Shown: in pieces, positions 1 through 64,000 of the stretch
Layout: each line of letters begins with the position of its first letter
Numbering within the stretch: the stretch's first letter is position 1
NCBI RefSeq assembly: GCF_918698095.1
Contig: NZ_CAKKLY010000026.1
Span: 1-64,000 of the forward strand
DNA from: Arthrobacter sp. Bi83
GTDB lineage: Bacteria > Actinomycetota > Actinomycetes > Actinomycetales > Micrococcaceae
DNA length: 64,000 nucleotides
Direction: 5' to 3'
Translations under genes and position numbers: made by a program
The notes under the pieces: model-generated
Seen by the model: only the letters and a program-made list of their open reading frames with translations
Told to the model about the DNA's origin: nothing
Databases searched by the model: none

Positions 1-26
1 GGGAGGGGCTTAAGGATCCGTTCCCG

Positions 27-1430
27 CTAGGCGTCCGGGACGACGGCGATTTCGGTTTCGCTGGGCGGCTTCACCGGGAGGAGGACCAGCAGTCCGGCGA
101 GGAGCACCACCATGATCCCCAGAATGCCCCAGCGCTGTGCCTCCCCTTCAGCCACCAGCGGTGTGGCCACGGTGATGCACAGCGTGAACAGCGTCGGGGC
201 CAGGAAGCTGACGGCCCGGCCGGTGGTTGCGTACAGGCCGAACAGTTCTCCGGATTCGCCCTGCGGCGCCAACCTTGCCAGGTACGCGCGGGAAGACGAC
301 TGGGCCGGCCCCACGAACAGGCAAAGGAACAGCCCGAACACCCAGAACGTGGTGCTGCCGGCCCAGGCCGTGCCGAAGAAGACGTAGTCGCCGTTGCCCA
401 GCACCAGGATCACCGTCCCGGCGACCAGCAGGCCGGTCAGGGAGCCGAGGATCACGGCCTTGGGACCGACCCTGTCGTCCAGGAATCCGCCGACGATGGC
501 TCCCGCGGCAGCCACGATGTTGCCGAAGATGGCGAAGAAGATGACCTGCGAAAGTTCGAAGCCGAAGGTTCCTGCCGCAATGATCCCGCCGAACGTGAAG
601 ACCGCAGCCAGCCCGTCCCGGAAAATGGCGCTGGCCAGCAGGAAGAAAATCGTGTGCGGGCTGGTCCGGTAGATCGCCTTGATCCTGCGCATGAGCAGCC
701 CGTACGACGCGAGGAACCCGAGGCGGCCTCCGCGCCGGGCCCTGGGCAGTTCCGGGACAGCGAACATTACGGGCAGCGCGAAGATGAAGAACCACAATGC
801 CGAGAACACTGCCACCAGCCGGATGTTAAGGCTGTCCTGCGTGGAGGCGCCAAACCACTCGAAGCGGGGCTGGACGAAGAGCTGAAGCACAATCAGCAGG
901 GCCACGATTCCGCCGAGGTACCCCATGCCCCAGCCGAAGCCGCTGACCTTGCCGATGTTCCGCGGCGTGGAGACCTGCGCCAGCATGGCGTTGTAGTTGA
1001 CCCCGGCGAACTCAAAGAAGACGTTGGCCAGCGCGATCAGCGAGACTCCCAGCAGCAGGAACTCCGGGCCGGGGTACACGAAAAAGCAGAGCGCCGTCAG
1101 GAGCGCGACGACGGCGGTGTTGACTCCCAGCCACAGCTTGCGCCGGCCGCCGGTGTCCGAACGCTGTCCGGTAACGGGCGCCAGCAGTGCGATCGCCGCT
1201 CCCGCGATGGCCAGGGCTCCGCCGAGCACCGCCGATGCCTGGTCTTCGCCGCCGAACGCCTTGGAGGTCAGGTACACCGTGAAGACGAATGTGGTCATGA
1301 CGGCGTTGAACGCTGCGGAGCCCCAGTCCCAGGCGGCCCACGCCAGAATGCGCCCCTTGTTCGAGGCATTGTTCCCGGCTTCGAGTTCCGACGACGGCTG
1401 CATGGCCTCGGGAGCGGCGGCGGAGTTCAT
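27..1430 (-). CDS. MFS transporter, UMF1/Atg22-like
   Basis: This 467-residue integral membrane protein has about 12 hydrophobic segments and a central loop carrying the RGGRLGF stretch, as expected of a major facilitator. The segment FFEFAGVNYNAML followed by a glycine-rich helix with GFGWGMGYLGG resembles the UMF1/Atg22-like branch. The substrate cannot be read from sequence; related vacuolar proteins export amino acids. It starts with ATG and diverges from the Mrp operon with about 190 bases between the starts. The family call is fairly firm and the substrate is unknown. Confidence 0.85.
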   Translation of the reverse strand: MNSAAAPEAMQPSSELEAGNNASNKGRILAWAAWDWGSAAFNAVMTTFVFTVYLTSKAFGGEDQASAVLGGALAIAGAAIALLAPVTGQRSDTGGRRKLWLGVNTAVVALLTALCFFVYPGPEFLLLGVSLIALANVFFEFAGVNYNAMLAQVSTPRNIGKVSGFGWGMGYLGGIVALLIVLQLFVQPRFEWFGASTQDSLNIRLVAVFSALWFFIFALPVMFAVPELPRARRGGRLGFLASYGLLMRRIKAIYRTSPHTIFFLLASAIFRDGLAAVFTFGGIIAAGTFGFELSQVIFFAIFGNIVAAAGAIVGGFLDDRVGPKAVILGSLTGLLVAGTVILVLGNGDYVFFGTAWAGSTTFWVFGLFLCLFVGPAQSSSRAYLARLAPQGESGELFGLYATTGRAVSFLAPTLFTLCITVATPLVAEGEAQRWGILGIMVVLLAGLLVLLPVKPPSETEIAVVPDA

Positions 1431-1621
1431 AGGCAGATGCTATCCGCCCGCGGCGAACACTGACGGGAAACTCTCCCGCGGACCCGGGAAACTTGCGCCA
1501 ACTTCCGGCGGTGAAGGGAAAAGTGTCAGTGCCCGCTTGATAAACTGTCGGGACCGAACCCAACGAATGACCGCCTGCTCCAACTTTTGATAATCGAATT
1601 CCTGACTTTGCGGAGATACCA

Positions 1622-4600
1622 GTGATCACAGTCCTTGCCGTGCACTTTGCGGTTGCTGCTGTGGCGCCGCTTATCTTCCGGAAATTCGGTCGGAGTTCGT
1701 TTTATGCGCTGGCGGCCGTGCCCGCCGGCTCATTTGTCTGGCTGCTGCTGCAGCACGGCGCCGTCTACGGCACGGCGCCCCAGCACGCCGCTGGAGGTCC
1801 GGGCCAGGCCACCGAGGTCATCCCGTGGATCCCTGGCCTCGGCATGGAGTTTGCCTTCCGCATGGATGCCCTGGCCTGGGTCATGTCCCTGCTGGTGCTC
1901 GGCGTGGGCGCCCTGGTTCTCGTGTACTGCGCCCGGTACTTCAAGAACAAGGACAGCTACCTGGGCGGCTTCGGCGCCCAGCTTCTGGCGTTCGCCGGGG
2001 CGATGTTCGGCCTGGTCACCGCAGATGACCTGCTCCTGCTGTTCATCTTCTGGGAACTCACCACGGTCCTGTCGTATCTTCTGATCGGCTACGCGCGCAC
2101 CCGCCTCGCTGCCCGCCGCTCCGCCCTGCAGGCACTCATGGTCACGACGGCGGGCGGCCTTGCCATGCTCGTTGGCCTGATCATGCTCGGGGCCAGTGCC
2201 GGCACCTACCGGATATCAGCCATCCTGGAACAGGCGCCCGGGCTGGTCGGCGGGCAAACGGCGGGAGCCGTGGGCGCCGCCGTCGTACTGATCCTTATTG
2301 GCGCGGTCACCAAATCAGCGCTGGTCCCGTTCCACTTCTGGCTTCCGGGAGCCATGGCCGCCCCCACGCCAGTGAGCGCCTACCTGCACGCAGCTGCGAT
2401 GGTGAAGGCCGGCGTCTACATCGTGGCACGGCTGGCCCCGGGATTCACCGATACGGCGTGCTGGCTCCCCATGGTGCTTGGGCTGGGCCTAGCCACCATG
2501 CTCGTGGGCGGGTACCGGGCACTGCGGCAGACCGACATCAAGCTCATCCTGGCCTACGGCACCGTCAGCCAGCTCGGCTTCCTCACCATGGTGGTGGGCC
2601 TTGGCAAACCCGACGCGGCGCTCGCGGGCCTCGCCTTGTTGCTGGCGCACGGACTCTTCAAGGCCACGCTGTTCCTCGTGGTTGGCATCATCGACCACCA
2701 GTCCGGCACGCGCGATATCCGCAAGCTCTCCGGCGTCTTCCGGTCGTCGCGTGCCCTGGCGGTCGTGGCCGCGATCGGTGCCGCCTCCATGGCGGGTGTC
2801 CCGCTGCTGGGAGGCTTTGTGGCCAAAGAATCCGTGCTCGAGGCCTTCGTCCACTTCGCGGGCGAGCCCGGCTACGGACCGTGGGGCGCGGTGGTCCTCG
2901 CCGGAGTGGTGCTCGGATCAGTGCTTACTTTCGCCTACAGCGCCCGGTTCCTGTGGGGCGCCTTCGCGGAGAAGCCGGGCGTGGACCGTACGCCGTTCAA
3001 GGCGATCAAGCCGTCCTTCCTCGCGGCGCCCGCCGTCCTGAGTTTTCTCACCATCGTTTACGGCCTGTGGCCTGCGCCGGTGGACAGCTGGATCCAGCCG
3101 TACGCTGCCCTGTTCACCGGGGGAACGGCCGACGCCGGGACCGGCGGAGGTGCCGCCGGGCACCTGGCGCTGTGGCACGGTCTCACTCCGGCGCTGGGGC
3201 TGACGGCCGTCACCTTCGCACTCGGCCTTGCTATGTTCTACGCCCGCGGGCTGGTGGACCGAGCGCAGAGCGCGGTCCCCGGATGGATTGACGCGGACCG
3301 CGGCTACCAGCTGACCATCGGCGCCCTGGACGACGCCGCCGTGTGGATCACAGGCCGCACGCAGCGCGGTTCGCTGTACTTCTACCTCGCCGTGATCCTG
3401 ACCGTCGCGTTCGTGCTGCCGCTGACCGCCCTCATCGCCGCGGGCAAACCGCTGCCGGAAGGGCTGTACTTCATCGATCCCAACTCGCCGCTGCAGATCG
3501 TGGCGGGGGCCGGGATCGTGATCGGGGCCCTGGCGGCAGTCCGGGCCAACAAGCGCTTCCTGGCGGTGCTCATGGTCTCGGTGACCGGCTACGGCATTGC
3601 CCTGATGTTCGCACTGCAGGGCGCGCCGGACCTTGCTCTGACGCAGATGCTGGTGGAAACCATCATCCTGGTGGCCTTCGTCCTGGCCATGCGCAGCCTG
3701 CCGGCCGAACTCCGGGACCGCACCGGCGGCAAGTACCGCGTGGTCCGCGTGATCATCGGGCTGGCCTTTGGCGCCACCATGGTCTTCGCCGCCATCCACG
3801 CCATGGGTGCCCGGGTTGCGACGCCGGTGTCCCTGGAGTTCCCGAAGCTCGCCTACGAGGGCGGCGGTGGGCTGAACATCGTTAATGTCACGCTCGTGGA
3901 CATCCGGGTGTGGGACACGTTCGGCGAGATCTCGGTGCTTGCGCTGGCCGCGACCGGCGTCGCCAGCCTGATCTTCATCCGCGGCCGCGGCGACGGCATC
4001 CGCGCATCGGCCACAGTGGCCGAGGGCACGGTGGGCCGCCGCAGGGGAGTGGACAAGTCGTCGCGTGACGGCGCCGCCTTGGCGCTGAGCCGCAAGTTCG
4101 CCGCCGCCTCCCGCGACGCGTGGCTCGTGGCAGGCCGCACCATGGCGCCCGAACGGCGCTCCATCATCTTTGAAGTGGTCACGCGGCTGATCTTTCACTC
4201 GATGATCATCTTTTCTCTCTACCTGCTGTTGGCCGGGCACAACCTTCCCGGCGGCGGGTTCGCGGGCGGGCTCATGGCAGGGCTGGCCCTCACCCTCCGC
4301 TACCTGGCGGGCGGACGCTACGAGCTTCGGGAGGCCACCCCCATCAGCGCCGGAACCCTGCTGGGGATCGGCCTGGCAACGGCCGCCGCGTCCGGCGTGG
4401 CCCCGCTCCTGCTGGGCGGGCAGGTGTTCCAAAGCGCCATCGTTGAGGTGTGGCTGCCGGTTTTCGGGGACATCAAGTTTGTCACGTCCACCATCTTCGA
4501 CACCGGCGTCTACATTGTGGTGATCGGGCTGGTGCTGGACGTGCTGCGCAGCCTGGGAGCCGAGATCGACGAGCATTTCGAGGAACAGCCCGGGCAATCC

Positions 4601-4762
4601 GCCGAGGGGCAATCCGCCGGCCCGCCCGCCGAAGCCGAACCCTCCGCCGGCCCGCAGTCCGAAGCCGAACCTTCCGAAACCCAGCCAGCCGAGGACAGCC
4701 CGTCCGCCGGGGACCGGGGGCCCGGCGTCCCGGCCGAGACCACCGCGAGGGGACAGGCATGA
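1622..4762 (+). CDS. mrpA: Na+/H+ antiporter subunit A fused to subunit B
   Basis: This is the largest subunit of the Mrp multisubunit cation/proton antiporter, which extrudes Na+ using the proton gradient. Residues 1 to about 780 are the NuoL-like MrpA part, with many membrane helices and the conserved HAAAMVKAGVY and LLLAHGLFKA segments. From about residue 840 an MrpB domain follows, with IFHSMIIFSLYLLLAGHNLPGGGF. The last 70 residues are a hydrophilic Pro/Ser/Glu tail encoded partly by a 30-bp duplication. The GTG start is supported by a GGAG seven bases upstream. Its stop overlaps the mrpC start. Confidence 0.93.
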   Translation: MITVLAVHFAVAAVAPLIFRKFGRSSFYALAAVPAGSFVWLLLQHGAVYGTAPQHAAGGPGQATEVIPWIPGLGMEFAFRMDALAWVMSLLVLGVGALVLVYCARYFKNKDSYLGGFGAQLLAFAGAMFGLVTADDLLLLFIFWELTTVLSYLLIGYARTRLAARRSALQALMVTTAGGLAMLVGLIMLGASAGTYRISAILEQAPGLVGGQTAGAVGAAVVLILIGAVTKSALVPFHFWLPGAMAAPTPVSAYLHAAAMVKAGVYIVARLAPGFTDTACWLPMVLGLGLATMLVGGYRALRQTDIKLILAYGTVSQLGFLTMVVGLGKPDAALAGLALLLAHGLFKATLFLVVGIIDHQSGTRDIRKLSGVFRSSRALAVVAAIGAASMAGVPLLGGFVAKESVLEAFVHFAGEPGYGPWGAVVLAGVVLGSVLTFAYSARFLWGAFAEKPGVDRTPFKAIKPSFLAAPAVLSFLTIVYGLWPAPVDSWIQPYAALFTGGTADAGTGGGAAGHLALWHGLTPALGLTAVTFALGLAMFYARGLVDRAQSAVPGWIDADRGYQLTIGALDDAAVWITGRTQRGSLYFYLAVILTVAFVLPLTALIAAGKPLPEGLYFIDPNSPLQIVAGAGIVIGALAAVRANKRFLAVLMVSVTGYGIALMFALQGAPDLALTQMLVETIILVAFVLAMRSLPAELRDRTGGKYRVVRVIIGLAFGATMVFAAIHAMGARVATPVSLEFPKLAYEGGGGLNIVNVTLVDIRVWDTFGEISVLALAATGVASLIFIRGRGDGIRASATVAEGTVGRRRGVDKSSRDGAALALSRKFAAASRDAWLVAGRTMAPERRSIIFEVVTRLIFHSMIIFSLYLLLAGHNLPGGGFAGGLMAGLALTLRYLAGGRYELREATPISAGTLLGIGLATAAASGVAPLLLGGQVFQSAIVEVWLPVFGDIKFVTSTIFDTGVYIVVIGLVLDVLRSLGAEIDEHFEEQPGQSAEGQSAGPPAEAEPSAGPQSEAEPSETQPAEDSPSAGDRGPGVPAETTARGQA
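4613..4672 (+). repeat. 30-bp tandem duplication in the mrpA 3' end
   Basis: Two adjacent 30-bp units (4613-4642 and 4643-4672) begin TCCGCCGGCCCG and end in GAAGCCGAACC plus one base. They are in frame and encode two similar ten-residue blocks (SAGPPAEAEP and SAGPQSEAEP) in the hydrophilic tail of the MrpA/B fusion. Just upstream, GGGCAATCCGCCG is also repeated. Confidence 0.85.
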
Positions 4763-5346
4763 GCGTCAACCTCACCCTGCTGACCGTCATGGGCGCGCTG
4801 TATGCGTGCGGCATCTACCTCATTCTCGAGCGCAGCCTCACCCGCGTGCTGCTGGGCCTGATGCTGCTGGCCAATGCCACCAACCTGCTGATCCTTGCCA
4901 CCGGCGGCTACGCCGGCCTGGCCCCGTTCTTCAGCAAAGACACGGACCCAGGCGCCTACAACGACCCCCTGCCCCAGGCACTGATCCTGACCTCGATCGT
5001 GATCTCCTTCGCCGTTACCGCCTTTATGCTGGGCATCATTTACCGGACCTGGGTGCTGGCCCGCCAGGACGAGATCCAGGACGACGTCGAGGACCGCCGC
5101 GTCGCGGCAACACCCAGCTTCGATGCCGAGGACGACGCCGTCATCCCGGTGGAAACCTCCGAGTTCCCGCTCACCATGCTCGGCTCCGACGGCGCGGCTG
5201 TGTCTGACTCGTCCGCAGCTGAAGCCGCTCCCGCGCCGGCCGCAGTCCCGGCGGGCGGAGGAACCATCTCCGCCGAAGATGCCGCGCGGGAAGAGAAGCC
5301 CGGCTCCGCCAACCTCGATATCAACACTGAAGGAGGCGGAAAGTGA
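4759..5346 (+). CDS. mrpC: Na+/H+ antiporter subunit C with C-terminal extension
   Basis: This NuoK-like membrane subunit of the Mrp antiporter has three hydrophobic segments in residues 1-110 (GALYACGIYLILERSLTRVL; LTSIVISFAVTAFMLGI). Typical MrpC ends near residue 110-130, but this one has 195 residues, and the last 85 form an acidic Ala/Pro-rich hydrophilic tail. The ATG at 4759 was chosen because it overlaps the mrpA stop as ATGA and matches the family N-terminus. It overlaps mrpD by four bases, which suggests translational coupling. Confidence 0.92.
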   Translation: MSVNLTLLTVMGALYACGIYLILERSLTRVLLGLMLLANATNLLILATGGYAGLAPFFSKDTDPGAYNDPLPQALILTSIVISFAVTAFMLGIIYRTWVLARQDEIQDDVEDRRVAATPSFDAEDDAVIPVETSEFPLTMLGSDGAAVSDSSAAEAAPAPAAVPAGGGTISAEDAAREEKPGSANLDINTEGGGK

Positions 5347-7007
5347 GCATCGCAAGCCTGGCCCCGCTCGCCGTCGTTCTTCCCATCCTGGGCGCAGCCC
5401 TGACGTTCGTGCTGATCCGGCGCTCGCGGGCACAGCGGGCCGTGAGCATAGCGCTGCTGTCCCTCACCCTGCTGCTCGAATGCCTGCTGCTGGCCTCCGT
5501 CTGGGACGGCGGAACGGAGGCGGTGAACATCGGTGGCTGGCTGCCGCCCTGGGGGATCGTGCTGGTGGTGGATCAGTTCTCCTCGCTGATGCTGGTGGTG
5601 TCCTCCGCGGTGAGCCTCGCGGTCCTGGTGTACGCCACCGGTCAGGGCATGGCCGACGGCGACGAGGACGCCCCCGTGTCGATCTTCCACCCCACGTACC
5701 TGATTCTCGTGGCAGGTGTCTCGAACGCATTCCTCTCCGGTGATCTCTTCAATCTCTACGTCGGCTTCGAGATCCTGCTCACCGCCAGCTACGTTCTGAT
5801 GACCCTGGGCGGGACAGGTCCGCGCGTCCGTGCCGGCGTCACGTACGTGGTGGTCTCGGTAGTCTCCTCAGTGCTGTTCCTGATCGCGATCGCCATGATC
5901 TACGGGGCCACCGGCACCATCAACATGGCGGACCTCGCCATCAAACTTGCGGAGCTGGACCCGGGCACCAAAACGCTGCTGCACGTCATGATCCTGGTGG
6001 CGTTCGGCATCAAGGCCGCCGTGTTCCCGCTGTCCTTCTGGCTGCCTGACTCCTATCCCACGGCACCGGCCCCCGTGACGGCAGTGTTCGCCGGCCTGCT
6101 GACCAAGGTGGGCGTCTATGCCATGGTGCGCACAGAGACCCTCCTCTTCCCCGGCGACACCCTCAACTCACCGCTGATGGTGGCCGCGCTGCTGACCATG
6201 GTGGTGGGGATCCTGGGTGCCCTGGCCCAAAGCGACATCAAGCGTCTGCTGTCCTTCACCCTGGTCAGTCACATCGGCTACATGGTGTTCGGATTGGCCA
6301 TGTCCTCGGTGGCGGGGCTCGCCGCTGCCGTGTTCTATGTGGCCCACCACATCACCATCCAGACCAGTCTCTTCCTGGTCACCGGCCTGATCGAGCGCCG
6401 CGGCGGAAGCTCGTCCGTGGACCGGCTGGCGGGGCTGGCCAAGCTGTCGCCACTGCTGGCTTTGCTGTTCTTCATCCCCGCCATGAACCTCGCGGGCATC
6501 CCGCCGTTCTCCGGATTCCTTGGCAAGCTGGGGCTGATGCAGGCCGGCATCCAGCTCGGCACCCCGCTGGCCTACTCGCTGGTCATCGGCGGCGTTGTGA
6601 CGAGCCTCCTGACCCTGCTGGCGGTGGCCCGGGTCTGGAACCGTGCGTTCTGGCGAAAGGCCGACGACGCCGAGCACCCCGACCCCGTCCTGCTCGCCGA
6701 CACCAAGGATTCGGCCACGGGCCACCGGGCGGGCAAGCGCAACGTCGTCCTGCTGCCCCGGACCATGGTGGGCTCCACGCTGGGCCTGGTGGTCCTCGGC
6801 GTGGCGCTCACGGTCTTCGCCGGCCCGCTCTTCCGGGTGGCGGGCCAGTCCGCTGAGGCCATGCTGGACAGGTCTGCGTACATCAAGGCGGTGCTGGGTG
6901 AGCATGCGCCCGTTCCGGGCCTGGCCGTGGGTGGCAGCACCCTGAGCGGCAGCACCCTGAAGGGCAGCACCCTGAGCGGCAGTGACCCGGGCGGTGACGG
7001 AAGATGA
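5343..7007 (+). CDS. mrpD: Na+/H+ antiporter subunit D
   Basis: This NuoM/NuoN-like proton-translocating subunit has about 554 residues and some 14 membrane segments. Conserved signatures include FGIKAAVFPLSFWLPDSYPTAP, GVYAMVRTE and AQSDIKRLLSFTLVSHIGYM. The GTG start overlaps the mrpC stop. The C-terminal 30 residues are a Gly/Ser/Thr repeat tail produced by three 15-bp units and are probably dispensable for transport (inference). Confidence 0.93.
   Translation: MSIASLAPLAVVLPILGAALTFVLIRRSRAQRAVSIALLSLTLLLECLLLASVWDGGTEAVNIGGWLPPWGIVLVVDQFSSLMLVVSSAVSLAVLVYATGQGMADGDEDAPVSIFHPTYLILVAGVSNAFLSGDLFNLYVGFEILLTASYVLMTLGGTGPRVRAGVTYVVVSVVSSVLFLIAIAMIYGATGTINMADLAIKLAELDPGTKTLLHVMILVAFGIKAAVFPLSFWLPDSYPTAPAPVTAVFAGLLTKVGVYAMVRTETLLFPGDTLNSPLMVAALLTMVVGILGALAQSDIKRLLSFTLVSHIGYMVFGLAMSSVAGLAAAVFYVAHHITIQTSLFLVTGLIERRGGSSSVDRLAGLAKLSPLLALLFFIPAMNLAGIPPFSGFLGKLGLMQAGIQLGTPLAYSLVIGGVVTSLLTLLAVARVWNRAFWRKADDAEHPDPVLLADTKDSATGHRAGKRNVVLLPRTMVGSTLGLVVLGVALTVFAGPLFRVAGQSAEAMLDRSAYIKAVLGEHAPVPGLAVGGSTLSGSTLKGSTLSGSDPGGDGR
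6933..6977 (+). repeat. 15-bp x 3 in-frame tandem repeat at the mrpD 3' end
   Basis: Three units, two of GGCAGCACCCTGAGC and a middle GGCAGCACCCTGAAG, lie head to tail and encode GSTLS-like pentapeptides. A partial unit, GGCAGTGAC, follows. This looks like recent slippage expansion. Confidence 0.9.
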
Positions 7008-7549
7008 GCCGGAAGCGGATCTCCCTGCGGCAGGAACTGCCGCTGCTTGTATGGCTCGTGATCGTCTGGGGTGCCCTCTGGCAGGACTTCAGTCCGGGCA
7101 ACCTGCTGTTCGGTGCCCTGCTCGCCGCCGTCGTGGCCCGCCTGTTCTACCTGCCGCCGGTGGAGCTGAGCGGGCGCTTCAGCGTCCTCCGGGCCATCCC
7201 GTTCGCCGTGCAGTTCCTAGGCAGGGTGGTGGCCGCCAGCTTCCAGGTCTTCTACCTGGCCGTGGTGCGGGGGCCCAAGGTGACCAACGCCGTCGTCGCC
7301 GTTCCGCTGCGGAGCCATTCTGACCTGATGGTGACCGCCACCGGGCACGTGATCTCGCTGATTCCCGGATCGCTCGTGGTTGAGGTGGACAGGTCCACGT
7401 CCACGCTCTACATCCACGGCCTGAACGTTAGGAACGCTGACGACGTGCTGAAGCTCCGCAAGGAAGTTCGGGACACCGAGGCGGGGCTGATCCGCGTCAT
7501 GGGCACGAAGGAAGAACTTGCAGCCCTGAACCTGGAGGTGGGCGCATGA
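7004..7549 (+). CDS. mrpE: Na+/H+ antiporter subunit E
   Basis: This 181-residue protein has two or three N-terminal membrane segments and the MrpE signature around VISLIPGSLVVEVDRSTSTLYIHGL. Its ATG overlaps the mrpD stop and its stop overlaps the mrpF start. It is part of the membrane-embedded antiporter complex and has no known catalytic residues. Confidence 0.92.
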   Translation: MSRKRISLRQELPLLVWLVIVWGALWQDFSPGNLLFGALLAAVVARLFYLPPVELSGRFSVLRAIPFAVQFLGRVVAASFQVFYLAVVRGPKVTNAVVAVPLRSHSDLMVTATGHVISLIPGSLVVEVDRSTSTLYIHGLNVRNADDVLKLRKEVRDTEAGLIRVMGTKEELAALNLEVGA

Positions 7550-7824
7550 TGGAGCTCGTCCTGACCGTGACCGCCGTGGTGTTGTCCCTGGCCGCGGCCG
7601 GTGCGATCGTGCGCATCGCCCGTGGTCCGTCGCTGCTGGACCGGGTCCTGGCGGCCGACGTCCTGCTGGCCATCCTGGGCGCGGCGCTGTGCATCGACAT
7701 GGCCGTGAACAGGCACCTAAACAACCTGATGCTGCTGGTGGCGGTGTCCATCATCGGGTTCATCGGCTCAGTGACGGTGGCGCGCTTCGTGGCCGACCGG
7801 CGGGAGCACCTCAATGAATCCTGA
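7546..7824 (+). CDS. mrpF: Na+/H+ antiporter subunit F
   Basis: This small 92-residue subunit has three transmembrane segments and the typical VRIARGPSLLDRVLAADVL stretch after the first helix. It overlaps mrpE by four bases and mrpG by eleven, so all the mrp genes are translationally linked. Confidence 0.92.
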   Translation: MMELVLTVTAVVLSLAAAGAIVRIARGPSLLDRVLAADVLLAILGAALCIDMAVNRHLNNLMLLVAVSIIGFIGSVTVARFVADRREHLNES

Positions 7825-8230
7825 CGCCAACGTCGTGGACACGGTCATCGATGCTGTGTCCGCCGTGTTCATGATCGTGGGGGCAGTGATGTCCCTGGCC
7901 GCGGCCATCGGCCTGCTGCGGTTCCCGGACCTCATGAGCCGCATGCACGCTGCCACCAAGCCACAGGTGCTCGGGCTGTTCCTTCTGCTGGCCGCCGTGG
8001 GCCTGCAGCTGCGCACGTGGTGGGTGTGGCCGGTACTGCTCCTGGCGTGGATCTTCCAGCTGCTCACGGTGCCGGTGTCCGCCCATATGGTGGGCCGGGC
8101 CGGCTACCGCACCAAGCACCTCCACCGGGAACTGCTCAGCACGGATGAGCTGGAAGCCGTTGTGCTGAAGGCCGCCGAAGCGGCCAAAGCGCCGGCTTCC
8201 GACGGCGGCCGGTCACCTGCCGCGGAGTGA
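7814..8230 (+). CDS. mrpG: Na+/H+ antiporter subunit G
   Basis: This 138-residue subunit has three transmembrane helices and the family motif LLRFPDLMSRMHAATKPQVLG. It is the last gene of the Mrp operon. Like MrpA, MrpC and MrpD here, it ends in a hydrophilic Ala-rich extension (about residues 100-138). Only ten bases separate its stop from the stop of the convergent dehydrogenase. Confidence 0.92.
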   Translation: MNPDANVVDTVIDAVSAVFMIVGAVMSLAAAIGLLRFPDLMSRMHAATKPQVLGLFLLLAAVGLQLRTWWVWPVLLLAWIFQLLTVPVSAHMVGRAGYRTKHLHRELLSTDELEAVVLKAAEAAKAPASDGGRSPAAE

Positions 8231-8240
8231 GCCGTTGCGT

Positions 8241-9005
8241 TCAGGCCTGGTCGGTGGGCATGATCCACAGCTCGCCGATGGAGGCGTGCCGGGGCCGGGT
8301 GACCATGTAGGCGACGCCGTCGGCGATGTCCTCGGGTGCGAGGACCTCCGTCTGCTCATAGAACGGATCGATCATCTCGCCGCGGACCTCGGGGTTGTTG
8401 TGTGAACCCAGTTCGGTGTCCACGCCGCCGGGTTCCAGGACGCCGACGCGCACGTGGCGCTGGGTGACTTCCTGGCGAAGGGATTCGGTAAAGCCGTTGA
8501 CGCCGAACTTTGTCAGGTTGTAGACGCCGTAGCCGTTCCAGGCGACGCGCCCGGCGATCGAGCTGATGTTGACGATGTCCGCGACGCGGCGCGGGCCGTC
8601 CTCGGCGGCTCTGAGCAGGTGCGGCAGGGCGGCGTGCGTGGTGTGGAGCAGGCCCTGGACGTTGATGGCGATCATGCGGTCCCACTCGGCGGGGTCGGCG
8701 CCGACGACCGGGCCAAGGAGCATGAGGCCGGCGTTGTTGACCAGGATGTCCAGCTGTCCGAAGCGCTCAGCGGTCCGGTCTACGGCGGCCTGCGCCTGGG
8801 CGCGGTCGGTGATGTCGGCTTCGATGACCAATGCGGTGCCGCCGGCTTCTTCGATCTCTGCGGCCAGAGCCTCCAGGCGGTCCCGGCGCCGGGCGACGAG
8901 CGCGACGGACGCGCCGATTGCAGCGAGCTGCCGAGCGGTGGCGGCGCCGATGCCGCTGCTGGCGCCGGTGACGAGGGCGGCAGTTCCGGTCAGTTTCGAT
9001 GTCAT
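8241..9005 (-). CDS. SDR family oxidoreductase
   Basis: This is a classical short-chain dehydrogenase/reductase of 254 residues. The NAD(P)-binding motif TGASSGIG lies near residue 14, NNAG near 90, the catalytic Ser in NISSIAG, and the Tyr-Lys pair in YGVYNLTKFG. The Arg-rich ARRRDR after beta-strand 2 suggests NADP(H) preference (inference). The substrate is unknown. It lies downstream of a second SDR and an HTH regulator on the same strand, probably co-transcribed. Confidence 0.88.
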   Translation of the reverse strand: MTSKLTGTAALVTGASSGIGAATARQLAAIGASVALVARRRDRLEALAAEIEEAGGTALVIEADITDRAQAQAAVDRTAERFGQLDILVNNAGLMLLGPVVGADPAEWDRMIAINVQGLLHTTHAALPHLLRAAEDGPRRVADIVNISSIAGRVAWNGYGVYNLTKFGVNGFTESLRQEVTQRHVRVGVLEPGGVDTELGSHNNPEVRGEMIDPFYEQTEVLAPEDIADGVAYMVTRPRHASIGELWIMPTDQA

Positions 9006-9146
9006 GGCTGGGTTCTCCTCAAGATGTTGGTGCCGGTTTTGGGCAGCCGGTAGCCATAGCCGTCCAGCGGGTTGGTGGCGGTGGGCTTTGCGGCGGGTTT
9101 GGGAGACGGCGGCGGGACCTCCCTCCGTCGTCCGTTTGCGTTGCTG

Positions 9147-10025
9147 TCAGGCGTCGTCGTGGGCGAGGTTGCCGGAGAGTCGGCGGTGGGCGTCGGCCTG
9201 GTCCTGGAGTTCCTTGGCCCGGGTCTCGAATACTCCGACGGCGTCCGCGCCGGCTGCGAACCGCAGCGGCGGCTCATCCAGCTCGGCCAACTGGATCAGT
9301 GCGTCGGCGAGCTTCGCCGGGTCCCCGCCCTGCAGGCCGTTCATGCCCTTCCACGCGGTGACCGTCTGCTCTGTCCGCAAGGCGTAGTCTTCGATGGTGG
9401 ATACGGCGTAACTGGTGGATTCCGGGGTGAGCAGCTCGGTGCGGAAGAATCCCGGTTCGACGATCATGGTACGGATGCCGAACGGGGCGATTTCCATGGC
9501 CAGGGACTCCGCCCAGCCCTCGACGCCGAACTTCGACGCGGCGTACGCGGTGAGGAACTCCCCGCCCGTGATCCCGGCGGTCGAGGAGATCGTGACGACC
9601 AGGCCCGAGCGCTGGGCCCGCAGGACCGGCAGGGCCGCCCGGGTGACGTTCATGGGCCCGAACATGGTGGTTTCAATCTGTGTTCGGAAGTCGTCCGGGG
9701 TGATTTCCTCAAAGAATCCTGCGTAGAAGTTGCCGGCGTTGTTCACCAGGACGTCGATGCGTCCGAAACGGTCAACTGCAGCCTGGATGGCTGCCGCCGC
9801 ATCCGCAGGGTCAGTGACGTCGAGCTTCACCGCCAGCAGGTTCTCGTTTTCGCCTACGGCCTGGGCGACCCTTTCCGGGTTGCGGCCGGTGGCGACCACC
9901 GCGTGGCCGGCCGCCAGGGCCCCCTTCGCGATGTCGGTGCCCATCCCGCGGCCGGCGCCGGTGATGAACCAGACCTTCTTGGCCATGTTTTCCTTCTGCA
10001 CTGTCTTGGTTTTCTTCTCAGTCAT
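9147..10025 (-). CDS. SDR family oxidoreductase
   Basis: This short-chain dehydrogenase has 292 residues, with TGAGRGMG as the cofactor motif, NNAG, an ISSTAG serine and YAASKFG as the Tyr/Lys pair. The C-terminal region beyond residue 200 is longer than in the neighbouring 254-residue SDR. Its ATG overlaps the last codons of the upstream regulator gene by eight bases, so the two are very likely translated from one message. About 140 bases with no supported gene separate it from the next SDR. Confidence 0.87.
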   Translation of the reverse strand: MTEKKTKTVQKENMAKKVWFITGAGRGMGTDIAKGALAAGHAVVATGRNPERVAQAVGENENLLAVKLDVTDPADAAAAIQAAVDRFGRIDVLVNNAGNFYAGFFEEITPDDFRTQIETTMFGPMNVTRAALPVLRAQRSGLVVTISSTAGITGGEFLTAYAASKFGVEGWAESLAMEIAPFGIRTMIVEPGFFRTELLTPESTSYAVSTIEDYALRTEQTVTAWKGMNGLQGGDPAKLADALIQLAELDEPPLRFAAGADAVGVFETRAKELQDQADAHRRLSGNLAHDDA

Positions 10026-10995
10026 GGTTTAGTTTTCCCTGGGTATGTGGTCCCGGCTGCGCGTGGGGGCGCATCTCCGGGACGGCGGAGCCACCGGCAG
10101 GATCGCCGGTGATGGTGGTTTGGGGAGGCGATGCCGCCCAGCTGGCGAGGAACGCCAGCGCGTTTTCAGACGCGGAGCCCGGTTCGGCGGTGAAGGTGAA
10201 CAGGGTCTGTCCCTCATCGCCGGGAAGGTCCAGCGTCTCGAACTGCAGGGACAGTTCCCCGGCGACCGGGTGGTGGAAGCGCTTGGTCCCCGTGGTGTGT
10301 ATCCGCACGTCGTGCCCGGCCCATAACGCGGCGAACAGGCCGCTGCTCGTGGTCAGCTCCCCGACCAGCTCGTTCAGCGCCCGGTCGTGGGGGTTACGCC
10401 CTGCTTCCGAACGCAGCATCGCGACCGTGGTGGCCGCGATCGCACGCCAATCGGGGTAGAAATCGCCTGCACGCGGGTCGAGGAAGAGATAGCGTGCCTG
10501 GTTCGGGAGCCGACCCGGGGTGTCCGGCCCCGACGGTCCGGCGAATTTGAACACCTCCGCGTACAGCGCACGGCCCAACAGGTTGGCGGCCAGTACGTCC
10601 GAGCGGCCGTTCTGCACCATGGCCACCACTCCGGTCATGCCGTCCAGCAGACGCAGCACCCCGGGACGGACCCGTTGCTGTGCCGGCCGGCGCGGCGTCC
10701 GGCGGGCCGGCGCGTTGGCCGTCCGGGCCAAATTCATCAGGTGTGCCCGCTCGGCCTCGTCCAGCTGAAGAGCAGCGGCCACAGCCTCGAGCACGGAGTC
10801 TGAGACGCCGCGCACGCTGCCGCGTTCCAGCCGCGTGTAGTAGTCCGTGCTCACACCGGCGAGCTGCGCCACTTCCTCCCGGCGCAGGCCGGGCACGCGC
10901 CGCAGCTCCCCATAGCTGGGAATACCCGCCTGCTCAGGGCTGAGCTTCGCGCGCCGCGAGATCAGGAACTCACGGACTTCTTCTTTTCTGTCCAC
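10018..10995 (-). CDS. HTH transcriptional regulator with MmyB-like C-terminal domain
   Basis: Residues 20-75 form an XRE-type helix-turn-helix (LRREEVAQLAGVSTDYYTRLERG). The remaining region matches the MmyB-like ligand-binding regulators common in actinobacteria (LLGRALYAEVF; RYLFLDPRAGDFYPDW). These usually control an adjacent short-chain dehydrogenase, which is exactly the arrangement here. A GTG at 10995 gives the family-typical N-terminus DRKEEVREFLISRR; a TTG at 11052 would extend it by 19 residues. No clear ribosome-binding site decides between them. Confidence 0.85.
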   Translation of the reverse strand: MDRKEEVREFLISRRAKLSPEQAGIPSYGELRRVPGLRREEVAQLAGVSTDYYTRLERGSVRGVSDSVLEAVAAALQLDEAERAHLMNLARTANAPARRTPRRPAQQRVRPGVLRLLDGMTGVVAMVQNGRSDVLAANLLGRALYAEVFKFAGPSGPDTPGRLPNQARYLFLDPRAGDFYPDWRAIAATTVAMLRSEAGRNPHDRALNELVGELTTSSGLFAALWAGHDVRIHTTGTKRFHHPVAGELSLQFETLDLPGDEGQTLFTFTAEPGSASENALAFLASWAASPPQTTITGDPAGGSAVPEMRPHAQPGPHTQGKLNHD

Positions 10996-11091
10996 AACCA
11001 CCACGCTACGCAGCCCGATAACCGGGTGGCAGTGTCCATCAGACACCCCCAAGCCGCCTGAAACAAAAGGGGCCTGTTCTCTGCCGGAGGC

Positions 11092-12801
11092 CTAAGCCAG
11101 CGCGCTGGCAGGTCCGGATCTCGGTGCAGTTGGTGTCGCCCGCGGTGCGAGATCCATGGTTGTGAGGCGCAGCCACAGCCAGAGCCGCTTCTGCGGGTCG
11201 TCCAGATCCAGGTCAAAGTCCTTGGCCAGGCGTGCGACCCGGTAACGGACGGTGTTGTTGTGCACGTGGAGGCGTTCCGCCATCGTGGAAATGCTTCCGT
11301 TCGAAGCCAGATATGCCCGGAGGGTGTCCAGGTAGCCGGTCTGCTGCTCGGCATCGTGGGCCTGAATCCTGGTGATGTCGTCGACGTCGGAAAGTCCGTT
11401 TTCGGCGATGAACGCCCCGATTTTCAAGAGATTCAGCGGGATCCGGTAGTCCTCGAAAAGCCCGGCGGCGGGGGATTGCACCCCACCGGAACCGGAACCC
11501 GGCGTTTCCGCTTGCCGACGGAGCAGGTATTGCAGCGTTTGCAACGCTTCGGATCTGGATTCCGGCAGGTCCTCAAGCCGGGGCGCGATGCCGCCAACGG
11601 CTGCGATGAGCGGGTAGGAGCTGATCGTGTGTGCGTAGGCGCCGATTTCCTGGACCACACGCCGATGGACGGCCCTTGGAGCGGTCCCATCGCAGGGCAG
11701 AAGAGCGTAGACCACCGAGTCAATGAGGGCACTGTGGCTGGTGTTGAACTGAATGTTGCAGACTGTCGTAACAAGATGCAGCAGCCGTTGTATGTCGCGC
11801 ACCGATTCAAGGCTCCCGGTTTCGGGCCGGACGATGGAAAACGCCGCGACCGCGAGCCCGTGGGCTGCATCGAGTCCCAGCTGGGCGGCGGCAAACGCGG
11901 CATGCGCCGTGTCGTCCATGAGCGTGCGGATCAAGTCCCCGTTCCGGCGTTCCCCAAAGTCGGAGGCCGAGCGGGCATGGAGCATGTGGAGTCCGGCCAG
12001 TGGCGCCATCCTGCCGAGTGCGTTCAGCGCCGCCTCGCGTTTGTCTTCGCCCGGGTCGATGATCCAGATCGAGCCAAGAAGTTCCCCGCCGGCTCTCACG
12101 GCGAGGGCCAGCCTTGCCATCTCATCATCTATTGCGGGGACTAACACTGCCCCCGAGGACGCATAGACGGTCTTGAAATCCGTATCGAAGGCCGGCGGCT
12201 GGATCTCCTGCAGGGAGAGTGTCGTGACGCGGCGCAGTTCGTCGACGGGCTGTCCCGGCAATGTCGAGTAACCGAGCACCCGTCCGAGCGGGTCCACGAT
12301 GCTTGCTGCGCCGTTGGTGATCGACGCCGCGGCGTTGGCGAATGCGTAAAGGTCGCCGAGCCGGACACCTGAGACGGAATCGGCGGCCGCCCCCATGACC
12401 GATGCCCTGGCAAGTGTCACCAGGCGGGTCCAGTCCACATTGTCAGGTGCAACCAGGACGGCCAGGCTGTGCCGGACTGCGGCAGACCGTAGCTGCTCCA
12501 TCGGCGTCCCATGGGCTTTGACGACCACTGCAGCAGCATCGCTGTTAGAGGCCCGGTGCATCAGCTGGTCGAAATCGACCGAGCCACAGGTCAGGCCGAC
12601 GGCCAGAATGATGCGGTCGTGGACGCTTGTCCATTCGTCGAAGGGGTCATACATGAGGACATCCGATACGGGATGGCTGAGGTTTTCCGGTGTGGGGTTG
12701 GCATGCACCAGATCGGCCTGCATTAGCTGGATGCAATCCGACAGCCGTACGACGGCCCCGTGAAGATCGCCCTCCGTCAGGTCCGTTTTATGCGTATCCA
12801 T
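11092..12801 (-). CDS. PucR family transcriptional regulator
   Basis: The C-terminal 90 residues carry the PucR-type helix-turn-helix (YLDTLRAYLASNGSISTMAERLHVHNNTVRYRVARL). The preceding 450 residues contain a GGDEF-like/PucR effector region. The ATG at 12801 is favoured over a TTG ten codons upstream, although neither has an ideally spaced ribosome-binding site. It diverges from the hydroxy-acid oxidase and amino acid transporter operon, so it is the obvious candidate regulator of it. The effector is unknown. Confidence 0.85.
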   Translation of the reverse strand: MDTHKTDLTEGDLHGAVVRLSDCIQLMQADLVHANPTPENLSHPVSDVLMYDPFDEWTSVHDRIILAVGLTCGSVDFDQLMHRASNSDAAAVVVKAHGTPMEQLRSAAVRHSLAVLVAPDNVDWTRLVTLARASVMGAAADSVSGVRLGDLYAFANAAASITNGAASIVDPLGRVLGYSTLPGQPVDELRRVTTLSLQEIQPPAFDTDFKTVYASSGAVLVPAIDDEMARLALAVRAGGELLGSIWIIDPGEDKREAALNALGRMAPLAGLHMLHARSASDFGERRNGDLIRTLMDDTAHAAFAAAQLGLDAAHGLAVAAFSIVRPETGSLESVRDIQRLLHLVTTVCNIQFNTSHSALIDSVVYALLPCDGTAPRAVHRRVVQEIGAYAHTISSYPLIAAVGGIAPRLEDLPESRSEALQTLQYLLRRQAETPGSGSGGVQSPAAGLFEDYRIPLNLLKIGAFIAENGLSDVDDITRIQAHDAEQQTGYLDTLRAYLASNGSISTMAERLHVHNNTVRYRVARLAKDFDLDLDDPQKRLWLWLRLTTMDLAPRATPTAPRSGPASALA

Positions 12802-12928
12802 ACCTTGGAATTTATCACGGGCAATCCGCAAATCTTTTAGCCGAACTCACATATAGAAGGCGCGAGATCTGCGTCACCATTGGGGAAGGAAGCGACAAGG
12901 AAGTCCTTCAAAACCAAGAGGATCAGCA

Positions 12929-14221
12929 GTGAAATTCAAAGACATCAGGGCCCTCGCCACGGTCCAAGGCCCGGCCCGGACAGCCTCGGAGCGCCTCGCC
13001 AGGCGTTGCTACAGCGTCGAGGACATGAGGAAGCTCGCATCGAAACGCCTCCCCGGCAGCATTTTTGACTACATCGAGGGCGGCGGCGAGGACGAGGTGT
13101 CCCTGCGGCGCAACCAGTCCTCCTTTGATGACTGGTCCTTCCTGCCGAAGTGGGGATCTGTCCAGGACCTTGACCTCAGCTCAACCCTCCTGGGTGGCCC
13201 GGTATCGATGCCCCTGACGCTCGCCCCGACCGGCGGCACCAGGCTGTTCCATCCGGACGGTGAGACCGCTGTTGCCCGTGCGGCAATGGAGGCCGGCGTC
13301 CCCTACGGCCTGGCGCACCTGAGCACAACCCCCATGGAGCACGTCAGCGCCGCTACCCCCGGCCTCCGGCGCTGGTTCAACATCGAACCGATAGGGGACA
13401 AGGTAGAGCTGCAGGCAATCCTGGACAGGGCCGCGGCCGCAGGCTATGAAGGCCTGCTGGTCAACGTTGACTGCCGCGCCATCGGCCACCGCGAACGGGA
13501 TTACCACAACGGGTTCACCGCGCCTCCGTCCATCAAGATGAAGACCGTCGTCGAGGGAGCCCTGCACCCGCGGTGGGCGCTTGGGTTCCTGGCCAATGAC
13601 GCGATCGCCTTCCCCAACCTGGACGCCGAGATCCCCGACGGTCCCTTGTCCAGTACCCCTGACATGTGGCGGACGCTGCTTGCCGGTTCCTACGAACCGA
13701 CGGACTGGGATGACATCCGGGATCTGCGTGCCCGCTGGAACGGCCCCATCATCCTCAAGGGGGTGGTTAATCCCAACGATGCCGCCACGGCCGCCGAGAT
13801 CGGCATCGACGCCATCCAGGTCAGCAACCACGGCGGCCGGCAGCTCGATCACATGGCCTCGCCCCTGGACCTCCTCCCGGACATCGTCGACCGGGCGGAA
13901 GGCCGGCTCGAAATCATCGTCGACGGCGGCATCCGCCGCGGCTCCGACGTCGTCAAGGCCATCGCCCTCGGCGCCGACGCCTGTTCCATCGGCCGCCCTT
14001 ACCTGTACGGCCTCGCGGCCGCGGGCCAGGCCGGCGTTGCCCATGTCCTGAGAATGTTCGAGGCCGAAACGACGCGCACCATGATGCTCCTCGGGGTGTC
14101 TTCAATCCAGGAGCTTCGGCTGGAAGGCCGTGGGCTGATCCGGCACCGCAATGCACCCCTTACCCGCACCTCACCCGCCCCGAAGGCCCACAAGGGCCTG
14201 GTAGAAATGAGAACCCCCTGA
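12929..14221 (+). CDS. FMN-dependent alpha-hydroxy-acid oxidase/dehydrogenase
   Basis: This member of the lactate/glycolate oxidase and mandelate dehydrogenase family oxidises a 2-hydroxy acid to a 2-oxo acid with FMN. The active-site SNHGGRQLD contains the catalytic His and substrate-binding Arg. Other signatures are the FDYIEGGGEDE start and the FMN phosphate loop DGGIRRGSDVVKAIALGADACSIGRPY. At 430 residues it is slightly longer than the usual 380, because of N- and C-terminal tails. It starts with GTG preceded by AGAGGA, and its stop overlaps the binding-protein start. It may act on the compound imported by the downstream ABC system. Confidence 0.9.
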   Translation: MKFKDIRALATVQGPARTASERLARRCYSVEDMRKLASKRLPGSIFDYIEGGGEDEVSLRRNQSSFDDWSFLPKWGSVQDLDLSSTLLGGPVSMPLTLAPTGGTRLFHPDGETAVARAAMEAGVPYGLAHLSTTPMEHVSAATPGLRRWFNIEPIGDKVELQAILDRAAAAGYEGLLVNVDCRAIGHRERDYHNGFTAPPSIKMKTVVEGALHPRWALGFLANDAIAFPNLDAEIPDGPLSSTPDMWRTLLAGSYEPTDWDDIRDLRARWNGPIILKGVVNPNDAATAAEIGIDAIQVSNHGGRQLDHMASPLDLLPDIVDRAEGRLEIIVDGGIRRGSDVVKAIALGADACSIGRPYLYGLAAAGQAGVAHVLRMFEAETTRTMMLLGVSSIQELRLEGRGLIRHRNAPLTRTSPAPKAHKGLVEMRTP

Positions 14222-15165
14222 TGAAACCTTCATTTGCCACCACCCGAGGCAGATATCGCCGCCTTGGATCGTCCGTCGTCGCAACGGCGGCGCTGGTGCT
14301 TGCTGTCACGGCATGCACCCCTGCCGGCACTGCATCGCCATCGACTTCTTCCGGTTCGGCCGTGCCGGGGACCGGCGTGCCGGCGCTGGAAGTGAACCAA
14401 GCCGCCGTCGGACTTCTCCCGGAGTCCATCAAAACGTCCAAGGTGCTGCGGGTGGCCATCCCCACCAACGAGCCGCCTACCCAGTTCTACCGGGAGGGCA
14501 CGCAGGAGATGACGGGCACCAATCCCGACGTGGCGCGCCTCATCGGTGAGGCATTGGGTGTCAAAGTCGACATCCAGGTGGCCAACTTCGACGCCATCAT
14601 TCCCGGGCTTGCTGCCGGTCGGTATGACATGACCGTCTCTTCCATGACACCCACCACCAAGCGGATGAAAGTCCTGGACTTCGTTGATTACATGCAGGTC
14701 GGCGGCGGCGTTGCCGTGCCCAAGGGCAACCCGGCGGGGATCAAAGACCAGCACGCACTGTGCGGTAAGAAGGTCGGCCTCCTCACCGGGTCCTACCAGC
14801 TCACGGTCGACGTCCCGAAATTCGACGAGGCCTGCACCTTCGACGGTAAAGAAGCGATCCAGCGCAGCGAGTTCCAGGACACGCGGCAGGCCATCTCCGC
14901 CCTCACCAGCGGACGGTTGGACGCCGTACTGGCGGATGCGCCCATCCTGAACTTTGCCGCCACCCAGAACCCGCAGATCGAGATCGCCGCAGAGTACGAC
15001 GTCACGCCTGTTGGGGTTGGCGTGCCGAAGGACTCCAGCCTGGTCAAGTCGGTCTCTGCTGCCCTGGACGCAGTGATCAAGAGCGATTCCTACAAGAAGG
15101 TGCTGGGGAAGTACGGACTTGAATCCAGCGCCATCACTGACGCCCGCGTCAATTTCGCCCAATAG
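14221..15165 (+). CDS. ABC transporter substrate-binding lipoprotein, polar amino acid type
   Basis: This is a family 3 extracellular solute-binding protein of 314 residues. The N-terminus is a lipoprotein signal with cysteine at VTAC near residue 35. The mature part has the typical VAIPTNEPPTQFYREGTQEMTGTNPDVARLIG start and MTPTTKRMKVLDFVDY. It probably captures an amino acid or related zwitterion outside the membrane and delivers it to the permease encoded next. TGATG coupling joins it to the oxidase. Confidence 0.9.
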   Translation: MKPSFATTRGRYRRLGSSVVATAALVLAVTACTPAGTASPSTSSGSAVPGTGVPALEVNQAAVGLLPESIKTSKVLRVAIPTNEPPTQFYREGTQEMTGTNPDVARLIGEALGVKVDIQVANFDAIIPGLAAGRYDMTVSSMTPTTKRMKVLDFVDYMQVGGGVAVPKGNPAGIKDQHALCGKKVGLLTGSYQLTVDVPKFDEACTFDGKEAIQRSEFQDTRQAISALTSGRLDAVLADAPILNFAATQNPQIEIAAEYDVTPVGVGVPKDSSLVKSVSAALDAVIKSDSYKKVLGKYGLESSAITDARVNFAQ

Positions 15166-15177
15166 GAGGTGAACACC

Positions 15178-16110
15178 ATGCAGCAACACTCAATCCCTGA
15201 CACCAGGAAGCAAGCCCCGCCGGCATCGGAGGACTCCATCCCGGTGGTGCGGCTCAGGCACCCCGTCCGGCTGGCCATCGCAGCCGTTTTGATCCTCCTT
15301 GCCCTCAGCGCCGCGTGGGACGTGGCGGTGAATCAGCGGTACCACTGGGATGTTGTCATCTCGTATCTCTTCGCTCCACAGATCATTGCCGGTGCCGGGC
15401 TGACGATCCTCCTGACGGTGGTATCGATGAGCGTCGGTATTGCCCTGGGCACGCTCCTTGCCGTCATGCGGCTCTCAGCGAATCCGATTCTCAGCACGAT
15501 CAGCCGGAGTTACATCTGGTTCTTCCGTGGCACTCCGCTCTTGGTGCAGCTGATCTTTTGGTACAACATCGCCGCCCTGTATCCGGTGATCGCCTTCGGG
15601 CTTCCCTTCGGCGGGCCGTCCCTTATCCTCGGATCGGCCAACGTGCTGATCTCGCCATTGGGTGCCGCGTTGCTGGGCCTGTCCCTGAATGAGGCCGCCT
15701 ACATGGCCGAAATCATCCGTGGCGGCATCGGGTCCGTGGACAAGGGCCAGTATGACGCCGCCCGGGCACTTGGAATGGACGGCGGAAAGCTCATGCGCCG
15801 CGTGATCCTGCCCCAGGCCATGCGCGTGGTCCTCCCACCGACCGGCAACCAGGTCATTTCCATGCTCAAAGGCACGGCCCTTGTCAGCGTCCTGGCGATC
15901 TCGGACCTGCTCTACTCGGCCCAGATCATCTACGCCAACAACTACCAGACGATCCCGCTGCTCATCGTCGCCAGCCTCTGGTACCTGCTGATGACAACCA
16001 TCCTGAGCTTCTTCCAAACCAAACTCGAACGACGGTATGGCCGCGGCTTCGACGTCGCGCCGCGACGGACCCGCCAGCAAAAGGCCCAGCCAAAGACAAG
16101 GACAGCATGA
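15178..16110 (+). CDS. Amino acid ABC transporter permease
   Basis: This HisM/GlnP-type permease of 310 residues has about five or six membrane helices after a 35-residue cytoplasmic N-terminus. It carries the ATPase-docking EAA-like loop ([25 protein letters not shown]). The ATG at 15178 is preferred because a perfect AGGAGG (15164-15169) sits eight bases upstream; the GTG at 15169 lies inside that site. It overlaps the ATPase gene. Confidence 0.9.
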
Positions 16111-16874
16111 TGAACGCCGCCATGGTGGAAGCCCAGGGTGTCCGCAAGAGCTTCGGCTCAACGGAAATCCTCAAAGGCATTGATCTGAGAGTCGAACGCG
16201 GTTCGGTGACCTGCCTGATCGGACCGTCCGGTTCCGGGAAGACCACTTTCCTCCGGTGCATCAACCACCTGGAAAAGGTCGACGCCGGTCGCCTTTACGT
16301 AGACGAACACCTGGTGGGCTACACCGAGCGCCACGGACGACTTTACGAAATGAAAGAGCGCCAGACCGCACGCTCACGGCTGAACGCGGGCATGGTTTTC
16401 CAACGCTTCAACCTCTTCCCGCACATGACGGTGCTGGAGAACATCGTGGAAGCGCCCGTCCATGTGCTCGGGCGTCCGCGGAACGAAGTCACCGCCGAAG
16501 CGCAGACGCTGCTGGACCGCGTCGGGCTCGGCGACCGGGGACACTCCTACCCCCAGGAGCTCTCCGGCGGGCAGCAACAGCGGATCGCAATCGCGCGGGC
16601 ACTGGCCATGAAACCCAAGCTCATGCTCTTCGATGAACCCACGTCCGCACTCGACCCGGAGCTCGTCGGCGAAGTGCTCGACGTCATGAAATCCCTCGCC
16701 GAGGCCGGGATGACCATGGTCGTCGTCACGCACGAACTTGGCTTTGCCCGTCAGGTCAGCGACCAGGTCGTTTTCATGGATCAGGGGGTGGTCGTCGAAA
16801 GCGGACCCCCCGCGGGGGTCCTTGGTTCACCGCGGCACGAACGCACCCAGGCCTTTCTTTCAAAGGTCCTCTAA
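16107..16874 (+). CDS. Amino acid ABC transporter ATP-binding protein
   Basis: This is a GlnQ/HisP-type ATPase of 255 residues. Walker A is [12 protein letters not shown], the Q-loop is [15 protein letters not shown], the signature is [15 protein letters not shown], Walker B is [13 protein letters not shown], and the switch His is in VVVTHEL. With the two preceding genes it forms a complete importer. Two ATG codons (16107 and 16110) are possible, and the first overlaps the permease stop. Confidence 0.92.
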
Positions 16875-16930
16875 GAACATCAACAACTCCGGCCGGCCAC
16901 CGCGCCGGTCACACGAAAGGAATCCTCCCC

Positions 16931-17311
16931 ATGCCTCGACAGCAGGTAACCACAGACCTCGCGCCCAGCCCGGCCGGACCCTACTCCCAGGCGATCGCCG
17001 CCAACGGCTTCCTCTTCACCGCGGGCCAGACACCCCACGACCCCGTCACCGGTGACACCGTCGGCACCACCATCGAGGAGCAGACCGTCCAGGCCATGAA
17101 GAACCTGGCTGCAGTCCTGGCCGGGCACGGACTGGACTTCTCCCACGTCGTCAAAGCAACGGTGCACCTGCACCATCCCGGCCGGGATTTTTCAGGGTTC
17201 AATGCCACGTACGAAGGGTTCGTCGAAGCCCCCTACCCGGCTCGAACCACCGTCGGTTCATTCCTGGGAGACTTCCTGGTCGAAATCGACGTCGTAGCCG
17301 CCATACCGTAG
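16931..17311 (+). CDS. RidA family enamine/imine deaminase
   Basis: This 126-residue member of the RidA/YjgF/UK114 family hydrolyses reactive enamines or imines from PLP or flavin enzymes. The family pattern is visible: an N-terminal PSPAGPYSQAIAANGFLFTAGQ, then C-terminal YPARTTVGSFLGDFLVEIDVVA. In the position of the catalytic Arg seen in canonical RidA, an Arg is present in PARTTVG. As the last gene of the oxidase-transporter operon, it suggests that an amino-acid oxidation or elimination step makes an imine. Confidence 0.88.
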   Translation: MPRQQVTTDLAPSPAGPYSQAIAANGFLFTAGQTPHDPVTGDTVGTTIEEQTVQAMKNLAAVLAGHGLDFSHVVKATVHLHHPGRDFSGFNATYEGFVEAPYPARTTVGSFLGDFLVEIDVVAAIP

Positions 17312-17344
17312 CCAGCCCAGGACCTCCGCTGGGGAATGACCGCG

Positions 17345-17394
17345 GACCACGGCCCCGTCTGATGCAGTGTCCAGCATTAGTCGGGCCCGTGGTC
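17345..17394. terminator. Bidirectional terminator-like hairpin
   Basis: The arms GACCACGGCCCCG (17345-17357) and CGGGCCCGTGGTC (17382-17394) pair with one mismatch around a 24-base loop. It sits between the convergent ridA-like and DUF4235 genes. There is no strong T-run, as is common in high-GC genomes. Confidence 0.5.
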
Positions 17395-17411
17395 GGCTCA
17401 CCAGGAAGTGG

Positions 17412-17675
17412 CTAGACGATGTCCTGGGTTTTGGCGAAGCGGGTGATCGCCCGCTGTGTGCCCCGGTTGGCCAGCACCTGGATGATGGCGCTCACCGAAG
17501 CTGAAATGAGGGCAAAGGTGAGGGCCGAGCGGAGCGTCGTGGGGACGTCGTCCTTCCCGCCCTTGGGCGGCTTGCGGCCGGTGGTCTTTTCCCAGATGGT
17601 GTCCACGGCCTTGGTGCCGGCGAATCCGGCGAGCAGGCTAATGCCGGTGCCAAGCAGCTTGATGAAAAAACTCAT
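17412..17675 (-). CDS. DUF4235 small membrane protein
   Basis: This 87-residue protein has two hydrophobic segments, a glycine-rich N-terminal helix (KLLGTGISLLAGFAGTKAVD) and a second helix (ALTFALISASVSAIIQVLA). They flank a charged TGRKPPKGGKDD linker, a pattern typical of the DUF4235 family in actinobacteria. Its function is unknown. It lies 35 bases downstream of the UPF0303 gene on the same strand. Confidence 0.8.
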   Translation of the reverse strand: MSFFIKLLGTGISLLAGFAGTKAVDTIWEKTTGRKPPKGGKDDVPTTLRSALTFALISASVSAIIQVLANRGTQRAITRFAKTQDIV

Positions 17676-17710
17676 TCCGAAACTCCTTGCGACGTGAATA
17701 CAGACTGCCC

Positions 17711-18256
17711 CTAGCCTAGCCGCATGGACGCATGGATTTCCCGAAGTGCCCGCACCACCAGATCGTGGTCGGCCTTCTGCGGCAACCCTGAGACCGTCAC
17801 CGTGGCTACCGCACCCACGCCTTCCACGTAAATGGGGAATGAGCCGCCGTGGGCGGCATACCTGGACTGGTCAAACCAGGCGTTGTCCTCGATGCGGCCC
17901 CCGCCGAGTCGGCCGCGCAGTCCCACGAGCAGGGACGGTTCCTCGTAGCGTGCTGCGGTCCGCTGCTTGGCCTTGACCCAGTGCTCGTTGTCCGGGGTGG
18001 CACCCTCCAGTGCCACATGGAACAGCACGTGTTCGCCCTTGGTGATGTCGACGGCGATGGGCAGGTTGCCGATCTTGCCGAGCTCAACCAGCAGGAGGCC
18101 GAGGTTGAGGGCGTCGTCCCTGCCGAACCGGGGAAACTGCAGCTCGGTGATTTCCGCTTCGATGCTGGCGATCAGGGCTGCCAGAGCGCCCGCCGGCTGC
18201 TCGGCGGCGGAGTCGGGGTCAAAAGCGGCTTGGCTGCCGTGATCCTGTTGCGTCAT
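17711..18256 (-). CDS. UPF0303/HbpS-like heme-degrading domain protein
   Basis: This 181-residue protein resembles the UPF0303 and HbpS/GlcG-like families, some members of which bind or degrade heme. Conserved patches are LPIAVDITKGEHVLFH, NEHWVKAKQRTAAR, SRYAAHGGSFPIYVEGVGAVATVTVSGLPQKADHDLVV. It has no signal peptide and starts with an Ala-rich segment. The biochemical role here is unproven. It is upstream of the DUF4235 gene and divergent from the thiamine-transport locus. Confidence 0.75.
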   Translation of the reverse strand: MTQQDHGSQAAFDPDSAAEQPAGALAALIASIEAEITELQFPRFGRDDALNLGLLLVELGKIGNLPIAVDITKGEHVLFHVALEGATPDNEHWVKAKQRTAARYEEPSLLVGLRGRLGGGRIEDNAWFDQSRYAAHGGSFPIYVEGVGAVATVTVSGLPQKADHDLVVRALREIHASMRLG

Positions 18257-18433
18257 GGCCCCAATGTACTCCGCGCTGTCCTCGCGCCGCCCCGTCCCAG
18301 GCAGCCTCTGTTCGCCGCCCTCTGGCGCCTCCGCGCACTTCCCGGATACCTCCCGGATTGTGACCGCGGCGCCGGTCTTCCGCGGCCGTCCCGGTGTAAA
18401 CTGGATCAGCCCACAAGGGCAGATTTATTACGA

Positions 18434-18554
18434 CAGGGGAGCGCCGCCGTCGGGCATCACTGGCAACTGCCAGCGAAACCGAGGATGGGCGCTGAGAGTG
18501 CGGACCGCCGCAGACCCTCGAACCTGATCCGGCTAGTACCGGCGCAAGGGAGTC
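18434..18554 (+). promoter_or_regulatory. TPP riboswitch (THI element)
   Basis: The TPP aptamer core is clearly visible. An ACAGGGGAGC start at 18433 is followed by GCGCTGAGAGTGCGG, ACCCTCGAACCTGATCCGG, then TAGTACCGGCG and AAGGGAGTC. These match the conserved CUGAGA, ACCCUUGAACCUGAUC and GCGxAGGGA blocks of the element. It precedes ykoE, so thiamine pyrophosphate should repress expression of the transporter. A possible promoter -10 (TAAACT) lies at 18397-18402. The rest of the 18257-18433 gap shows nothing I can support. Confidence 0.93.
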
Positions 18555-18600
18555 GAGTTCTCAAAGTGTCCGGCAGCAGGCAAACCAACCGCCAGCAGCC

Positions 18601-18633
18601 GGGGAGCGCTTTCCCCTCCTGTTCCTCAGGAGG
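18601..18633 (+). promoter_or_regulatory. Ribosome-site sequestering hairpin and competing stem
   Basis: CCTCCTG (18615-18621) can pair perfectly with CAGGAGG (18627-18633), which contains the ykoE ribosome-binding site; the loop is TTCCT. An alternative stem pairs GGGGA (18601-18605) with TCCCC (18612-18616), overlapping the left arm. This is a plausible translational on/off switch for the TPP riboswitch. Confidence 0.6.
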
Positions 18634-18639
18634 ACCATC

Positions 18640-19260
18640 ATGACAACTGCAACAATCAAGAAGACCGGCTACAACTGGCGCGTGGCTGACATCGTGGTGG
18701 CGGCACTGATCGCGGTCGCCGGCGGCGTGATCTTCTGGGCCTGGTCCCAGGGCGCCAACCTAATCTCCGCCCCCGTCAACGCCGTGTACCCGCCCCTCTC
18801 CGGCCTCTACGCCGGCGGCTGGATGATTCCGGCGGTGCTCGGCATGCTCATCGTCCGCAAGCCGGGTGCGGCACTGTTCTGCGAAGCCGTCGCCGCCACG
18901 GGCGAGCTGATCATGGGCTCCCAGTACGGCACCACGGTGCTGATCTCGGGCATCCTGCAGGGCCTGGGTGCGGAGCTCGTGTTCGCCGCCTTCATGTACA
19001 AGAAATTCAACCTCCCCGCTTCGCTGCTGGCCGGCGCGGGTGCGGGCCTGTTCTGCGGCCTGAATGACTCCTTCGCTCCGTGGGGCTGGAACATTGCGTA
19101 CGCCGCTGGGGACAAGCTCGCGTATATCGTGTTCTGCGCCATTTCCGGCGCGGTCATCGCCGGCGTGCTGTCCTGGATCGCTACCCGCGGCCTGGCCAGG
19201 ACGGGCGTGCTGAGCTCGTTCGCGTCCCGCAAGGCAGCCACGGAGCCCGTCTTCTCCTGA
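18640..19260 (+). CDS. ykoE: ECF transporter S component YkoE (HMP/thiamine)
   Basis: This substrate-binding membrane subunit of an energy-coupling-factor importer for hydroxymethylpyrimidine or thiamine has 206 residues and about six helices. Typical YkoE segments are VYPPLSGLYAGGWMIPAVLG and GAALFCEAVAATGELIMGSQYG. The ribosome site GGAGG lies six bases upstream of the ATG. The TPP riboswitch directly upstream supports the substrate class. The stop overlaps the ykoD start. Confidence 0.92.
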   Translation: MTTATIKKTGYNWRVADIVVAALIAVAGGVIFWAWSQGANLISAPVNAVYPPLSGLYAGGWMIPAVLGMLIVRKPGAALFCEAVAATGELIMGSQYGTTVLISGILQGLGAELVFAAFMYKKFNLPASLLAGAGAGLFCGLNDSFAPWGWNIAYAAGDKLAYIVFCAISGAVIAGVLSWIATRGLARTGVLSSFASRKAATEPVFS

Positions 19261-20909
19261 TGCCCGCACATTACGACGGCGGCGTCCGCCCAGCCGCGGT
19301 CACCGCCCGCGGCTGGGGCTGGCGCCACGCGGGACGGTCCAGGCCCGCCGTCAACGCGCTGGACCTGGACATCCGGCCGGGGGAGCGGGTCCTGTTGCTG
19401 GGACCTTCCGGCGCCGGCAAGTCCACGCTGCTTCACGCCCTCGCCGGGGTTCTGGGTGACGGCACCTCGGGAAACAGCGCAGCCGGCGACGGCGGCCTTG
19501 CCGACAGCGACGACGCGGACGAGACCGGCAGCCTGCTGATTGCCGGCGAACCGCCGCGCGCGCGGCGCGGCCGCGCCGGCCTCATGCAGCAGGACCCCGA
19601 AACGCAGGTGGTCCTCTCCCGCCTCGGCGACGACGTAGCGTTCGGTGCCGAAAACCTCTCCGTGCCCCGCGACGAAATCTGGACCCGCGTCCACGAGGCA
19701 CTGGACGACGTCGGGCTCGCGCACCTTCCGCTGGACCACGCGACGTCGGCCCTGTCCGGCGGGCAGAAACAGCGCCTTGCGCTGGCCGGCATCCTGGCGA
19801 TGCGGCCGGGGCTCATCCTGCTGGACGAGCCGACCGCCAATCTCGACCCGGCAGGCGTGCTGGAAGTCCGCGACGCCGTGGGCCGCTGCCTCGACAAGAC
19901 GGGCGCCACGCTGGTGGTCGTGGAGCACCGGGTAGCCGTATGGAAGGACCTGGTAGACCGGATCGTGGTGCTGCAGCCTGGATCCGGCACGCAGCCGGCG
20001 GTGCTGATCGACGGTACGCCGGACCAGGTTCTTGAACAAGCGCGCGAGATGCTCATTGCCGCCGGGGTCTGGGTTCCCGGATATGTCCCGGCCGCGCGGC
20101 AGCGGACTCTTGCCGGAACCTCGGCTGAAGTCACGGGCCAGCTGCTGCTCGCCGCAGAGGGCCTGGCCGTCTCACGCGAGCGGCCACGCCGCCGCGGCTT
20201 CAGGTCCGTTCCGCCCGTGCCTGTCCAGCGGGACATCACGGCCCAGGTCCGCGCCGGCGAAGCGCTGACCATTACCGGGCCCAACGGCGCCGGGAAATCC
20301 ACGTTTGCCCTGACGCTCGCCGGCCTGATCCCGCCCGTTGACGGCAAGGTGTCCGCCACCGTGGAACTGAGCCGCGGCGCCGGGATCGACCCGTACAAGT
20401 GGCGGGCCGAGCAGCTGATCGCGAGGATCGGCACCGTGTTCCAGGAACCCGAGCACCAGTTCGTCACGGGCAGGGTCCTGGACGAGCTGCAGTTCGGCCC
20501 GCGGCACATGGGCCACGGGGAAGAGCGCGTTGACGAGCTGCTGGAGCGGCTTCGCCTGACCGGTCTCGTGGACGCCAACCCGTACACGCTTTCCGGCGGG
20601 GAAAAGCGCAGGCTTTCCGTGGCCACGGTGCTCGCGGCCCATCCCCAGGTCCTGATCCTGGACGAGCCGACGTTCGGCCAGGATGCAAACACCTGGGCCG
20701 AGCTCGCCTCCTTCCTGTCCGAACTGCTCGACGCCGGCACCGCCGTGGTTTCCGTGACGCACGACCAGGAATTCACGCATGTGTTGGGCGGGACCGAGTT
20801 CAGGCTCGCCCCCCGGGGACTGGGTCAGCCGGGCACGGCTCAGCCGGGCACGGCTCAGCCGGGCACGGGCGGGCACGCCCTCGGCGCACCGGAACAGGCC
20901 CCGACATGA
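19260..20909 (+). CDS. ykoD: ECF transporter ATPase with two ABC domains (YkoD)
   Basis: This 549-residue protein contains two ATPase domains. The first has Walker A GPSGAGKSTLLHALAG and signature LSGGQKQRLALAG; the second has GPNGAGKSTFALTLAG and LSGGEKRRLSVAT. Each has a Walker B (ILLDEPTANLDP; LILDEPTFGQD). It energises the YkoE/YkoC importer. The ATG at 19260 overlaps the ykoE stop. The C-terminal 20 residues are a QPGTA repeat tail from a 15-bp tandem repeat. Confidence 0.92.
   Translation: MPAHYDGGVRPAAVTARGWGWRHAGRSRPAVNALDLDIRPGERVLLLGPSGAGKSTLLHALAGVLGDGTSGNSAAGDGGLADSDDADETGSLLIAGEPPRARRGRAGLMQQDPETQVVLSRLGDDVAFGAENLSVPRDEIWTRVHEALDDVGLAHLPLDHATSALSGGQKQRLALAGILAMRPGLILLDEPTANLDPAGVLEVRDAVGRCLDKTGATLVVVEHRVAVWKDLVDRIVVLQPGSGTQPAVLIDGTPDQVLEQAREMLIAAGVWVPGYVPAARQRTLAGTSAEVTGQLLLAAEGLAVSRERPRRRGFRSVPPVPVQRDITAQVRAGEALTITGPNGAGKSTFALTLAGLIPPVDGKVSATVELSRGAGIDPYKWRAEQLIARIGTVFQEPEHQFVTGRVLDELQFGPRHMGHGEERVDELLERLRLTGLVDANPYTLSGGEKRRLSVATVLAAHPQVLILDEPTFGQDANTWAELASFLSELLDAGTAVVSVTHDQEFTHVLGGTEFRLAPRGLGQPGTAQPGTAQPGTGGHALGAPEQAPT
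20826..20870 (+). repeat. 15-bp x 3 in-frame tandem repeat at the ykoD 3' end
   Basis: Two identical copies of CAGCCGGGCACGGCT and a third with one change (ending GGGC) lie head to tail. They encode QPGTA, QPGTA, QPGTG after the last recognisable ATPase element. Confidence 0.92.
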
Positions 20910-21709
20910 GGGACGCGCTGAGCCTTTCCGGAAACCAGGCGCTGCTGACCCGGGCCAACCCGCTGGCCAAATTCGCCGCCGTCTTCCTCATCACCCTTGT
21001 TCTGGCCCTGTCCATCGACTGGATGTCCGCGTCCGTGGCGCTGGCCTGCGAACTGCTGCTTTTCCCGCTCGCCGGCCTGACGTTCACGCTGCTCTGGCAG
21101 CGCGGCTGGCCGCTGATTGTCGCTGCCGCCGTGGGCGGCTGGAGCACGTCCATCCTGTCGCCGGACAGCGGGAAGGTACTGCTCGACGTCGGCATCTGGT
21201 CCATGAGCGAAGGTTCCCTCCAGCTGGGGCTGGGTTTCCTGCTCCGCGGCCTCGCGATTGCTTTGCCAGCGGTGCTGCTGATGAGCTGCACGGACCCCAC
21301 CGACCTCGCCGATTCGTTGGCGCAGAAGGGCCGCCTGCCGCACCGGTTCGTGCTGGGCACGCTCGCGGCCATGCGACTCGTGGGGCTCATGGCGGAGGAA
21401 TGGCAGACCATCGGCATGGCCCGGCGCGCCCGCGGCGTGGGGTCCCGGGGCAACCCGTGGCAGCGGCTGCGCGCCACCTTGGGGCAGAGCTTCGGCCTGC
21501 TGGTCCAGGCCATCCGGCGCGCGACCCGCCTCGCCGTCACCATGGAGGCGCGCGGCTTCGGCGGGGCCACACGGACGTGGGCCCGCGAATCGACCTACAG
21601 CCGCTTGGATATCTGGGTGCTGCTCGGCGGAGCGGTGATCGCGGCTGGCGCCGTGGTTGCTGCCGTATGGGCCGGGACCTGGAACATGGTGTGGCTCGAA
21701 GGGTCCTAG
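20906..21709 (+). CDS. ykoC: ECF transporter T component (YkoC)
   Basis: This 267-residue transmembrane coupling subunit of the HMP/thiamine importer has several hydrophobic helices. It carries the characteristic paired Ala-Arg-Gly motifs of T components (GMARRARGV near residue 170 and TMEARGFGG near 212) that contact the ATPases. It overlaps ykoD by four bases and ends the riboswitch-controlled operon. Confidence 0.9.
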   Translation: MRDALSLSGNQALLTRANPLAKFAAVFLITLVLALSIDWMSASVALACELLLFPLAGLTFTLLWQRGWPLIVAAAVGGWSTSILSPDSGKVLLDVGIWSMSEGSLQLGLGFLLRGLAIALPAVLLMSCTDPTDLADSLAQKGRLPHRFVLGTLAAMRLVGLMAEEWQTIGMARRARGVGSRGNPWQRLRATLGQSFGLLVQAIRRATRLAVTMEARGFGGATRTWARESTYSRLDIWVLLGGAVIAAGAVVAAVWAGTWNMVWLEGS

Positions 21710-21730
21710 GTGTAGTTGGCCAGCGCCGGA

Positions 21731-22261
21731 CTACCTTGTCATCCGCAGTTCGACGAGTCCTTCCCAGTCTTCAATGGCTTCCTTCGTTCCGTTGAACTCG
21801 AAGCCGTTGCGGCGGTAGAAGGCCTGGGCCCTGGGGTTGTCCTGGGCCACCCACAGGGCTGCGGGCTCGGCTCCGAGCGTTGCATCAAGAAGCCGTTGGC
21901 CCAGCCCGGAACCGTGGTGGGCTTTCAGCACGTAGATGCCCCAGAGCTCAGCCCTGCCGTCGGAACGTGCGTCAGCGGAGCCTGCCGCCGGCGGAAGCGG
22001 GCCGGGCGGAAGTAGGCGCGGCGGAAGTGAGCCGGCAAATCCCACCAGCCGTCCGCCGACGTCTGCAACGAATTGGCGCCCGGCGTGGGCGCCGTTCAGT
22101 AGCCGGAGCCACATGGCCAGCCGCTCGTCCACGCTCTGCCTGGCAAAAAAGTCGGGGGACAGCAGTCCCGAGTAGGTCTCTCGCCAGCACTCGAGCTGGA
22201 GTTGGGCGAGGATTTCCGCGTCTTCGATGGTGGCGGTCCGGATGGTGTCGGTGTGGCGCAT
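21731..22261 (-). CDS. GNAT family N-acetyltransferase
   Basis: This 176-residue protein begins IRTATIEDAEILAQLQLECW. It has the acetyl-CoA binding pattern in YVLKAHHGSGLGQRLLDATL followed by ALWVAQDNPRAQAFYRRNGF, the classic GNAT motif A and B arrangement. The substrate is unknown. The gene converges on ykoC. A Pro/Leu/Gly-rich insertion lies at about residues 75-95. Confidence 0.87.
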   Translation of the reverse strand: MRHTDTIRTATIEDAEILAQLQLECWRETYSGLLSPDFFARQSVDERLAMWLRLLNGAHAGRQFVADVGGRLVGFAGSLPPRLLPPGPLPPAAGSADARSDGRAELWGIYVLKAHHGSGLGQRLLDATLGAEPAALWVAQDNPRAQAFYRRNGFEFNGTKEAIEDWEGLVELRMTR

Positions 22262-22270
22262 GGCCCGAGT

Positions 22271-22342
22271 CTAACCATGGGGCAGGGCCTAACCACGGGG
22301 CAGGGCCTAACTACAGGGCAGGGCCTAACCACGGGTCAGGCC
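22271..22342. repeat. 18-bp x 4 tandem repeat, non-coding
   Basis: Four head-to-tail units of an 18-bp sequence start with CTAAC and contain GGGCAGGGC: CTAACCATGGGGCAGGGC, CTAACCACGGGGCAGGGC, CTAACTACAGGGCAGGGC and CTAACCACGGGTCAGGCC. They lie just upstream of the acetyltransferase start and beyond the 3' end of the GH25-like gene. Confidence 0.9.
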
Positions 22343-22381
22343 GGGGCTCCGGAGGCCTCCCGCCGTGCCTGGGCGTCCGGG

Positions 22382-23338
22382 TCAGATGCAGGAGTAGTCG
22401 TAGTCGAAGCCCTTGGAGACGAACTGGGTGAGGATGACCCGGCCGCCGGCGGTGAGGGGCGCGGCCGAGCAGTTGCCCTTGGCCCCGCTGGCCGTGCGGG
22501 CGCCGGGGAGCCAGCTGGGGAGGTTGTAGAGGTTGCTGCCGGGGCTGACCTGGCCAACGATCTGTCCCCACTGGACACCGGTGGAATAGATGCCCACGTC
22601 CGCGTCGATGCTGTGGAAGAAGTCCGTCATGCCCTCAAGGTCTGCCCTGTTGGCGTCTTTGTTGCCGGACCAGCTGTTGCCCGTTTCCACATCCAGCCAC
22701 CACAGATAGTCCTCCGGATTAGTGATGCTGCGGAGGTAGGCGTCATCGAAGGCCTTGGCATATCCGTACATGTAGGCGCACGGGACATCCACCTGCCCCT
22801 TGCACTCGCCGTAGGGGTTCGGCACGGTCTTGCCACCATAGTTGTTGCTTGTGGGCCACCAGGATCCGGCACTGCCGGGGTTGGCGGTGTTGATGTAGAG
22901 GGCCACGCCCGGCTGTCCGGTCAGATCGGAAGAGATGTCATCTGCCCAGTCCAATTGCTGATGCAGGCACGGGTTGGTGGTGTTGGCCAGTCCGTTGTTG
23001 ACGCCGACGATTGCGAACGCCGGGTCCTTGGGCAGGGCCTTGTTGCACTGCGGCCAGGACACGTCGTTGCCGAGCAGCATGGTGCCGCCTGCCGAGGGCT
23101 GGGGCGCGGACGGTTGCGCCAGAGTCGACGGGGCCGCGGGCTGGGCTGGAGCAGCCGGGGCGGTGGCGGACGCCGCGGCCGTAGGCTGAATGATGGAGGA
23201 CTCCGGGGGAGTGCCATCGTCCAGGCGGGGGCCCGGCACGAAGCCCACCGCCGTGGCTACCACGAAGGAGAGAAATGCGGTGGCCTGCTGCCTGGAGGGG
23301 CGCTTCTCGCCGAACACCGCGGAGTTGAAAATGGACAA
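22382..23338 (-). CDS. Secreted GH25/DUF1906-like glycoside hydrolase-fold protein
   Basis: The 318-residue product has an N-terminal signal or anchor helix (ATAFLSFVVATAVGFV, about residues 20-36) and an Ala/Pro linker to residue 85. A TIM-barrel-like domain follows, with GNDVSWPQC, LWWLDVETGNSW, VGIYSTGVQWG and a C-terminal ILTQFVSKGFDYDYSC. The DVE and Asp-near-N-terminus pattern resembles GH25 lysozymes and Rv2525c-like DUF1906 proteins, so a cell-wall role is likely but unproven. The TTG start is chosen because GGGAGG lies five bases upstream. It diverges from the HTH-MurA fusion gene. Confidence 0.7.
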   Translation of the reverse strand: MSIFNSAVFGEKRPSRQQATAFLSFVVATAVGFVPGPRLDDGTPPESSIIQPTAAASATAPAAPAQPAAPSTLAQPSAPQPSAGGTMLLGNDVSWPQCNKALPKDPAFAIVGVNNGLANTTNPCLHQQLDWADDISSDLTGQPGVALYINTANPGSAGSWWPTSNNYGGKTVPNPYGECKGQVDVPCAYMYGYAKAFDDAYLRSITNPEDYLWWLDVETGNSWSGNKDANRADLEGMTDFFHSIDADVGIYSTGVQWGQIVGQVSPGSNLYNLPSWLPGARTASGAKGNCSAAPLTAGGRVILTQFVSKGFDYDYSCI

Positions 23339-23561
23339 GGCGGCCTCCCGTTCCCTTAACTGGCCGCAACCGGTAGCGTTAGCTTGCTCCCGATGGCTTC
23401 CCGGGTCAAGGCCAGCGGCTGTGTCGGTCCGCCGCCTCGCCAGACCTGGTGGCCTGCGCCTCGCTGCCTGCTGCCGGTAGCCCAACCCGCTCTCGTTATC
23501 GCACAGGGCGGGTAAATTCTGGAATTCAACGGGCACCGGCCCGACTTTGCCGCCAAAATAC

Positions 23562-23573
23562 ATCATTTGTGAT
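23562..23573. promoter_or_regulatory. Candidate XRE operator before the HTH-MurA gene
   Basis: ATCA and TGAT are separated by TTTG (ATCATTTGTGAT), in an unusually AT-rich stretch ending in a T-run 12 bases before the start codon. A short palindrome this close to the start fits binding by the protein's own HTH domain. This is inference. Confidence 0.35.
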
Positions 23574-23584
23574 ATTTTTTTGTT

Positions 23585-25108
23585 ATGACACAACAGACTG
23601 CTGAACACGTTGGACTCATGCTCCGCGACGCCCGCGGGCAGAAGGGCTGGACCCAGGGGCAGCTCGCCGCGGAACTCGGAACCAGCCAAAGCGCCGTCGC
23701 CCGAATGGAGCAGGGCAAGCAGAATCTGAGCCTGAAAATGATCCAGCGGCTTGAGGCGATATTCGGCCAGAGCATCGTAAAGCTCGGCAAGTCCCAGATG
23801 ACCCACCTCCGCGTGGAAGGCGGCCGGACACTCTCTGGCTCCGTTGACGTCAACACCAGTAAGAACGCCGGCGTCGCACTGCTTTGCGCCAGCCTTATCA
23901 ACCGCGGCACCACCACACTGCGCCGGCTGGCCCGGATCGAGGAGGTCAACCGGATCGTCGAGGTGCTCGTGAGCATCGGCGTCGAATGCATCTGGCTCAA
24001 CGACAACGATCTCCAGCTCCGCCGGCCCGCCGTGCTGGACCTGGAGTCCATGGACGTTGAGGCCGCCCGCCGCACCCGCAGCGTGATCATGCTCCTCGGC
24101 CCGCTGCTGGACGAAACGGCACAGTATCGGCTGCCGTACGCCGGCGGATGTGACCTTGGCACCCGCACAGTGGAGCCGCACATGCAGGCGCTGCGCCAGT
24201 TCGGGCTTTCGGTGGAGGCCACCGCGGGCTTCTACACGGTGCAGGCGCCGACGTCGGACGCTCTTGACCGTTCCTTCGTGCTCACCGAGCGCGGAGACAC
24301 CGTCACCGAAAATGCCATCATGGCCGCCGCCCACCGGGGCGGCACCACCATCATCCGCAACGCCAGCCCCAACTACATGGTGCAGGACCTCTGCTTCTAT
24401 CTGCAGAGGCTGGGAGTGGAGATCGACGGCGTCGGAACCACCACGCTGAAGATCACCGGCAAGCCGTCCATCGACGTCGACATTGAATACTTCCCCTCCG
24501 AGGACCCCATCGAGGCGATGAGCCTCATCACCGCCGGTATTGTGACGAATTCCGAGGTGACCATCCGCCGCGTGCCCATCGAGTTCATGGAAATCGAGCT
24601 GGCCACGCTGGAGCAGATGGGCCAGAAGCTCGAAGTTTCGGGAGAGTACATGGCCCGCAACGGCCGCACCCGGCTGGTGGATGTGACCACCAAGCCCTCT
24701 GAGCTGCGGGCGCCGGAAGACAAGATCCACCCGATGCCGTTCCCGGGGCTGAACATCGACAACCTGCCGTTCTTCGCCGTGATTGCCGGCAACGCCGAGG
24801 GCCAGACAATGATCCACGACTGGGTCTACGAGAACCGCGCCATCTACCTCACGGAGCTGAACAAGCTGGGGGCCCGGGTGCAGTTGCTGGACCCGCACCG
24901 GATCTACGTCAACGGCCCCACCCGGTGGCGTGCCGCGGAGATCGGCTGCCCGCCTGCCCTCCGCCCGGCGGCGTGCCTGCTGCTCGCCATGCTTGCGGCG
25001 CGGGGCGTGTCTGAGCTGCGCAACATCTACGTCATTGAGCGCGGCTACGAGGACCTGGCCGAGCGGCTCAACACCATCGGCGCCAAGATCGAGTATTTCC
25101 AGGACTAG
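23585..25108 (+). CDS. XRE-type HTH fused to MurA-like enolpyruvyl transferase
   Basis: Residues 8-62 form an XRE/Cro helix-turn-helix (TQGQLAAELGTSQSAVARMEQGKQ). Residues 73-507 are a UDP-GlcNAc 1-carboxyvinyltransferase-like domain, the first step of peptidoglycan precursor synthesis. The key MurA residues appear intact: Lys93-Asn94 in SKNAG, catalytic Cys189 in AGGCDLGTR with Arg194, an Asp in GLNIDNLP aligned with the active-site Asp, and the late Arg in ALRPAA. It could be a second MurA or an enzyme-regulator hybrid. It starts at the ATG after a T-run, without a strong ribosome-binding site. Confidence 0.88.
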   Translation: MTQQTAEHVGLMLRDARGQKGWTQGQLAAELGTSQSAVARMEQGKQNLSLKMIQRLEAIFGQSIVKLGKSQMTHLRVEGGRTLSGSVDVNTSKNAGVALLCASLINRGTTTLRRLARIEEVNRIVEVLVSIGVECIWLNDNDLQLRRPAVLDLESMDVEAARRTRSVIMLLGPLLDETAQYRLPYAGGCDLGTRTVEPHMQALRQFGLSVEATAGFYTVQAPTSDALDRSFVLTERGDTVTENAIMAAAHRGGTTIIRNASPNYMVQDLCFYLQRLGVEIDGVGTTTLKITGKPSIDVDIEYFPSEDPIEAMSLITAGIVTNSEVTIRRVPIEFMEIELATLEQMGQKLEVSGEYMARNGRTRLVDVTTKPSELRAPEDKIHPMPFPGLNIDNLPFFAVIAGNAEGQTMIHDWVYENRAIYLTELNKLGARVQLLDPHRIYVNGPTRWRAAEIGCPPALRPAACLLLAMLAARGVSELRNIYVIERGYEDLAERLNTIGAKIEYFQD

Positions 25109-25134
25109 GTTTTCCCAGCACCAACAGAGCGCGA

Positions 25135-25156
25135 GCGGAGGCTTGAGGCCCTCCGC
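25135..25156 (+). terminator. Hairpin after the HTH-MurA gene
   Basis: GCGGAGG (25135-25141) pairs with CCTCCGC (25150-25156) around an eight-base loop, 27 bases after the stop. A 15-bp direct repeat, CAGAGCGCGAGCGGA, occurs at 25125-25139 and again at 25156-25170. Confidence 0.4.
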
Positions 25157-25272
25157 AGAGCGCGAGCGGACACTTCCGCCCCTCGGGCCAGCCTGCCGCA
25201 GGGCCCCCAGTGATCGTTCGCGCTTTTCGTCATGTCAGGGACGTTTCGGCTGGTCTGACGGACAATGTACGC

Positions 25273-26505
25273 ATGCGGACTTTTGGGGTCGAGGAAGAAC
25301 TGCTGATCGTGGACCCGGGCAGCGGGGAGCCATTGGCGCTCGCTGATGCGCTGCTCTCCGGCCGGAAGCTCGCGGCCGACGACGCCCCGGACAAACCGCG
25401 GCTGCTGCAGAAGCAGACCAGACCCGCTTGCGACGACGGGATGGGCTTGAGTGCCGAGCTCAAGCTCGAACAGATCGAGACCCAGACCCGGCCGTGCCTG
25501 GATTATGAGGAACTGCTCCGCCAGATACGCGCGGGCCGGGCGATGGCCGATGAGGCCGCCCAGCGGCACGGCGCACGGGTCGCGGCGCTCGCAACCTCCC
25601 CTTTGTCCCTCGCAAGCCACACGACGCCGGACCCGCGGTACGCCCGGATGCTCGAGCGCTTCGGCCTGACCGCCCAGGAGCAGCTGACCTGCGGCTTCCA
25701 CGTCCACACCTTCATCGAATCCCAGGATGAAGGCGTGGCGGTCCTGGACAGGATCCGGGACAAGCTGGCCGTCCTGATCGCGCTCAGCGCCAACTCCCCC
25801 TTCTGGCAGGGCGTGGAAACCGGGTTCGAGAGCTACCGTACCCAGGCCTGGAACCGCTGGCCGACATCTGGCCCCACCGCCATTTACGGGAGCCTGTCGG
25901 CGTACCGGCGGGTGGTGACCCGCCTGCTGGACAGCGGGGTGCTGCTGGATGAGGGCATGGTCTACTTCGACGCGCGGCTGTCCCGGAACCACCCCACGGT
26001 GGAGGTCAGGGTGGCCGACGTCTGCCTCCGGGCCGAGGACGCCGCACTGATCGCCGTCCTGGTCCGGGCGCTGGTGGAGTCCGCCAGCAGGGAATGGCAC
26101 CAAGGCGTGGAGCCGGCCCCGGTTCCCACGGTGCTGCTGCGCATGGCGGCGTGGCAGGCCAGTAATTTCGGCCTCCGCGGCGAGCTGCTGGACTTCGGCA
26201 GCTTCCGGCCCGCGCCCGCCGCGGAGGTGGTGCGCTCGCTCGTGGATTTCCTGGAACCGGTGCTCACCGAGAACGGCGAAATCGACCTGGTGCGGCAAGG
26301 GGTCGAGGAGATCCTCTCCCGCGGCACCGGCGCTGCAGAACAGCGCTGCGTCCGGGAGACTGTGATGGAGAAAGCCGCGCCCGACGACGGCGGGCTGGGT
26401 GCCGTCGTCGCGCACGCCGTGCGGGCCACGCTGCGGGGGACGGTCGGCTATGCCGACGCGGAAGCAGAGCCCGTGCCGGAGCTGCTGCGGGTCCGCCAGT
26501 CCTGA
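25273..26505 (+). CDS. YbdK-type carboxylate-amine ligase (glutamate-cysteine ligase 2 family)
   Basis: This 410-residue protein has the GCS2 family start [15 protein letters not shown], with the Glu-rich ATP/metal motif. It continues with [23 protein letters not shown] and [18 protein letters not shown]. YbdK proteins have weak glutamate-cysteine ligase activity, and their true substrates are often unknown. The ATG at 25273 starts directly at the conserved domain; the upstream in-frame extension is not conserved-looking. Confidence 0.87.
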
Positions 26506-26638
26506 CCTCCTATCTGAAGCGCGCCCCGGACATGCGCTGAGTGGCGGGGAGGTTTCCGATGGTCATTTCCCGGCAAACCGCACGAAATATTGTCTGGCTA
26601 GGGTGGAAGCACAAGATCCACTCGGGGAAGGCATGACC

Positions 26639-27292
26639 ATGCGTGTAGGTGTCATCCGGGCTTTGACGACGTCAGACCGGCGTCTGCTCAACTCCCACGG
26701 AAAGCTGCTGCAGGAATCTTTCGGCTTCGAGGTGACGTCGCGCTGCATTCCGGCCCAGCCGTCGGGCGTCTACGACGCAGAGTCGCTTCGGCTGGCCGTT
26801 CCTAAGGTTGTGGAACTGGCGCTCGAAATGGCGGGTGAGGTTGACGCCCTGATTGTCAGCTGCGCCGCGGACCCGGGACTGGCCGAGGTGCGCGCCCTGC
26901 TGGATATTCCGGTGGTCGGGGCCGGCTCGTCGGCTGCCGCCGCCGCGCTTACGTTCGGCGGGCGGGTGGGCGTGCTGGGCCTGAAGCACTCGGTTCCCGG
27001 ACCCATTTCCGACGCCCTCGGCGACCGCATGCTGCTGATCGACGGGCCGGAGGGCGTGGAAACGTCCGAGGGGTTCCTCATGCCGACGGGTATTTTCGAT
27101 TCCCTCGCTGCGGCCCACATGCTGGTGGATGCCGGTGCTGACGTCATCGTTGAGGCGAGCACCGGCCTGACGAGCATCGGCATGGCGGATGTCTTGCGCC
27201 GCAGGCTGGGCATACCCGTTATCGATCCCGTTGTGGCTGCCGGTTCCATGCTCGTCTCTGCGGTGGCGGCCCGGGAGCTGCAGGCAGTCTAA
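26639..27292 (+). CDS. Aspartate/glutamate racemase-like protein
   Basis: The 217-residue product matches the Asp/Glu/hydantoin racemase superfamily, with two Rossmann-like halves. The first catalytic cysteine is present at residue 75 in VSCAADPG. The second, usually in a GCAG-type motif, is replaced by EASTGL (residues 172-177), so two-base racemisation is doubtful. The ATG at 26639 has AAGG seven bases upstream; an ATG at 26633 is also possible but too close to that site. The gene stands alone, converging on the adenylation-acyltransferase gene. Confidence 0.75.
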   Translation: MRVGVIRALTTSDRRLLNSHGKLLQESFGFEVTSRCIPAQPSGVYDAESLRLAVPKVVELALEMAGEVDALIVSCAADPGLAEVRALLDIPVVGAGSSAAAAALTFGGRVGVLGLKHSVPGPISDALGDRMLLIDGPEGVETSEGFLMPTGIFDSLAAAHMLVDAGADVIVEASTGLTSIGMADVLRRRLGIPVIDPVVAAGSMLVSAVAARELQAV

Positions 27293-27299
27293 GGGCTTG

Positions 27300-29861
27300 C
27301 TAAGCACCCATCGTGGACGCCTTCGCGCCCGCCACGGCTGACCGGGCCGTCCTCCTGTGTGCCTTCCACCGGTTTGCCGAGCTGGCAACCCGCGTGCACA
27401 GGGCCCAGTAGGCCAACCCTGCGGCAAGCGAGGCGGTGACGGCCAGCGCGGGGCTGATCCCGGCCAGCGGCGGAAAGACCAGCCAGTGGACCAAGTAGGC
27501 GTACAGAGAAGCGCTGGCCAGCACCACCGTCAGGCGGCGGAGGCCCGTCGGCACAGGAATGGCCGGCAGCCACACCAGCACGAGTATCCCGATGAGGAGT
27601 GTTGCTTCCCGGTTCGCGTTGTCGAAGAACCCGGGAACAGTCAGCGCTGCAATGGCCGACACGGCGCAGCGGTGGCCCAGGTTCCGGGACCGCGCAATCG
27701 CCCAGCCCAGTGCGAAGAGCCAGAGTGCCGGCGCTGTGTGTGGCACTCCGGGGTCGATAATCCCGAAGCGGGTGAGAAGCCCGACGCCGGTCAATGCCAA
27801 GGGGAAGAGCAGGGGGAAGCGCCGCTCGGCACGGCTTGCCCACGGGATGGCGAGCAGGGCGGTCATGCCGACGAGCAGATAGACGAGCACCTCGATGAAC
27901 CAGAAGTGCCACCGCGTGGTCACGGCCTCGGGCCCGATGATGGCGTTGAGGAGCACCACGTTGGCAGGACTGTATCTGTCCGTGATCAGGTACGCTGCAC
28001 CGATGAAGGCCATGCTCGGCACCGCCACCTTGGCCGCGCTCCTGAGCTGCCGCCGCAGGCGGGGGAGCCGTTCCCCCGAGAGCTGGAAACGCGCAAAGTT
28101 GTAGCCCGCCACGGCCATGAGAACGTGGGCCGTCCCTTGCAGGCTGAACAAGCCGACGTGAGTGCTGACGATGCAGACGATCGCGGCCGCCCTGAGGACG
28201 ATGCTGGTTTCCAATGGTGCGAAGAACCGCCGCAGCTTCCGGACTGGCACATCCTCGCGGCGCGGTTCCAGATCGCGGACGGGCGTCAGATGCCAGTCCG
28301 CCGGAAGACGCCCCAGAGCCTGCTCGAGCCTGACGGATGCCGCCACATAGGACAGGGAATCGCCGCCAAGCGAGACGAAGGTGTCGCTGTCGGAGATGTC
28401 CGCACGCTCCAGGGTGTCCTCGAAAATCCTTCTGACGTTGTCCGGCCCCGTTGCGGCGGCGGGCCCCGATGCCGGCTCCGCCGGCTTGGAACCGGAAAGG
28501 GCGAGAACTGCCGGGTAGTCCAGCTTGCCGGTGGCCAGGCGCGGGAGATGTTCGACGGCGTGCACCTCGAGGGCCGCCCGCGGCAGCCCGATACCCTGCG
28601 CGAGGACCTTGCTGAGCAGCCGCGGGTCGTGCTCGCCCTCGACGGCGACGACGAGTCCCTGGTCCGTTCCCGCACTGGCCGCCTGCACCCCGAGGTCCGC
28701 GAGCATCCGTTCCACCTGACCGAGGTCCACGCGCAGTCCCACGATCTTGACGAACCGGCTGCGCCGGCCCACCACCTCGTAAACTCCGGCGGGATGCTGC
28801 CTGGCGAGGTCGCCGGTGCGTAGCTCATGGATGGTCCGGCCCGCTGCGAGATCGTCCGGGCTGCCGGCATAGCCCAGCATGACGTTCGGGCCTGTGTAGA
28901 CGAGCTCCCCGTCGTCCAGCCCTGGGACAGGATCGATGCGGAAGCTCCCGCCGGGCACCGGGGTCCCTATGGCGCCGGGAAACGTGCTGGCGAGTTCCGC
29001 GGGCAGGTAGGACATCCTGGCGGTGGCCTCCGTCTGGCCGTACATCACGAATAAATCCCAGCCGTTGCGGCGTCCCAGCTCCGCGTAGCAGCGCACGTTC
29101 TCCGGGGCCAGGCGGCCGCCGGCCTGGGTGACGTAGCGAAGGAGGGGCAGGTCCATGTCCGCGAACCCTACCCGTTCCAAAAGTTCAAAGGTGTAGGGAA
29201 CGGCCGCGAAGGACGTCGCCGCCTGGCTTCGGAACAGGTCCCAGAAGCACGGGTCAACGACGGAGAGGTCAGTGAGCACCAGGCCGGCGCCGCGGAGCAG
29301 GTGGCTGTTGATCACGGACAGCCCGTAGCAGTACGACATGGGCAGCGTTGTTGCCGCGCGGTCGTGCGGACCGATGCCGAGGTAGTCGGCAATGGACTCG
29401 GCGTTGGACTGCAGATTCTGGTGTGAGAGCCGGACGAGCTTGGGGGAGCCGGTGGAGCCTGACGTGCTGAGCAGGAGGGCAAGATCCGGATGCAGTTGGT
29501 GCCGCGTCCCGGGCCGGCGTTCCTCCAGGACGGTCTGCCCGTTCGCGGACCTCAGGATGACGTCGGGATCGTAGGCCGCCACGAGGGACTCCAGGGCAGC
29601 CGGTTTGTCCTCCGGAAGAAGGATCAGCGGATGGCCGGAGGTCAGCGCCGCCAGGTAGGCGACGAGCGAGTCGAGGTCGTTGGCGGCGGCCAGCGCCACG
29701 AGGCGCCGCTCGGTGCCGAGCCGGAGGGCAAGGGCATCGACGCGGTCCGCCAGGTCCCGATAGGTCAGGGCTTGTCCGTCGGTGAGGATGGCGGGCCTGT
29801 CCCCGTGGCTCGCAAGATCCGCGGCAAAGGACGCCCGCGCGAAATCTAGCTGCGTGGTCAC
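27300..29861 (-). CDS. Adenylation domain - carrier protein - membrane acyltransferase fusion
   Basis: This 853-residue three-part protein (numbering from GTG 29861) starts with an adenylation domain, residues 4-453. It has P-loop STSGSTGSPKL at 132-142, YGQTE at 274-278, TGD near 350 and the catalytic Lys in LATGKLDY at 446. A carrier domain follows (about 473-543) with the phosphopantetheine serine in SLGGDSLS (Ser502). The last 300 residues are a multi-helix acyltransferase-3/OafA-like domain with LRAAAIVCIVSTHVG. It probably activates an amino or carboxylic acid, loads it on its own carrier and transfers it at the membrane. An iron box overlaps the start region. A TTG at 29882 is an alternative start. 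Confidence 0.85.
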   Translation of the reverse strand: MTTQLDFARASFAADLASHGDRPAILTDGQALTYRDLADRVDALALRLGTERRLVALAAANDLDSLVAYLAALTSGHPLILLPEDKPAALESLVAAYDPDVILRSANGQTVLEERRPGTRHQLHPDLALLLSTSGSTGSPKLVRLSHQNLQSNAESIADYLGIGPHDRAATTLPMSYCYGLSVINSHLLRGAGLVLTDLSVVDPCFWDLFRSQAATSFAAVPYTFELLERVGFADMDLPLLRYVTQAGGRLAPENVRCYAELGRRNGWDLFVMYGQTEATARMSYLPAELASTFPGAIGTPVPGGSFRIDPVPGLDDGELVYTGPNVMLGYAGSPDDLAAGRTIHELRTGDLARQHPAGVYEVVGRRSRFVKIVGLRVDLGQVERMLADLGVQAASAGTDQGLVVAVEGEHDPRLLSKVLAQGIGLPRAALEVHAVEHLPRLATGKLDYPAVLALSGSKPAEPASGPAAATGPDNVRRIFEDTLERADISDSDTFVSLGGDSLSYVAASVRLEQALGRLPADWHLTPVRDLEPRREDVPVRKLRRFFAPLETSIVLRAAAIVCIVSTHVGLFSLQGTAHVLMAVAGYNFARFQLSGERLPRLRRQLRSAAKVAVPSMAFIGAAYLITDRYSPANVVLLNAIIGPEAVTTRWHFWFIEVLVYLLVGMTALLAIPWASRAERRFPLLFPLALTGVGLLTRFGIIDPGVPHTAPALWLFALGWAIARSRNLGHRCAVSAIAALTVPGFFDNANREATLLIGILVLVWLPAIPVPTGLRRLTVVLASASLYAYLVHWLVFPPLAGISPALAVTASLAAGLAYWALCTRVASSANRWKAHRRTARSAVAGAKASTMGA

Positions 29862-29870
29862 CCGGACGAT

Positions 29871-29893
29871 GATATTAGCCAAGCCTTACCTAA
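29871..29893 (-). promoter_or_regulatory. DtxR/IdeR-type iron box and -10 element
   Basis: Read on the minus strand, 29893-29875 is TTAGGTAAGGCTTGGCTAA. It matches 17 of 19 positions of the DtxR/IdeR consensus TWAGGTWAGSCTWACCTWA. A TAATAT -10-like hexamer (29876-29871) overlaps its end, with TTTTAC as a possible -35. The GTG at 29861 would then start a nearly leaderless message. Binding would repress the fusion gene when iron is plentiful. Confidence 0.65.
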
Positions 29894-29938
29894 GTAAAAC
29901 TGTGACGGGTCTTGTTACGTCGCCTGAAATGTGTCGCT

Positions 29939-31831
29939 TCAGGCTCCTACAAGGCTGCGGGCGGCTGCGGTGATGTGGCGGGCGGAGATGCCGGCGGCGT
30001 CGAGCAATTCCTGGGGTTTGCCGGACGTGGGCAGTGACCTGACGGCAAGCAGGACGGTGTGGAGTTCGGGGGTGTCTGTGCCGGCGAGGGCTTCGAGCAC
30101 GGCGGATCCGATGCCGCCTTCGGGGTAGTGGTCTTCTGCGACGACGATCCGGCCGCCGGTCTCGAGGCAGGTCCGGCGCAGGGTCTCCGCGTCGATGGGT
30201 TTGATGGAGTAGAGGTCGATGACGCGGGCTTTGATCCCGGCTTCGGCCAGTTGCCCCGCCGCCATGAGGCATTCGTGCAGCGTGACCCCGGCACCGATGA
30301 GCGCCACGGCGTCATTGGGGCCCGCGCGGTGGACTTTGCATCCGCCGAGCGGGAATTTTTCGTCTGGCCCGTAGATGACCGGGTAGGCGCCGCGGGTGGC
30401 GCGAAGGTAGGAGATTCCGGCGGTGTCCGCCATGGTCTCGACGAGTTGGGCGGTGGAGGGGGCGTCGGCGGGGTAGAGCACGGTGGAGGTGTGCACGGCC
30501 CGCATGGCAGCGATGTCCTCCAGTGCCATTTGCGACGGGCCGTCCTGGCCGATTTCGACGCCGGCGTGGGTGCCAACCAGCCGGATGCTGGCCTGGGAGA
30601 CGCCGGCCATCCGAATGAAGTCGAAGGGCCGGGATATCAGGAACGCGGCGAAACTGGCCGCGAACGCCACGTAGCCGCGGACCGAGAGCCCGACGGCGGA
30701 GGCGATGAGCTGCTGTTCGGCGATAAACATTTCGAAGTACCGTTCCCGGGCAGCGTCCTCGAATTCACCGGCGTGGGTCGAGTTTCCCACTTCGCCGTCC
30801 AGAACGACGGTTTCGGGACGCGCGGCCAGCGCGGATACAGCGGCACCAAAGGCGGCCCGGGTCGCCACCTCGTCGCCCACCTCCCAGCGGGGCAGGCGGA
30901 CAGATGCCAGGGGGTTGGCGGTGATGGCGGGTGTGCCCGGTTCGGGCAGAGCCGTGGTTATCCGCAGGCTGCCGGGCCCGCCGAGGGCTGCCACGGCGCG
31001 TTCGGCCATGTCCTTCGGAAGGGCTTTGCCGTGCCAGCCGTTCTGGTCTTCGATTTCGGGCACGCCTTTGCCCTTAATGGTTTTCGCCAGAATGACGGTC
31101 GGCTGGTCGGGATTGGAGCGCGCGCGGGTGAGTGCGTCGTCGATCGCGGCAAGATCGTGGCCGTCGATGACGAGGGCGTCGGCCCCGAAGGCTTCCACGC
31201 GCCGGGCGTACCGGTCCATGTCCCATTGGAGTTCCGTGGGCCCGTCCTGGCCCAGGCGGTTGACGTCCACGACGGCTGTGAGGTTGCCGAGCTTGTAGTA
31301 GGCGGCCTTGTCCAGGGCCTCCCACATGGACCCTTCGGCCAGTTCGCTGTCCCCGCACAGCACCCACGTCTGGTACCGGAGCCGGTCCAGGTACCGTCCG
31401 GCCAGTGCCACGCCCACCGCGGCCGGCAGGCCCTGGCCCAATGATCCGGTGGCCACATCAACCCAGGGCAGGACCGGTGTGGGGTGGCCTTGCAGGCGGC
31501 TGCCGAACTGCCGGTAGGTATTGATCAGTTCGTCCTCATCGACCACGCCCACCGCCCGGTACATGGAGTACAGCAGCGGGGAGGCGTGGCCCTTGGAAAA
31601 AATGAGGTGGTCATTGGCAGGCAGCGATGGCTGGTCCCAGTCATAGCGGAGGTGCCGCTCGAGCAGGACGGCCATGAGATCCGCAGCCGACAATGATGAG
31701 GTGGGATGGCCGGACCCGGCCTGTGTGCTGCACCGGATGGAGTCCACCCGCAGTTGAGCGGCCAGGCTCCCGATGACGCCGGCCTGTGCTGCGGTCATCG
31801 GCGCCGGGGCCAGTCCCTGATGTTCGGTCAT
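29939..31831 (-). CDS. tkt: Transketolase
   Basis: This 630-residue thiamine-diphosphate enzyme transfers two-carbon ketol units in the pentose phosphate pathway. Signatures include STQAGSGHPTSSLSAADL, ISKGHASPLLY-like IFSKGHASPLLYS, and a ThDP/metal motif GDSELAEGSMWEALDKA with NRLGQDG. The mid-domain has DGEVGNST and EQQLIASAVGLSVRGYV, followed by THAGVEIGQDGPSQMALED. It is an intact single polypeptide and may be a second copy in the genome. It is on the same strand as the adenylation gene but upstream of it, separated by the iron box. Confidence 0.88.
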   Translation of the reverse strand: MTEHQGLAPAPMTAAQAGVIGSLAAQLRVDSIRCSTQAGSGHPTSSLSAADLMAVLLERHLRYDWDQPSLPANDHLIFSKGHASPLLYSMYRAVGVVDEDELINTYRQFGSRLQGHPTPVLPWVDVATGSLGQGLPAAVGVALAGRYLDRLRYQTWVLCGDSELAEGSMWEALDKAAYYKLGNLTAVVDVNRLGQDGPTELQWDMDRYARRVEAFGADALVIDGHDLAAIDDALTRARSNPDQPTVILAKTIKGKGVPEIEDQNGWHGKALPKDMAERAVAALGGPGSLRITTALPEPGTPAITANPLASVRLPRWEVGDEVATRAAFGAAVSALAARPETVVLDGEVGNSTHAGEFEDAARERYFEMFIAEQQLIASAVGLSVRGYVAFAASFAAFLISRPFDFIRMAGVSQASIRLVGTHAGVEIGQDGPSQMALEDIAAMRAVHTSTVLYPADAPSTAQLVETMADTAGISYLRATRGAYPVIYGPDEKFPLGGCKVHRAGPNDAVALIGAGVTLHECLMAAGQLAEAGIKARVIDLYSIKPIDAETLRRTCLETGGRIVVAEDHYPEGGIGSAVLEALAGTDTPELHTVLLAVRSLPTSGKPQELLDAAGISARHITAAARSLVGA

Positions 31832-32013
31832 CGCAAATCACCTTTCGCCGGCTCAAAGGCGCCCTCGTGTCCGGAACGCCTATACCTGTCATACCCGCAA
31901 GCCAGTGCCTGCGGAAGACGTGAGTTGTCCGCCACCGCCCATAGACGTGTGTGAGGGGTGGCTGTGTGGTGGCGGCCGGTAGTAAAGTCAGCCCACCAAT
32001 CAAGGAGGCTCCC

Positions 32014-32199
32014 ATGGCTATGCAAGTCCACCACGTAGCCCAGCTCGACCGGGACGTGGCGCACGAAGTCACCCAATGGCTGAAGTACCTCAAGGGCCAG
32101 GTGACAAGCGTTCAGTTCCTCACCACCACCATTCCTGATCCCAAGAACCCGGAGAAGTGGCGGGTGCAGTACGAGGCCTACATCACCTACCAGCAGTAG
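32014..32199 (+). CDS. Small conserved-looking hypothetical protein
   Basis: This 61-residue product begins MAMQVHHVAQLDRDV and ends with WRVQYEAYITYQQ. A near-perfect ribosome site, AAGGAGG (32002-32008), is five bases upstream of ATG 32014. The protein has no cysteines, signal or membrane segment. Its function is unknown. It lies alone between the transketolase start and the metZ stop. Codon use and the ribosome site make it a real gene. Confidence 0.7.
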   Translation: MAMQVHHVAQLDRDVAHEVTQWLKYLKGQVTSVQFLTTTIPDPKNPEKWRVQYEAYITYQQ

Positions 32200-32220
32200 G
32201 CTTCAGGGCTGCAAACTCAC

Positions 32221-33429
32221 TCAGATCTGCTTGAGCGCCTGCTCCAGGTCCGCGATCAGGTCTTCCGGATCCTCCAGGCCCACCGACAGCCGCACCACGC
32301 CGTCGCTGAGCCCGATGGCTGCACGGCCTTCCGGGCCCATGGCGCGGTGCGTCGTGGTGGCCGGGTGGGTGATGAGGGACTTGGCGTCGCCCAGGTTGTT
32401 GGAGATGTCGATGATCTTCAGCGCGTCCAGCAGCGCGAAGGCGGCTTCCTTGCCGGACCGGCCGCCCGACGTCGCGAGTTCCAGTGTGAGCACGGTGCCG
32501 CCGGCCTTCATCTGCTTTGCGGCCAGCTCGTACTGCGGGTGGGACTTCAGCAGCGGGTACTTGACCCAGCTGACGGCGGGATGTTCTTCAAGCCATTCGG
32601 CCAGGCGCAGTGCGGTGGCCGAGGAGTGGTTTACGCGCAGCGCCATGGTCTCCAGGCCCTTCGTGAGCACCCAGGCGTTGAACGCGGAGAGTGCGGGCCC
32701 GGTGTGGCGCATGAGCTGTTTGACCGGCCCGTCGATGAATTCCTTGGTGCCGAGGATGGCGCCGCCCAGCACGCGGCCCTGGCCGTCGATGTGCTTGGTG
32801 CCGGAGTAGACGATCACGTCCGCGCCGAGGTCGCCGCAGCGCTGCAGCAGGGGTGTGGCAAAGACGTTGTCGACCACGACGGTGGCGCCGGCCGCATGGG
32901 CCAGTCCGCTGACGGCGGCGATGTCTACGATCTCCTGCATCGGGTTGGACGGCGACTCGAAGAAGACGGCGGCGGTGGGCTCCGAAAGGGCAGCGCGCCA
33001 CTGCTCAAGGTCCGGTCCGTCCACGAAGACCGTCTCCACGCCCCAGCGCGGCAGGATTTCGTTCAGGATCACAAAGCAGGAGCCGAACAGCGAGCGGGCG
33101 GCCACCACACGGTCCCCGGCACCCAGCAGGGCACCCAGGGCGGTGAATACCGCCGACATGCCGGACGCCGTCGCAAAGCACGCCTCGGTGCCCTCGAGCA
33201 GGCGGAGGCGTTCCTGGAAGGTGGCCACGGACGGGTTGCCGTAGCGGGAGTAGACGAAGCGTTCGTCCTCGCCTGTGAAGGCCCGCTCGGCCGCGGCAGC
33301 GGACTCGTACACGAAGCCCGAGGTCAGGAAGATGGGTTCGGTGGTTTCCTGGAAGTTGGTGCGGTCCAGCCCGCCGCGGACGGCCTGGGTTTCGGGGCTC
33401 CAGCCGGCGGCATCTTGATTGAAGGTCAC
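32221..33429 (-). CDS. metZ: O-succinylhomoserine sulfhydrylase
   Basis: This 402-residue PLP enzyme of the Cys/Met metabolism family makes homocysteine from O-succinylhomoserine (or the O-acetyl form) and sulfide. The family pattern is clear: YSRYGNPSVATFQERLRLLEG, FATASGMSAVFTALGALL, FVDGPDL, and the PLP lysine in VYSGTKHIDGQGRVLGG. It is the last gene of the SAM-IV riboswitch operon, directly abutting the rhodanese gene, which supports a sulfur-assimilation role. Confidence 0.92.
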   Translation of the reverse strand: MTFNQDAAGWSPETQAVRGGLDRTNFQETTEPIFLTSGFVYESAAAAERAFTGEDERFVYSRYGNPSVATFQERLRLLEGTEACFATASGMSAVFTALGALLGAGDRVVAARSLFGSCFVILNEILPRWGVETVFVDGPDLEQWRAALSEPTAAVFFESPSNPMQEIVDIAAVSGLAHAAGATVVVDNVFATPLLQRCGDLGADVIVYSGTKHIDGQGRVLGGAILGTKEFIDGPVKQLMRHTGPALSAFNAWVLTKGLETMALRVNHSSATALRLAEWLEEHPAVSWVKYPLLKSHPQYELAAKQMKAGGTVLTLELATSGGRSGKEAAFALLDALKIIDISNNLGDAKSLITHPATTTHRAMGPEGRAAIGLSDGVVRLSVGLEDPEDLIADLEQALKQI

Positions 33430-33849
33430 TTAGTTCTTTCCCAGGTTCGTTGGGAGGCCGCGGTTCTTCCAGCCGTTGACGGTGCGCTCGCCGTAACGGT
33501 CCGGTTCGCCTTCAAAGCCTTCGAGGACGTTATACGAGGTGAAGCCCGCCTGGGTCGCTGCGACGGCGGCCGCGATGGAGCGCTGGCCGGACCGGCAGAG
33601 GAAAACGAGCTCCGTGGAGGTGTCCGCCGGAGCCTGCTGCTTCAGCTGCTCGATGAATGCAGGGTTGGGGATGCCGCCCGGGAAGGTCCACTGGATGAAC
33701 AGCGGGTCATTCCGCTGATCGTTTGCGGTTGCGGTTTCCGGGATGCCGATGTGGGCCCATTCGCCCTCGGTGCGGACGTCCACCAGGATGGCGCCGTCTT
33801 CGAGTTTGGCCCATGCCTCCTGCGGCGTGAGGTCTCCCGCGTAGCTCAT
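33430..33849 (-). CDS. Rhodanese-like domain protein
   Basis: This single rhodanese domain of 139 residues has the active-site cysteine in the loop CRSGQRS and the upstream VDVRTEGEW motif. It may carry sulfane sulfur for homocysteine synthesis. It sits between a DUF1737 protein (four-base overlap) and metZ (adjacent), so it is co-translated with methionine biosynthesis. Confidence 0.9.
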   Translation of the reverse strand: MSYAGDLTPQEAWAKLEDGAILVDVRTEGEWAHIGIPETATANDQRNDPLFIQWTFPGGIPNPAFIEQLKQQAPADTSTELVFLCRSGQRSIAAAVAATQAGFTSYNVLEGFEGEPDRYGERTVNGWKNRGLPTNLGKN

Positions 33850-34154
33850 GCGTGGCCCTCGAATGCTTCGGCGTTGAGGTCATCGTCCGAGTCCAGCCGG
33901 TCCACGGCGGTGGCCACCGCTGCGTCGGCCGTGGCGATGGCGGCGGGCAGGATCACGGCCTGCGCCACGATCACGTCCCTGCCGTTGAAGGCGGCTGCGG
34001 GGCTGCCGTGCAGCACATACCCCTCCGCCAGGGCAGCGGAGATGCGTTCACAGAAGTCGCGGTTGTCCGGCCCCGTGATGAGGCGGTAGGACAGCTTTTT
34101 CTCAGGTTTGTCCTGCTGGGACGGCAGGGTGTCGCCGGCGGGGGCGTCCGACAT
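33846..34154 (-). CDS. DUF1737 domain protein
   Basis: This 102-residue product has the DUF1737 core KLSYRLITGPDNRDFCERISAALAEGYVLHGSPAAAFNG in the middle, flanked by hydrophilic ends. It is the first gene downstream of the SAM-IV riboswitch, with GAAGGAGA as ribosome site, and overlaps the rhodanese gene by four bases. Its function is unknown; the operon suggests a link to sulfur metabolism. Confidence 0.75.
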   Translation of the reverse strand: MSDAPAGDTLPSQQDKPEKKLSYRLITGPDNRDFCERISAALAEGYVLHGSPAAAFNGRDVIVAQAVILPAAIATADAAVATAVDRLDSDDDLNAEAFEGHA

Positions 34155-34203
34155 GACGGATCTCCTTCTCTCACGCTTGCAGCTCGAAGTGGTCGATATG
34201 CCG

Positions 34204-34284
34204 AGTATTCACCTGAGGCACCCCGCCGCGAAAGGGAGGGTTGCCGACCGGCCAGTCAGGGCTTGGCGCCGGTTCTCATTACTC
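34204..34284 (-). promoter_or_regulatory. SAM-IV riboswitch
   Basis: On the minus strand the element opens with GAGTAATGAGAACCGGCGCC. It continues with a GGCCGGTCGGCAACCCTCC block and then GCGGCGGGGTGCCTCAGG, and closes with TACTC, which pairs with the opening GAGTA. The CGGCAACCCTCC and GGGGTGCC blocks are the hallmark of the actinomycete SAM-IV class. It lies 50 bases upstream of the DUF1737-rhodanese-metZ operon, so S-adenosylmethionine should repress that operon. Confidence 0.88.
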
Positions 34285-34301
34285 CCCAAAAACGTAACAC
34301 C

Positions 34302-34332
34302 GACGACGGCGGCTGGCACCGCCGCCGTCGTC
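34302..34332. terminator. Strong GC hairpin in the divergent intergenic region
   Basis: GACGACGGCGGC (34302-34313) and GCCGCCGTCGTC (34321-34332) form a perfect 12-bp stem with a seven-base loop. On the minus strand it is followed by GTTACGTTTTTGG, so it looks like a Rho-independent terminator. It sits upstream of the SAM-IV element and may stop antisense transcription. Confidence 0.5.
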
Positions 34333-34437
34333 ATGTTCCGTAACGCTCGACGCCGGTTGCTTCGGTTACAAAGCCGCTGGCCGGGGGGATAATGACGGGA
34401 GATGAACCACCGTAACGCCGGATGAAACCAGGCAACA

Positions 34438-35766
34438 GTGAACGCGTCGAACGCCAATACAGTCAGTCCCATGCTGCATTTTGGATGGTTTGTGGGCCAC
34501 GGCTTTGGTGTGCAGGGCTGGGGGACGCCGGGCTACGGCATCGGCTACGACTGGAAGAAGCCCTCGCTGTACCAGCATGCCGTGCGGGAGTTCGAGCGGG
34601 CGGGCCTTGACCTGTTCATCATCGAGGACTCCCTCACCGTCCCGGACACCTACGGCGGCAGCGCGGAGGTGAGCCTGGCGCAGGCATCCTTCGCGCCGAA
34701 GCACGATCCGCTGGCCCTCGTGCCGTACCTGCTGTCCGCCACCGAGCACCTGGGGATCGTGCCGACTGTCAGTGCCTCGTTCTATCCGCCGTTCACCGCG
34801 GCCCGGCTGCTGGCCACGCTCCAGCACTTCTCCAGCGGGCAGCTGGGCTGGAACGTGGTGACGTCCGGCAGCGACCTCGCCGCCCAGAACTACGGCCTGG
34901 ACCAGCAGATCGAGCACGACCTCCGCTACGAGAAGGCCGAGGAGTTCGTGGACGTGGTCCGGAAGCTTTGGCGGAGCTGGGACGGGGACGCCATCGTGGA
35001 GGACGCCCAGGGCGGCGTCTTCGCTGACCACACCAAGGTCCGGCCCATCCACCACGCCGGCGAGTTCTTCAAGGTCCGGGGTCCGCTGAACACGGCACCC
35101 CTGCCGGAGGAGCCCGTGCTGGTGCAGGCCGGGGCTTCCCCGCGCGGCAAGGCGTTCGCCGGTGGCAATGCCGACGTCGCCATTGCGCTGGCCCGCGGAG
35201 CCGACGGCATGAAGGCGTACCGCGACTCCATCCGCTCCGTGGCGGCCGCCGCCGGCCGGAACCCGGACGACGTCAAGGTGCTGTTCGTGCTCAAACCCAC
35301 TGTGGTGGGCTCCAAAGCAGAGGCGGAGGACTTGCGTGCCGCGCGGAAGGAACTCACGCAGCGGGACATCGACAGCCAGCTCAACTCGATCTCATACCTG
35401 TCCGTCATCGACTTCAAACAGTTCGACCTGGACGAGCCCTTGCCGGACCTCACCACCAACAGCAACCAGGGAACGCTGGAGCACTTCTCCAAGGCTGCCC
35501 CGCCGGGCTCGACCCTCCGTGAAGTCCTGCAGGCCCGGAGCGGCGGCGCGGGGGACAGCATCGTCGGCACAGCCGAGGAAATCGCGGACCACCTTGAGGA
35601 AACGGGCGCCGCGGTGGGCGGGGACGGCTTCCTCTTCTCCGGCTTCGTTGACCCGGCCACTGTCCACGGGGTGCTGGACAAACTCGCGCCGGTGCTCCGG
35701 CGCCGGGGACTGCTGCGGACGAGCTACGGTGACGGCGGGTTCCGCCGGAACCTGCTGGATTTTTAG
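34438..35766 (+). CDS. NtaA/SnaA/DszA-family FMN-dependent monooxygenase
   Basis: This 442-residue protein is from the bacterial luciferase-like superfamily, nitrilotriacetate monooxygenase component A branch. Typical stretches are HHFGWF-like LHFGWFVGHGFGVQGWG, ARLLATLQHFSSGQLGWNVVTS, YEKAEEFVDVVRKLW and the late GTAEEIADHLEE. It uses reduced FMN from a separate reductase, not encoded nearby. The substrate is unknown. The GTG at 34438 has AGG five bases upstream; the ATG at 34471 is an alternative. The stop is four bases before the next gene. Confidence 0.87.
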   Translation: MNASNANTVSPMLHFGWFVGHGFGVQGWGTPGYGIGYDWKKPSLYQHAVREFERAGLDLFIIEDSLTVPDTYGGSAEVSLAQASFAPKHDPLALVPYLLSATEHLGIVPTVSASFYPPFTAARLLATLQHFSSGQLGWNVVTSGSDLAAQNYGLDQQIEHDLRYEKAEEFVDVVRKLWRSWDGDAIVEDAQGGVFADHTKVRPIHHAGEFFKVRGPLNTAPLPEEPVLVQAGASPRGKAFAGGNADVAIALARGADGMKAYRDSIRSVAAAAGRNPDDVKVLFVLKPTVVGSKAEAEDLRAARKELTQRDIDSQLNSISYLSVIDFKQFDLDEPLPDLTTNSNQGTLEHFSKAAPPGSTLREVLQARSGGAGDSIVGTAEEIADHLEETGAAVGGDGFLFSGFVDPATVHGVLDKLAPVLRRRGLLRTSYGDGGFRRNLLDF

Positions 35767-35770
35767 TGCC

Positions 35771-37426
35771 ATGGCCGGAGTCAGAGCGTCCGGGGGCCTT
35801 TTGCCGGGAGTCCGGAGGGGCAGCTTCCTGATCGGAACGGCGCACCTCCGCGCCGCCGACGTCGCGCAGGCCGCCGCTGATCCGTCAGTGGAAGTCGTCC
35901 TGAGTGCGGAAGCAACGGAGCTCATGGGGCTGTCCCGCGACGTGGTCCAGGCTGCCATCGATTCCGGCCACAGGGTCTATGGGCTCAATACGCTGCTGGG
36001 ATCGGGCCGGGACACGGCTGTGGAGGAGGAGTCCATCCTTGCCTACCAGGTTCAGGTGGTCCGCTACCACCACAGCGGCGTGGGGGCGCTGCTCGCGCCG
36101 GATGAAGTGCGCGCCGTCATGCTCGCGAGGCTCGTCGGTTTCACCCGCGGCGGCTCGGGCGTCCGCCCCGAAATAGCCAGATTCTATGCCGAACTGCTCA
36201 ACCGGGGAGTGGTTCCTGCCGTTCCACGCGACGGTTCCGTGGGCTCCTCTGACCTGACGCAGCTGGCCGCGGTGGCCGCCGTCGCCATCGGCGAGGGGCA
36301 GGCGCTGGCCCCCGACGGCAGTCTGGTGGCCGGTGCCGCTGCGCTCGCCGAGGCCGGCCTTGAGCCGCTGGTCCTGGCCCCTGGCGAGGCACTGGCGCTG
36401 GTCAGCGCCAACTCCTACTCAATCGGCGCCGGCGCGCTCGAGCTCGGCCGGCTCCTGCGGTTTGCCGACCTCGCGGATACCGCTCTGGCCCTGTCGCTGG
36501 AGGCAACCGCAAGGTACGACGGCGGCGGGAACCTCAGCCCGTTTTCGCCGGCCGTGCAGTCGGCCAAGGCGGTGGACGGCCAAAGAATCTCGGCCGCCAA
36601 TGTCCGGCGGCTGGTGCGCGGCGGCTGGCTGGAGGACCCACGGCGTGAAGCCTCGGTGCAGGATGCCTTGTCCTTCCGTGCCGCGCCGCAGACGCACGGA
36701 GCCTTCCGCGCCCAGATCACCGCCCTTGCCGATGCGCTCGAGGTGGAGCTCAACGGCCGGGGCGACAACCCGCTGACGGATGTGGTCGCCGGCCGGATGG
36801 TTTCCGGCGGGAACTTCCAGCCGATGCAGCTGGCGCTGGCCTTCGAAGCCCTGCGCCTGGGACTGGCGCACGTGGGCATCAGCAGTGAACGGCGGATCGC
36901 CAAGCTCTACCCGCCGCAGCGGCTCATCCGGCAGCTGAACCTGGCGGCGGCCCGCAGCGGCACGGCCCTGGCGTCCGAGGAACTGCCGGGCCTGCTCTGG
37001 TATTCGGCCGCGGGGATGGCGGCCGAACTGAAGTTCCTCGCGGCGCCTGCAACACTGGGCGCCCCCACGCTGTCCGCCGATGTGGAGGACCACTCGACGC
37101 TGGCCCCGCTGGCGCTCCAGCAGCTGGAGCGCTCGGTGGAGGTCGCCGGCAGACTCCTCACGATCGAGGCGCTGACGGCCGCCTATCTGCTGGCGGAAGC
37201 GCAGTCAGCGCACACCCGCGGGAGCGAGTCCGCGGATGAGGTGCGGCCGCTCGGCAAGGGGACCGGCGTCGTCGTCGTCCTTTTATCAAAGCTGCTGGCC
37301 GAGCAGCTGCCGGCGGCAGCCCTAGTGGAGCGGGGACGGGACGAACTGGGGGAACTGCTGGCGGTGCTCCCGGAGCTGCGACTCCCGCCGCCGGGTGACG
37401 TGGACGGGTCGGGAGGAGAAACATGA
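35771..37426 (+). CDS. HAL/PAL-family lyase-like protein lacking the MIO triad
   Basis: This 551-residue protein aligns across the histidine/phenylalanine ammonia-lyase family: YGLNTLLGSG near residue 70, RLVGFTRGGSGVRPEIA, QDALSFRAAPQTHGA, and RGDNPLTDVV followed by VSGGNFQPMQLA and SSERRI. The Ala-Ser-Gly triad that cyclises to the MIO electrophile is not present. The normal GSVGASGDL reads GSVGSSDL (155-162), one residue shorter. A standard ammonia-lyase reaction is therefore unlikely. The ATG at 35771 starts the conserved protein. It overlaps the PLP enzyme gene (ATGA). Confidence 0.82.
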   Translation: MAGVRASGGLLPGVRRGSFLIGTAHLRAADVAQAAADPSVEVVLSAEATELMGLSRDVVQAAIDSGHRVYGLNTLLGSGRDTAVEEESILAYQVQVVRYHHSGVGALLAPDEVRAVMLARLVGFTRGGSGVRPEIARFYAELLNRGVVPAVPRDGSVGSSDLTQLAAVAAVAIGEGQALAPDGSLVAGAAALAEAGLEPLVLAPGEALALVSANSYSIGAGALELGRLLRFADLADTALALSLEATARYDGGGNLSPFSPAVQSAKAVDGQRISAANVRRLVRGGWLEDPRREASVQDALSFRAAPQTHGAFRAQITALADALEVELNGRGDNPLTDVVAGRMVSGGNFQPMQLALAFEALRLGLAHVGISSERRIAKLYPPQRLIRQLNLAAARSGTALASEELPGLLWYSAAGMAAELKFLAAPATLGAPTLSADVEDHSTLAPLALQQLERSVEVAGRLLTIEALTAAYLLAEAQSAHTRGSESADEVRPLGKGTGVVVVLLSKLLAEQLPAAALVERGRDELGELLAVLPELRLPPPGDVDGSGGET

Positions 37427-38472
37427 GCACCATGACAGGCAGGCACGAGCCGCCACGGCATGCGGCGCCAGTCGTGGATCTGGGGGCAGACGCCGGGTCC
37501 GTGCTGGCGAAGGTGGGCAACACGCCGCTGGTGCCCCTGCCCGTGCTGAGCCGGGGCCTTGGCAGCACGGTTTTCGCCAAGCTGGAATCGGAGAACCCGG
37601 GCGGGTCCATCAAGGACCGGACGGCCCTGAGCATGGTCCGCGCGGCCGAGCGCAGCGGCGAGCTGCAGCCCGGCGGCACGATTGTGGAGAGCACGTCAGG
37701 GAACACCGGGATCGGGCTGGCCCTGATCGGAGCCCTCACCGGGCATCCAGTGGTGGTGGTGACAGGCGAGTCCATCTCCACGGAAAAACTTGAGGCGCTG
37801 CGGCGCTATGGTGCACAGGTCCTGTTCACGGACTGGAGCGCCCCGTCGGATTCGCCGGCAAATGCGAGGGCGGTTGCTGCCCGCATCACCGCCGAAACCC
37901 CGGGCGCGTGGCGGCCGCTGCAGTTCGACAATCCAGCCAACCCGCGGGCGCACTACGACGGGACGGCCCCGGAAATCTGGGAGCAGACGGCTGGAAGGAT
38001 CACGCACTTCGTGGCGGGGGTCGGCACCGGGGGCACCATCACGGGGAACGGCCGGTACCTGAAAGAGAAGTCCGCCGGCCACGTGGAGGTGATCGGCGCC
38101 GATCCGTACGGCTCGGTCTACAGCGGCGGTCACCCCGGACAGATCCTGGTGGACGGCGTGGGCAACTCCTGGCCCAGGCCCGACTGGCCGAAGGTCTTTG
38201 ACCGCGGCCTCCTGGACCGGTTTCTCCGGATCCCGAACGACGAGGTGTACACCACGCTGCACCGGCTGCTCAATGAGGAGGGCCTGTCCCTGGGACCGTC
38301 CTCGGGGCTGACCGTGGCCGCAGCACTCCGCGTGGCGCGGGCGGCGCCGCGCGGGTCAGTGGTGGTGGCGATAGCTCCGGACACCGGCAGCAATTACCTG
38401 AGCAAGGCCTTTAATCCTGTGTGGCTGGCGGACAACCACATCCATCTGGCCGCGGACCTGGCAGAGGAGTAG
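37423..38472 (+). CDS. Cysteine-synthase-like PLP-dependent enzyme
   Basis: This 349-residue fold-type II PLP enzyme has the PLP lysine in NPGGSIKDR, the substrate loop STSGNTG, and the phosphate loop GVGTGGTITGNG. It resembles cysteine synthase and cystathionine beta-synthase, but also SbnA-type enzymes that make other beta-substituted alanines. It is coupled to the MIO-less lyase and the FMN monooxygenase, so a dedicated biosynthetic role is as likely as cysteine synthesis. It ends with an unusual DNHIHLAADLAEE tail. Confidence 0.87.
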   Translation: MSTMTGRHEPPRHAAPVVDLGADAGSVLAKVGNTPLVPLPVLSRGLGSTVFAKLESENPGGSIKDRTALSMVRAAERSGELQPGGTIVESTSGNTGIGLALIGALTGHPVVVVTGESISTEKLEALRRYGAQVLFTDWSAPSDSPANARAVAARITAETPGAWRPLQFDNPANPRAHYDGTAPEIWEQTAGRITHFVAGVGTGGTITGNGRYLKEKSAGHVEVIGADPYGSVYSGGHPGQILVDGVGNSWPRPDWPKVFDRGLLDRFLRIPNDEVYTTLHRLLNEEGLSLGPSSGLTVAAALRVARAAPRGSVVVAIAPDTGSNYLSKAFNPVWLADNHIHLAADLAEE

Positions 38473-38496
38473 TTCCCCGGCCCGCATCTGCTTGCA

Positions 38497-38531
38497 TCAG
38501 GAAGCGGGGCCCTTTGTCAGGAAGCGGGGCC
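38497..38531. repeat. 15-bp direct repeat duplicating the end of the EAL gene
   Basis: TCAGGAAGCGGGGCC occurs at 38497-38511 and 38517-38531, a 20-bp period. The second copy encodes the last four residues and stop codon of the EAL gene on the minus strand; the first copy is beyond the stop. Confidence 0.8.
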
Positions 38532-39611
38532 GCTCGCGGCGGACTCGCGTTCAGACTCTGTCCAGGCGTTCCAGTCCAGCGGGTGCACCGACGGCCGGCC
38601 CAGGAGATAACCCTGCGCCGCAACGATGCCGAGCTCGGTGACCGCAGCGAGTTCGGCCAGGGTTTCGACGCCCTGTACCGCGAAGGCGGCACCGATGTGA
38701 CTGGCGAGTTCGGCCATGGCGGCGACTCGGGTCCGCTGTCCCTCCGAGCGATCGATGTCCGCGATGAACCCGCGGTCCAGCTTGATGATATCGGGGTGGA
38801 GTTCCAGGACCTGGTCCATGGAGGTGAATCCGGCGCCGGCGCCGTCCACGGCAATCTGCAGTCCGCGGCGGCGGAGCGGTGCCAGGGCTGCGGTCAGCGA
38901 CTGGTACTGGTCTCGGGGGACTGCGCCGTTCAGCTCGATGACGATCCGGTCGAGGGCCAGCTGGGAATGCTCCAGCAAACCCTGGATCCGGGGATCCATG
39001 CACGTGGCCGGCGTGAGGTTCAGCGCGATGAAGAGGTGCGCGGGGACCGTCTGAGCTGCGGTGAGTGCCCGGAGCAGGGCGGCGATTTCGAGATCGGTAC
39101 CAAGACCAACGGATTCTGCCTCGGTGAACCAGTGGTCGGCGCTGGCGCCGTCATCGCTGACGAACCGGGTGAGGGCCTCGACGCCGATCACGTTCCCGGC
39201 CGGAAGGCTGCGGATCGGCTGGAAGGCCGTCATGAGCATCTTGTCGCCAAGGACGGCTTCGATCCGGTTCCTGCTGCGCCGCGTGAATGGAACCGGGACA
39301 GGCTCGGCTGCCCGGATTGGCACAACTTCGGCCCCTTCATCCTCGCTGTTGGTGATCGCTGTGGTCGCAGTGAGGTGCTGGAGGAGCGCACGTTCGGGGT
39401 GATCGGGATGCGCCGCCACCAGCTCGCGGAGTTTGCTGCGGGTCCAGTCGCTCTCAGGATCGGACTCCGCCAGCAGGACGTCGATAATTTCCTGGGCCTG
39501 CCAGCGCACAGTTATTTCACCCACGTCACCTGGCAAGGCTGCCTGGGCCCCCCGGCCCTCGGTGGGTAGTGAGTTTGTCAATGAAGGAAGGGAGGTTTCA
39601 TCCCTGGACAT
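38517..39611 (-). CDS. EAL domain protein, probably catalytically inactive
   Basis: Residues 110-352 form an EAL domain, the fold of cyclic-di-GMP phosphodiesterases, after an N-terminal 110-residue region of no recognised type. EALTR (145-149), NLT (198-200) and KLDR (277-280) are kept. The DDFG motif reads DGAG (256-259), the ELTE motif reads ELNG (226-229), and the EGVET motif reads QGVET (313-317). Metal binding and hydrolysis are therefore unlikely, and it may act as a sensor or partner protein. It converges on the PLP enzyme gene. Confidence 0.8.
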   Translation of the reverse strand: MSRDETSLPSLTNSLPTEGRGAQAALPGDVGEITVRWQAQEIIDVLLAESDPESDWTRSKLRELVAAHPDHPERALLQHLTATTAITNSEDEGAEVVPIRAAEPVPVPFTRRSRNRIEAVLGDKMLMTAFQPIRSLPAGNVIGVEALTRFVSDDGASADHWFTEAESVGLGTDLEIAALLRALTAAQTVPAHLFIALNLTPATCMDPRIQGLLEHSQLALDRIVIELNGAVPRDQYQSLTAALAPLRRRGLQIAVDGAGAGFTSMDQVLELHPDIIKLDRGFIADIDRSEGQRTRVAAMAELASHIGAAFAVQGVETLAELAAVTELGIVAAQGYLLGRPSVHPLDWNAWTESERESAASGPAS

Positions 39612-39778
39612 CGGCTATTCCTTTATGGATACTCGCTCCGGCTGAGCCCGGAACCGGGCCCTGCTCCGCTGCATCCCTGCGGGATGTGGCGGGCGGGCCG
39701 TTCTAGAAGCGTACAACGGCTGTGAGCGACTTGTCTGCTTTATTCAGTACCCACATTTCACGTGCAACTTTACGCGCA

Positions 39779-41287
39779 TCAGGGCAGCGGCCTTGGGCGG
39801 AGGTCCTTCGCGGCCGGGCCTTGGATGACGGCGCCGTCGATGGCGAACCGGGAACCGTGGCAGGGGCAGTCCCAGCTCACGTCCTCCGCGTTGAACCCGA
39901 CGGTGCAGCCGAGGTGGGTGCAGACAGCCGAGACGGCCTGAACCCTCCCCGCGGGGTCGGTATAGACAGCTGTCAGCTCTCCGTCCAGGTCAACCACCGT
40001 TCCTGCTCCGGGCGCAGGGATTGCGAGGTAGGGCTGGACAGCCGGCCCGGGAGCCGCACTGTCCGGCGGGGCGTCCTCCGCCCGGGATTGTGCCGCCGCC
40101 GTCATGGGCGTGGGCCGGCTGCTGTCAAACATCGCCGCCCAGGGGTTGTGCCGGCCGCAGAGGGCGTCCGTGAGGATGAGCGCAGCGGCGGTGCCGTTGG
40201 TCAGGCCCCATTTGCGCAGCCCGGTGATCACGTGGACGTGCTTGGCGTCGGGGAACAGGGGGCCGACGTAAGGCAACCCGTCCACGGGCATGGCGTCCTG
40301 GGTGGACCAGCGGTAGGCGGCCTCGCCGGCTCCGAGGCGCTCGCGGGAGAAGGACGCCAGCCGGGCATACCGCGGGGCGGAGTCGCCGCCGTCGGACACC
40401 CGGTGCCCCTCACCTCCGGTGAGCACGTAACTGGCGCCATCGACGTCGACGGTCAGGATGGAGCGCATCGGCTCGTCAACGCTGATGAAGGTGGCATCCA
40501 GGGTTGGCCCGCCGGCGCGGCTGGCGACGATGTAGGAGCGGTGCGGGTAACACCGCGCATCGAAGGATCCCCGGTCCCCGAACGGCACATTCGTGGCCAC
40601 GATGACGTCCCTTGCCCGGACGGAACCTTGCTCGGTGTCCACCACGGCCGGCCCGCCGTCCCGGAGGCCCACGGCCCGGGTCTCCTCGAACACGAAGCTG
40701 CCGTCGCCGTCGACCGCGTCGGCGAGGCCCTGAAGGTACTTGAGTGCGTGGAGCTGCGCCTGGCCGTCGAAGCGGACGGCGCCCCGTACTGGAAAGGGCA
40801 AGGGAACATCGGTGGTGAAGGAAGACGGCAGGCCGAGCCCGGCAGCGAGGTCGGCTTCTGTCCTGACCAGGTCCAGGGCCGCCTGCGATTCTGCGTAGGT
40901 GTAGTTGGCCACGCGCCGGAAGCCGCAGTCGATGCGTTCCTCCGACACTGTGCGGGCTATGTGCTCGAGCGCGGCCTGGTTGGCCTGCCCGTAGGTGCGC
41001 GCGGTGGCGTTACCGTGGCTTTCAGCGAGTTCGGAGTACACGAGCCGGTGCAGCGACGTGACTTTGCCGGTGGTGTGGCCCGTGACTCCGGTGCCCACCC
41101 GCGCCGCCTCGATGACCGCGACGGTCTGGCCGGCACGCTTGAGGGCCAACGCCGCCGTCAGCCCAGCCACGCCGCCGCCGATCACCGCAACATCGACCTC
41201 GACGTCGGCAACCAGCTGCGGATAGCCGGTGGTTCCGGCGGTCGCCACCCAGAGGGACACCGGCTTGCCTTCGGTCCGCTCAGTCAC
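39779..41287 (-). CDS. FAD-dependent oxidoreductase with C-terminal Rieske domain
   Basis: This 502-residue protein begins with a DadA/glycine-oxidase-like FAD domain (VAVIGGGVAGLTAALALKRAGQ at about residue 30). It ends with a Rieske [2Fe-2S] domain carrying CTHLGC and CPCHGS ligand pairs in the last 60 residues. Such fusions are common in actinobacteria and of unknown substrate. The 167 bases upstream of the EAL gene hold no gene I can support. Confidence 0.88.
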   Translation of the reverse strand: MTERTEGKPVSLWVATAGTTGYPQLVADVEVDVAVIGGGVAGLTAALALKRAGQTVAVIEAARVGTGVTGHTTGKVTSLHRLVYSELAESHGNATARTYGQANQAALEHIARTVSEERIDCGFRRVANYTYAESQAALDLVRTEADLAAGLGLPSSFTTDVPLPFPVRGAVRFDGQAQLHALKYLQGLADAVDGDGSFVFEETRAVGLRDGGPAVVDTEQGSVRARDVIVATNVPFGDRGSFDARCYPHRSYIVASRAGGPTLDATFISVDEPMRSILTVDVDGASYVLTGGEGHRVSDGGDSAPRYARLASFSRERLGAGEAAYRWSTQDAMPVDGLPYVGPLFPDAKHVHVITGLRKWGLTNGTAAALILTDALCGRHNPWAAMFDSSRPTPMTAAAQSRAEDAPPDSAAPGPAVQPYLAIPAPGAGTVVDLDGELTAVYTDPAGRVQAVSAVCTHLGCTVGFNAEDVSWDCPCHGSRFAIDGAVIQGPAAKDLRPRPLP

Positions 41288-41329
41288 GGCCCCACCTTTC
41301 CTCGGGCGGGGCCTGCCGGCGAGGACCGC

Positions 41330-41452
41330 TCACGTGTATGACATGTCCGGCTCATTGCCGCTGTCGTCCTGCACCCAGGTGGTGAAGTCCGCCAGCGACA
41401 TGAAGCAGTAGTAATCGCAGTACCGCAGGTTCTTTTTCTCCGCCTTGCTCAT
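41330..41452 (-). CDS. Possible 40-residue small protein
   Basis: An ATG at 41452 opens a 40-codon frame whose product begins MSKAEKKNLRYCDYYCFMSL and ends with NEPDMSYT. The composition, rich in Tyr, Cys, Asp and Lys, is unlike random high-GC translation. No ribosome site directly precedes it. However, a strong AGGAGG lies before an overlapping ATG at 41534 in another frame, whose product would be a 60-residue Arg/Leu-rich peptide. Translational coupling from that frame is possible. It lies 43 bases upstream of the FAD-Rieske gene. Confidence 0.4.
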   Translation of the reverse strand: MSKAEKKNLRYCDYYCFMSLADFTTWVQDDSGNEPDMSYT

Positions 41453-41594
41453 GACAGCTATTCGTCACCCGCGGCTGCAAGGATGGCGGCCGGCTACCAA
41501 CACGGCCAATGGCAACCAGGGTTATCCAGTCCATGTGAGCTCCTCCTGTGCCAGACCATACCTGTAACGCGTCCGGGAAGGAACGGGCTCGAAG

Positions 41595-42377
41595 CTACGC
41601 GTTGGCGGGACGCGCGCGGCGGATCGGGAACATCGTCTGCGGGGGCCCGGCGGCACCCAGGAACTTCAGGATCAGGGCGTTGACTGCGTCCGGCTGTTCG
41701 AGGGGAAGCGCGTGCGATGCGCCCGGTATGACCCCCAGTTGGCCCTCAGGCAGCGCTTCGTAGAGGGCGACGGTATGGGACAGTGAGACGAGGTCGTCGT
41801 CGCCGGACAGCACGAGCGCCGGACTGCTGATCTGCGCGACGTCGGCAGCCGTGAGCGTCGGCTCTGCAGCGAACATCGCAAAACTCTTGTTGACGACCTC
41901 AGCCAGGTGCCCCGCTCCGTCAGGGGAGCGTTCGATGTAGGCCTTGCCCAGTTCCTGCGCCATCGGCGAATCGGGATCCATCTCCACGGGAACCATGCCG
42001 TCGTAGTGGAAGTTCGCCCCGATGACCACGAGCTTCCGCACCAGATCGGGCCGCTGCAAGGCGACGAGCAGGGCGATGATCCCGCCGTCGCTCCACCCCA
42101 CCAGGTGGGCCGAGCCCTCCACGACATTTTCCAGCACACCGATGGTTTCGGCCGCCATGCCGGCGTAGTGGAAGTCGGCGTCGGTGTCGGCCGTGTATCC
42201 GTGGCCGCGGCGGTCGAAGGCGACAACGCGGAAGCTTTCGGAAAGGCCCGGCCCGATGCTGTTGAGCAGCTCGTCGCTGTTGCTGAGGCCCCCGTGCAGC
42301 AGCAGGAGCGGTGTGCCTGACCCGCCTTGGTCCTCGACCCATGTCGGGTGCCCGTTGATTTCCACTGTGCTGGCCAT
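41595..42377 (-). CDS. Alpha/beta hydrolase
   Basis: This 260-residue serine hydrolase fold has LLLLHGGLSNS (oxyanion region) near residue 26 and the nucleophile elbow GWSDGG. The acid is in LVLSGDDDLVSL, and the catalytic His in GASHALPLE. It resembles 3-oxoadipate enol-lactonase-type hydrolases, but the substrate is unknown. It lies about 50 bases downstream of pabC on the same strand. Confidence 0.87.
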   Translation of the reverse strand: MASTVEINGHPTWVEDQGGSGTPLLLLHGGLSNSDELLNSIGPGLSESFRVVAFDRRGHGYTADTDADFHYAGMAAETIGVLENVVEGSAHLVGWSDGGIIALLVALQRPDLVRKLVVIGANFHYDGMVPVEMDPDSPMAQELGKAYIERSPDGAGHLAEVVNKSFAMFAAEPTLTAADVAQISSPALVLSGDDDLVSLSHTVALYEALPEGQLGVIPGASHALPLEQPDAVNALILKFLGAAGPPQTMFPIRRARPANA

Positions 42378-42428
42378 GGTTCGCTATTTTCCTCCAGGCC
42401 GGCCAGCACCACAACCGCCGGCGGGCGT

Positions 42429-43361
42429 TTACTCGATCCCGGCGAACAGCTCGTTGAGCTCGGCGGTCAGCTGCTTCCGCAGTGCCGGCGTGCCGATCTC
42501 TTTGCCGTCGATGTGGTTCACCGGCGCCAGCAGCCTGATGCTGGAAATCAGCCAGACGGCGTCAGCGTCAAACAGGTCCTGGGGCTCCAGCGGGCCGTAG
42601 CCCAGCTCCCAGCCGGCCGCCTTGGCGGCCGCGAACAGCGCCCCCTGGGAGGTACCGGCGAGGATGCCGCTGTCCAGCTGCGGTGTGATGAGCCGCTTGG
42701 CCGTTTCGCCGTCGTCGGACGTTTCGACGTGCGCCAGCAGAACGGTCGACGTCGGGCCCTCCAGCACACGGCCGTCTGACGATGTGAAGATGACGTCGTC
42801 GGCGCCCTGCTTGTGGGCGTGGCGCAGGGCGGCCATATTCACGGCGTAGGAGAGCGTCTTGGCGCCGAGCAGCAGCCACGGGGCGCGTTCGGCGACGTCA
42901 CTGTCGTAGCCCCGGTCCAACAGGATGACGTCGATGCCCGCCTCGCGCTGCCGGCGTCCGGCGGCGGCCACAGCCGACACCTGGACCCAGCAGGTGGGGG
43001 CGGAGGCGCCCTCCGCTCCGCGCGTTACCAGGAGCTTGACCACGGCCTCGTCCTCCTCGGGCGACGCCGCGGGGTTGTCGGAACGGAACGCCGCGACGCC
43101 CGTCTCGATGGCCCGCCGCCAGGTCTCCTGGCCGGGGATTTCAAGGTCCAGGGCCCGTGCAGAGCCGCCCAGGCGGTCCAGATGCGCCTGGATCTTGCGG
43201 GTCCGGCCTGCCACGGCGAGCATGGACTCGAAAACGCCGTCGCCGCGCGTGGCTCCTTGGTCGGTGGCCATCAGCTGCGGCTGCGCGGGGTCGGCAATCC
43301 GGCCGTATTCATAGTCCGGGTCGAGGAATACCAGCACGGTGGCGGAGGCAGGAGAAGTCAT
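42429..43361 (-). CDS. pabC: Aminodeoxychorismate lyase / class IV aminotransferase
   Basis: This 310-residue fold-type IV PLP protein has a GDGVFESMLAVAGR start motif, the PLP lysine in LGAKTLSYAVNMAALRHA, and the EGPTSTVLLAHV phosphate-binding loop. The nearby PabB fusion makes aminodeoxychorismate lyase (4-aminobenzoate for folate) the best assignment. A branched-chain aminotransferase-like activity cannot be excluded. Confidence 0.82.
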   Translation of the reverse strand: MTSPASATVLVFLDPDYEYGRIADPAQPQLMATDQGATRGDGVFESMLAVAGRTRKIQAHLDRLGGSARALDLEIPGQETWRRAIETGVAAFRSDNPAASPEEDEAVVKLLVTRGAEGASAPTCWVQVSAVAAAGRRQREAGIDVILLDRGYDSDVAERAPWLLLGAKTLSYAVNMAALRHAHKQGADDVIFTSSDGRVLEGPTSTVLLAHVETSDDGETAKRLITPQLDSGILAGTSQGALFAAAKAAGWELGYGPLEPQDLFDADAVWLISSIRLLAPVNHIDGKEIGTPALRKQLTAELNELFAGIE

Positions 43362-43455
43362 GCCTCAAGCTTAGTGCGGGCCGTCCCCGATAGGCTGTGC
43401 TGGACCGTCCCTTCCGGAATGCCTCCGAGGGCAAGACATACTGGAGGTTTCACCT

Positions 43456-44943
43456 GTGTTGTGGCCATTTCCGCTTGCCGGAACCTTGCCGTCCTGGTTG
43501 ATCCTGCTGCTGGGCACCGCCGACTTCATCATCCGCGTGCTCGCCGTAGGCATCATCCCCGGCAACCGCCGGCCCACCACCGCCATGGCGTGGCTGCTGG
43601 GCATTTTCTTCGTGCCGGCCGTGGGCCTGATCCTTTTCCTGCTCTTTGGCAACTTCCGGCTGTCCCGGCGCCGAGTGGAGCAGCAGCAGCTGGTCAGCGA
43701 AAGGGTGCGGGCACGCACCTCGGTGCTGTCCGACGTCGGAAGCGACTACTCTGGGCCCGAGTGGGTGCAGTCCGCCGCCGAACTGAACCGCCGGCTGGGC
43801 TCGATTCCCATGGTGGACGGCAACTCGGTGGAGCTGATTCCCGGCTACCCGGACTCCATCAGGGCCATGACCGAGGACGTCCGGAAAGCCAAAAGGTTCA
43901 TCAACGCCGAGTTCTACATCATGAGCACAGACCACGTGACGGATGACCTGCTCACTGCGCTGGAAGAGGCGGCCGACCGCGGCGTCGAAGTCCGCGTGCT
44001 CTTTGACCACATCGGCACCCTTCGGGTCAGGGGCTACCGCAAGCTCCTCAAGCGCCTCAGGGCCAGCCGGATCCAGTGGCGGCGGATGCTCCCGCTGCTG
44101 CCCATCCACGGCCAGTGGCGCCGGCCGGACCTGCGGAACCACCGCAAGATCATGGTGATTGACGGCGAAGTGGCGTTCACCGGATCGCAGAACCTGATCG
44201 AGCCGTCCTACAACAACCCCAAGCACCGCAAGGTGGGGCGTGAATGGGTGGAACTGATGGCCCGGCTGCGCGGCCCCATCGTGCCCACTCTCAACGTCGT
44301 CTTCGCCACCGACTGGCTCAGCGAGACGGACGAGTCGCTGGAAGCCCAGCTGCAGGCCCAGCTGGAGCTTCCCGCCGAGACCTCACCCGGCACCGTCACG
44401 GCGCAGGTGGTTCCCAGCGGCCCCGGGTTCAGCACGGAAAACAATCTCCGGCTGTTCAACACGCTCATCTACTCGGCCCAGCACCGGATCTCCATCTGCA
44501 GCCCGTACTTTGTGCCGGACGACTCACTCCTTTATGCGATCACCACCGCGTCGCAGCGTGGCGTCGACGTCGAACTCTTTGTCTCCGAAAAGGGCGACCA
44601 GTTCCTGGTCCACCACGCTCAGCAGTCGTACTACAAGGCGCTGCTCGAGGCGGGCGTGAGGATCTACCTCTACAAGGCGCCCTTCGTGCTGCATGCCAAG
44701 CACTTCACCATCGACGACGAAGTGGCCGTCCTCGGCTCCAGCAACATGGACATGCGATCCTTCTCGCTGAACATGGAGGTGTCGGTGATGTTGCTCGGGA
44801 CGGAGATCGTGAACAGCATGCGTGCGGTGGAGGACACGTACCGTGACATCTCGCACGAACTCAATCTCGAGGATTGGATGCGCCGGCCCCTGGCCGCGAG
44901 GTACGTGGACAACGTGGCCAGGCTAACGGCAACAGTTCAGTAG
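43456..44943 (+). CDS. cls: Cardiolipin synthase
   Basis: This 495-residue phospholipase-D superfamily enzyme forms cardiolipin from phosphatidylglycerol at the membrane. Two N-terminal membrane helices (residues 1-60) precede two HKD motifs: HRKIMVID in the first half and HAKHFTID in the second, each followed by a Gly-Ser-x-Asn. It starts with GTG and is flanked by two minus-strand folate genes. Confidence 0.92.
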   Translation: MLWPFPLAGTLPSWLILLLGTADFIIRVLAVGIIPGNRRPTTAMAWLLGIFFVPAVGLILFLLFGNFRLSRRRVEQQQLVSERVRARTSVLSDVGSDYSGPEWVQSAAELNRRLGSIPMVDGNSVELIPGYPDSIRAMTEDVRKAKRFINAEFYIMSTDHVTDDLLTALEEAADRGVEVRVLFDHIGTLRVRGYRKLLKRLRASRIQWRRMLPLLPIHGQWRRPDLRNHRKIMVIDGEVAFTGSQNLIEPSYNNPKHRKVGREWVELMARLRGPIVPTLNVVFATDWLSETDESLEAQLQAQLELPAETSPGTVTAQVVPSGPGFSTENNLRLFNTLIYSAQHRISICSPYFVPDDSLLYAITTASQRGVDVELFVSEKGDQFLVHHAQQSYYKALLEAGVRIYLYKAPFVLHAKHFTIDDEVAVLGSSNMDMRSFSLNMEVSVMLLGTEIVNSMRAVEDTYRDISHELNLEDWMRRPLAARYVDNVARLTATVQ

Positions 44944-44956
44944 ATAGCCCGGGGGA

Positions 44957-47080
44957 TCAGCCGGGGAAGTGGGAGCCCAGCGCGGAAAGCACGCCGAACG
45001 CCTTGGTGCGAATCTCCTCGTATTCCTCCTGCGCTGCTGAATCCGCCGTGATGGCGCCGCCGACGCCGAGACTGAGTTTCGCCGTCGGCTCCCCTGCAGT
45101 GCGGGCCAGGCCGGCAGCGGTCCCGCCGGCAGCCTGGGCGCCAGCTTCGCCGTCTGCCTGGATCACCAGCGTCCGGATGGCGACCGCCAGGTCCGTGGCC
45201 CCGTTGAGTGAAAAGTACCCGATCGCGCCGGAGTAGACGCCCCGCGGAGCTTCCTCGAGCCGGTCCAGGATGGCCATGGTGCTGATCTTCGGCGCCCCGG
45301 TCATCGAGCCGGCCGGGAAGCACGCAGCCACGGCTTCAGCCCGGGGCGATCCCGGAAGGAGCTGGGCGTCGATGGTGCTCACGAGCTGGTGGACCGTGGC
45401 GTAGCTTTCGATCTCGCACAGCCGGCTGACGGTCACTGAACCCGGCACCGCGAAGTGGCTGAGATCGTTCCGGAGCAGGTCGACGATCATGATGTTTTCG
45501 GCACGGTCCTTCAGCGAGCTCTCCAGATCGTGCCGCAGCGCCGCGTCTTGCTCGGGATCGGCAGCCCGGCGGCGGGTGCCCTTAATCGGTTCGGCGCGCA
45601 TGCCGCCGTCGGACGCTATCCGCAGGAAACGCTCCGGGGACGTGCTCGCCACCGTCAGCCCGCTGAACCGCAGGTAGCTCGCGAACGGTGCCGGGTTCCT
45701 CTTGCGCAACGCAAGGTATGTGGGCCAGGGGTCGAGCGCAATTGCGGGCACCTCGGCGGTGAGGGCCGTGGTGAGGCATACCTCGTACGAATTCCCCTCC
45801 GAGATCTCATGCTGGGCGTCGGCGATCTTGCGCTTGTAGGCGTCCTCGGTGTCGCGGCTGGTAAACGTTGGGGCAGGAAACCGCCCGACGACGCTACTGG
45901 GGGAGCCGGCGCTGGTGGGGGTGCCGGCCGCAGCGGCCACCGAGGCGCGGGCATTGGCGAGCCAGACTGCTGCGTCGGGGGCATCGAGCGCGAGCAGCCA
46001 GGCGGCGCCCTCGGCGTGGTCAAGGACCACGGCCCGCCCGGCGAAAATCAACGCCGCGTCCGGGGTATCTGCCGGGACGTCGGAGCCGCCGGTTTCACGC
46101 TTGAGTTCGTAGCCCAGGCAGCCAAGCCAGCCCAGGGTGAAATCACAGGGATAGCCCTCGGGGCCGCGGACCGCTTTCCGGCCCCACACGGTCTCCAGCC
46201 ACCGGAAGAACTGGCCGGGCACTTCGGCGGTGGCAGACCCTGCGGTGATCCGGTTGGTCCCCGAAGTGTGCCGTGCCGACTGCCCGAACGTGCCGCCGTC
46301 GTCCGCCAGAATGCTGAACCGGCTGCGCTCCGCGGCGGGCGTCCTGACGCTCAGCCAGTCTTCTGGGGTGGGCGGGACCAGCGAGGAATCGAGCCAGACG
46401 GCATTCGCAGATGTCCCGTACATGGACTGGAAGAGGGCCGCCGCGTCCGGCCTGGCCTCGATGCGCTCGGCCAGGAGCCGGAGACCCCGGCGCGCCGAGA
46501 GTTCGGGGACCAGCGCGGTGGCGAGGGCCGGAAGGTAGGTGAGCGCCTGCAGGACGTCTGCCGGGGCGGTGTCGTCGGCCAGGTTGAGGACCCGGATGTC
46601 TGCGTGGTCCCGCACGTTGTCCGAGGCGAGGAGCTCCGATTCCTGTGCGGCCCACTGTTCCCAGTACGGCTCGTACGTTTGGCCGTCGCGTTCCAGGGCG
46701 CGGGTGCGGCGTTCGTGGTCCGGCGAATCAGCCCAGATGACTGCGTCCAGCAGGGGCCTGGCCGCCGCCGCGGCAGCCCCCACCCCCTCCACGATGACAA
46801 TCTCGGCGGGCAGCGTGACCCGGGCATCGCCGTCGTAATGCCTTTCCCAGTCCCAACTGACCCACGTTGCCGGTTCTCCCCGCCGCAGCGGCGACAGCAC
46901 GGTGGTGACGTAGCGTTCAACGCCCGCGGCGAGCCCGTTCCAGCCGGGGTAGATGTCCTCAAGATGGAACAGCGCGACTTTGTGGTGGTTCCGCAGCCGT
47001 GCCGCGAGTTCAATGGCCAGCGTGGTTTTGCCTGCGCCCGACCGCCCATCAATGGCGATGATCACAGGTGCGGGGGTCAT
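44957..47080 (-). CDS. pabB: P-loop kinase-like domain fused to aminodeoxychorismate synthase component I
   Basis: The 707-residue product has a uridine-kinase-like P-loop domain (about 1-200; Walker A DGRSGAGKTT at 11-20, ELAARLRNHHKVALFHLEDIYPGWNG). It is joined to a chorismate-using PabB domain (about 220-707) with PIKGTRRR, DLLRNDLSHFAVPGSVTV and GSMTGAPKIS. PabB makes 4-amino-4-deoxychorismate with a glutaminase subunit not encoded here. The ATG at 47080 overlaps the phosphatase stop. The kinase domain's substrate is unknown. Confidence 0.87.
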   Translation of the reverse strand: MTPAPVIIAIDGRSGAGKTTLAIELAARLRNHHKVALFHLEDIYPGWNGLAAGVERYVTTVLSPLRRGEPATWVSWDWERHYDGDARVTLPAEIVIVEGVGAAAAAARPLLDAVIWADSPDHERRTRALERDGQTYEPYWEQWAAQESELLASDNVRDHADIRVLNLADDTAPADVLQALTYLPALATALVPELSARRGLRLLAERIEARPDAAALFQSMYGTSANAVWLDSSLVPPTPEDWLSVRTPAAERSRFSILADDGGTFGQSARHTSGTNRITAGSATAEVPGQFFRWLETVWGRKAVRGPEGYPCDFTLGWLGCLGYELKRETGGSDVPADTPDAALIFAGRAVVLDHAEGAAWLLALDAPDAAVWLANARASVAAAAGTPTSAGSPSSVVGRFPAPTFTSRDTEDAYKRKIADAQHEISEGNSYEVCLTTALTAEVPAIALDPWPTYLALRKRNPAPFASYLRFSGLTVASTSPERFLRIASDGGMRAEPIKGTRRRAADPEQDAALRHDLESSLKDRAENIMIVDLLRNDLSHFAVPGSVTVSRLCEIESYATVHQLVSTIDAQLLPGSPRAEAVAACFPAGSMTGAPKISTMAILDRLEEAPRGVYSGAIGYFSLNGATDLAVAIRTLVIQADGEAGAQAAGGTAAGLARTAGEPTAKLSLGVGGAITADSAAQEEYEEIRTKAFGVLSALGSHFPG

Positions 47081-47652
47081 GAAATAGAGCGTACCTGCTG
47101 GCTGTTCTGAACCTCGAGTAGGGCCTGTTCTTCTGCGATCGCCGCACGGACAAACTGCACGATGCCGGGCACGGCCGCCTGGACCTGGTCCCACACCGAC
47201 TCAAAGTCGCTGTGATCCCCGTACCAGGGGTCTTCGATGCCTTGGTCCAGGGGGTCCTTCGATTCGAGGGCGGGATCAAAACTGCGCAGCATTCGGATTT
47301 TCTCCCCGGTCTCCCGGTCGGGGGCCGAGGCCCGGAGCCAGCCATAGTGGTCCACGTCCAGGGCCAGGATCAGGTCTCGTTCCGTGTACCACTCGGGGCG
47401 CCATTCCCGGGCGATGTGCCGGTCGGAGATGAGATTGTGGGCCCTCAGTTTCCTCGCGGCCCGGGGGTCGATGGGGCGTCCTGCCTCATAGGCGGTGGTT
47501 CCGGCGGAGTCCACGACGGCAGCATCGGCGAGCCCTGCCGCTGCGAAGGCCTCCGCCAGCATCAGCTCCGCCATCGGGGACCGGCAGATGTTGCCAGTGC
47601 ACACCGCGATGATCCGGTAGGGGCTCGACGTTGAGGGCATGCTGCTAAGCAT
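47077..47652 (-). CDS. Low-molecular-weight protein-tyrosine phosphatase
   Basis: The CTGNICRSP loop near residue 18 is the C-x5-R phosphatase signature, and the catalytic aspartate is in IEDPWYGD near the end. The product is about 191 residues, longer than the usual 150-160. The start is uncertain, with ATG at 47652 or 47640 and GTG at 47670. It overlaps the PabB fusion gene by four bases. Confidence 0.87.
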   Translation of the reverse strand: MLSSMPSTSSPYRIIAVCTGNICRSPMAELMLAEAFAAAGLADAAVVDSAGTTAYEAGRPIDPRAARKLRAHNLISDRHIAREWRPEWYTERDLILALDVDHYGWLRASAPDRETGEKIRMLRSFDPALESKDPLDQGIEDPWYGDHSDFESVWDQVQAAVPGIVQFVRAAIAEEQALLEVQNSQQVRSIS

Positions 47653-47708
47653 GGGGGATGCCGGCGGCACTTGGCTAGTAAGCAGCCTTATTGTTCAAAA
47701 CATTTCGT

Positions 47709-48335
47709 TTAGTGGATCAGCGCCAAAAGGATGCCCACGGCCACGAACAGGACGCCGAAAACCCTGTTCAGGACCTTCTGCCCGTGGGCGTTGTGCGTGA
47801 AACGCTGGAACGACTTCGCGGCCGCCGCGAAGAAGAACCACATCACCAGGATGTCGATCGCCACCACGGTGGCAGTGAGGACCATGTACTGCGCCAACAG
47901 CGGCCGTTCGGGGAGAATGAACTGAGGCATGAACGCGAGGAAGAACACGATGGCCTTGGGGTTGAGCAGGTTGACCCAGAGGCCGCGGCGGAACATGGAC
48001 CAGGCTGGCTCGTTCCGAAGTGCGGCCGCCTTCTCCTGGTCAAGGTCCGGCTTGTGCAGGAACTGGCGGATGCCCAGGTAGACCAGGTAGGCGGCGCCGG
48101 CGTAGCGGATGACGTTGAAGGCAACGGGCGATCCTGCCACCAGGACTCCGACGCCGAGCGCCACGATGACCACATGAACGATCAGGGCCGCCTGCTGGCC
48201 GAGGATTCCCCAGATGGAGCGCCGGAACCCGGAATTTAGCGAGTTGCTCATGGTGTTGATGGCGCCTGCGCCAGGAGTGAAGCTGATGAGGACGCCGGCA
48301 CCCGCGAGGGCCAGCCAGAGGGAGAATTGCACCAA
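47709..48335 (-). CDS. LysE/RhtB family amino acid exporter
   Basis: This 208-residue, six-helix membrane protein has the family signature SFTPGAGAINTMSNSLNSGFRRSIWGILGQQ at the N-terminus and NLLNPKAIVFFLAFMPQF in the middle. It probably exports an amino acid or a derivative; the substrate is unknown. It lies downstream of a methyltransferase gene on the same strand. Confidence 0.9.
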   Translation of the reverse strand: MVQFSLWLALAGAGVLISFTPGAGAINTMSNSLNSGFRRSIWGILGQQAALIVHVVIVALGVGVLVAGSPVAFNVIRYAGAAYLVYLGIRQFLHKPDLDQEKAAALRNEPAWSMFRRGLWVNLLNPKAIVFFLAFMPQFILPERPLLAQYMVLTATVVAIDILVMWFFFAAAAKSFQRFTHNAHGQKVLNRVFGVLFVAVGILLALIH

Positions 48336-48371
48336 CCAATCTTAGTGCGGGATTCCGGGCGCGGAAAAAAC

Positions 48372-49187
48372 CTAGGCCCGCGCGATGACCTCGCCGTTGG
48401 GGATGAGGAACCAGCCGTCGTCCGTGGAGCCCCAGCGGTGCCAGCCGGCGGAGATGCGGGTCAGGTCTGCTTCCTGGGCGAAGCCGTATTCGAGGGCCTG
48501 CTCAGCGAAGGCCGAGTGCAGCACCCGTTCCCCCCAGACGCGGGCCTGCCAGCGGCGCTGCTGCCCGGTGGCGTAGAGCCAGTTGCTGCTGGTGGGCGCC
48601 ACATCCGTAAAGCCGGCGGCCTGCGCCCAGGAGACCAGGCGGCGTCCGGCGTCGGGTTCGGCCCCGTTTCGCCGCGCGATCCGCTGGTACAGCTCCATCC
48701 ATTCGTCCAGTTCGGGGATGGCCGGGTACCAGCTCATGCCGTGGAAGTCGGCGTCGCGGACCGCCACGATGCCGCCCGGCTTGGCCACCCTCCTCATTTC
48801 CCGCAGCGCCCCCACGGGATCGGTCAGATGCTGCAGCACCTGGTGCGCGTGGACTACATCGAATGTGTCGTCCTCGAAGTCGAGGTCGTAGATGTTGCCG
48901 GCCACGAAGTCGACGTTCGCAACACCCCGGTCTGCCGCCAGCTCGCGGGCGTGGGTGATCACGTCCTGGGAACGGTCCAGTCCCGTAACGGTTCCGGGGG
49001 CCACCAGTCCGGCGAAGTCGCACGTGATGCTTCCCGGCCCGCAGCCCACGTCCAGCACGGTGACTCCGGGGGTGAGGTACGGGATCACGAAGGCCGCGGA
49101 ATTCTCGGCCGTCCGGGAGGCGTGGGCGCGGATCACTGACTCATGGTGGCCGTGCGTGTACACGTCGTGCGGCTGCTGCTCACTCAT
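48372..49187 (-). CDS. Class I SAM-dependent methyltransferase
   Basis: This 271-residue protein has the SAM-binding motif VLDVGCGPGSITCDFAGLV near residue 44 and the following FDVVHAHQVLQHLTDPVGALREMRRVAKPGG. This UbiE-like pattern does not reveal the substrate. It lies nine bases downstream of the marR gene on the same strand, possibly co-regulated. Confidence 0.87.
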   Translation of the reverse strand: MSEQQPHDVYTHGHHESVIRAHASRTAENSAAFVIPYLTPGVTVLDVGCGPGSITCDFAGLVAPGTVTGLDRSQDVITHARELAADRGVANVDFVAGNIYDLDFEDDTFDVVHAHQVLQHLTDPVGALREMRRVAKPGGIVAVRDADFHGMSWYPAIPELDEWMELYQRIARRNGAEPDAGRRLVSWAQAAGFTDVAPTSSNWLYATGQQRRWQARVWGERVLHSAFAEQALEYGFAQEADLTRISAGWHRWGSTDDGWFLIPNGEVIARA

Positions 49188-49196
49188 AGGGAAACG

Positions 49197-49763
49197 CTAC
49201 TCCTTTTCCGAGGCTTCCCGGCCGGCGCGGACGGTGGCATTGATCATCGAGTTCAAGAACCGTGTCACGGTCACCAGCTCTTCTGCGCTGAACTCTGCCA
49301 TCGCCGAGCCCATCTGCCGCGCCAGCGGGAGGAACATGGCGCTGCCGTCCCGGTAGGCCTTGTCCGTCATCCGCAGCTGGACCTGCCGGCGGTCCTGGCC
49401 CTGGCGCTCGCGGACCAGATGCCCTGAACCGCACAGCCTGTCGATCAGGGCGGTGGTGGCCGGCGAGCTCAGGTTGAGTTCTTTCCGCAGGGTGCCCGGG
49501 GTGACCACCTGGTCCGCGGCTGAATGCCGCATGATGACGGCCAGCGCATTGAGGTCGGTGCGGTGCATGTCGTTGCGGCCTCCGGCAGCATCCACATACC
49601 GGTTGGCCTCCAAGGTGAATTCCTGGAGCAGCCGCACCAGGGGGGGTGCGCCGGGCAGGCCCGAGTGCTCAGGCAAGCCCGAGTGGTCAGACTGGCCGGG
49701 CAGACCGGCGGGATTTGAGGCCGCTGGATCTTCGGTCACGTTGGCCTCCCTCTCCGGTTTCAT
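49197..49763 (-). CDS. MarR family transcriptional regulator
   Basis: The winged-helix core spans about residues 60-165 (LRKELNLSSPATTALIDRLCGSGHLVRERQGQDRRQVQL). The first 45 residues are a low-complexity Pro/Gly/Ser leader with repeated GLPxxS blocks, partly from an 18-bp duplication near 49660-49690. It diverges from the MMPL transporter, and a palindrome lies between them, so it probably represses that transporter until an effector binds. Confidence 0.88.
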   Translation of the reverse strand: MKPEREANVTEDPAASNPAGLPGQSDHSGLPEHSGLPGAPPLVRLLQEFTLEANRYVDAAGGRNDMHRTDLNALAVIMRHSAADQVVTPGTLRKELNLSSPATTALIDRLCGSGHLVRERQGQDRRQVQLRMTDKAYRDGSAMFLPLARQMGSAMAEFSAEELVTVTRFLNSMINATVRAGREASEKE

Positions 49764-49828
49764 GCCTTCCGGAGTTTACTCCAGCGGTGCCGTTATCCTG
49801 GCCGGCAATCCTTCCGGCTATGTATCTC

Positions 49829-49851
49829 CATCGTAGAGATAGTCTATGATG
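49829..49851. promoter_or_regulatory. Candidate MarR operator
   Basis: CATCGTAGA (49829-49837) and TCTATGATG (49843-49851) form an inverted repeat with one mismatch and a five-base spacer. It lies in an AT-rich patch between the divergent marR and MMPL starts. Confidence 0.55.
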
Positions 49852-49905
49852 GATCTATTCTACTCCGCCGGATTCCGTTGGTCCCCGTTCCCGAAGAAGG
49901 ACCCC

Positions 49906-52131
49906 ATGAAGCAGCCATCCCACAGGAAGCCCCGCGCCCCGTTCTGGCTGCGCTGGCTCATTCCCGTTTTCCTCGTCTCCGCATGGCTCGCCGTCGCCGG
50001 CGTAGGCGGGCCGACTTTTGGCCGGCTGGATGAGGTCTCGTCAAATGACCAGGCATCGTTCCTGCCGGCCGGAGCGGAAGCCACTAAGGCCCAGGGCTGG
50101 CAGGAAAAGTTCCGGGATTCGCGCGAGATTCCCGCCGTCGTGGTCATCGAAAGCGACGCCGCCTTCACCCCGGCCCAGCTGGGCGAGGCGGCTGAGCTCA
50201 AAGGCAAGCTGGAGGCGCTCAAAGCGGGCAGCGCCGTGATTGGCCCAATCCCGTCCAGCGACCAGAAAGCGGTCCAGCTCGTGGTGCCCATCCCGTCCGC
50301 CGGCGAGGTGAAGGACGTGGTCCAAGAGCTGCGGAACGAGGTCATAGCCGGGGCCCCGGCCGGCATGCGGACCTTCATCACGGGGCCCGCCGGACTGACA
50401 GCGGACCTGGCCGGCGCCTTCGCCGGCATCGACGGCATCCTGCTGCTTGTGGCACTGGGGGCGGTATTTGCAATTCTCCTGATCGTCTACCGGTCGCTGC
50501 TGCTTCCGCTTGCCGTGCTGCTCACATCGGTCTTTGCGTTGTGCGCCGCCATCCTGCTGGTGTTCGGCATGGCGAAGCTCGGCTGGATCCAACTCAACGG
50601 CCAGAGCCAGGGCATTCTGTCCATCCTGGTGATTGGAGCCGCCACGGACTATGCGCTGCTTTACGTGGCAAGGTTCCGCGAGGCGCTGACCCACACGACC
50701 AACCGGACCGCCGCGGTCCTCACCGCCTGGAGGGCCTCGTTCGAACCGATCTTTGCGTCCGGAGCCACGGTGATCATCGCCCTGCTGTGCCTGCTGTTCT
50801 CCGACCTCAATTCCAACAAGGCCCTCGGCCCGGTCGCCGCCGCCGGCATCCTCTGCGCGCTCGTGGCCGCACTGACCCTGCTGCCGGCGCTGCTGGCTCT
50901 GCTCGGCCGCACCGCGTTCTGGCCCTTCCGCCCCAGGTTGATGCCGGAAGGGGAGCGCGAGCCAGTCCTGGTGACCGGGCTCGAAGGCCAGAAGGGGCTG
51001 TGGCGCGCCACTGGATCGCTGGTGTCCCGGCGTCCGCGGACGGTCTGGGTGGCTTCGGTCCTGTTGCTGCTGGCCGCGTCGGCAGGTCTGCTGCAGCTCA
51101 AAGCCAATGGCGTCCCTCAGACCGACGTTATTCTCAGCGCCTCCAATGCCGTCGACGGGCAGGACGCCCTGGCCCGCCACTTCGATGCCGGGAGCGGCAG
51201 CCCGGCCGTGATCGTGGCAGCTGAGGCCAAAGCCGGCAGAGTGCTGGAGACTGTGAAAGCGTCCGACGGCGTGGGGAACGCCTACCTCCTGGCTGACGGC
51301 ACTGTGCCGATCACCGGAGCGCCGGGATCGCCGTCCGTACCGGCCGTCCGCGGCGGGAAAGTGTTGCTCAACGCCACCCTGGACTTCGCGGCAGACTCGA
51401 CCGACGCTGAGAAGGCCGTGCTGAAACTGCGTGAAAGCGTCGGGGCCGTGGACCCGGGAGCTTTGGTTGGGGGCGTAACGGCCACGGCCCTGGACACCAA
51501 CACCACCGCACAGCGGGACCTCGTCACCATCATCCCCGTGGTGCTCGGCGTCATTCTGGTCATCCTGATGCTCCTGCTCCGCTCCGTCCTGGCGCCCGTC
51601 CTGCTGGTGGCCTCGGTGGTCCTTTCGTATGCGGCGGCCATGGGAGTCTCGGCCCTGGTGTTCAACAACATCCTCGGGTTCCCCGGAGCCGACGCCACGG
51701 TGCCGCTGTTCGGCTTCGTGTTCCTTGTGGCACTCGGCGTGGACTACAACATCTTCCTCATGAGCCGGGTCCGCGAGGAGTCGCTGAAACACGGCACCAA
51801 TGCCGGTATTCTGCGCGGGCTGGGCGTGACCGGCGGGGTGATCACCTCCGCGGGCGTGGTGCTCGCGGCGACGTTCGCCGCCCTGGGAGTCATCCCGATC
51901 ATGTTCCTGGTGCAGCTCGCGTTCATCGTGGCGTTCGGGGTGCTGCTGGACACGGTGCTGGTCCGCTCCCTGCTGGTCCCCGCCCTGGCTTACGACCTCG
52001 GCAGGCGGATCTGGTGGCCCGGCAGGCTGGGCCGCCCGGAGCCGGCTTCCGTGGGCGAGCTTCCGGACGGGGCCGGGACCCGGGAGGCCGGTACCCGAGA
52101 AGCCGGAACCCGAGAAGCCGGCGTCCGTTAG
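49906..52131 (+). CDS. MMPL family (RND-like) transporter
   Basis: The 741-residue membrane protein has two repeated halves, each with one helix, a large extracellular domain and five or six helices. Typical motifs are IGAATDYALLYVARFREAL in the first half and FLVALGVDYNIFLMSRVREES in the second; their Asp-Tyr pairs carry protons. It may export lipids or drugs. The ATG at 49906 follows AAGAAGG by five bases. The last 20 residues are a GTREA repeat. Confidence 0.9.
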   Translation: MKQPSHRKPRAPFWLRWLIPVFLVSAWLAVAGVGGPTFGRLDEVSSNDQASFLPAGAEATKAQGWQEKFRDSREIPAVVVIESDAAFTPAQLGEAAELKGKLEALKAGSAVIGPIPSSDQKAVQLVVPIPSAGEVKDVVQELRNEVIAGAPAGMRTFITGPAGLTADLAGAFAGIDGILLLVALGAVFAILLIVYRSLLLPLAVLLTSVFALCAAILLVFGMAKLGWIQLNGQSQGILSILVIGAATDYALLYVARFREALTHTTNRTAAVLTAWRASFEPIFASGATVIIALLCLLFSDLNSNKALGPVAAAGILCALVAALTLLPALLALLGRTAFWPFRPRLMPEGEREPVLVTGLEGQKGLWRATGSLVSRRPRTVWVASVLLLLAASAGLLQLKANGVPQTDVILSASNAVDGQDALARHFDAGSGSPAVIVAAEAKAGRVLETVKASDGVGNAYLLADGTVPITGAPGSPSVPAVRGGKVLLNATLDFAADSTDAEKAVLKLRESVGAVDPGALVGGVTATALDTNTTAQRDLVTIIPVVLGVILVILMLLLRSVLAPVLLVASVVLSYAAAMGVSALVFNNILGFPGADATVPLFGFVFLVALGVDYNIFLMSRVREESLKHGTNAGILRGLGVTGGVITSAGVVLAATFAALGVIPIMFLVQLAFIVAFGVLLDTVLVRSLLVPALAYDLGRRIWWPGRLGRPEPASVGELPDGAGTREAGTREAGTREAGVR
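52075..52119 (+). repeat. 15-bp x 3 in-frame tandem repeat at the MMPL gene 3' end
   Basis: Units GGGACCCGGGAGGCC, GGTACCCGAGAAGCC and GGAACCCGAGAAGCC encode GTREA three times, followed by a partial fourth unit. Confidence 0.88.
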
Positions 52132-52141
52132 GCCCAGGCCG

Positions 52142-52175
52142 GTTTGGTCAAGCCGGCAGGCCGGCGTGACCAAAC
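52142..52175. terminator. Bidirectional terminator hairpin
   Basis: GTTTGGTCA (52142-52150) pairs with TGACCAAAC (52167-52175). Inside it, GCCGGC (52152-52157) faces GCCGGC (52160-52165). It lies between the convergent MMPL and epimerase-like genes. Confidence 0.6.
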
Positions 52176-52187
52176 GCCGGCAGGGCG

Positions 52188-53141
52188 TCAGCGGGGCGTG
52201 GGCGCAGTGGAGTTCTCCGCGCGCCACCACTCCACAGTTGCCTTGGCCGCGGCCGCCAGGGGAGTGGGGCGAAGGTCCAGGGCTGCCTCGCTGGCCCCGG
52301 AATCCATCACGAACGGTCGCTGGAACTGGTAGAGCGTCTCGCCGAGCTCCCGGATGTCGGCGGAAAACAGGCCTACGGTACGCAGCACCCAGCCCGGCAG
52401 GGCGCCGACCTTTGGCCGCGGCATTCCGGCGGCCTCAGCGAACGCGGCGGCAAGCTCCCGCTGCGTCAGGGCCGGATTGGTGGGGGCATGCAGCACACGG
52501 TTCCACAACACGGGATTCTGCGCTGCCTTGATCATGGCCGCCGCGAGATCGGGGACGTACGTGAACGAATGCGGCTGGTCCGCGCTGCCCACCACGCGGA
52601 GCCTGCGGCCCGAAAGGATTGCGGGCACCATCCGCTCACCAGCGTGGGACATCCGCACTCTGGGTCCGAAAAAGTCGCCGGCAACCACACTGACCGTGCC
52701 GGTTGCGCTCGCCTGCCGTGCCTCGAGCAGCGCCGTCCGCACTCCGCGCTTGCCGCCGCTTGCTGCGCGCGGGCTGTCCTCAACCATGACGCGGTCAGGC
52801 TCGGTGTACGAGTAGAGACTTTCGGGAAAGACGACGACGGCGCCCGCCTCGCCGGCGGCTGCCAGGAGAGCCTGTTCGGCCATGGGAAGTTCCTGCTCCC
52901 AGGCCCTGGCACTGTACGCGGAACCGTGAATGCAGTGGAAGGCCGCTGTGGCACCGCGCATGGACTGCGCCACCAAAGCCCGGTCCGAGACATCCACGGA
53001 CAGCCTTTCCACCAGCGGATGTTCGGGGCCACTGGCGGACCGTGTCAGCACGCGGACCCTTTTGCCCTGGGCTGCCAGCTGTTCGGCAACCGTCCACCCC
53101 ACAGGACCTGCTCCAGTCACCGCAAAGAGTTCTTCTGACAT
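52188..53141 (-). CDS. NAD(P)-dependent epimerase/dehydratase-like protein
   Basis: This 317-residue extended SDR has the Rossmann motif VTGAGPVGWTVAEQLA at residue 8 and the nucleotide-recognition LTRSASG. The catalytic Tyr of the usual YxxxK is not obvious (SLYSYTEPD is the nearest stretch), so it may be an atypical reductase. It starts at ATG 53141. The 230 bases upstream, toward lacI, hold no supported gene, only a half-site resembling the lacI operator. Confidence 0.8.
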   Translation of the reverse strand: MSEELFAVTGAGPVGWTVAEQLAAQGKRVRVLTRSASGPEHPLVERLSVDVSDRALVAQSMRGATAAFHCIHGSAYSARAWEQELPMAEQALLAAAGEAGAVVVFPESLYSYTEPDRVMVEDSPRAASGGKRGVRTALLEARQASATGTVSVVAGDFFGPRVRMSHAGERMVPAILSGRRLRVVGSADQPHSFTYVPDLAAAMIKAAQNPVLWNRVLHAPTNPALTQRELAAAFAEAAGMPRPKVGALPGWVLRTVGLFSADIRELGETLYQFQRPFVMDSGASEAALDLRPTPLAAAAKATVEWWRAENSTAPTPR

Positions 53142-53373
53142 GGCTCCAGGCCTTTCGTGGCAACACAATTCGATTGGAAGAGAAGTAGCAGTCCCAATAT
53201 TTCAGACTGCGCCTGCAGAAAGCGATCATCTCTTCCTCCCTCAGCCTTGGAGAGCGCCCCGGCTCGACCTGCTGGGCCGCAGCGAAGCGACGCCGGCGCG
53301 CTCGGTACGCCGAGCGTTCCAACGATGTAACCTCAGGAGGAGAGGCGGGCATTTGTTTGGCGGGAAGGATGAC

Positions 53374-54408
53374 ATGGCGATCACCATGCGCGACGTGGCT
53401 CAGGTGGCGTCCGTGTCAATCAAGACGGTGTCAAATGTGATCAACGATCACCCAAACATCAAGCCGGAGACGCGCAGGCGAGTTCTCTTGGCGATCGAGA
53501 ACCTGGGCTACCAGCCCAATCTCTCTGCGCGCGGACTCCGTTCTGGCCGGACCGGCGTGATTAGCCTCATCATTCCTGACCTGAAGAACGCATATTTTGC
53601 TGAGCTGGCAGACGCGGTGATGACAGCGGCCTCCAAGAGGGGCCAGGCGGTGATCATCGAGCAAAGCGGTGGGGAGCGGGACCGCGAACTCGAAATCCTC
53701 CATGGCCCGCGCATGAGGATGGTCGATGGCGTCCTGTATAGCGTGCTCGGCCTCGGCCAGGAGGACGTGGGCCTTATAGATATCCCGACCCCGATTGTCC
53801 TGCTCGGTGAACGTATCTTTAACGGGCCTGCAGACCACGTCACCATGCAGAACGTCGAGGCGTCCGAGGCAGCCACCGGGCATCTCCTTGAACTCGGACG
53901 CAGCCGGCCTCTTGCCTTTGGAGCCCACCGCAACGAAGTGATCGGTTCAGCCGGGCTGCGTCTCGAGGGCTACCGCCGGGCCCTGAAACGAGCGGGACTG
54001 CCCTACCGAGAGGAGCTCGTTGTCGACGTCCAGACCTGGCATCGGTCCGACGGTGCCCACGCGATGCGGCAGGTATTAGCGTCCGGTGTCACCTTCGACG
54101 GCGTGGTGGCATTCAACGACTCCATCGCCCTGGGAGCGATGAGCGTGCTGCAATACGCTGGCCTGAAGGTCCCCGACGATGTAGCCATCATCGGCTTCGA
54201 CGACATCGACGAGACACGCTACTCCCTGCCAACGCTGTCAACCGTGGACCCCGGACGCCCCCAAATTGCCGAGACGGCCGTGCGCATGCTGCTTGAGCGG
54301 ATAAACGGCGAAGCTGCGGACATTGCTCCGCGGGAGTTTGAGGCTTCGTTCAGAATTGTCCCCCGTGGATCCACGGGGGAGTCCGGGGCCTCTTTCCCCG
54401 AAAGTTAA
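53374..54408 (+). CDS. LacI family transcriptional regulator of the arabinoside locus
   Basis: The N-terminus is a LacI helix-turn-helix (TMRDVAQVASVSIKTVSNVINDHPNIKPETRRRV) with the hinge LSARGLRSGRTG. The remaining 280 residues form a periplasmic-binding-protein-like sensor ending with the dimer-type GFDDIDETRYSLPTLSTVDPG. The ATG follows GGAAGGA by about four bases. It probably senses arabinose or an arabinoside and represses the downstream transport and GH51 genes. Confidence 0.9.
   Translation: MAITMRDVAQVASVSIKTVSNVINDHPNIKPETRRRVLLAIENLGYQPNLSARGLRSGRTGVISLIIPDLKNAYFAELADAVMTAASKRGQAVIIEQSGGERDRELEILHGPRMRMVDGVLYSVLGLGQEDVGLIDIPTPIVLLGERIFNGPADHVTMQNVEASEAATGHLLELGRSRPLAFGAHRNEVIGSAGLRLEGYRRALKRAGLPYREELVVDVQTWHRSDGAHAMRQVLASGVTFDGVVAFNDSIALGAMSVLQYAGLKVPDDVAIIGFDDIDETRYSLPTLSTVDPGRPQIAETAVRMLLERINGEAADIAPREFEASFRIVPRGSTGESGASFPES
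54361..54378. other. 18-bp perfect palindrome in the lacI 3' end
   Basis: CCCCGTGGATCCACGGGG is a perfect palindrome within the last 50 bases of the regulator's coding region. It could be a protein-binding site or part of a terminator. Confidence 0.4.
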
Positions 54409-54411
54409 GTC

Positions 54412-54440
54412 TTGACTTGTAAGCCGCATCACACCAATAT
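54412..54440 (+). promoter_or_regulatory. Promoter for the arabinoside ABC operon
   Basis: TTGACT (54412-54417) and CAATAT (54435-54440) are separated by 17 bases. They are upstream of the solute-binding protein gene and just before the LacI operator palindrome. Confidence 0.5.
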
Positions 54441-54458
54441 GGATTTACAACGATTACA

Positions 54459-54470
54459 TACATCGATGTA
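54459..54470. promoter_or_regulatory. Candidate LacI-family operator
   Basis: TACATCGATGTA is a perfect 12-bp palindrome just downstream of the promoter -10. A matching half-site, CGATGTAA, occurs at 53323-53330 upstream of the lacI gene, consistent with autoregulation. Confidence 0.6.
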
Positions 54471-54606
54471 AAAGCTGGCGGAGCCTGCTCCAGGTCTTAC
54501 CCAAGCCCTTCCCGGGCAGTCCAACGTCCCCGCTGGACAGGCAAGCGTGGAGCCTTCCGCTTCAGACGATGAAGTCCAGAACCTGCAGCACCGAAGGGAC
54601 CCCTAC

Positions 54607-55956
54607 GTGAACAAGAAAACAGTCGCGGCAGCATTGTCGACGGTCGCCCTGGCGGCGAGCCTCTCCGCCTGCAGCTCCGGTGAGGCCGCTACCGAAAGCG
54701 CCAGCACCACCAGTTGCACCAACAAGATTGTCCACGCGGATGCTCCTAAGGTCTCCGTCTGGGCGTGGTATCCGAACATGGCCAAGGTGGTCGACAATTT
54801 CAACAACTCCCACACGGATGTGCAGGTCTGCTGGACTGTCGCCGGGCAAGGAGCCCCGGAGTATGCGAAATTCCAGACCGCCATCCAAGCCGGCAAGGGT
54901 GCACCCGATGTGATCATGCTCGAAGCCGACCAGCTAACAGGCTTCGAGCTGCAGAATGCATTGGTGGACCTCAGCCCGTACGGCGCAGCTGATGTGAAGA
55001 AGAACTTCAGCGACGGCTCCTGGAAGGACGTCTCGCAAGGAGGCTCTGTTTACGCCATCCCCGTCGACGGCGGCCCGATGGCAATGATTTACCGCAAGGA
55101 CGTGCTCGACAAGTACGGCATCAAGCCGCCGACCACCTGGGCTGAGTACGAGACGGCGGCCCAGAAGGTCAAGGACGCCGGCGGGCCAGCCTTCGGTGAC
55201 CTGGGGAGCAACGTGCCGGCCGCCCTGACCGCGCTCATGGCCCAAAAGGGCGCGGTTCCGTTCACGTACGACTTGGCGGATCAAAAGAAGATTTCAATCC
55301 AGCTGGATAGCCAGCCGGCGAAGGACGTGCTGAACTACTGGGCCGGGCTCGTCAAGAAAGGCCTTGTGGGGACGCAGGACCAGTTCACCACCGACTACAT
55401 TTCAGGCATGGTCGGCGGCAAATACGCGACGTATGTTTCCGCCGCGTGGGCACCGGGATATCTGACCGGCTCGGGCGTGGGTAAAGGAAAAGAGAAGGGC
55501 ACGTTCGCCGTGGCAGCCCTTCCGCAATGGGATGCCAGCAACCCCGTTTCTGTGAACTGGGGAGGATCAACTTTTGCGGTCACTTCACAAGCAGGAGACA
55601 AGAAGCTGGCTGCCGAAGTGGCCAAAGGCCTCTATGCCGACGACGCGTCGCTCACAGATGGCTGGAAGACCCAGACCATCTTTCCCCTGAACCAGAACGT
55701 GCTGAGGTCGGCTGCGTTCATCAACAACCGCGTCGATTTCTTTAGCGGCCAGACGGCCAACAAGGACATCTATATTCCAGCCGAGAACTCCTACAAGGGC
55801 TTCAGCTACAGCCCGTTCACCGTCTACTACTACGCGCAACTGCAGGCCGAGACGGTCAAGATCAATTCAGGCAAAGTCACCGGAGACGAGGCGGCCAGCG
55901 AGCTGCAGAACACCATGGTGAACTACGCGAAGAGCCAGGGATTCACAGTCAACTAG
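54607..55956 (+). CDS. Sugar ABC transporter substrate-binding lipoprotein
   Basis: This 449-residue family 1 extracellular solute-binding protein has a lipoprotein signal (VALAASLSACSSG; Cys near residue 22). Its mature part has the typical VSVWAWYPNMAKVVDNFNNSHTDVQV and GKGAPDVIMLEADQL segments. The GTG at 54607 follows AAGGGA by about five bases. It likely binds an arabino-oligosaccharide, judged from the neighbouring GH51. Confidence 0.9.
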   Translation: MNKKTVAAALSTVALAASLSACSSGEAATESASTTSCTNKIVHADAPKVSVWAWYPNMAKVVDNFNNSHTDVQVCWTVAGQGAPEYAKFQTAIQAGKGAPDVIMLEADQLTGFELQNALVDLSPYGAADVKKNFSDGSWKDVSQGGSVYAIPVDGGPMAMIYRKDVLDKYGIKPPTTWAEYETAAQKVKDAGGPAFGDLGSNVPAALTALMAQKGAVPFTYDLADQKKISIQLDSQPAKDVLNYWAGLVKKGLVGTQDQFTTDYISGMVGGKYATYVSAAWAPGYLTGSGVGKGKEKGTFAVAALPQWDASNPVSVNWGGSTFAVTSQAGDKKLAAEVAKGLYADDASLTDGWKTQTIFPLNQNVLRSAAFINNRVDFFSGQTANKDIYIPAENSYKGFSYSPFTVYYYAQLQAETVKINSGKVTGDEAASELQNTMVNYAKSQGFTVN

Positions 55957-56032
55957 CAGCCGGGCCTGCTCCGGGGACCTGATGGTTGGCGGAGCAGGCC
56001 GGATCGACCGATAGAAAGACGCAGGACAGATC

Positions 56033-57019
56033 ATGGCAGTTCACGGGTCAACGGTGACACCCTTGCCGCAAGATTCTCCACAGGAACTACCGGCTCGCCC
56101 GGAGCAGGTGGACAGCAAACGGGCTCCCCGTATCCAGACGGTGATGGCACGGAGGGCGCGGAAGGGGTGGCTCTTCATTGCCCCCTTCGGGTTAGTTTTC
56201 GTCGCGTTCCTCCTCGCCCCCCTGGCCTACGCCCTTTACCTGAGCCTGTTTACCAAGGGCCTGGCAACCGGTACGCGATTTAGCGGGCTGGAGAACTATT
56301 TTCACGCCTTCTCGGATCCGCAATTCCTGAAGGGCGTAGGGTTCGTAGTCCGTTTTTCCTTAGTTCTGATACCGGTGCAAATGGCCGTCTCGCTGGCCGC
56401 GGCCCTCGTCCTGGACCACCTCACGACACGACTGGCCAAGTTCTCCCGGCTGATGATCTTCCTGCCGTATGCGGTGCCGGCCGTCATAGGCGCGCTCATG
56501 TGGGGGTTCCTCTACAGTCCCTCGTTCGGACCGATGCAGCAAGTGTTCTCCCTTTTTCACGCTTCAGCACCGTTCCTTCTCAGCCAGGACAACGTCTTCT
56601 ACGGACTGCTGAACGTGGTTACCTGGCAGTGGGCCGGGTACTACATGATTATCGTGTACGCGGCCCTGCAGGGAATCGACCCTTCCCTGTATGAGGCGGC
56701 CAAGATAGACGGTGCTTCCACCTGGCAGGTGGCCTTCCGGATCAAAGTGCCCATGGTGTCATCTGCGCTCGTGCTGATTCTTATTTTTGCTCTGATCGGA
56801 ACCCTCCAGTTCTTCTCCGAGCCGCAGATCCTCGGCCCGGTCGCCAACGGGAGTATCACGCCGGACTTCACGCCCAACATCTATGCATTCAACCTGGCCT
56901 TCGGCTACGCCCAGTTCAACTACGCGTCTGCCATTTCCTTTTCCCTCGGCATCATCGTCTTTATCGCCGTGTATGCCTTCATGTTCGCCACCCGTAAAAA
57001 AGGGAGCACCCTCTCATGA
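56033..57019 (+). CDS. Sugar ABC transporter permease (MalF-like)
   Basis: This 328-residue permease has six membrane helices after a 45-residue cytoplasmic N-terminus. The ATPase-docking EAA loop reads YEAAKIDGASTWQVAFRIKVPM. It overlaps the second permease gene by four bases. It is one half of the translocation pathway for the arabinoside importer. Confidence 0.9.
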   Translation: MAVHGSTVTPLPQDSPQELPARPEQVDSKRAPRIQTVMARRARKGWLFIAPFGLVFVAFLLAPLAYALYLSLFTKGLATGTRFSGLENYFHAFSDPQFLKGVGFVVRFSLVLIPVQMAVSLAAALVLDHLTTRLAKFSRLMIFLPYAVPAVIGALMWGFLYSPSFGPMQQVFSLFHASAPFLLSQDNVFYGLLNVVTWQWAGYYMIIVYAALQGIDPSLYEAAKIDGASTWQVAFRIKVPMVSSALVLILIFALIGTLQFFSEPQILGPVANGSITPDFTPNIYAFNLAFGYAQFNYASAISFSLGIIVFIAVYAFMFATRKKGSTLS

Positions 57020-57912
57020 CTGCAGTCACGACCAGCGTCCCCGCCCTGGCCCGGCGACCCAAGCCGCGCCGAAACGTGGTGGCCCATGTGTTTCTGGGAG
57101 TTTTGGTTCTGTATTTCCTGGTCCCTATCTGGTGGCTCTTCGTGGCGAGCACGAAGGACACGGAGGGTCTTTTTGCCGGCTCCTCCGGCGCCATGTGGTT
57201 CGACAAGAACTTCAACCTGGTGGCCAACCTTCAGGACCTTTTCACGTACAACGGCGGAGAGTACCTGCGATGGCTGGGCAATTCACTGCTATATGCCGTT
57301 AGCGGCGGGCTGGGGGCCACCGCGATCTCAGTACTGGCGGGCTACGGCTTCGCGAAGTATAGGTTTCCGGGACGAAACTTGACCTTCTCGTTGCTGCTGG
57401 GCGCGGTCATGGTCCCGATGACTGCCCTGGTTATCCCCACCTTTATCCTGCTGTCCAACCTCAAGCTGACGGACACGGTATGGGCCGTCATCCTGCCATC
57501 GCTGCTGAGCCCTTTCGGCGTTTACCTCATGCGCGTTTACACCGCCGAGGCCGTGCCGGACGAGCTGCTGGACGCGGCCCGGGTGGATGGTGCCGGCGAG
57601 CTCCGCACCTTCTTTCAGGTGGCTCTCCCCCTGCTGCGCCCCGCTCTTGTGACAGTTCTCCTGCTTTCCATAGTTGGGACGTGGAATAACTACTTCCTGC
57701 CCCTGGCCATGCTGTCCACTGAAAAGCTCTACCCGATCACAGTTGGCATTGGGCTCTGGGAGCAACTGGCTTCGTCCAATAACGGCGGCGGTCATTCCCT
57801 CTGGAGCCTCATCATCGTCGGCTCCTTCGTCTCCATCATCCCTCTCGTCGTCGCCTTCCTGACCCTGCAAAAGTACTGGCAAGGCGGCTTGTCCCTCGGC
57901 AGCCTCAAATAG
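57016..57912 (+). CDS. Sugar ABC transporter permease (MalG-like)
   Basis: This 298-residue second permease has the EAA loop ELLDAARVDGAGELRTFFQVALPLLRP. It pairs with the preceding permease. No ATPase gene follows; such actinobacterial sugar importers usually share an MsiK-type ATPase encoded elsewhere. Confidence 0.9.
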   Translation: MTAVTTSVPALARRPKPRRNVVAHVFLGVLVLYFLVPIWWLFVASTKDTEGLFAGSSGAMWFDKNFNLVANLQDLFTYNGGEYLRWLGNSLLYAVSGGLGATAISVLAGYGFAKYRFPGRNLTFSLLLGAVMVPMTALVIPTFILLSNLKLTDTVWAVILPSLLSPFGVYLMRVYTAEAVPDELLDAARVDGAGELRTFFQVALPLLRPALVTVLLLSIVGTWNNYFLPLAMLSTEKLYPITVGIGLWEQLASSNNGGGHSLWSLIIVGSFVSIIPLVVAFLTLQKYWQGGLSLGSLK

Positions 57913-57970
57913 AACGTCGTCGCTAAGCACGGCGTACCGTTCCGTGCTTCCCCTTACCTGAGAGAAAACT

Positions 57971-59482
57971 ATGGTTTCCGCACGCCTTACCATCGACCCG
58001 CAGTTCGCCGTGGGCCCCGTCAATCCCCGCCTGTTCGGCTCGTTCGTTGAACATCTCGGCCGCTGTGTCTACGACGGAATCTATGAACCCGACCACCCCA
58101 GTGCAGATGCCGACGGATTCCGCACGGACGTCATCGGGCTCGTCAAGGAACTCGGTGTCTCCGCAATCCGTTACCCCGGCGGCAACTTCGTCTCCGGATT
58201 CCGCTGGGAGGACAGTGTGGGGCCCAAGGACCAGCGTCCCCGCCGCCTTGATCTGGCCTGGCACTCGACCGAAACTAACGAAGTCGGTCTGCACGAGTTC
58301 GGCTCCTGGCTGGAGAAGGTAGGCAGCGAGCTGATGCTCGCCGTCAACCTCGGCACCCGAGGCACCCTGGAAGCCCTCGACCTCCTGGAATACACAAACA
58401 TCAGTTCCGGAACGGAACTGTCCGAGCGCCGGGCAGCCAACGGCCGCAAGGAACCCTTCGGCATCAAGATGTGGTGCCTTGGAAACGAAATGGACGGCCC
58501 TTGGCAGTTGGGGCACCGCTCAGCTGATGACTACGGCAAGATCGCGTCCCAGACAGCAAAGGCCATGAGGCAGCTCGACCCGTCAGTTGAACTCGTCGTC
58601 TGCGGCTCATCCAGCGCCCACATGCCCACCTTCGGCGAATGGGAACGAGTTGTCCTAACCCACGCATACGAAGACGTCGACTACATCTCCTGCCACGCCT
58701 ACTACGAAGAGAAGAACGGGGACCTGGGCTCCTTCCTTGCCTCCGCCTCCGACATGGACCACTTCATCGAATCTGTGGTTGCAACGGCCGACCACGTCAA
58801 GGCAGTCAACGGCAGCTCCAAGACCATCAACATTTCCTTTGACGAATGGAACGTCTGGTACCTCGAGCGATTCCAGCAGGTCGATAAAATCGAAGGAATC
58901 GATAACTGGCCCACGGCGCCGCGGCTGCTTGAGGATGCATACTCCGTCGCCGATGCCGTCGTTTTCGGCAACCTGTTGATCTCGCTGCTTAAACACGCAG
59001 ACAGGGTCGCGTCGGCCTCCCTTGCGCAACTGGTGAATGTGATCGCCCCCATCATGACCGAACCGGGCGGCCCTGCATGGAAGCAGACCACTTTCTTCCC
59101 TTTCGCGTTGACTTCCAAACTTGCCAAGGGAGCCGCTCTGGACGTCAAACTGGAAGCCGACGGCTACAGTACGGAGGTCTACGGCACTGTCCCTCTCATC
59201 GACGCGGTCGCCACCTTCGACGCCGAAACCCGCACCACCGCGGTCTTTCTGGTCAACCGCTCCCAAACCGAAGAAGCGAACGTGACGATAGACGTAACTT
59301 CTCTGAACGGCGCTATTGTCCTAGATGCTCAAACGCTTTCCGATGTGGATGTTTATGCGAAGAACACACTCGACCATCCAGACCGCGTGGGCCTCAACCG
59401 GAACAAGAGCGTCGCTGTCCGTGACGGCCTAGTCGCGATCACTCTGCCGCCAGTCTCGTGGACTGCGCTGCATCTCGGCTGA
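57971..59482 (+). CDS. abfA: Alpha-L-arabinofuranosidase, GH51
   Basis: This 503-residue intracellular retaining glycosidase releases L-arabinofuranose from arabinan or arabinoxylan fragments. The acid/base Glu is Glu173 in GNEMDGPW and the nucleophile is Glu292 in FDEWNVWY. It starts LFGSFVEHLGRCVYDGIYEP, as in GH51, and has no signal peptide. This fits uptake of oligosaccharides by the preceding ABC system and cytoplasmic hydrolysis. Confidence 0.94.
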   Translation: MVSARLTIDPQFAVGPVNPRLFGSFVEHLGRCVYDGIYEPDHPSADADGFRTDVIGLVKELGVSAIRYPGGNFVSGFRWEDSVGPKDQRPRRLDLAWHSTETNEVGLHEFGSWLEKVGSELMLAVNLGTRGTLEALDLLEYTNISSGTELSERRAANGRKEPFGIKMWCLGNEMDGPWQLGHRSADDYGKIASQTAKAMRQLDPSVELVVCGSSSAHMPTFGEWERVVLTHAYEDVDYISCHAYYEEKNGDLGSFLASASDMDHFIESVVATADHVKAVNGSSKTINISFDEWNVWYLERFQQVDKIEGIDNWPTAPRLLEDAYSVADAVVFGNLLISLLKHADRVASASLAQLVNVIAPIMTEPGGPAWKQTTFFPFALTSKLAKGAALDVKLEADGYSTEVYGTVPLIDAVATFDAETRTTAVFLVNRSQTEEANVTIDVTSLNGAIVLDAQTLSDVDVYAKNTLDHPDRVGLNRNKSVAVRDGLVAITLPPVSWTALHLG

Positions 59483-59489
59483 CAGGCAA

Positions 59490-59523
59490 GGCGGGGGCAT
59501 CCGAACAAAACGGGTGCTCCGCC
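59490..59523 (+). terminator. Hairpin after abfA
   Basis: GGCGGGGGCATCCG (59490-59503) pairs with CGGGTGCTCCGCC (59511-59523), allowing G-T pairs and one bulge, around an AACAAAA loop, eight bases after the stop. Confidence 0.5.
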
Positions 59524-59674
59524 ACTGGCGCCTGGGGCAATTTCCACTTCCGGCCGGCCGGACCCTGAACCCCCGCCACCCCTCCGCCGTGCCCTGTTGC
59601 CATCCGCCGCATCTGAGTAGACTTCCAGTGCGTCCGGCCGGACGCGCCCAGTCCTCCCAAGGAGTGATCAAGCG

Positions 59675-60097
59675 ATGACTGAAAACAGCGAGTCCAATAC
59701 CGCAGGAAAGACACACAACAGCTCCAGGAACCCTGCACTTGAAGGCGAGAGCGGTCAGTACGTAGAAGGCGACTACGGCGACGCCGGCGTGGTGGCCGAT
59801 GAGGCCGCCGCCGAAAAGGGTGACTACCCGGCCGGTGACTATGGCGATGCCGGCGTGGTCGGTGACGTGCCTGCGGAGGCCGAAGAAGGCGAATACTCCG
59901 AAGGCGATTACGGCAAGGCGGGGACATTGGGCCAGGAGCTCCCCGGCGAAGAAGAGGGTGAATATCCCGAGGGCGACTACGGCGCCGCCGGAACCGCGCG
60001 GGAGCGGGGCGCCGCCGGTGAGGTGAAGGACGGACTGACGGACGGCCAGGTCAACGCTCCGAGGAATGACGACGGCGGGACCTCCGCCGGGGGCTAG
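59675..60097 (+). CDS. Acidic tandem-repeat protein of unknown function
   Basis: This 140-residue, strongly acidic protein has four degenerate repeats of 22-23 residues (27-48, 49-71, 72-94 and 95-117). Each follows the pattern G-x-Y-x-x-G-D-Y-G-x-A-G. No signal or membrane segment is seen, and the ends are Asn/Ser- and Gly-rich, suggesting disorder. AAGGAG lies nine bases before the ATG. The family is not one I can name. It precedes the dnaK promoter, but the HAIR operators separate the two transcription units. Confidence 0.75.
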   Translation: MTENSESNTAGKTHNSSRNPALEGESGQYVEGDYGDAGVVADEAAAEKGDYPAGDYGDAGVVGDVPAEAEEGEYSEGDYGKAGTLGQELPGEEEGEYPEGDYGAAGTARERGAAGEVKDGLTDGQVNAPRNDDGGTSAGG

Positions 60098-60238
60098 GAG
60101 CCGCCGCGAAAGCACCTCCAGAGCAGGTTCACGCAGAGCGAAACTGTGCTCGCGCCGTCGTCGTGGCCCCCGGTGTTCCGCCAAATTCCGCGGATCACCG
60201 GGGGCCAATTGTTTGCGCGCGACCACCAAAATGGCAGA

Positions 60239-62277
<2,039 letters not shown>

Positions 62278-62279
62278 CC

Positions 62280-62948
62280 ATGCCTCATCACGGTAACGAA
62301 GAAGAGCACAGCTCTTCCCGGGATCAGGGCGGGCAGCGCGACGAGCCTGTTATCCGGGACCACCGCAAGGTGGACCCGGTGACCGGGCAGGCCCGCCACC
62401 CCGAGGGAGAGCAGCCCGCCGATCCGGCTGGTGCTTCCGCGGATTCGAACGGCGACGCCCTCGCCCAGGCTGAGGAAATCCTCAACCAGGTGGAGGTGCC
62501 GGCGGAGGAATCCGTGGCCCAGGGAACTGACGCCGCGGCTGCTGCGGAGCTGAAGAACGATCTGCTGCGCCTCCAGGCGGAGTACGTCAACTACCGCAAG
62601 CGCGTCGAACGCGACCGTGCCGTGGCAGGGGAGATGGCCGTCATCGGCGTCCTGAACTCGCTGCTGCCGGTGCTCGACGACGTCGACGCCGCCCGCCAGC
62701 ACGGTGACCTGACCGACGGCCCGTTCGCCGCGATCGCCGCCAAGCTGGAGAACGCGCTCAAGACGTACGGCCTGGTGCGCATCGATGAGACCGGCGTGGA
62801 ATTCGATCCCACGATCCACGAGGCCCTCATCCAGCAGCCCGGCGCGGACATCGAGGTTGACACCGTCAGCCAGGTGCTCCGATCCGGCTACAAGTCAGGC
62901 GAGCGCGTCCTCCGCGCGGCACAGGTTATCGTGGCAGTCCCTGCATAA
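62280..62948 (+). CDS. grpE: Nucleotide exchange factor GrpE
   Basis: The 222-residue protein has a disordered charged N-terminus (about 80 residues). A coiled-coil follows (LKNDLLRLQAEYVNYRKRVERDRAV), then a C-terminal beta domain with FDPTIHEALIQQPG. It releases ADP from DnaK. It follows dnaK with only a two-base gap. The C-terminal YKSGERVLRAAQVIV is typical. Confidence 0.95.
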   Translation: MPHHGNEEEHSSSRDQGGQRDEPVIRDHRKVDPVTGQARHPEGEQPADPAGASADSNGDALAQAEEILNQVEVPAEESVAQGTDAAAAAELKNDLLRLQAEYVNYRKRVERDRAVAGEMAVIGVLNSLLPVLDDVDAARQHGDLTDGPFAAIAAKLENALKTYGLVRIDETGVEFDPTIHEALIQQPGADIEVDTVSQVLRSGYKSGERVLRAAQVIVAVPA

Positions 62949-62972
62949 GGTGAGCTGACACGATCGCGAAGC

Positions 62973-63071
62973 GGAACATGGGCCCTGGGAGTGGCATCGG
63001 GCCTGCCGGAGCGTGGTGGCTTGGTCCGTAAGGACCAAGCCACCACGCGAAGGGGCGGGGGCCCATGTTCC
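62973..63071. repeat. Nested inverted repeat between grpE and dnaJ
   Basis: The outer arms GGAACATGGGCCC (62973-62985) and GGGCCCATGTTCC (63059-63071) are perfect complements. Inside them, GCGTGGTGGCTTGGTCC (63011-63027) and GGACCAAGCCACCACGC (63032-63048) form a 17-bp stem closed by a GTAA tetraloop of the GNRA type. It occupies most of the 164-base gap in an otherwise tight operon. No T-run follows. Confidence 0.9.
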
Positions 63072-63112
63072 ACGTAGCGAAACGTAACCACAAACTTTGA
63101 AAGGAAACGCCA

Positions 63113-64000
63113 TTGGCTAGCCAGGACTGGGTGGACAAGGACTTTTACGCGATCCTTGGCATCGCCAAGGACGCTTCCGACGCTGACATCAAGAAGGCCT
63201 ACCGGAAGCTCGCGCGCCAGCACCACCCGGATACGAACTCCGGTGACGCTGCTTCGGAGAAGAAGTTCAAGGACATCTCTGAGGCGTACTCCGTGCTGTC
63301 CGACCCCGAGGAGCGCCAGCAGTATGACGCCATCCGGGCCATGGGCGGCGGGGCACGGTTCGCTCCGCACGGTGCCGGAAGCACGGCCAACGGCGGCTTC
63401 GAGGACCTTTTTGGCGGGCTCTTCACCGGCAACGCCGGACGCCAATCCGGCGGCTTCAGCACGCCCGGCGGCGTCCCGCCCGAGTTCGCCGACCTGTTCG
63501 GCGGCGGCTTTGGCGGCGCCGGGGGTCCTGCCGGGTACCAGCGCGCGCCGCAGAAGGGTGCGGACCGCACGGCAACCACCAGCATCTCCTTCGCCGGTTC
63601 CATCCGCGGCACCACCATCGGCCTGCGCGAGCCGGACGGAGAAGTCATCGACGTCCGTGTTCCGGCCGGCATCAAGGACGGCCAGAAGGTCCGCGTCCGC
63701 GGAAAGGGCCAGTACGGTCCCGCGGGCAACGGCGATCTCATGGTGACGGTCAACGTCAAACACCACGACTTTTACACGCGCGACGGCGACAACCTCCGCA
63801 TCCACGTGCCGGTCACCTTCGCGGAAGCTGCTCTGGGCGCCGACATCGAGGTTCCCACGATCGACGGCGAGCATGTCCGGGTCCGCGTTCCCGCTGGCAC
63901 GCCCGCGGGGCGCACTCTCCGGGTCAAGGGCCGCGGCGTGAAGACCTCCAAGGGCACCGGCGACCTGCTGGTGACGATCGACGTCGCCGTTCCGAAGAAC
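63113..64000 (+). CDS. dnaJ: DnaJ/CbpA-like co-chaperone, truncated by the window end
   Basis: The first 296 residues are present. The J domain (about 9-75) carries the essential HPD in RQHHPDTN, followed by a Gly/Phe-rich region with GGFEDLFGGLF. Two C-terminal substrate domains follow (FAGSIRGTTIGL; VTFAEAALGADIEVPTIDG). No CxxCxGxG zinc-finger repeats appear where a class A DnaJ has them, so this is a class B type. It starts with TTG at 63113, seven bases after AAAGGA. The frame is open at position 64000. Confidence 0.92.
   Translation, partial: MASQDWVDKDFYAILGIAKDASDADIKKAYRKLARQHHPDTNSGDAASEKKFKDISEAYSVLSDPEERQQYDAIRAMGGGARFAPHGAGSTANGGFEDLFGGLFTGNAGRQSGGFSTPGGVPPEFADLFGGGFGGAGGPAGYQRAPQKGADRTATTSISFAGSIRGTTIGLREPDGEVIDVRVPAGIKDGQKVRVRGKGQYGPAGNGDLMVTVNVKHHDFYTRDGDNLRIHVPVTFAEAALGADIEVPTIDGEHVRVRVPAGTPAGRTLRVKGRGVKTSKGTGDLLVTIDVAVPKN

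Follow-up and report, generated by a model that had tools for sequence, protein, structure and literature searches.

An HTH-fused MurA-type enolpyruvyl transferase of Arthrobacter and its relatives, predicted to repress its own gene

In the enzyme-repressors BirA, PutA and NadR, a single polypeptide catalyses a metabolic reaction and, by binding DNA, regulates a gene that belongs to the same pathway. For MurA, the literature excerpts available to us describe control at the protein level, by mycobacterial CwlM, the Enterococcus PASTA kinase and PrkA. Among the closest described systems is SCO5998 of Streptomyces coelicolor ("MurA2", a putative UDP-N-acetylglucosamine transferase), which is probably the orthologue of the protein considered here. 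According to the accessible parts of two accounts, SCO5998 adjoins the aconitase SCO5999 (PMC12161575), is one of two UDP-GlcNAc transferases, has a predicted DmdR1 site, and is monocistronic and SigB-dependent (PMC8346170).

The window, by which we mean the whole 64,000-nucleotide stretch of Arthrobacter sp. Bi83 DNA that was analysed, encodes a protein (here called HTH-MurA) in which an XRE domain and an enolpyruvyl transferase are joined in a single open reading frame (Table 1), as the first-pass annotation had proposed. The HTH_3 match is well over its cut-off and has a conserved recognition helix, while the EPSP_synthase match (PF00275) covers residues 77–495 with 155 bits. In the predicted model, the helices of the HTH comprise residues 3–20, 24–31, 35–42 and 50–60. 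The fusion was found in all 36 other same-genus genomes searched, at 89–96% identity, and is therefore not an accident of assembly. A wider search for relatives showed the subfamily to be widespread within a single bacterial class (86 of 296 genomes), with members in Streptomyces, Arthrobacter, Nocardioides and related genera. The probable orthology with SCO5998 is based on aconitase adjacency: aconitase also lies within ≈6 kb of HTH-MurA in 14 streptomycete-type loci. The subfamily is thus probably already in print as the Streptomyces "MurA2", although the portions of PMC12161575 and PMC8346170 that were accessible mention neither autoregulation nor a self-operator, nor any HTH domain. None of 16 streptomycete loci contained the published SCO5998 promoter string (best match, 28 of 46 letters), and a search of openly licensed full texts returned no paper on the HTH-MurA fusion.

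Table 1. Features of the HTH-MurA locus (window coordinates).
Feature	Position	Strand	Remarks
HTH-MurA coding sequence	23585..25108	+	507 aa plus stop; Pfam/NCBIfam matches, same-genus copies
HTH_3 (XRE-type) DNA-binding domain	23621..23779	+	Residues 13–65; Pfam PF01381, 50.5 bits (cut-off 23)
Recognition-helix region TSQSAVARMEQGKQN	23681..23725	+	Residues 33–47; kept in intact copies, co-varies with operator
MurA-type enolpyruvyl transferase domain	23804..25105	+	Residues 74–507; PF00275; model aligned to MurA structures
Putative operator TACATCATTTGTGATATT (family consensus TATCTCATATNTGAGATA)	23559..23576		Cross-genus conservation; one occurrence in the window
Putative -10 element TATTTT (TANNNT)	23573..23578	+	Positions −12 to −7 relative to the start codon
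Divergent putative secreted protein, 318 aa	22382..23338	-	TTG taken as start codon by eye; considered to lie outside the system

The key residues of the enzyme had been described as apparently intact, and mapping onto E. coli MurA confirmed this for the PEP side. The catalytic residues K93, N94, R165, C189, R194, D392, R418, R460 and R486 (K22, N23, R91, C115, R120, D305, R331, R371 and R397, respectively, in E. coli) are present and invariant in 81 of 81 HTH-MurA copies; K22, N23, C115, R120, D305, R371 and R397, by which MurA-type transferases are recognized, are among them. On the acceptor side, HTH-MurA has a different invariant set. The canonical-MurA invariants S162, E188, P189, D369 and D49 are present in 35 of 35 canonical sequences, but in none of the 81 HTH-MurA copies, where the replacements are S162G, E188N, P189Y, D369P and D49E, along with V163D and G164T. 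With 309.7 bits, HTH-MurA misses the cut-off of the MurA equivalog model TIGR01072 (392.7), its full-length relatives scoring ≈285–326 bits among the matches listed, while it passes that of NCBIfam NF006873 (PRK09369) with 318.8 bits (cut-off 297). HTH-MurA shares with canonical MurA its fold, PEP catalytic residues and apparent cellular role, but is distinguished by the N-terminal HTH, a predicted operator of its own, the sub-cut-off score and the acceptor-side residues.

The remodelled acceptor side had at first led us to a different substrate, i.e., to an enzyme that uses an acceptor other than UDP-GlcNAc and is tied to the corresponding pathway by its HTH. The very long stem of the HTH-MurA clade (3.88 changes per column) is in line with this idea, as is the second, canonical-type match found in 36 of 36 same-genus genomes. 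NikO is a secondary-metabolite enzyme with UMP as its acceptor. Like HTH-MurA, it is a MurA-like enolpyruvyl transferase, and its structure (PDB 4fqd) matched the predicted model with Z = 40.8 and 27% identity, over the enzyme domain only. However, in this fold search, which covered model residues 71–507 and thus the model without its HTH, the predicted fold came closer to MurA (for 5ujs, 414 residues aligned with rmsd 2.0; highest Z, 46.5) than to either NikO or AroA (Z = 37.1). Furthermore, the GDTVTEN loop occurs in 151 of 151 HTH-MurA copies, whether HTH-MurA is the sole MurA or is accompanied by another.

It was the gene content that made us drop a different substrate as the main reading. 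The window's own genome does contain the second, stand-alone murA that the first-pass annotation had suggested looking for (418.7 bits, over the TIGR01072 cut-off by which the presence of canonical murA was judged), and HTH-MurA is the second MurA beside it. In one family (f17; 118 genomes), a canonical murA over the cut-off was present in 35 genomes, alongside HTH-MurA in 29 of them and without it in 6. HTH-MurA occurs without such a canonical gene in 82 others, and a single genome, 58% complete, has neither. An over-cutoff canonical murA was likewise missing from 6 of 22 further HTH-MurA genomes, belonging to four families, and a PF00275 test of three 100%-complete genomes found only an AroA-type gene and HTH-MurA. 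HTH-MurA can thus be the sole MurA-like gene of a genome, and where there is no over-threshold canonical murA beside it, it must supply the peptidoglycan. Because the acceptor-side residues are replaced and the TIGR01072 cut-off is failed, the identity of the substrate rests on this gene content, which indicates that HTH-MurA almost certainly carries out the MurA step; its product would then be enolpyruvyl-UDP-GlcNAc. We consider another acceptor unlikely.

The short palindrome that had been pointed out just before the start codon also held up, although the window copy is degenerate and, with 5 of 9 pairs, at chance level when taken alone (shuffled upstream regions, too, most often had 5 pairs at best). 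It was judged to be real because it is conserved across genera. In information profiles aligned on the best-scoring site, a choice biased towards the motif, the operator contains 1.52 bits per position in 39 distant loci (0.23 in the flank) and 1.22 bits per position in 41 Arthrobacter-group loci (0.22 in the flank). In 75 of 80 loci, 8–12 nt separate its right edge from the start codon; in the window, the distance is 8 nt. Among relatives, TANNNT is predominantly found 10–14 nt before the start; a generic scan of 23300–25300 did not find a sigma-70 promoter. When 27 genomes were scanned with the operator pattern (locus L113 was left out), the own promoter was matched in 22, as assigned by comparing positions by hand, and there were 7 off-promoter matches versus 5 for a reversed-pattern control. 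The palindrome is thus close to unique in these genomes. The short pattern used on the window's own genome is weak, giving one exact match, at the own promoter, and 75 one-mismatch matches versus 19 for the control. A second, two-mismatch site in two streptomycetes (L152 and L153) was rejected as an operator because it falls within an orthologous coding sequence.

The presence of the operator follows the state of the HTH. Among 150 copies with an alignable HTH, a site score of at least 10, a level that ≈20% of shuffled sequences also reach (upstream regions of the 80 named loci, shuffled letter by letter), was found in 143 of 145 copies with an intact HTH and in 0 of 5 with an eroded one, some genomes being counted twice among the 151 copies (as a named contig and as a second record of the same genome). 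In family f17, where 53 genomes with locus sequence were counted at one copy per genome, a score of at least 12 (≈1% of shuffles) was found in 48 of 48 with intact HTHs and in 0 of 5 with eroded or missing HTHs. Over both sets, the eroded or missing HTHs represent few events (one genus with four copies, one second copy and one HTH deletion). The two intact copies below 10 are L068 and L110, and two others (L049 and L073) reach only 10; in L057 and L069–L072, another place scores equal to or above the putative operator. L267, which has no HTH and consequently no start-anchored score, has a best site match of 8 in the stretch from 300 nt before to 120 nt past its candidate start. L162 (G202), split between two frames, was scored for its HTH and upstream region and is a partial row in the tree. 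An eroded recognition helix in relatives, which had been put forward as an observation that would refute the regulatory idea, thus does occur in a few copies, but the operator is gone there too, which argues for a link between HTH and operator rather than against it.

The operator also changes in step with the recognition helix. Position 3 of both half-sites is A in 10 of 10 S36G copies, compared to 1 of 128 S36 copies; two pairs of the ten are identical in the enzyme domain, leaving eight distinct copies, whose number of origins in the tree (built with FastTree) is not firm. In the f17 set, A is found at position 3 of the left half-site in 10 of 10 S36G copies versus 0 of 44, and in L100 the half-sites again changed together with recognition-helix residues. 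The natural variants thus pair S36G with TAACTCA half-sites and S36 with TATCTCA half-sites. The site expected of a trigger enzyme, an own-promoter palindrome that is conserved and co-varies with the HTH, is thereby predicted from sequence comparison. The HTH might instead be vestigial or purely structural and the palindrome a mere promoter element, since the HTH can be lost (L267, genus g23 and L214) and the right half-site shares nucleotides with TANNNT. However, a bare promoter element would stay when the HTH is lost, whereas copies with an eroded HTH lack the site, and both half-sites shift with the recognition-helix residues in the S36G copies and L100. We find this explanation very hard to credit.

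The first-pass annotation had envisaged a fused enzyme that senses the level of cell-wall precursors and controls wall genes, including a divergent gene for a secreted GH25-like protein. That open reading frame exists, but the likeness to GH25 found no support: there was no match in Pfam (E ≤ 0.01), NCBIfam (E ≤ 0.001) or PDB sequences (E ≤ 1), and the predicted model (pLDDT 40.9) was too low in confidence for a fold search. A regulon for peptidoglycan supply and turnover, governed by HTH-MurA and including this hydrolase-like gene, would be consistent with the intergenic region common to both genes in the window, and with the presence of the neighbour at 7 of 80 HTH-MurA loci. However, the neighbour was not found at the other 73 (flanks of up to 6 kb, some shorter), the operator is present at loci without it and lies ≈220 nt from its start, and the off-promoter operator matches are near the control level in the 27 genomes. 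What remains of the original proposal is a MurA-type enzyme with a well-conserved HTH, and a conserved operator in the suggested interval (23540–23585) that probably serves the enzyme's own gene; we regard the regulon as improbable and the lysozyme-like neighbour as probably irrelevant. HTH-MurA probably binds a palindrome at its own promoter and thereby sets its own level, not that of the neighbour. A comparison of the 80 neighbourhoods revealed no gene beside HTH-MurA that is widely shared across orders. Nearby genes include CbiQ (37 loci) and GCS2 (29 loci), both confined to L034–L074 (Arthrobacter, Sinomonas and similarly labelled genomes), and aconitase (15 loci, of which 14 are streptomycete-type).

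Taken together, we think it quite likely that HTH-MurA is a MurA of a separate, divergent subfamily that acts as its own transcriptional regulator and represses itself. Its HTH is matched, by comparison, to a palindrome upstream of and overlapping the putative -10 box of its own promoter, from which, as the -10 position suggests, a leaderless mRNA would be made. An HTH-MurA dimer would bind the operator and block RNA polymerase, and the enzyme level would be capped by negative feedback; repression rather than activation is inferred solely from the position of the operator. Speculatively, a bound substrate, product or UDP-MurNAc may change the affinity for DNA. A metabolite-gated, self-repressing MurA, in which the ligand state (UDP-GlcNAc, PEP adduct or UDP-MurNAc) sets the affinity for the operator, and which is the sole MurA in whole lineages and has a remodelled acceptor pocket, is a possibility that we consider somewhat less likely than not. 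If it were true, one protein would both measure and set the flux into peptidoglycan.

Like BirA, PutA and NadR, HTH-MurA would thus combine enzyme and regulator in one polypeptide, but the enzyme is a MurA, no target other than its own gene is evident and the ligand switch is speculative. Like CwlM, the PASTA kinase and PrkA, it would act on the first committed step of peptidoglycan synthesis; whereas these, and MurA regulation generally in the excerpts we found, work by signalling to the protein, the control in HTH-MurA is predicted to be transcriptional and built into the enzyme. The operator and its co-variation with the HTH go beyond the first-pass annotation, as does the gene content that points to the MurA step. 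Because S36G/operator pairs and HTH losses occur in nature, the circuit is open to direct tests. The invariants of canonical MurA, including D369, are apparently exchangeable with function kept, which bears on inhibitor design. A MurA with its own repressor would constitute a direct feedback circuit in a single polypeptide, one that apparently sits on the only MurA in many genomes.

The fusion of an XRE domain to an enolpyruvyl transferase described in the first-pass annotation is real, and both domains lie directly one after the other in a single open reading frame, HTH-MurA. The protein passed the NCBIfam model for a UDP-GlcNAc 1-carboxyvinyltransferase subfamily (NF006873; 318.8 against a cut-off of 297) and did not reach the cut-off of the murA equivalog (TIGR01072; 309.7 against 392.7), above which we call a murA canonical. 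Three genes in the genome (4.89 Mb, 121 contigs) belong to PF00275. The top-scoring one appears to be AroA, since it was absent both from the genome's TIGR01072 matches (E ≤ 1e-60) and from the matches to the window protein. The others are HTH-MurA and a second, stand-alone canonical murA (L002; 418.7 bits to TIGR01072, 29% identity to the window protein).

Features in and around the HTH-MurA locus (window coordinates)
Feature	Position	Strand	Description
ECF-type transporter genes	18640-21709	+	upstream; ABC_cobalt and CbiQ domains
Repeat	22275-22340		a short GGGGCAGGGCCTAACCACG-like unit, repeated head to tail in three to four near-identical copies (read by eye); between acetyltransferase gene and end of neighbour ORF
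Neighbour ORF	22382-23338	-	TTG start
Operator (predicted)	23559-23576		palindrome
HTH-MurA	23585-25108	+	HTH_3, residues 13-65; complete EPSP_synthase-type domain, residues 77-495
Large single chain	27300-29882	-	AMP-binding, PP-binding and acyltransferase domains

We compared 81 HTH-MurAs (the window protein and the best 80 of 588 confirmed matches, a sample therefore skewed to close relatives) with 35 canonical MurAs, a set made up of the E. coli enzyme, the one in the window's genome, L163–L165 and the top 30 loci from a canonical-murA search. The PEP-handling and catalytic residues K22, N23, R91, R120, H125, D231, D305, R331, R371 and R397 are common to both sets, and the position of C115 is Cys in 81/81 HTH-MurAs, compared with 26 Cys and 9 Asp in the canonical set; to this extent, the key residues are intact, as had been proposed. 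L163–L165, MurAs from other actinobacterial classes, have Asp at this position. S162, E188, P189, D369 and D49, invariant in the 35 canonical MurAs, are replaced by G, N, Y, P and E, respectively, in all 81 HTH-MurAs, although the alignment of D369 adjoins a one-residue insertion (PPALRP versus TD-LRA) and its counterpart is either P457 or A458. V163 (30/35 canonical) and G164 (31/35) are replaced by D and T. Residues 120–124 and 160–163 contact UDP-GlcNAc. The excerpted text of PMC4062475 names Lys22, Cys115, Arg120, Asp305, Asp369 and Leu370 as ligand residues of E. coli MurA. The predicted structure of HTH-MurA (pLDDT 88.7, pTM 0.80) matched known structures of MurA (Z up to 46.5), NikO (40.8) and AroA (37.1). 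In a tree, the 15 sampled subfamily members were set apart by a single branch with full support and a length of 3.88 changes per column. The program warned of long branches meeting, so where exactly this branch attaches is unsure.

HTH-MurA was found in 36/36 other genomes searched from the same genus (89–96% identity) and in 5/22 genomes from other families of the order (64–69%). A class-wide sample yielded matches at E ≤ 1e-100 in 86/296 genomes and 20/114 genera, two of the 86 being partial. A phylum-wide sample yielded matches at E ≤ 1e-60 in 14/246, of which 11 belong to the subfamily, all in that same class; the remaining three are MurAs of 33–34% identity with neither an HTH match nor the GDT loop. 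An Acidimicrobiia-labelled MAG (L098) also carries HTH-MurA. In family f17, which takes in Janibacter- and Humibacillus-type bacteria (identical rows in the tree), 112/119 genomes had a match at E ≤ 1e-100.

Among 118 f17 genomes, 35 have a canonical murA and 117 have some TIGR01072 match at E ≤ 1e-40. HTH-MurA occurs together with a canonical murA in 29, and six have a canonical murA without HTH-MurA (two canonical genes in four of them); the one with neither is a 58% complete genome. HTH-MurA occurs without a canonical murA in 82, counting a draft (G625) with a partial sub-cutoff MurA match and a third match outside the matches listed, a genome (G652) with a second match outside the matches listed, and a few with cut or frame-split copies (G202, G678, G702). 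A PF00275 search of three 100%-complete genomes (G434, G574, G650) returned an AroA-type gene and HTH-MurA, and nothing else. Outside f17, a canonical murA was not found in 6/22 HTH-MurA genomes, spread over four families, including two single-contig genomes (G277, G516) and a 91% complete draft (G045). Since no canonical gene was found in these genomes and they belong to ordinary walled bacteria, we infer that HTH-MurA must perform the MurA step there. The G202 copy (L162, G202:C1), that genome's sole TIGR01072 match, is split over two frames, either through an error in sequencing or because the gene is damaged.

The short palindrome noted just before the HTH-MurA start codon is conserved across genera, as TATCTCATATNTGAGATA in distant genera and in a looser, TAnCTCATnTGTGATATT-like form in the Arthrobacter group. 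Mean information was 1.52 bits per position in 39 distant loci (flank 0.23) and 1.22 in 41 Arthrobacter-group loci (flank 0.22); the profiles were aligned on the best match, a choice that biases them towards the motif. In 75 of the best 80 of 588 loci, its right edge lies 8–12 nt before the start codon. A TANNNT element starts 12–14 nt before the start (37 matches over 39 distant loci) or 10–13 nt before it (32 matches over 41 near loci), which points to a leaderless mRNA and an operator that would extend to the -10. A generic sigma-70 scan of 23300-25300 found no promoter.

Comparison of 151 copies indicated that the HTH and operator are specifically paired. One copy, L267, has no HTH; of the other 150, 145 keep six to eight of eight recognition-helix markers and five keep two to four. 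Site scores of at least 10 of 17 were found for 143/145 intact-helix copies (the exceptions being L068 and L110) versus 0/5 eroded ones; about 20% of shuffles reached 10 and about 1% reached 12. When each f17 genome was counted once (53 genomes with loci), a stricter score of 12 was reached by 48/48 intact copies, from 33 genomes without and 15 with a canonical murA, versus 0/5 eroded or missing. The losses fall in L214, in genus g23 (L162, L220, L264, L265) and in L267; L266, from a genome listed in g23, retains both HTH and site. L267 (G650) has neither, and its same-genus sister (L221, G434) has both. In G650 and G434, only an AroA-type gene was found besides HTH-MurA. L214 (G035:C35) is a second, more diverged HTH-MurA (78% identity); its recognition helix is eroded and it lacks the operator. 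The genome that carries it has five PF00275 genes.

The recognition-helix variant S36G occurs in 10 copies, or eight once the pairs L083/L257 and L090/L250, each identical in the enzyme domain, are counted once. It turns up at several places in the tree, moderately supported. A is found at position 3 of both half-sites in 10/10 S36G copies versus 1/128 S36 copies (L231); the left-half contrast within the f17 set is 10/10 versus 0/44. L100, with helix TTQSVVNR, has a symmetric operator change, TATCGCA/TGCGATA. Because relatedness makes formal p-values too small, we place weight on the repeated pattern.

Direct control of wall genes, as originally envisaged, would apply to the gene's own promoter; a wider set was not supported. 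We scanned 27 whole genomes (a 16-letter pattern with ≤2 mismatches in 8, a 14-letter pattern with ≤1 in 19). The own promoter was matched in 22 (coordinates compared by hand), while off-promoter matches numbered 7, two of them being the same coding-sequence site in a pair of related genomes, versus 5 for a reversed-pattern control. Within these limits, sequence comparison points to no regulon beyond the own promoter. The divergent neighbour, previously considered a secreted GH25-like protein and regulated partner, gave no Pfam, NCBIfam or PDB sequence match at the limits used, and its structure model was too poor to read. It was found in 7/80 loci (best 80 of 588) and starts ≈220 nt from the operator; we see no reason to include it in the system. 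A CbiQ gene lies near HTH-MurA in 37/80 (best 80 of 588), all within L034–L074.

Databases already hold the enzyme part of the subfamily, and some of it has probably been published. S. coelicolor SCO5998, called MurA2 and described as one of a pair of UDP-GlcNAc transferases, has a predicted DmdR1 site in the stretch separating it from the aconitase SCO5999 (excerpts of PMC12161575); it is also reported to be monocistronic and SigB-dependent (excerpts of PMC8346170). It is probably the HTH-MurA orthologue, since an aconitase lies near HTH-MurA in 14 streptomycete-type loci (best 80 of 588). Those excerpts mention neither an HTH nor self-control. A search of 16 streptomycete loci for the promoter string printed for SCO5998 did not turn it up, and our searches of openly licensed full texts found no paper on the fusion.

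The fusion, the catalytic residues and the conserved operator are supported by comparison among homologs. Most likely, HTH-MurA is a genuine MurA and acts as repressor of its own promoter: the protein would have MurA activity, and a dimer would bind the operator and, when bound, repress transcription. HTH-MurA would join a known class, that of enzymes also acting as transcription factors.
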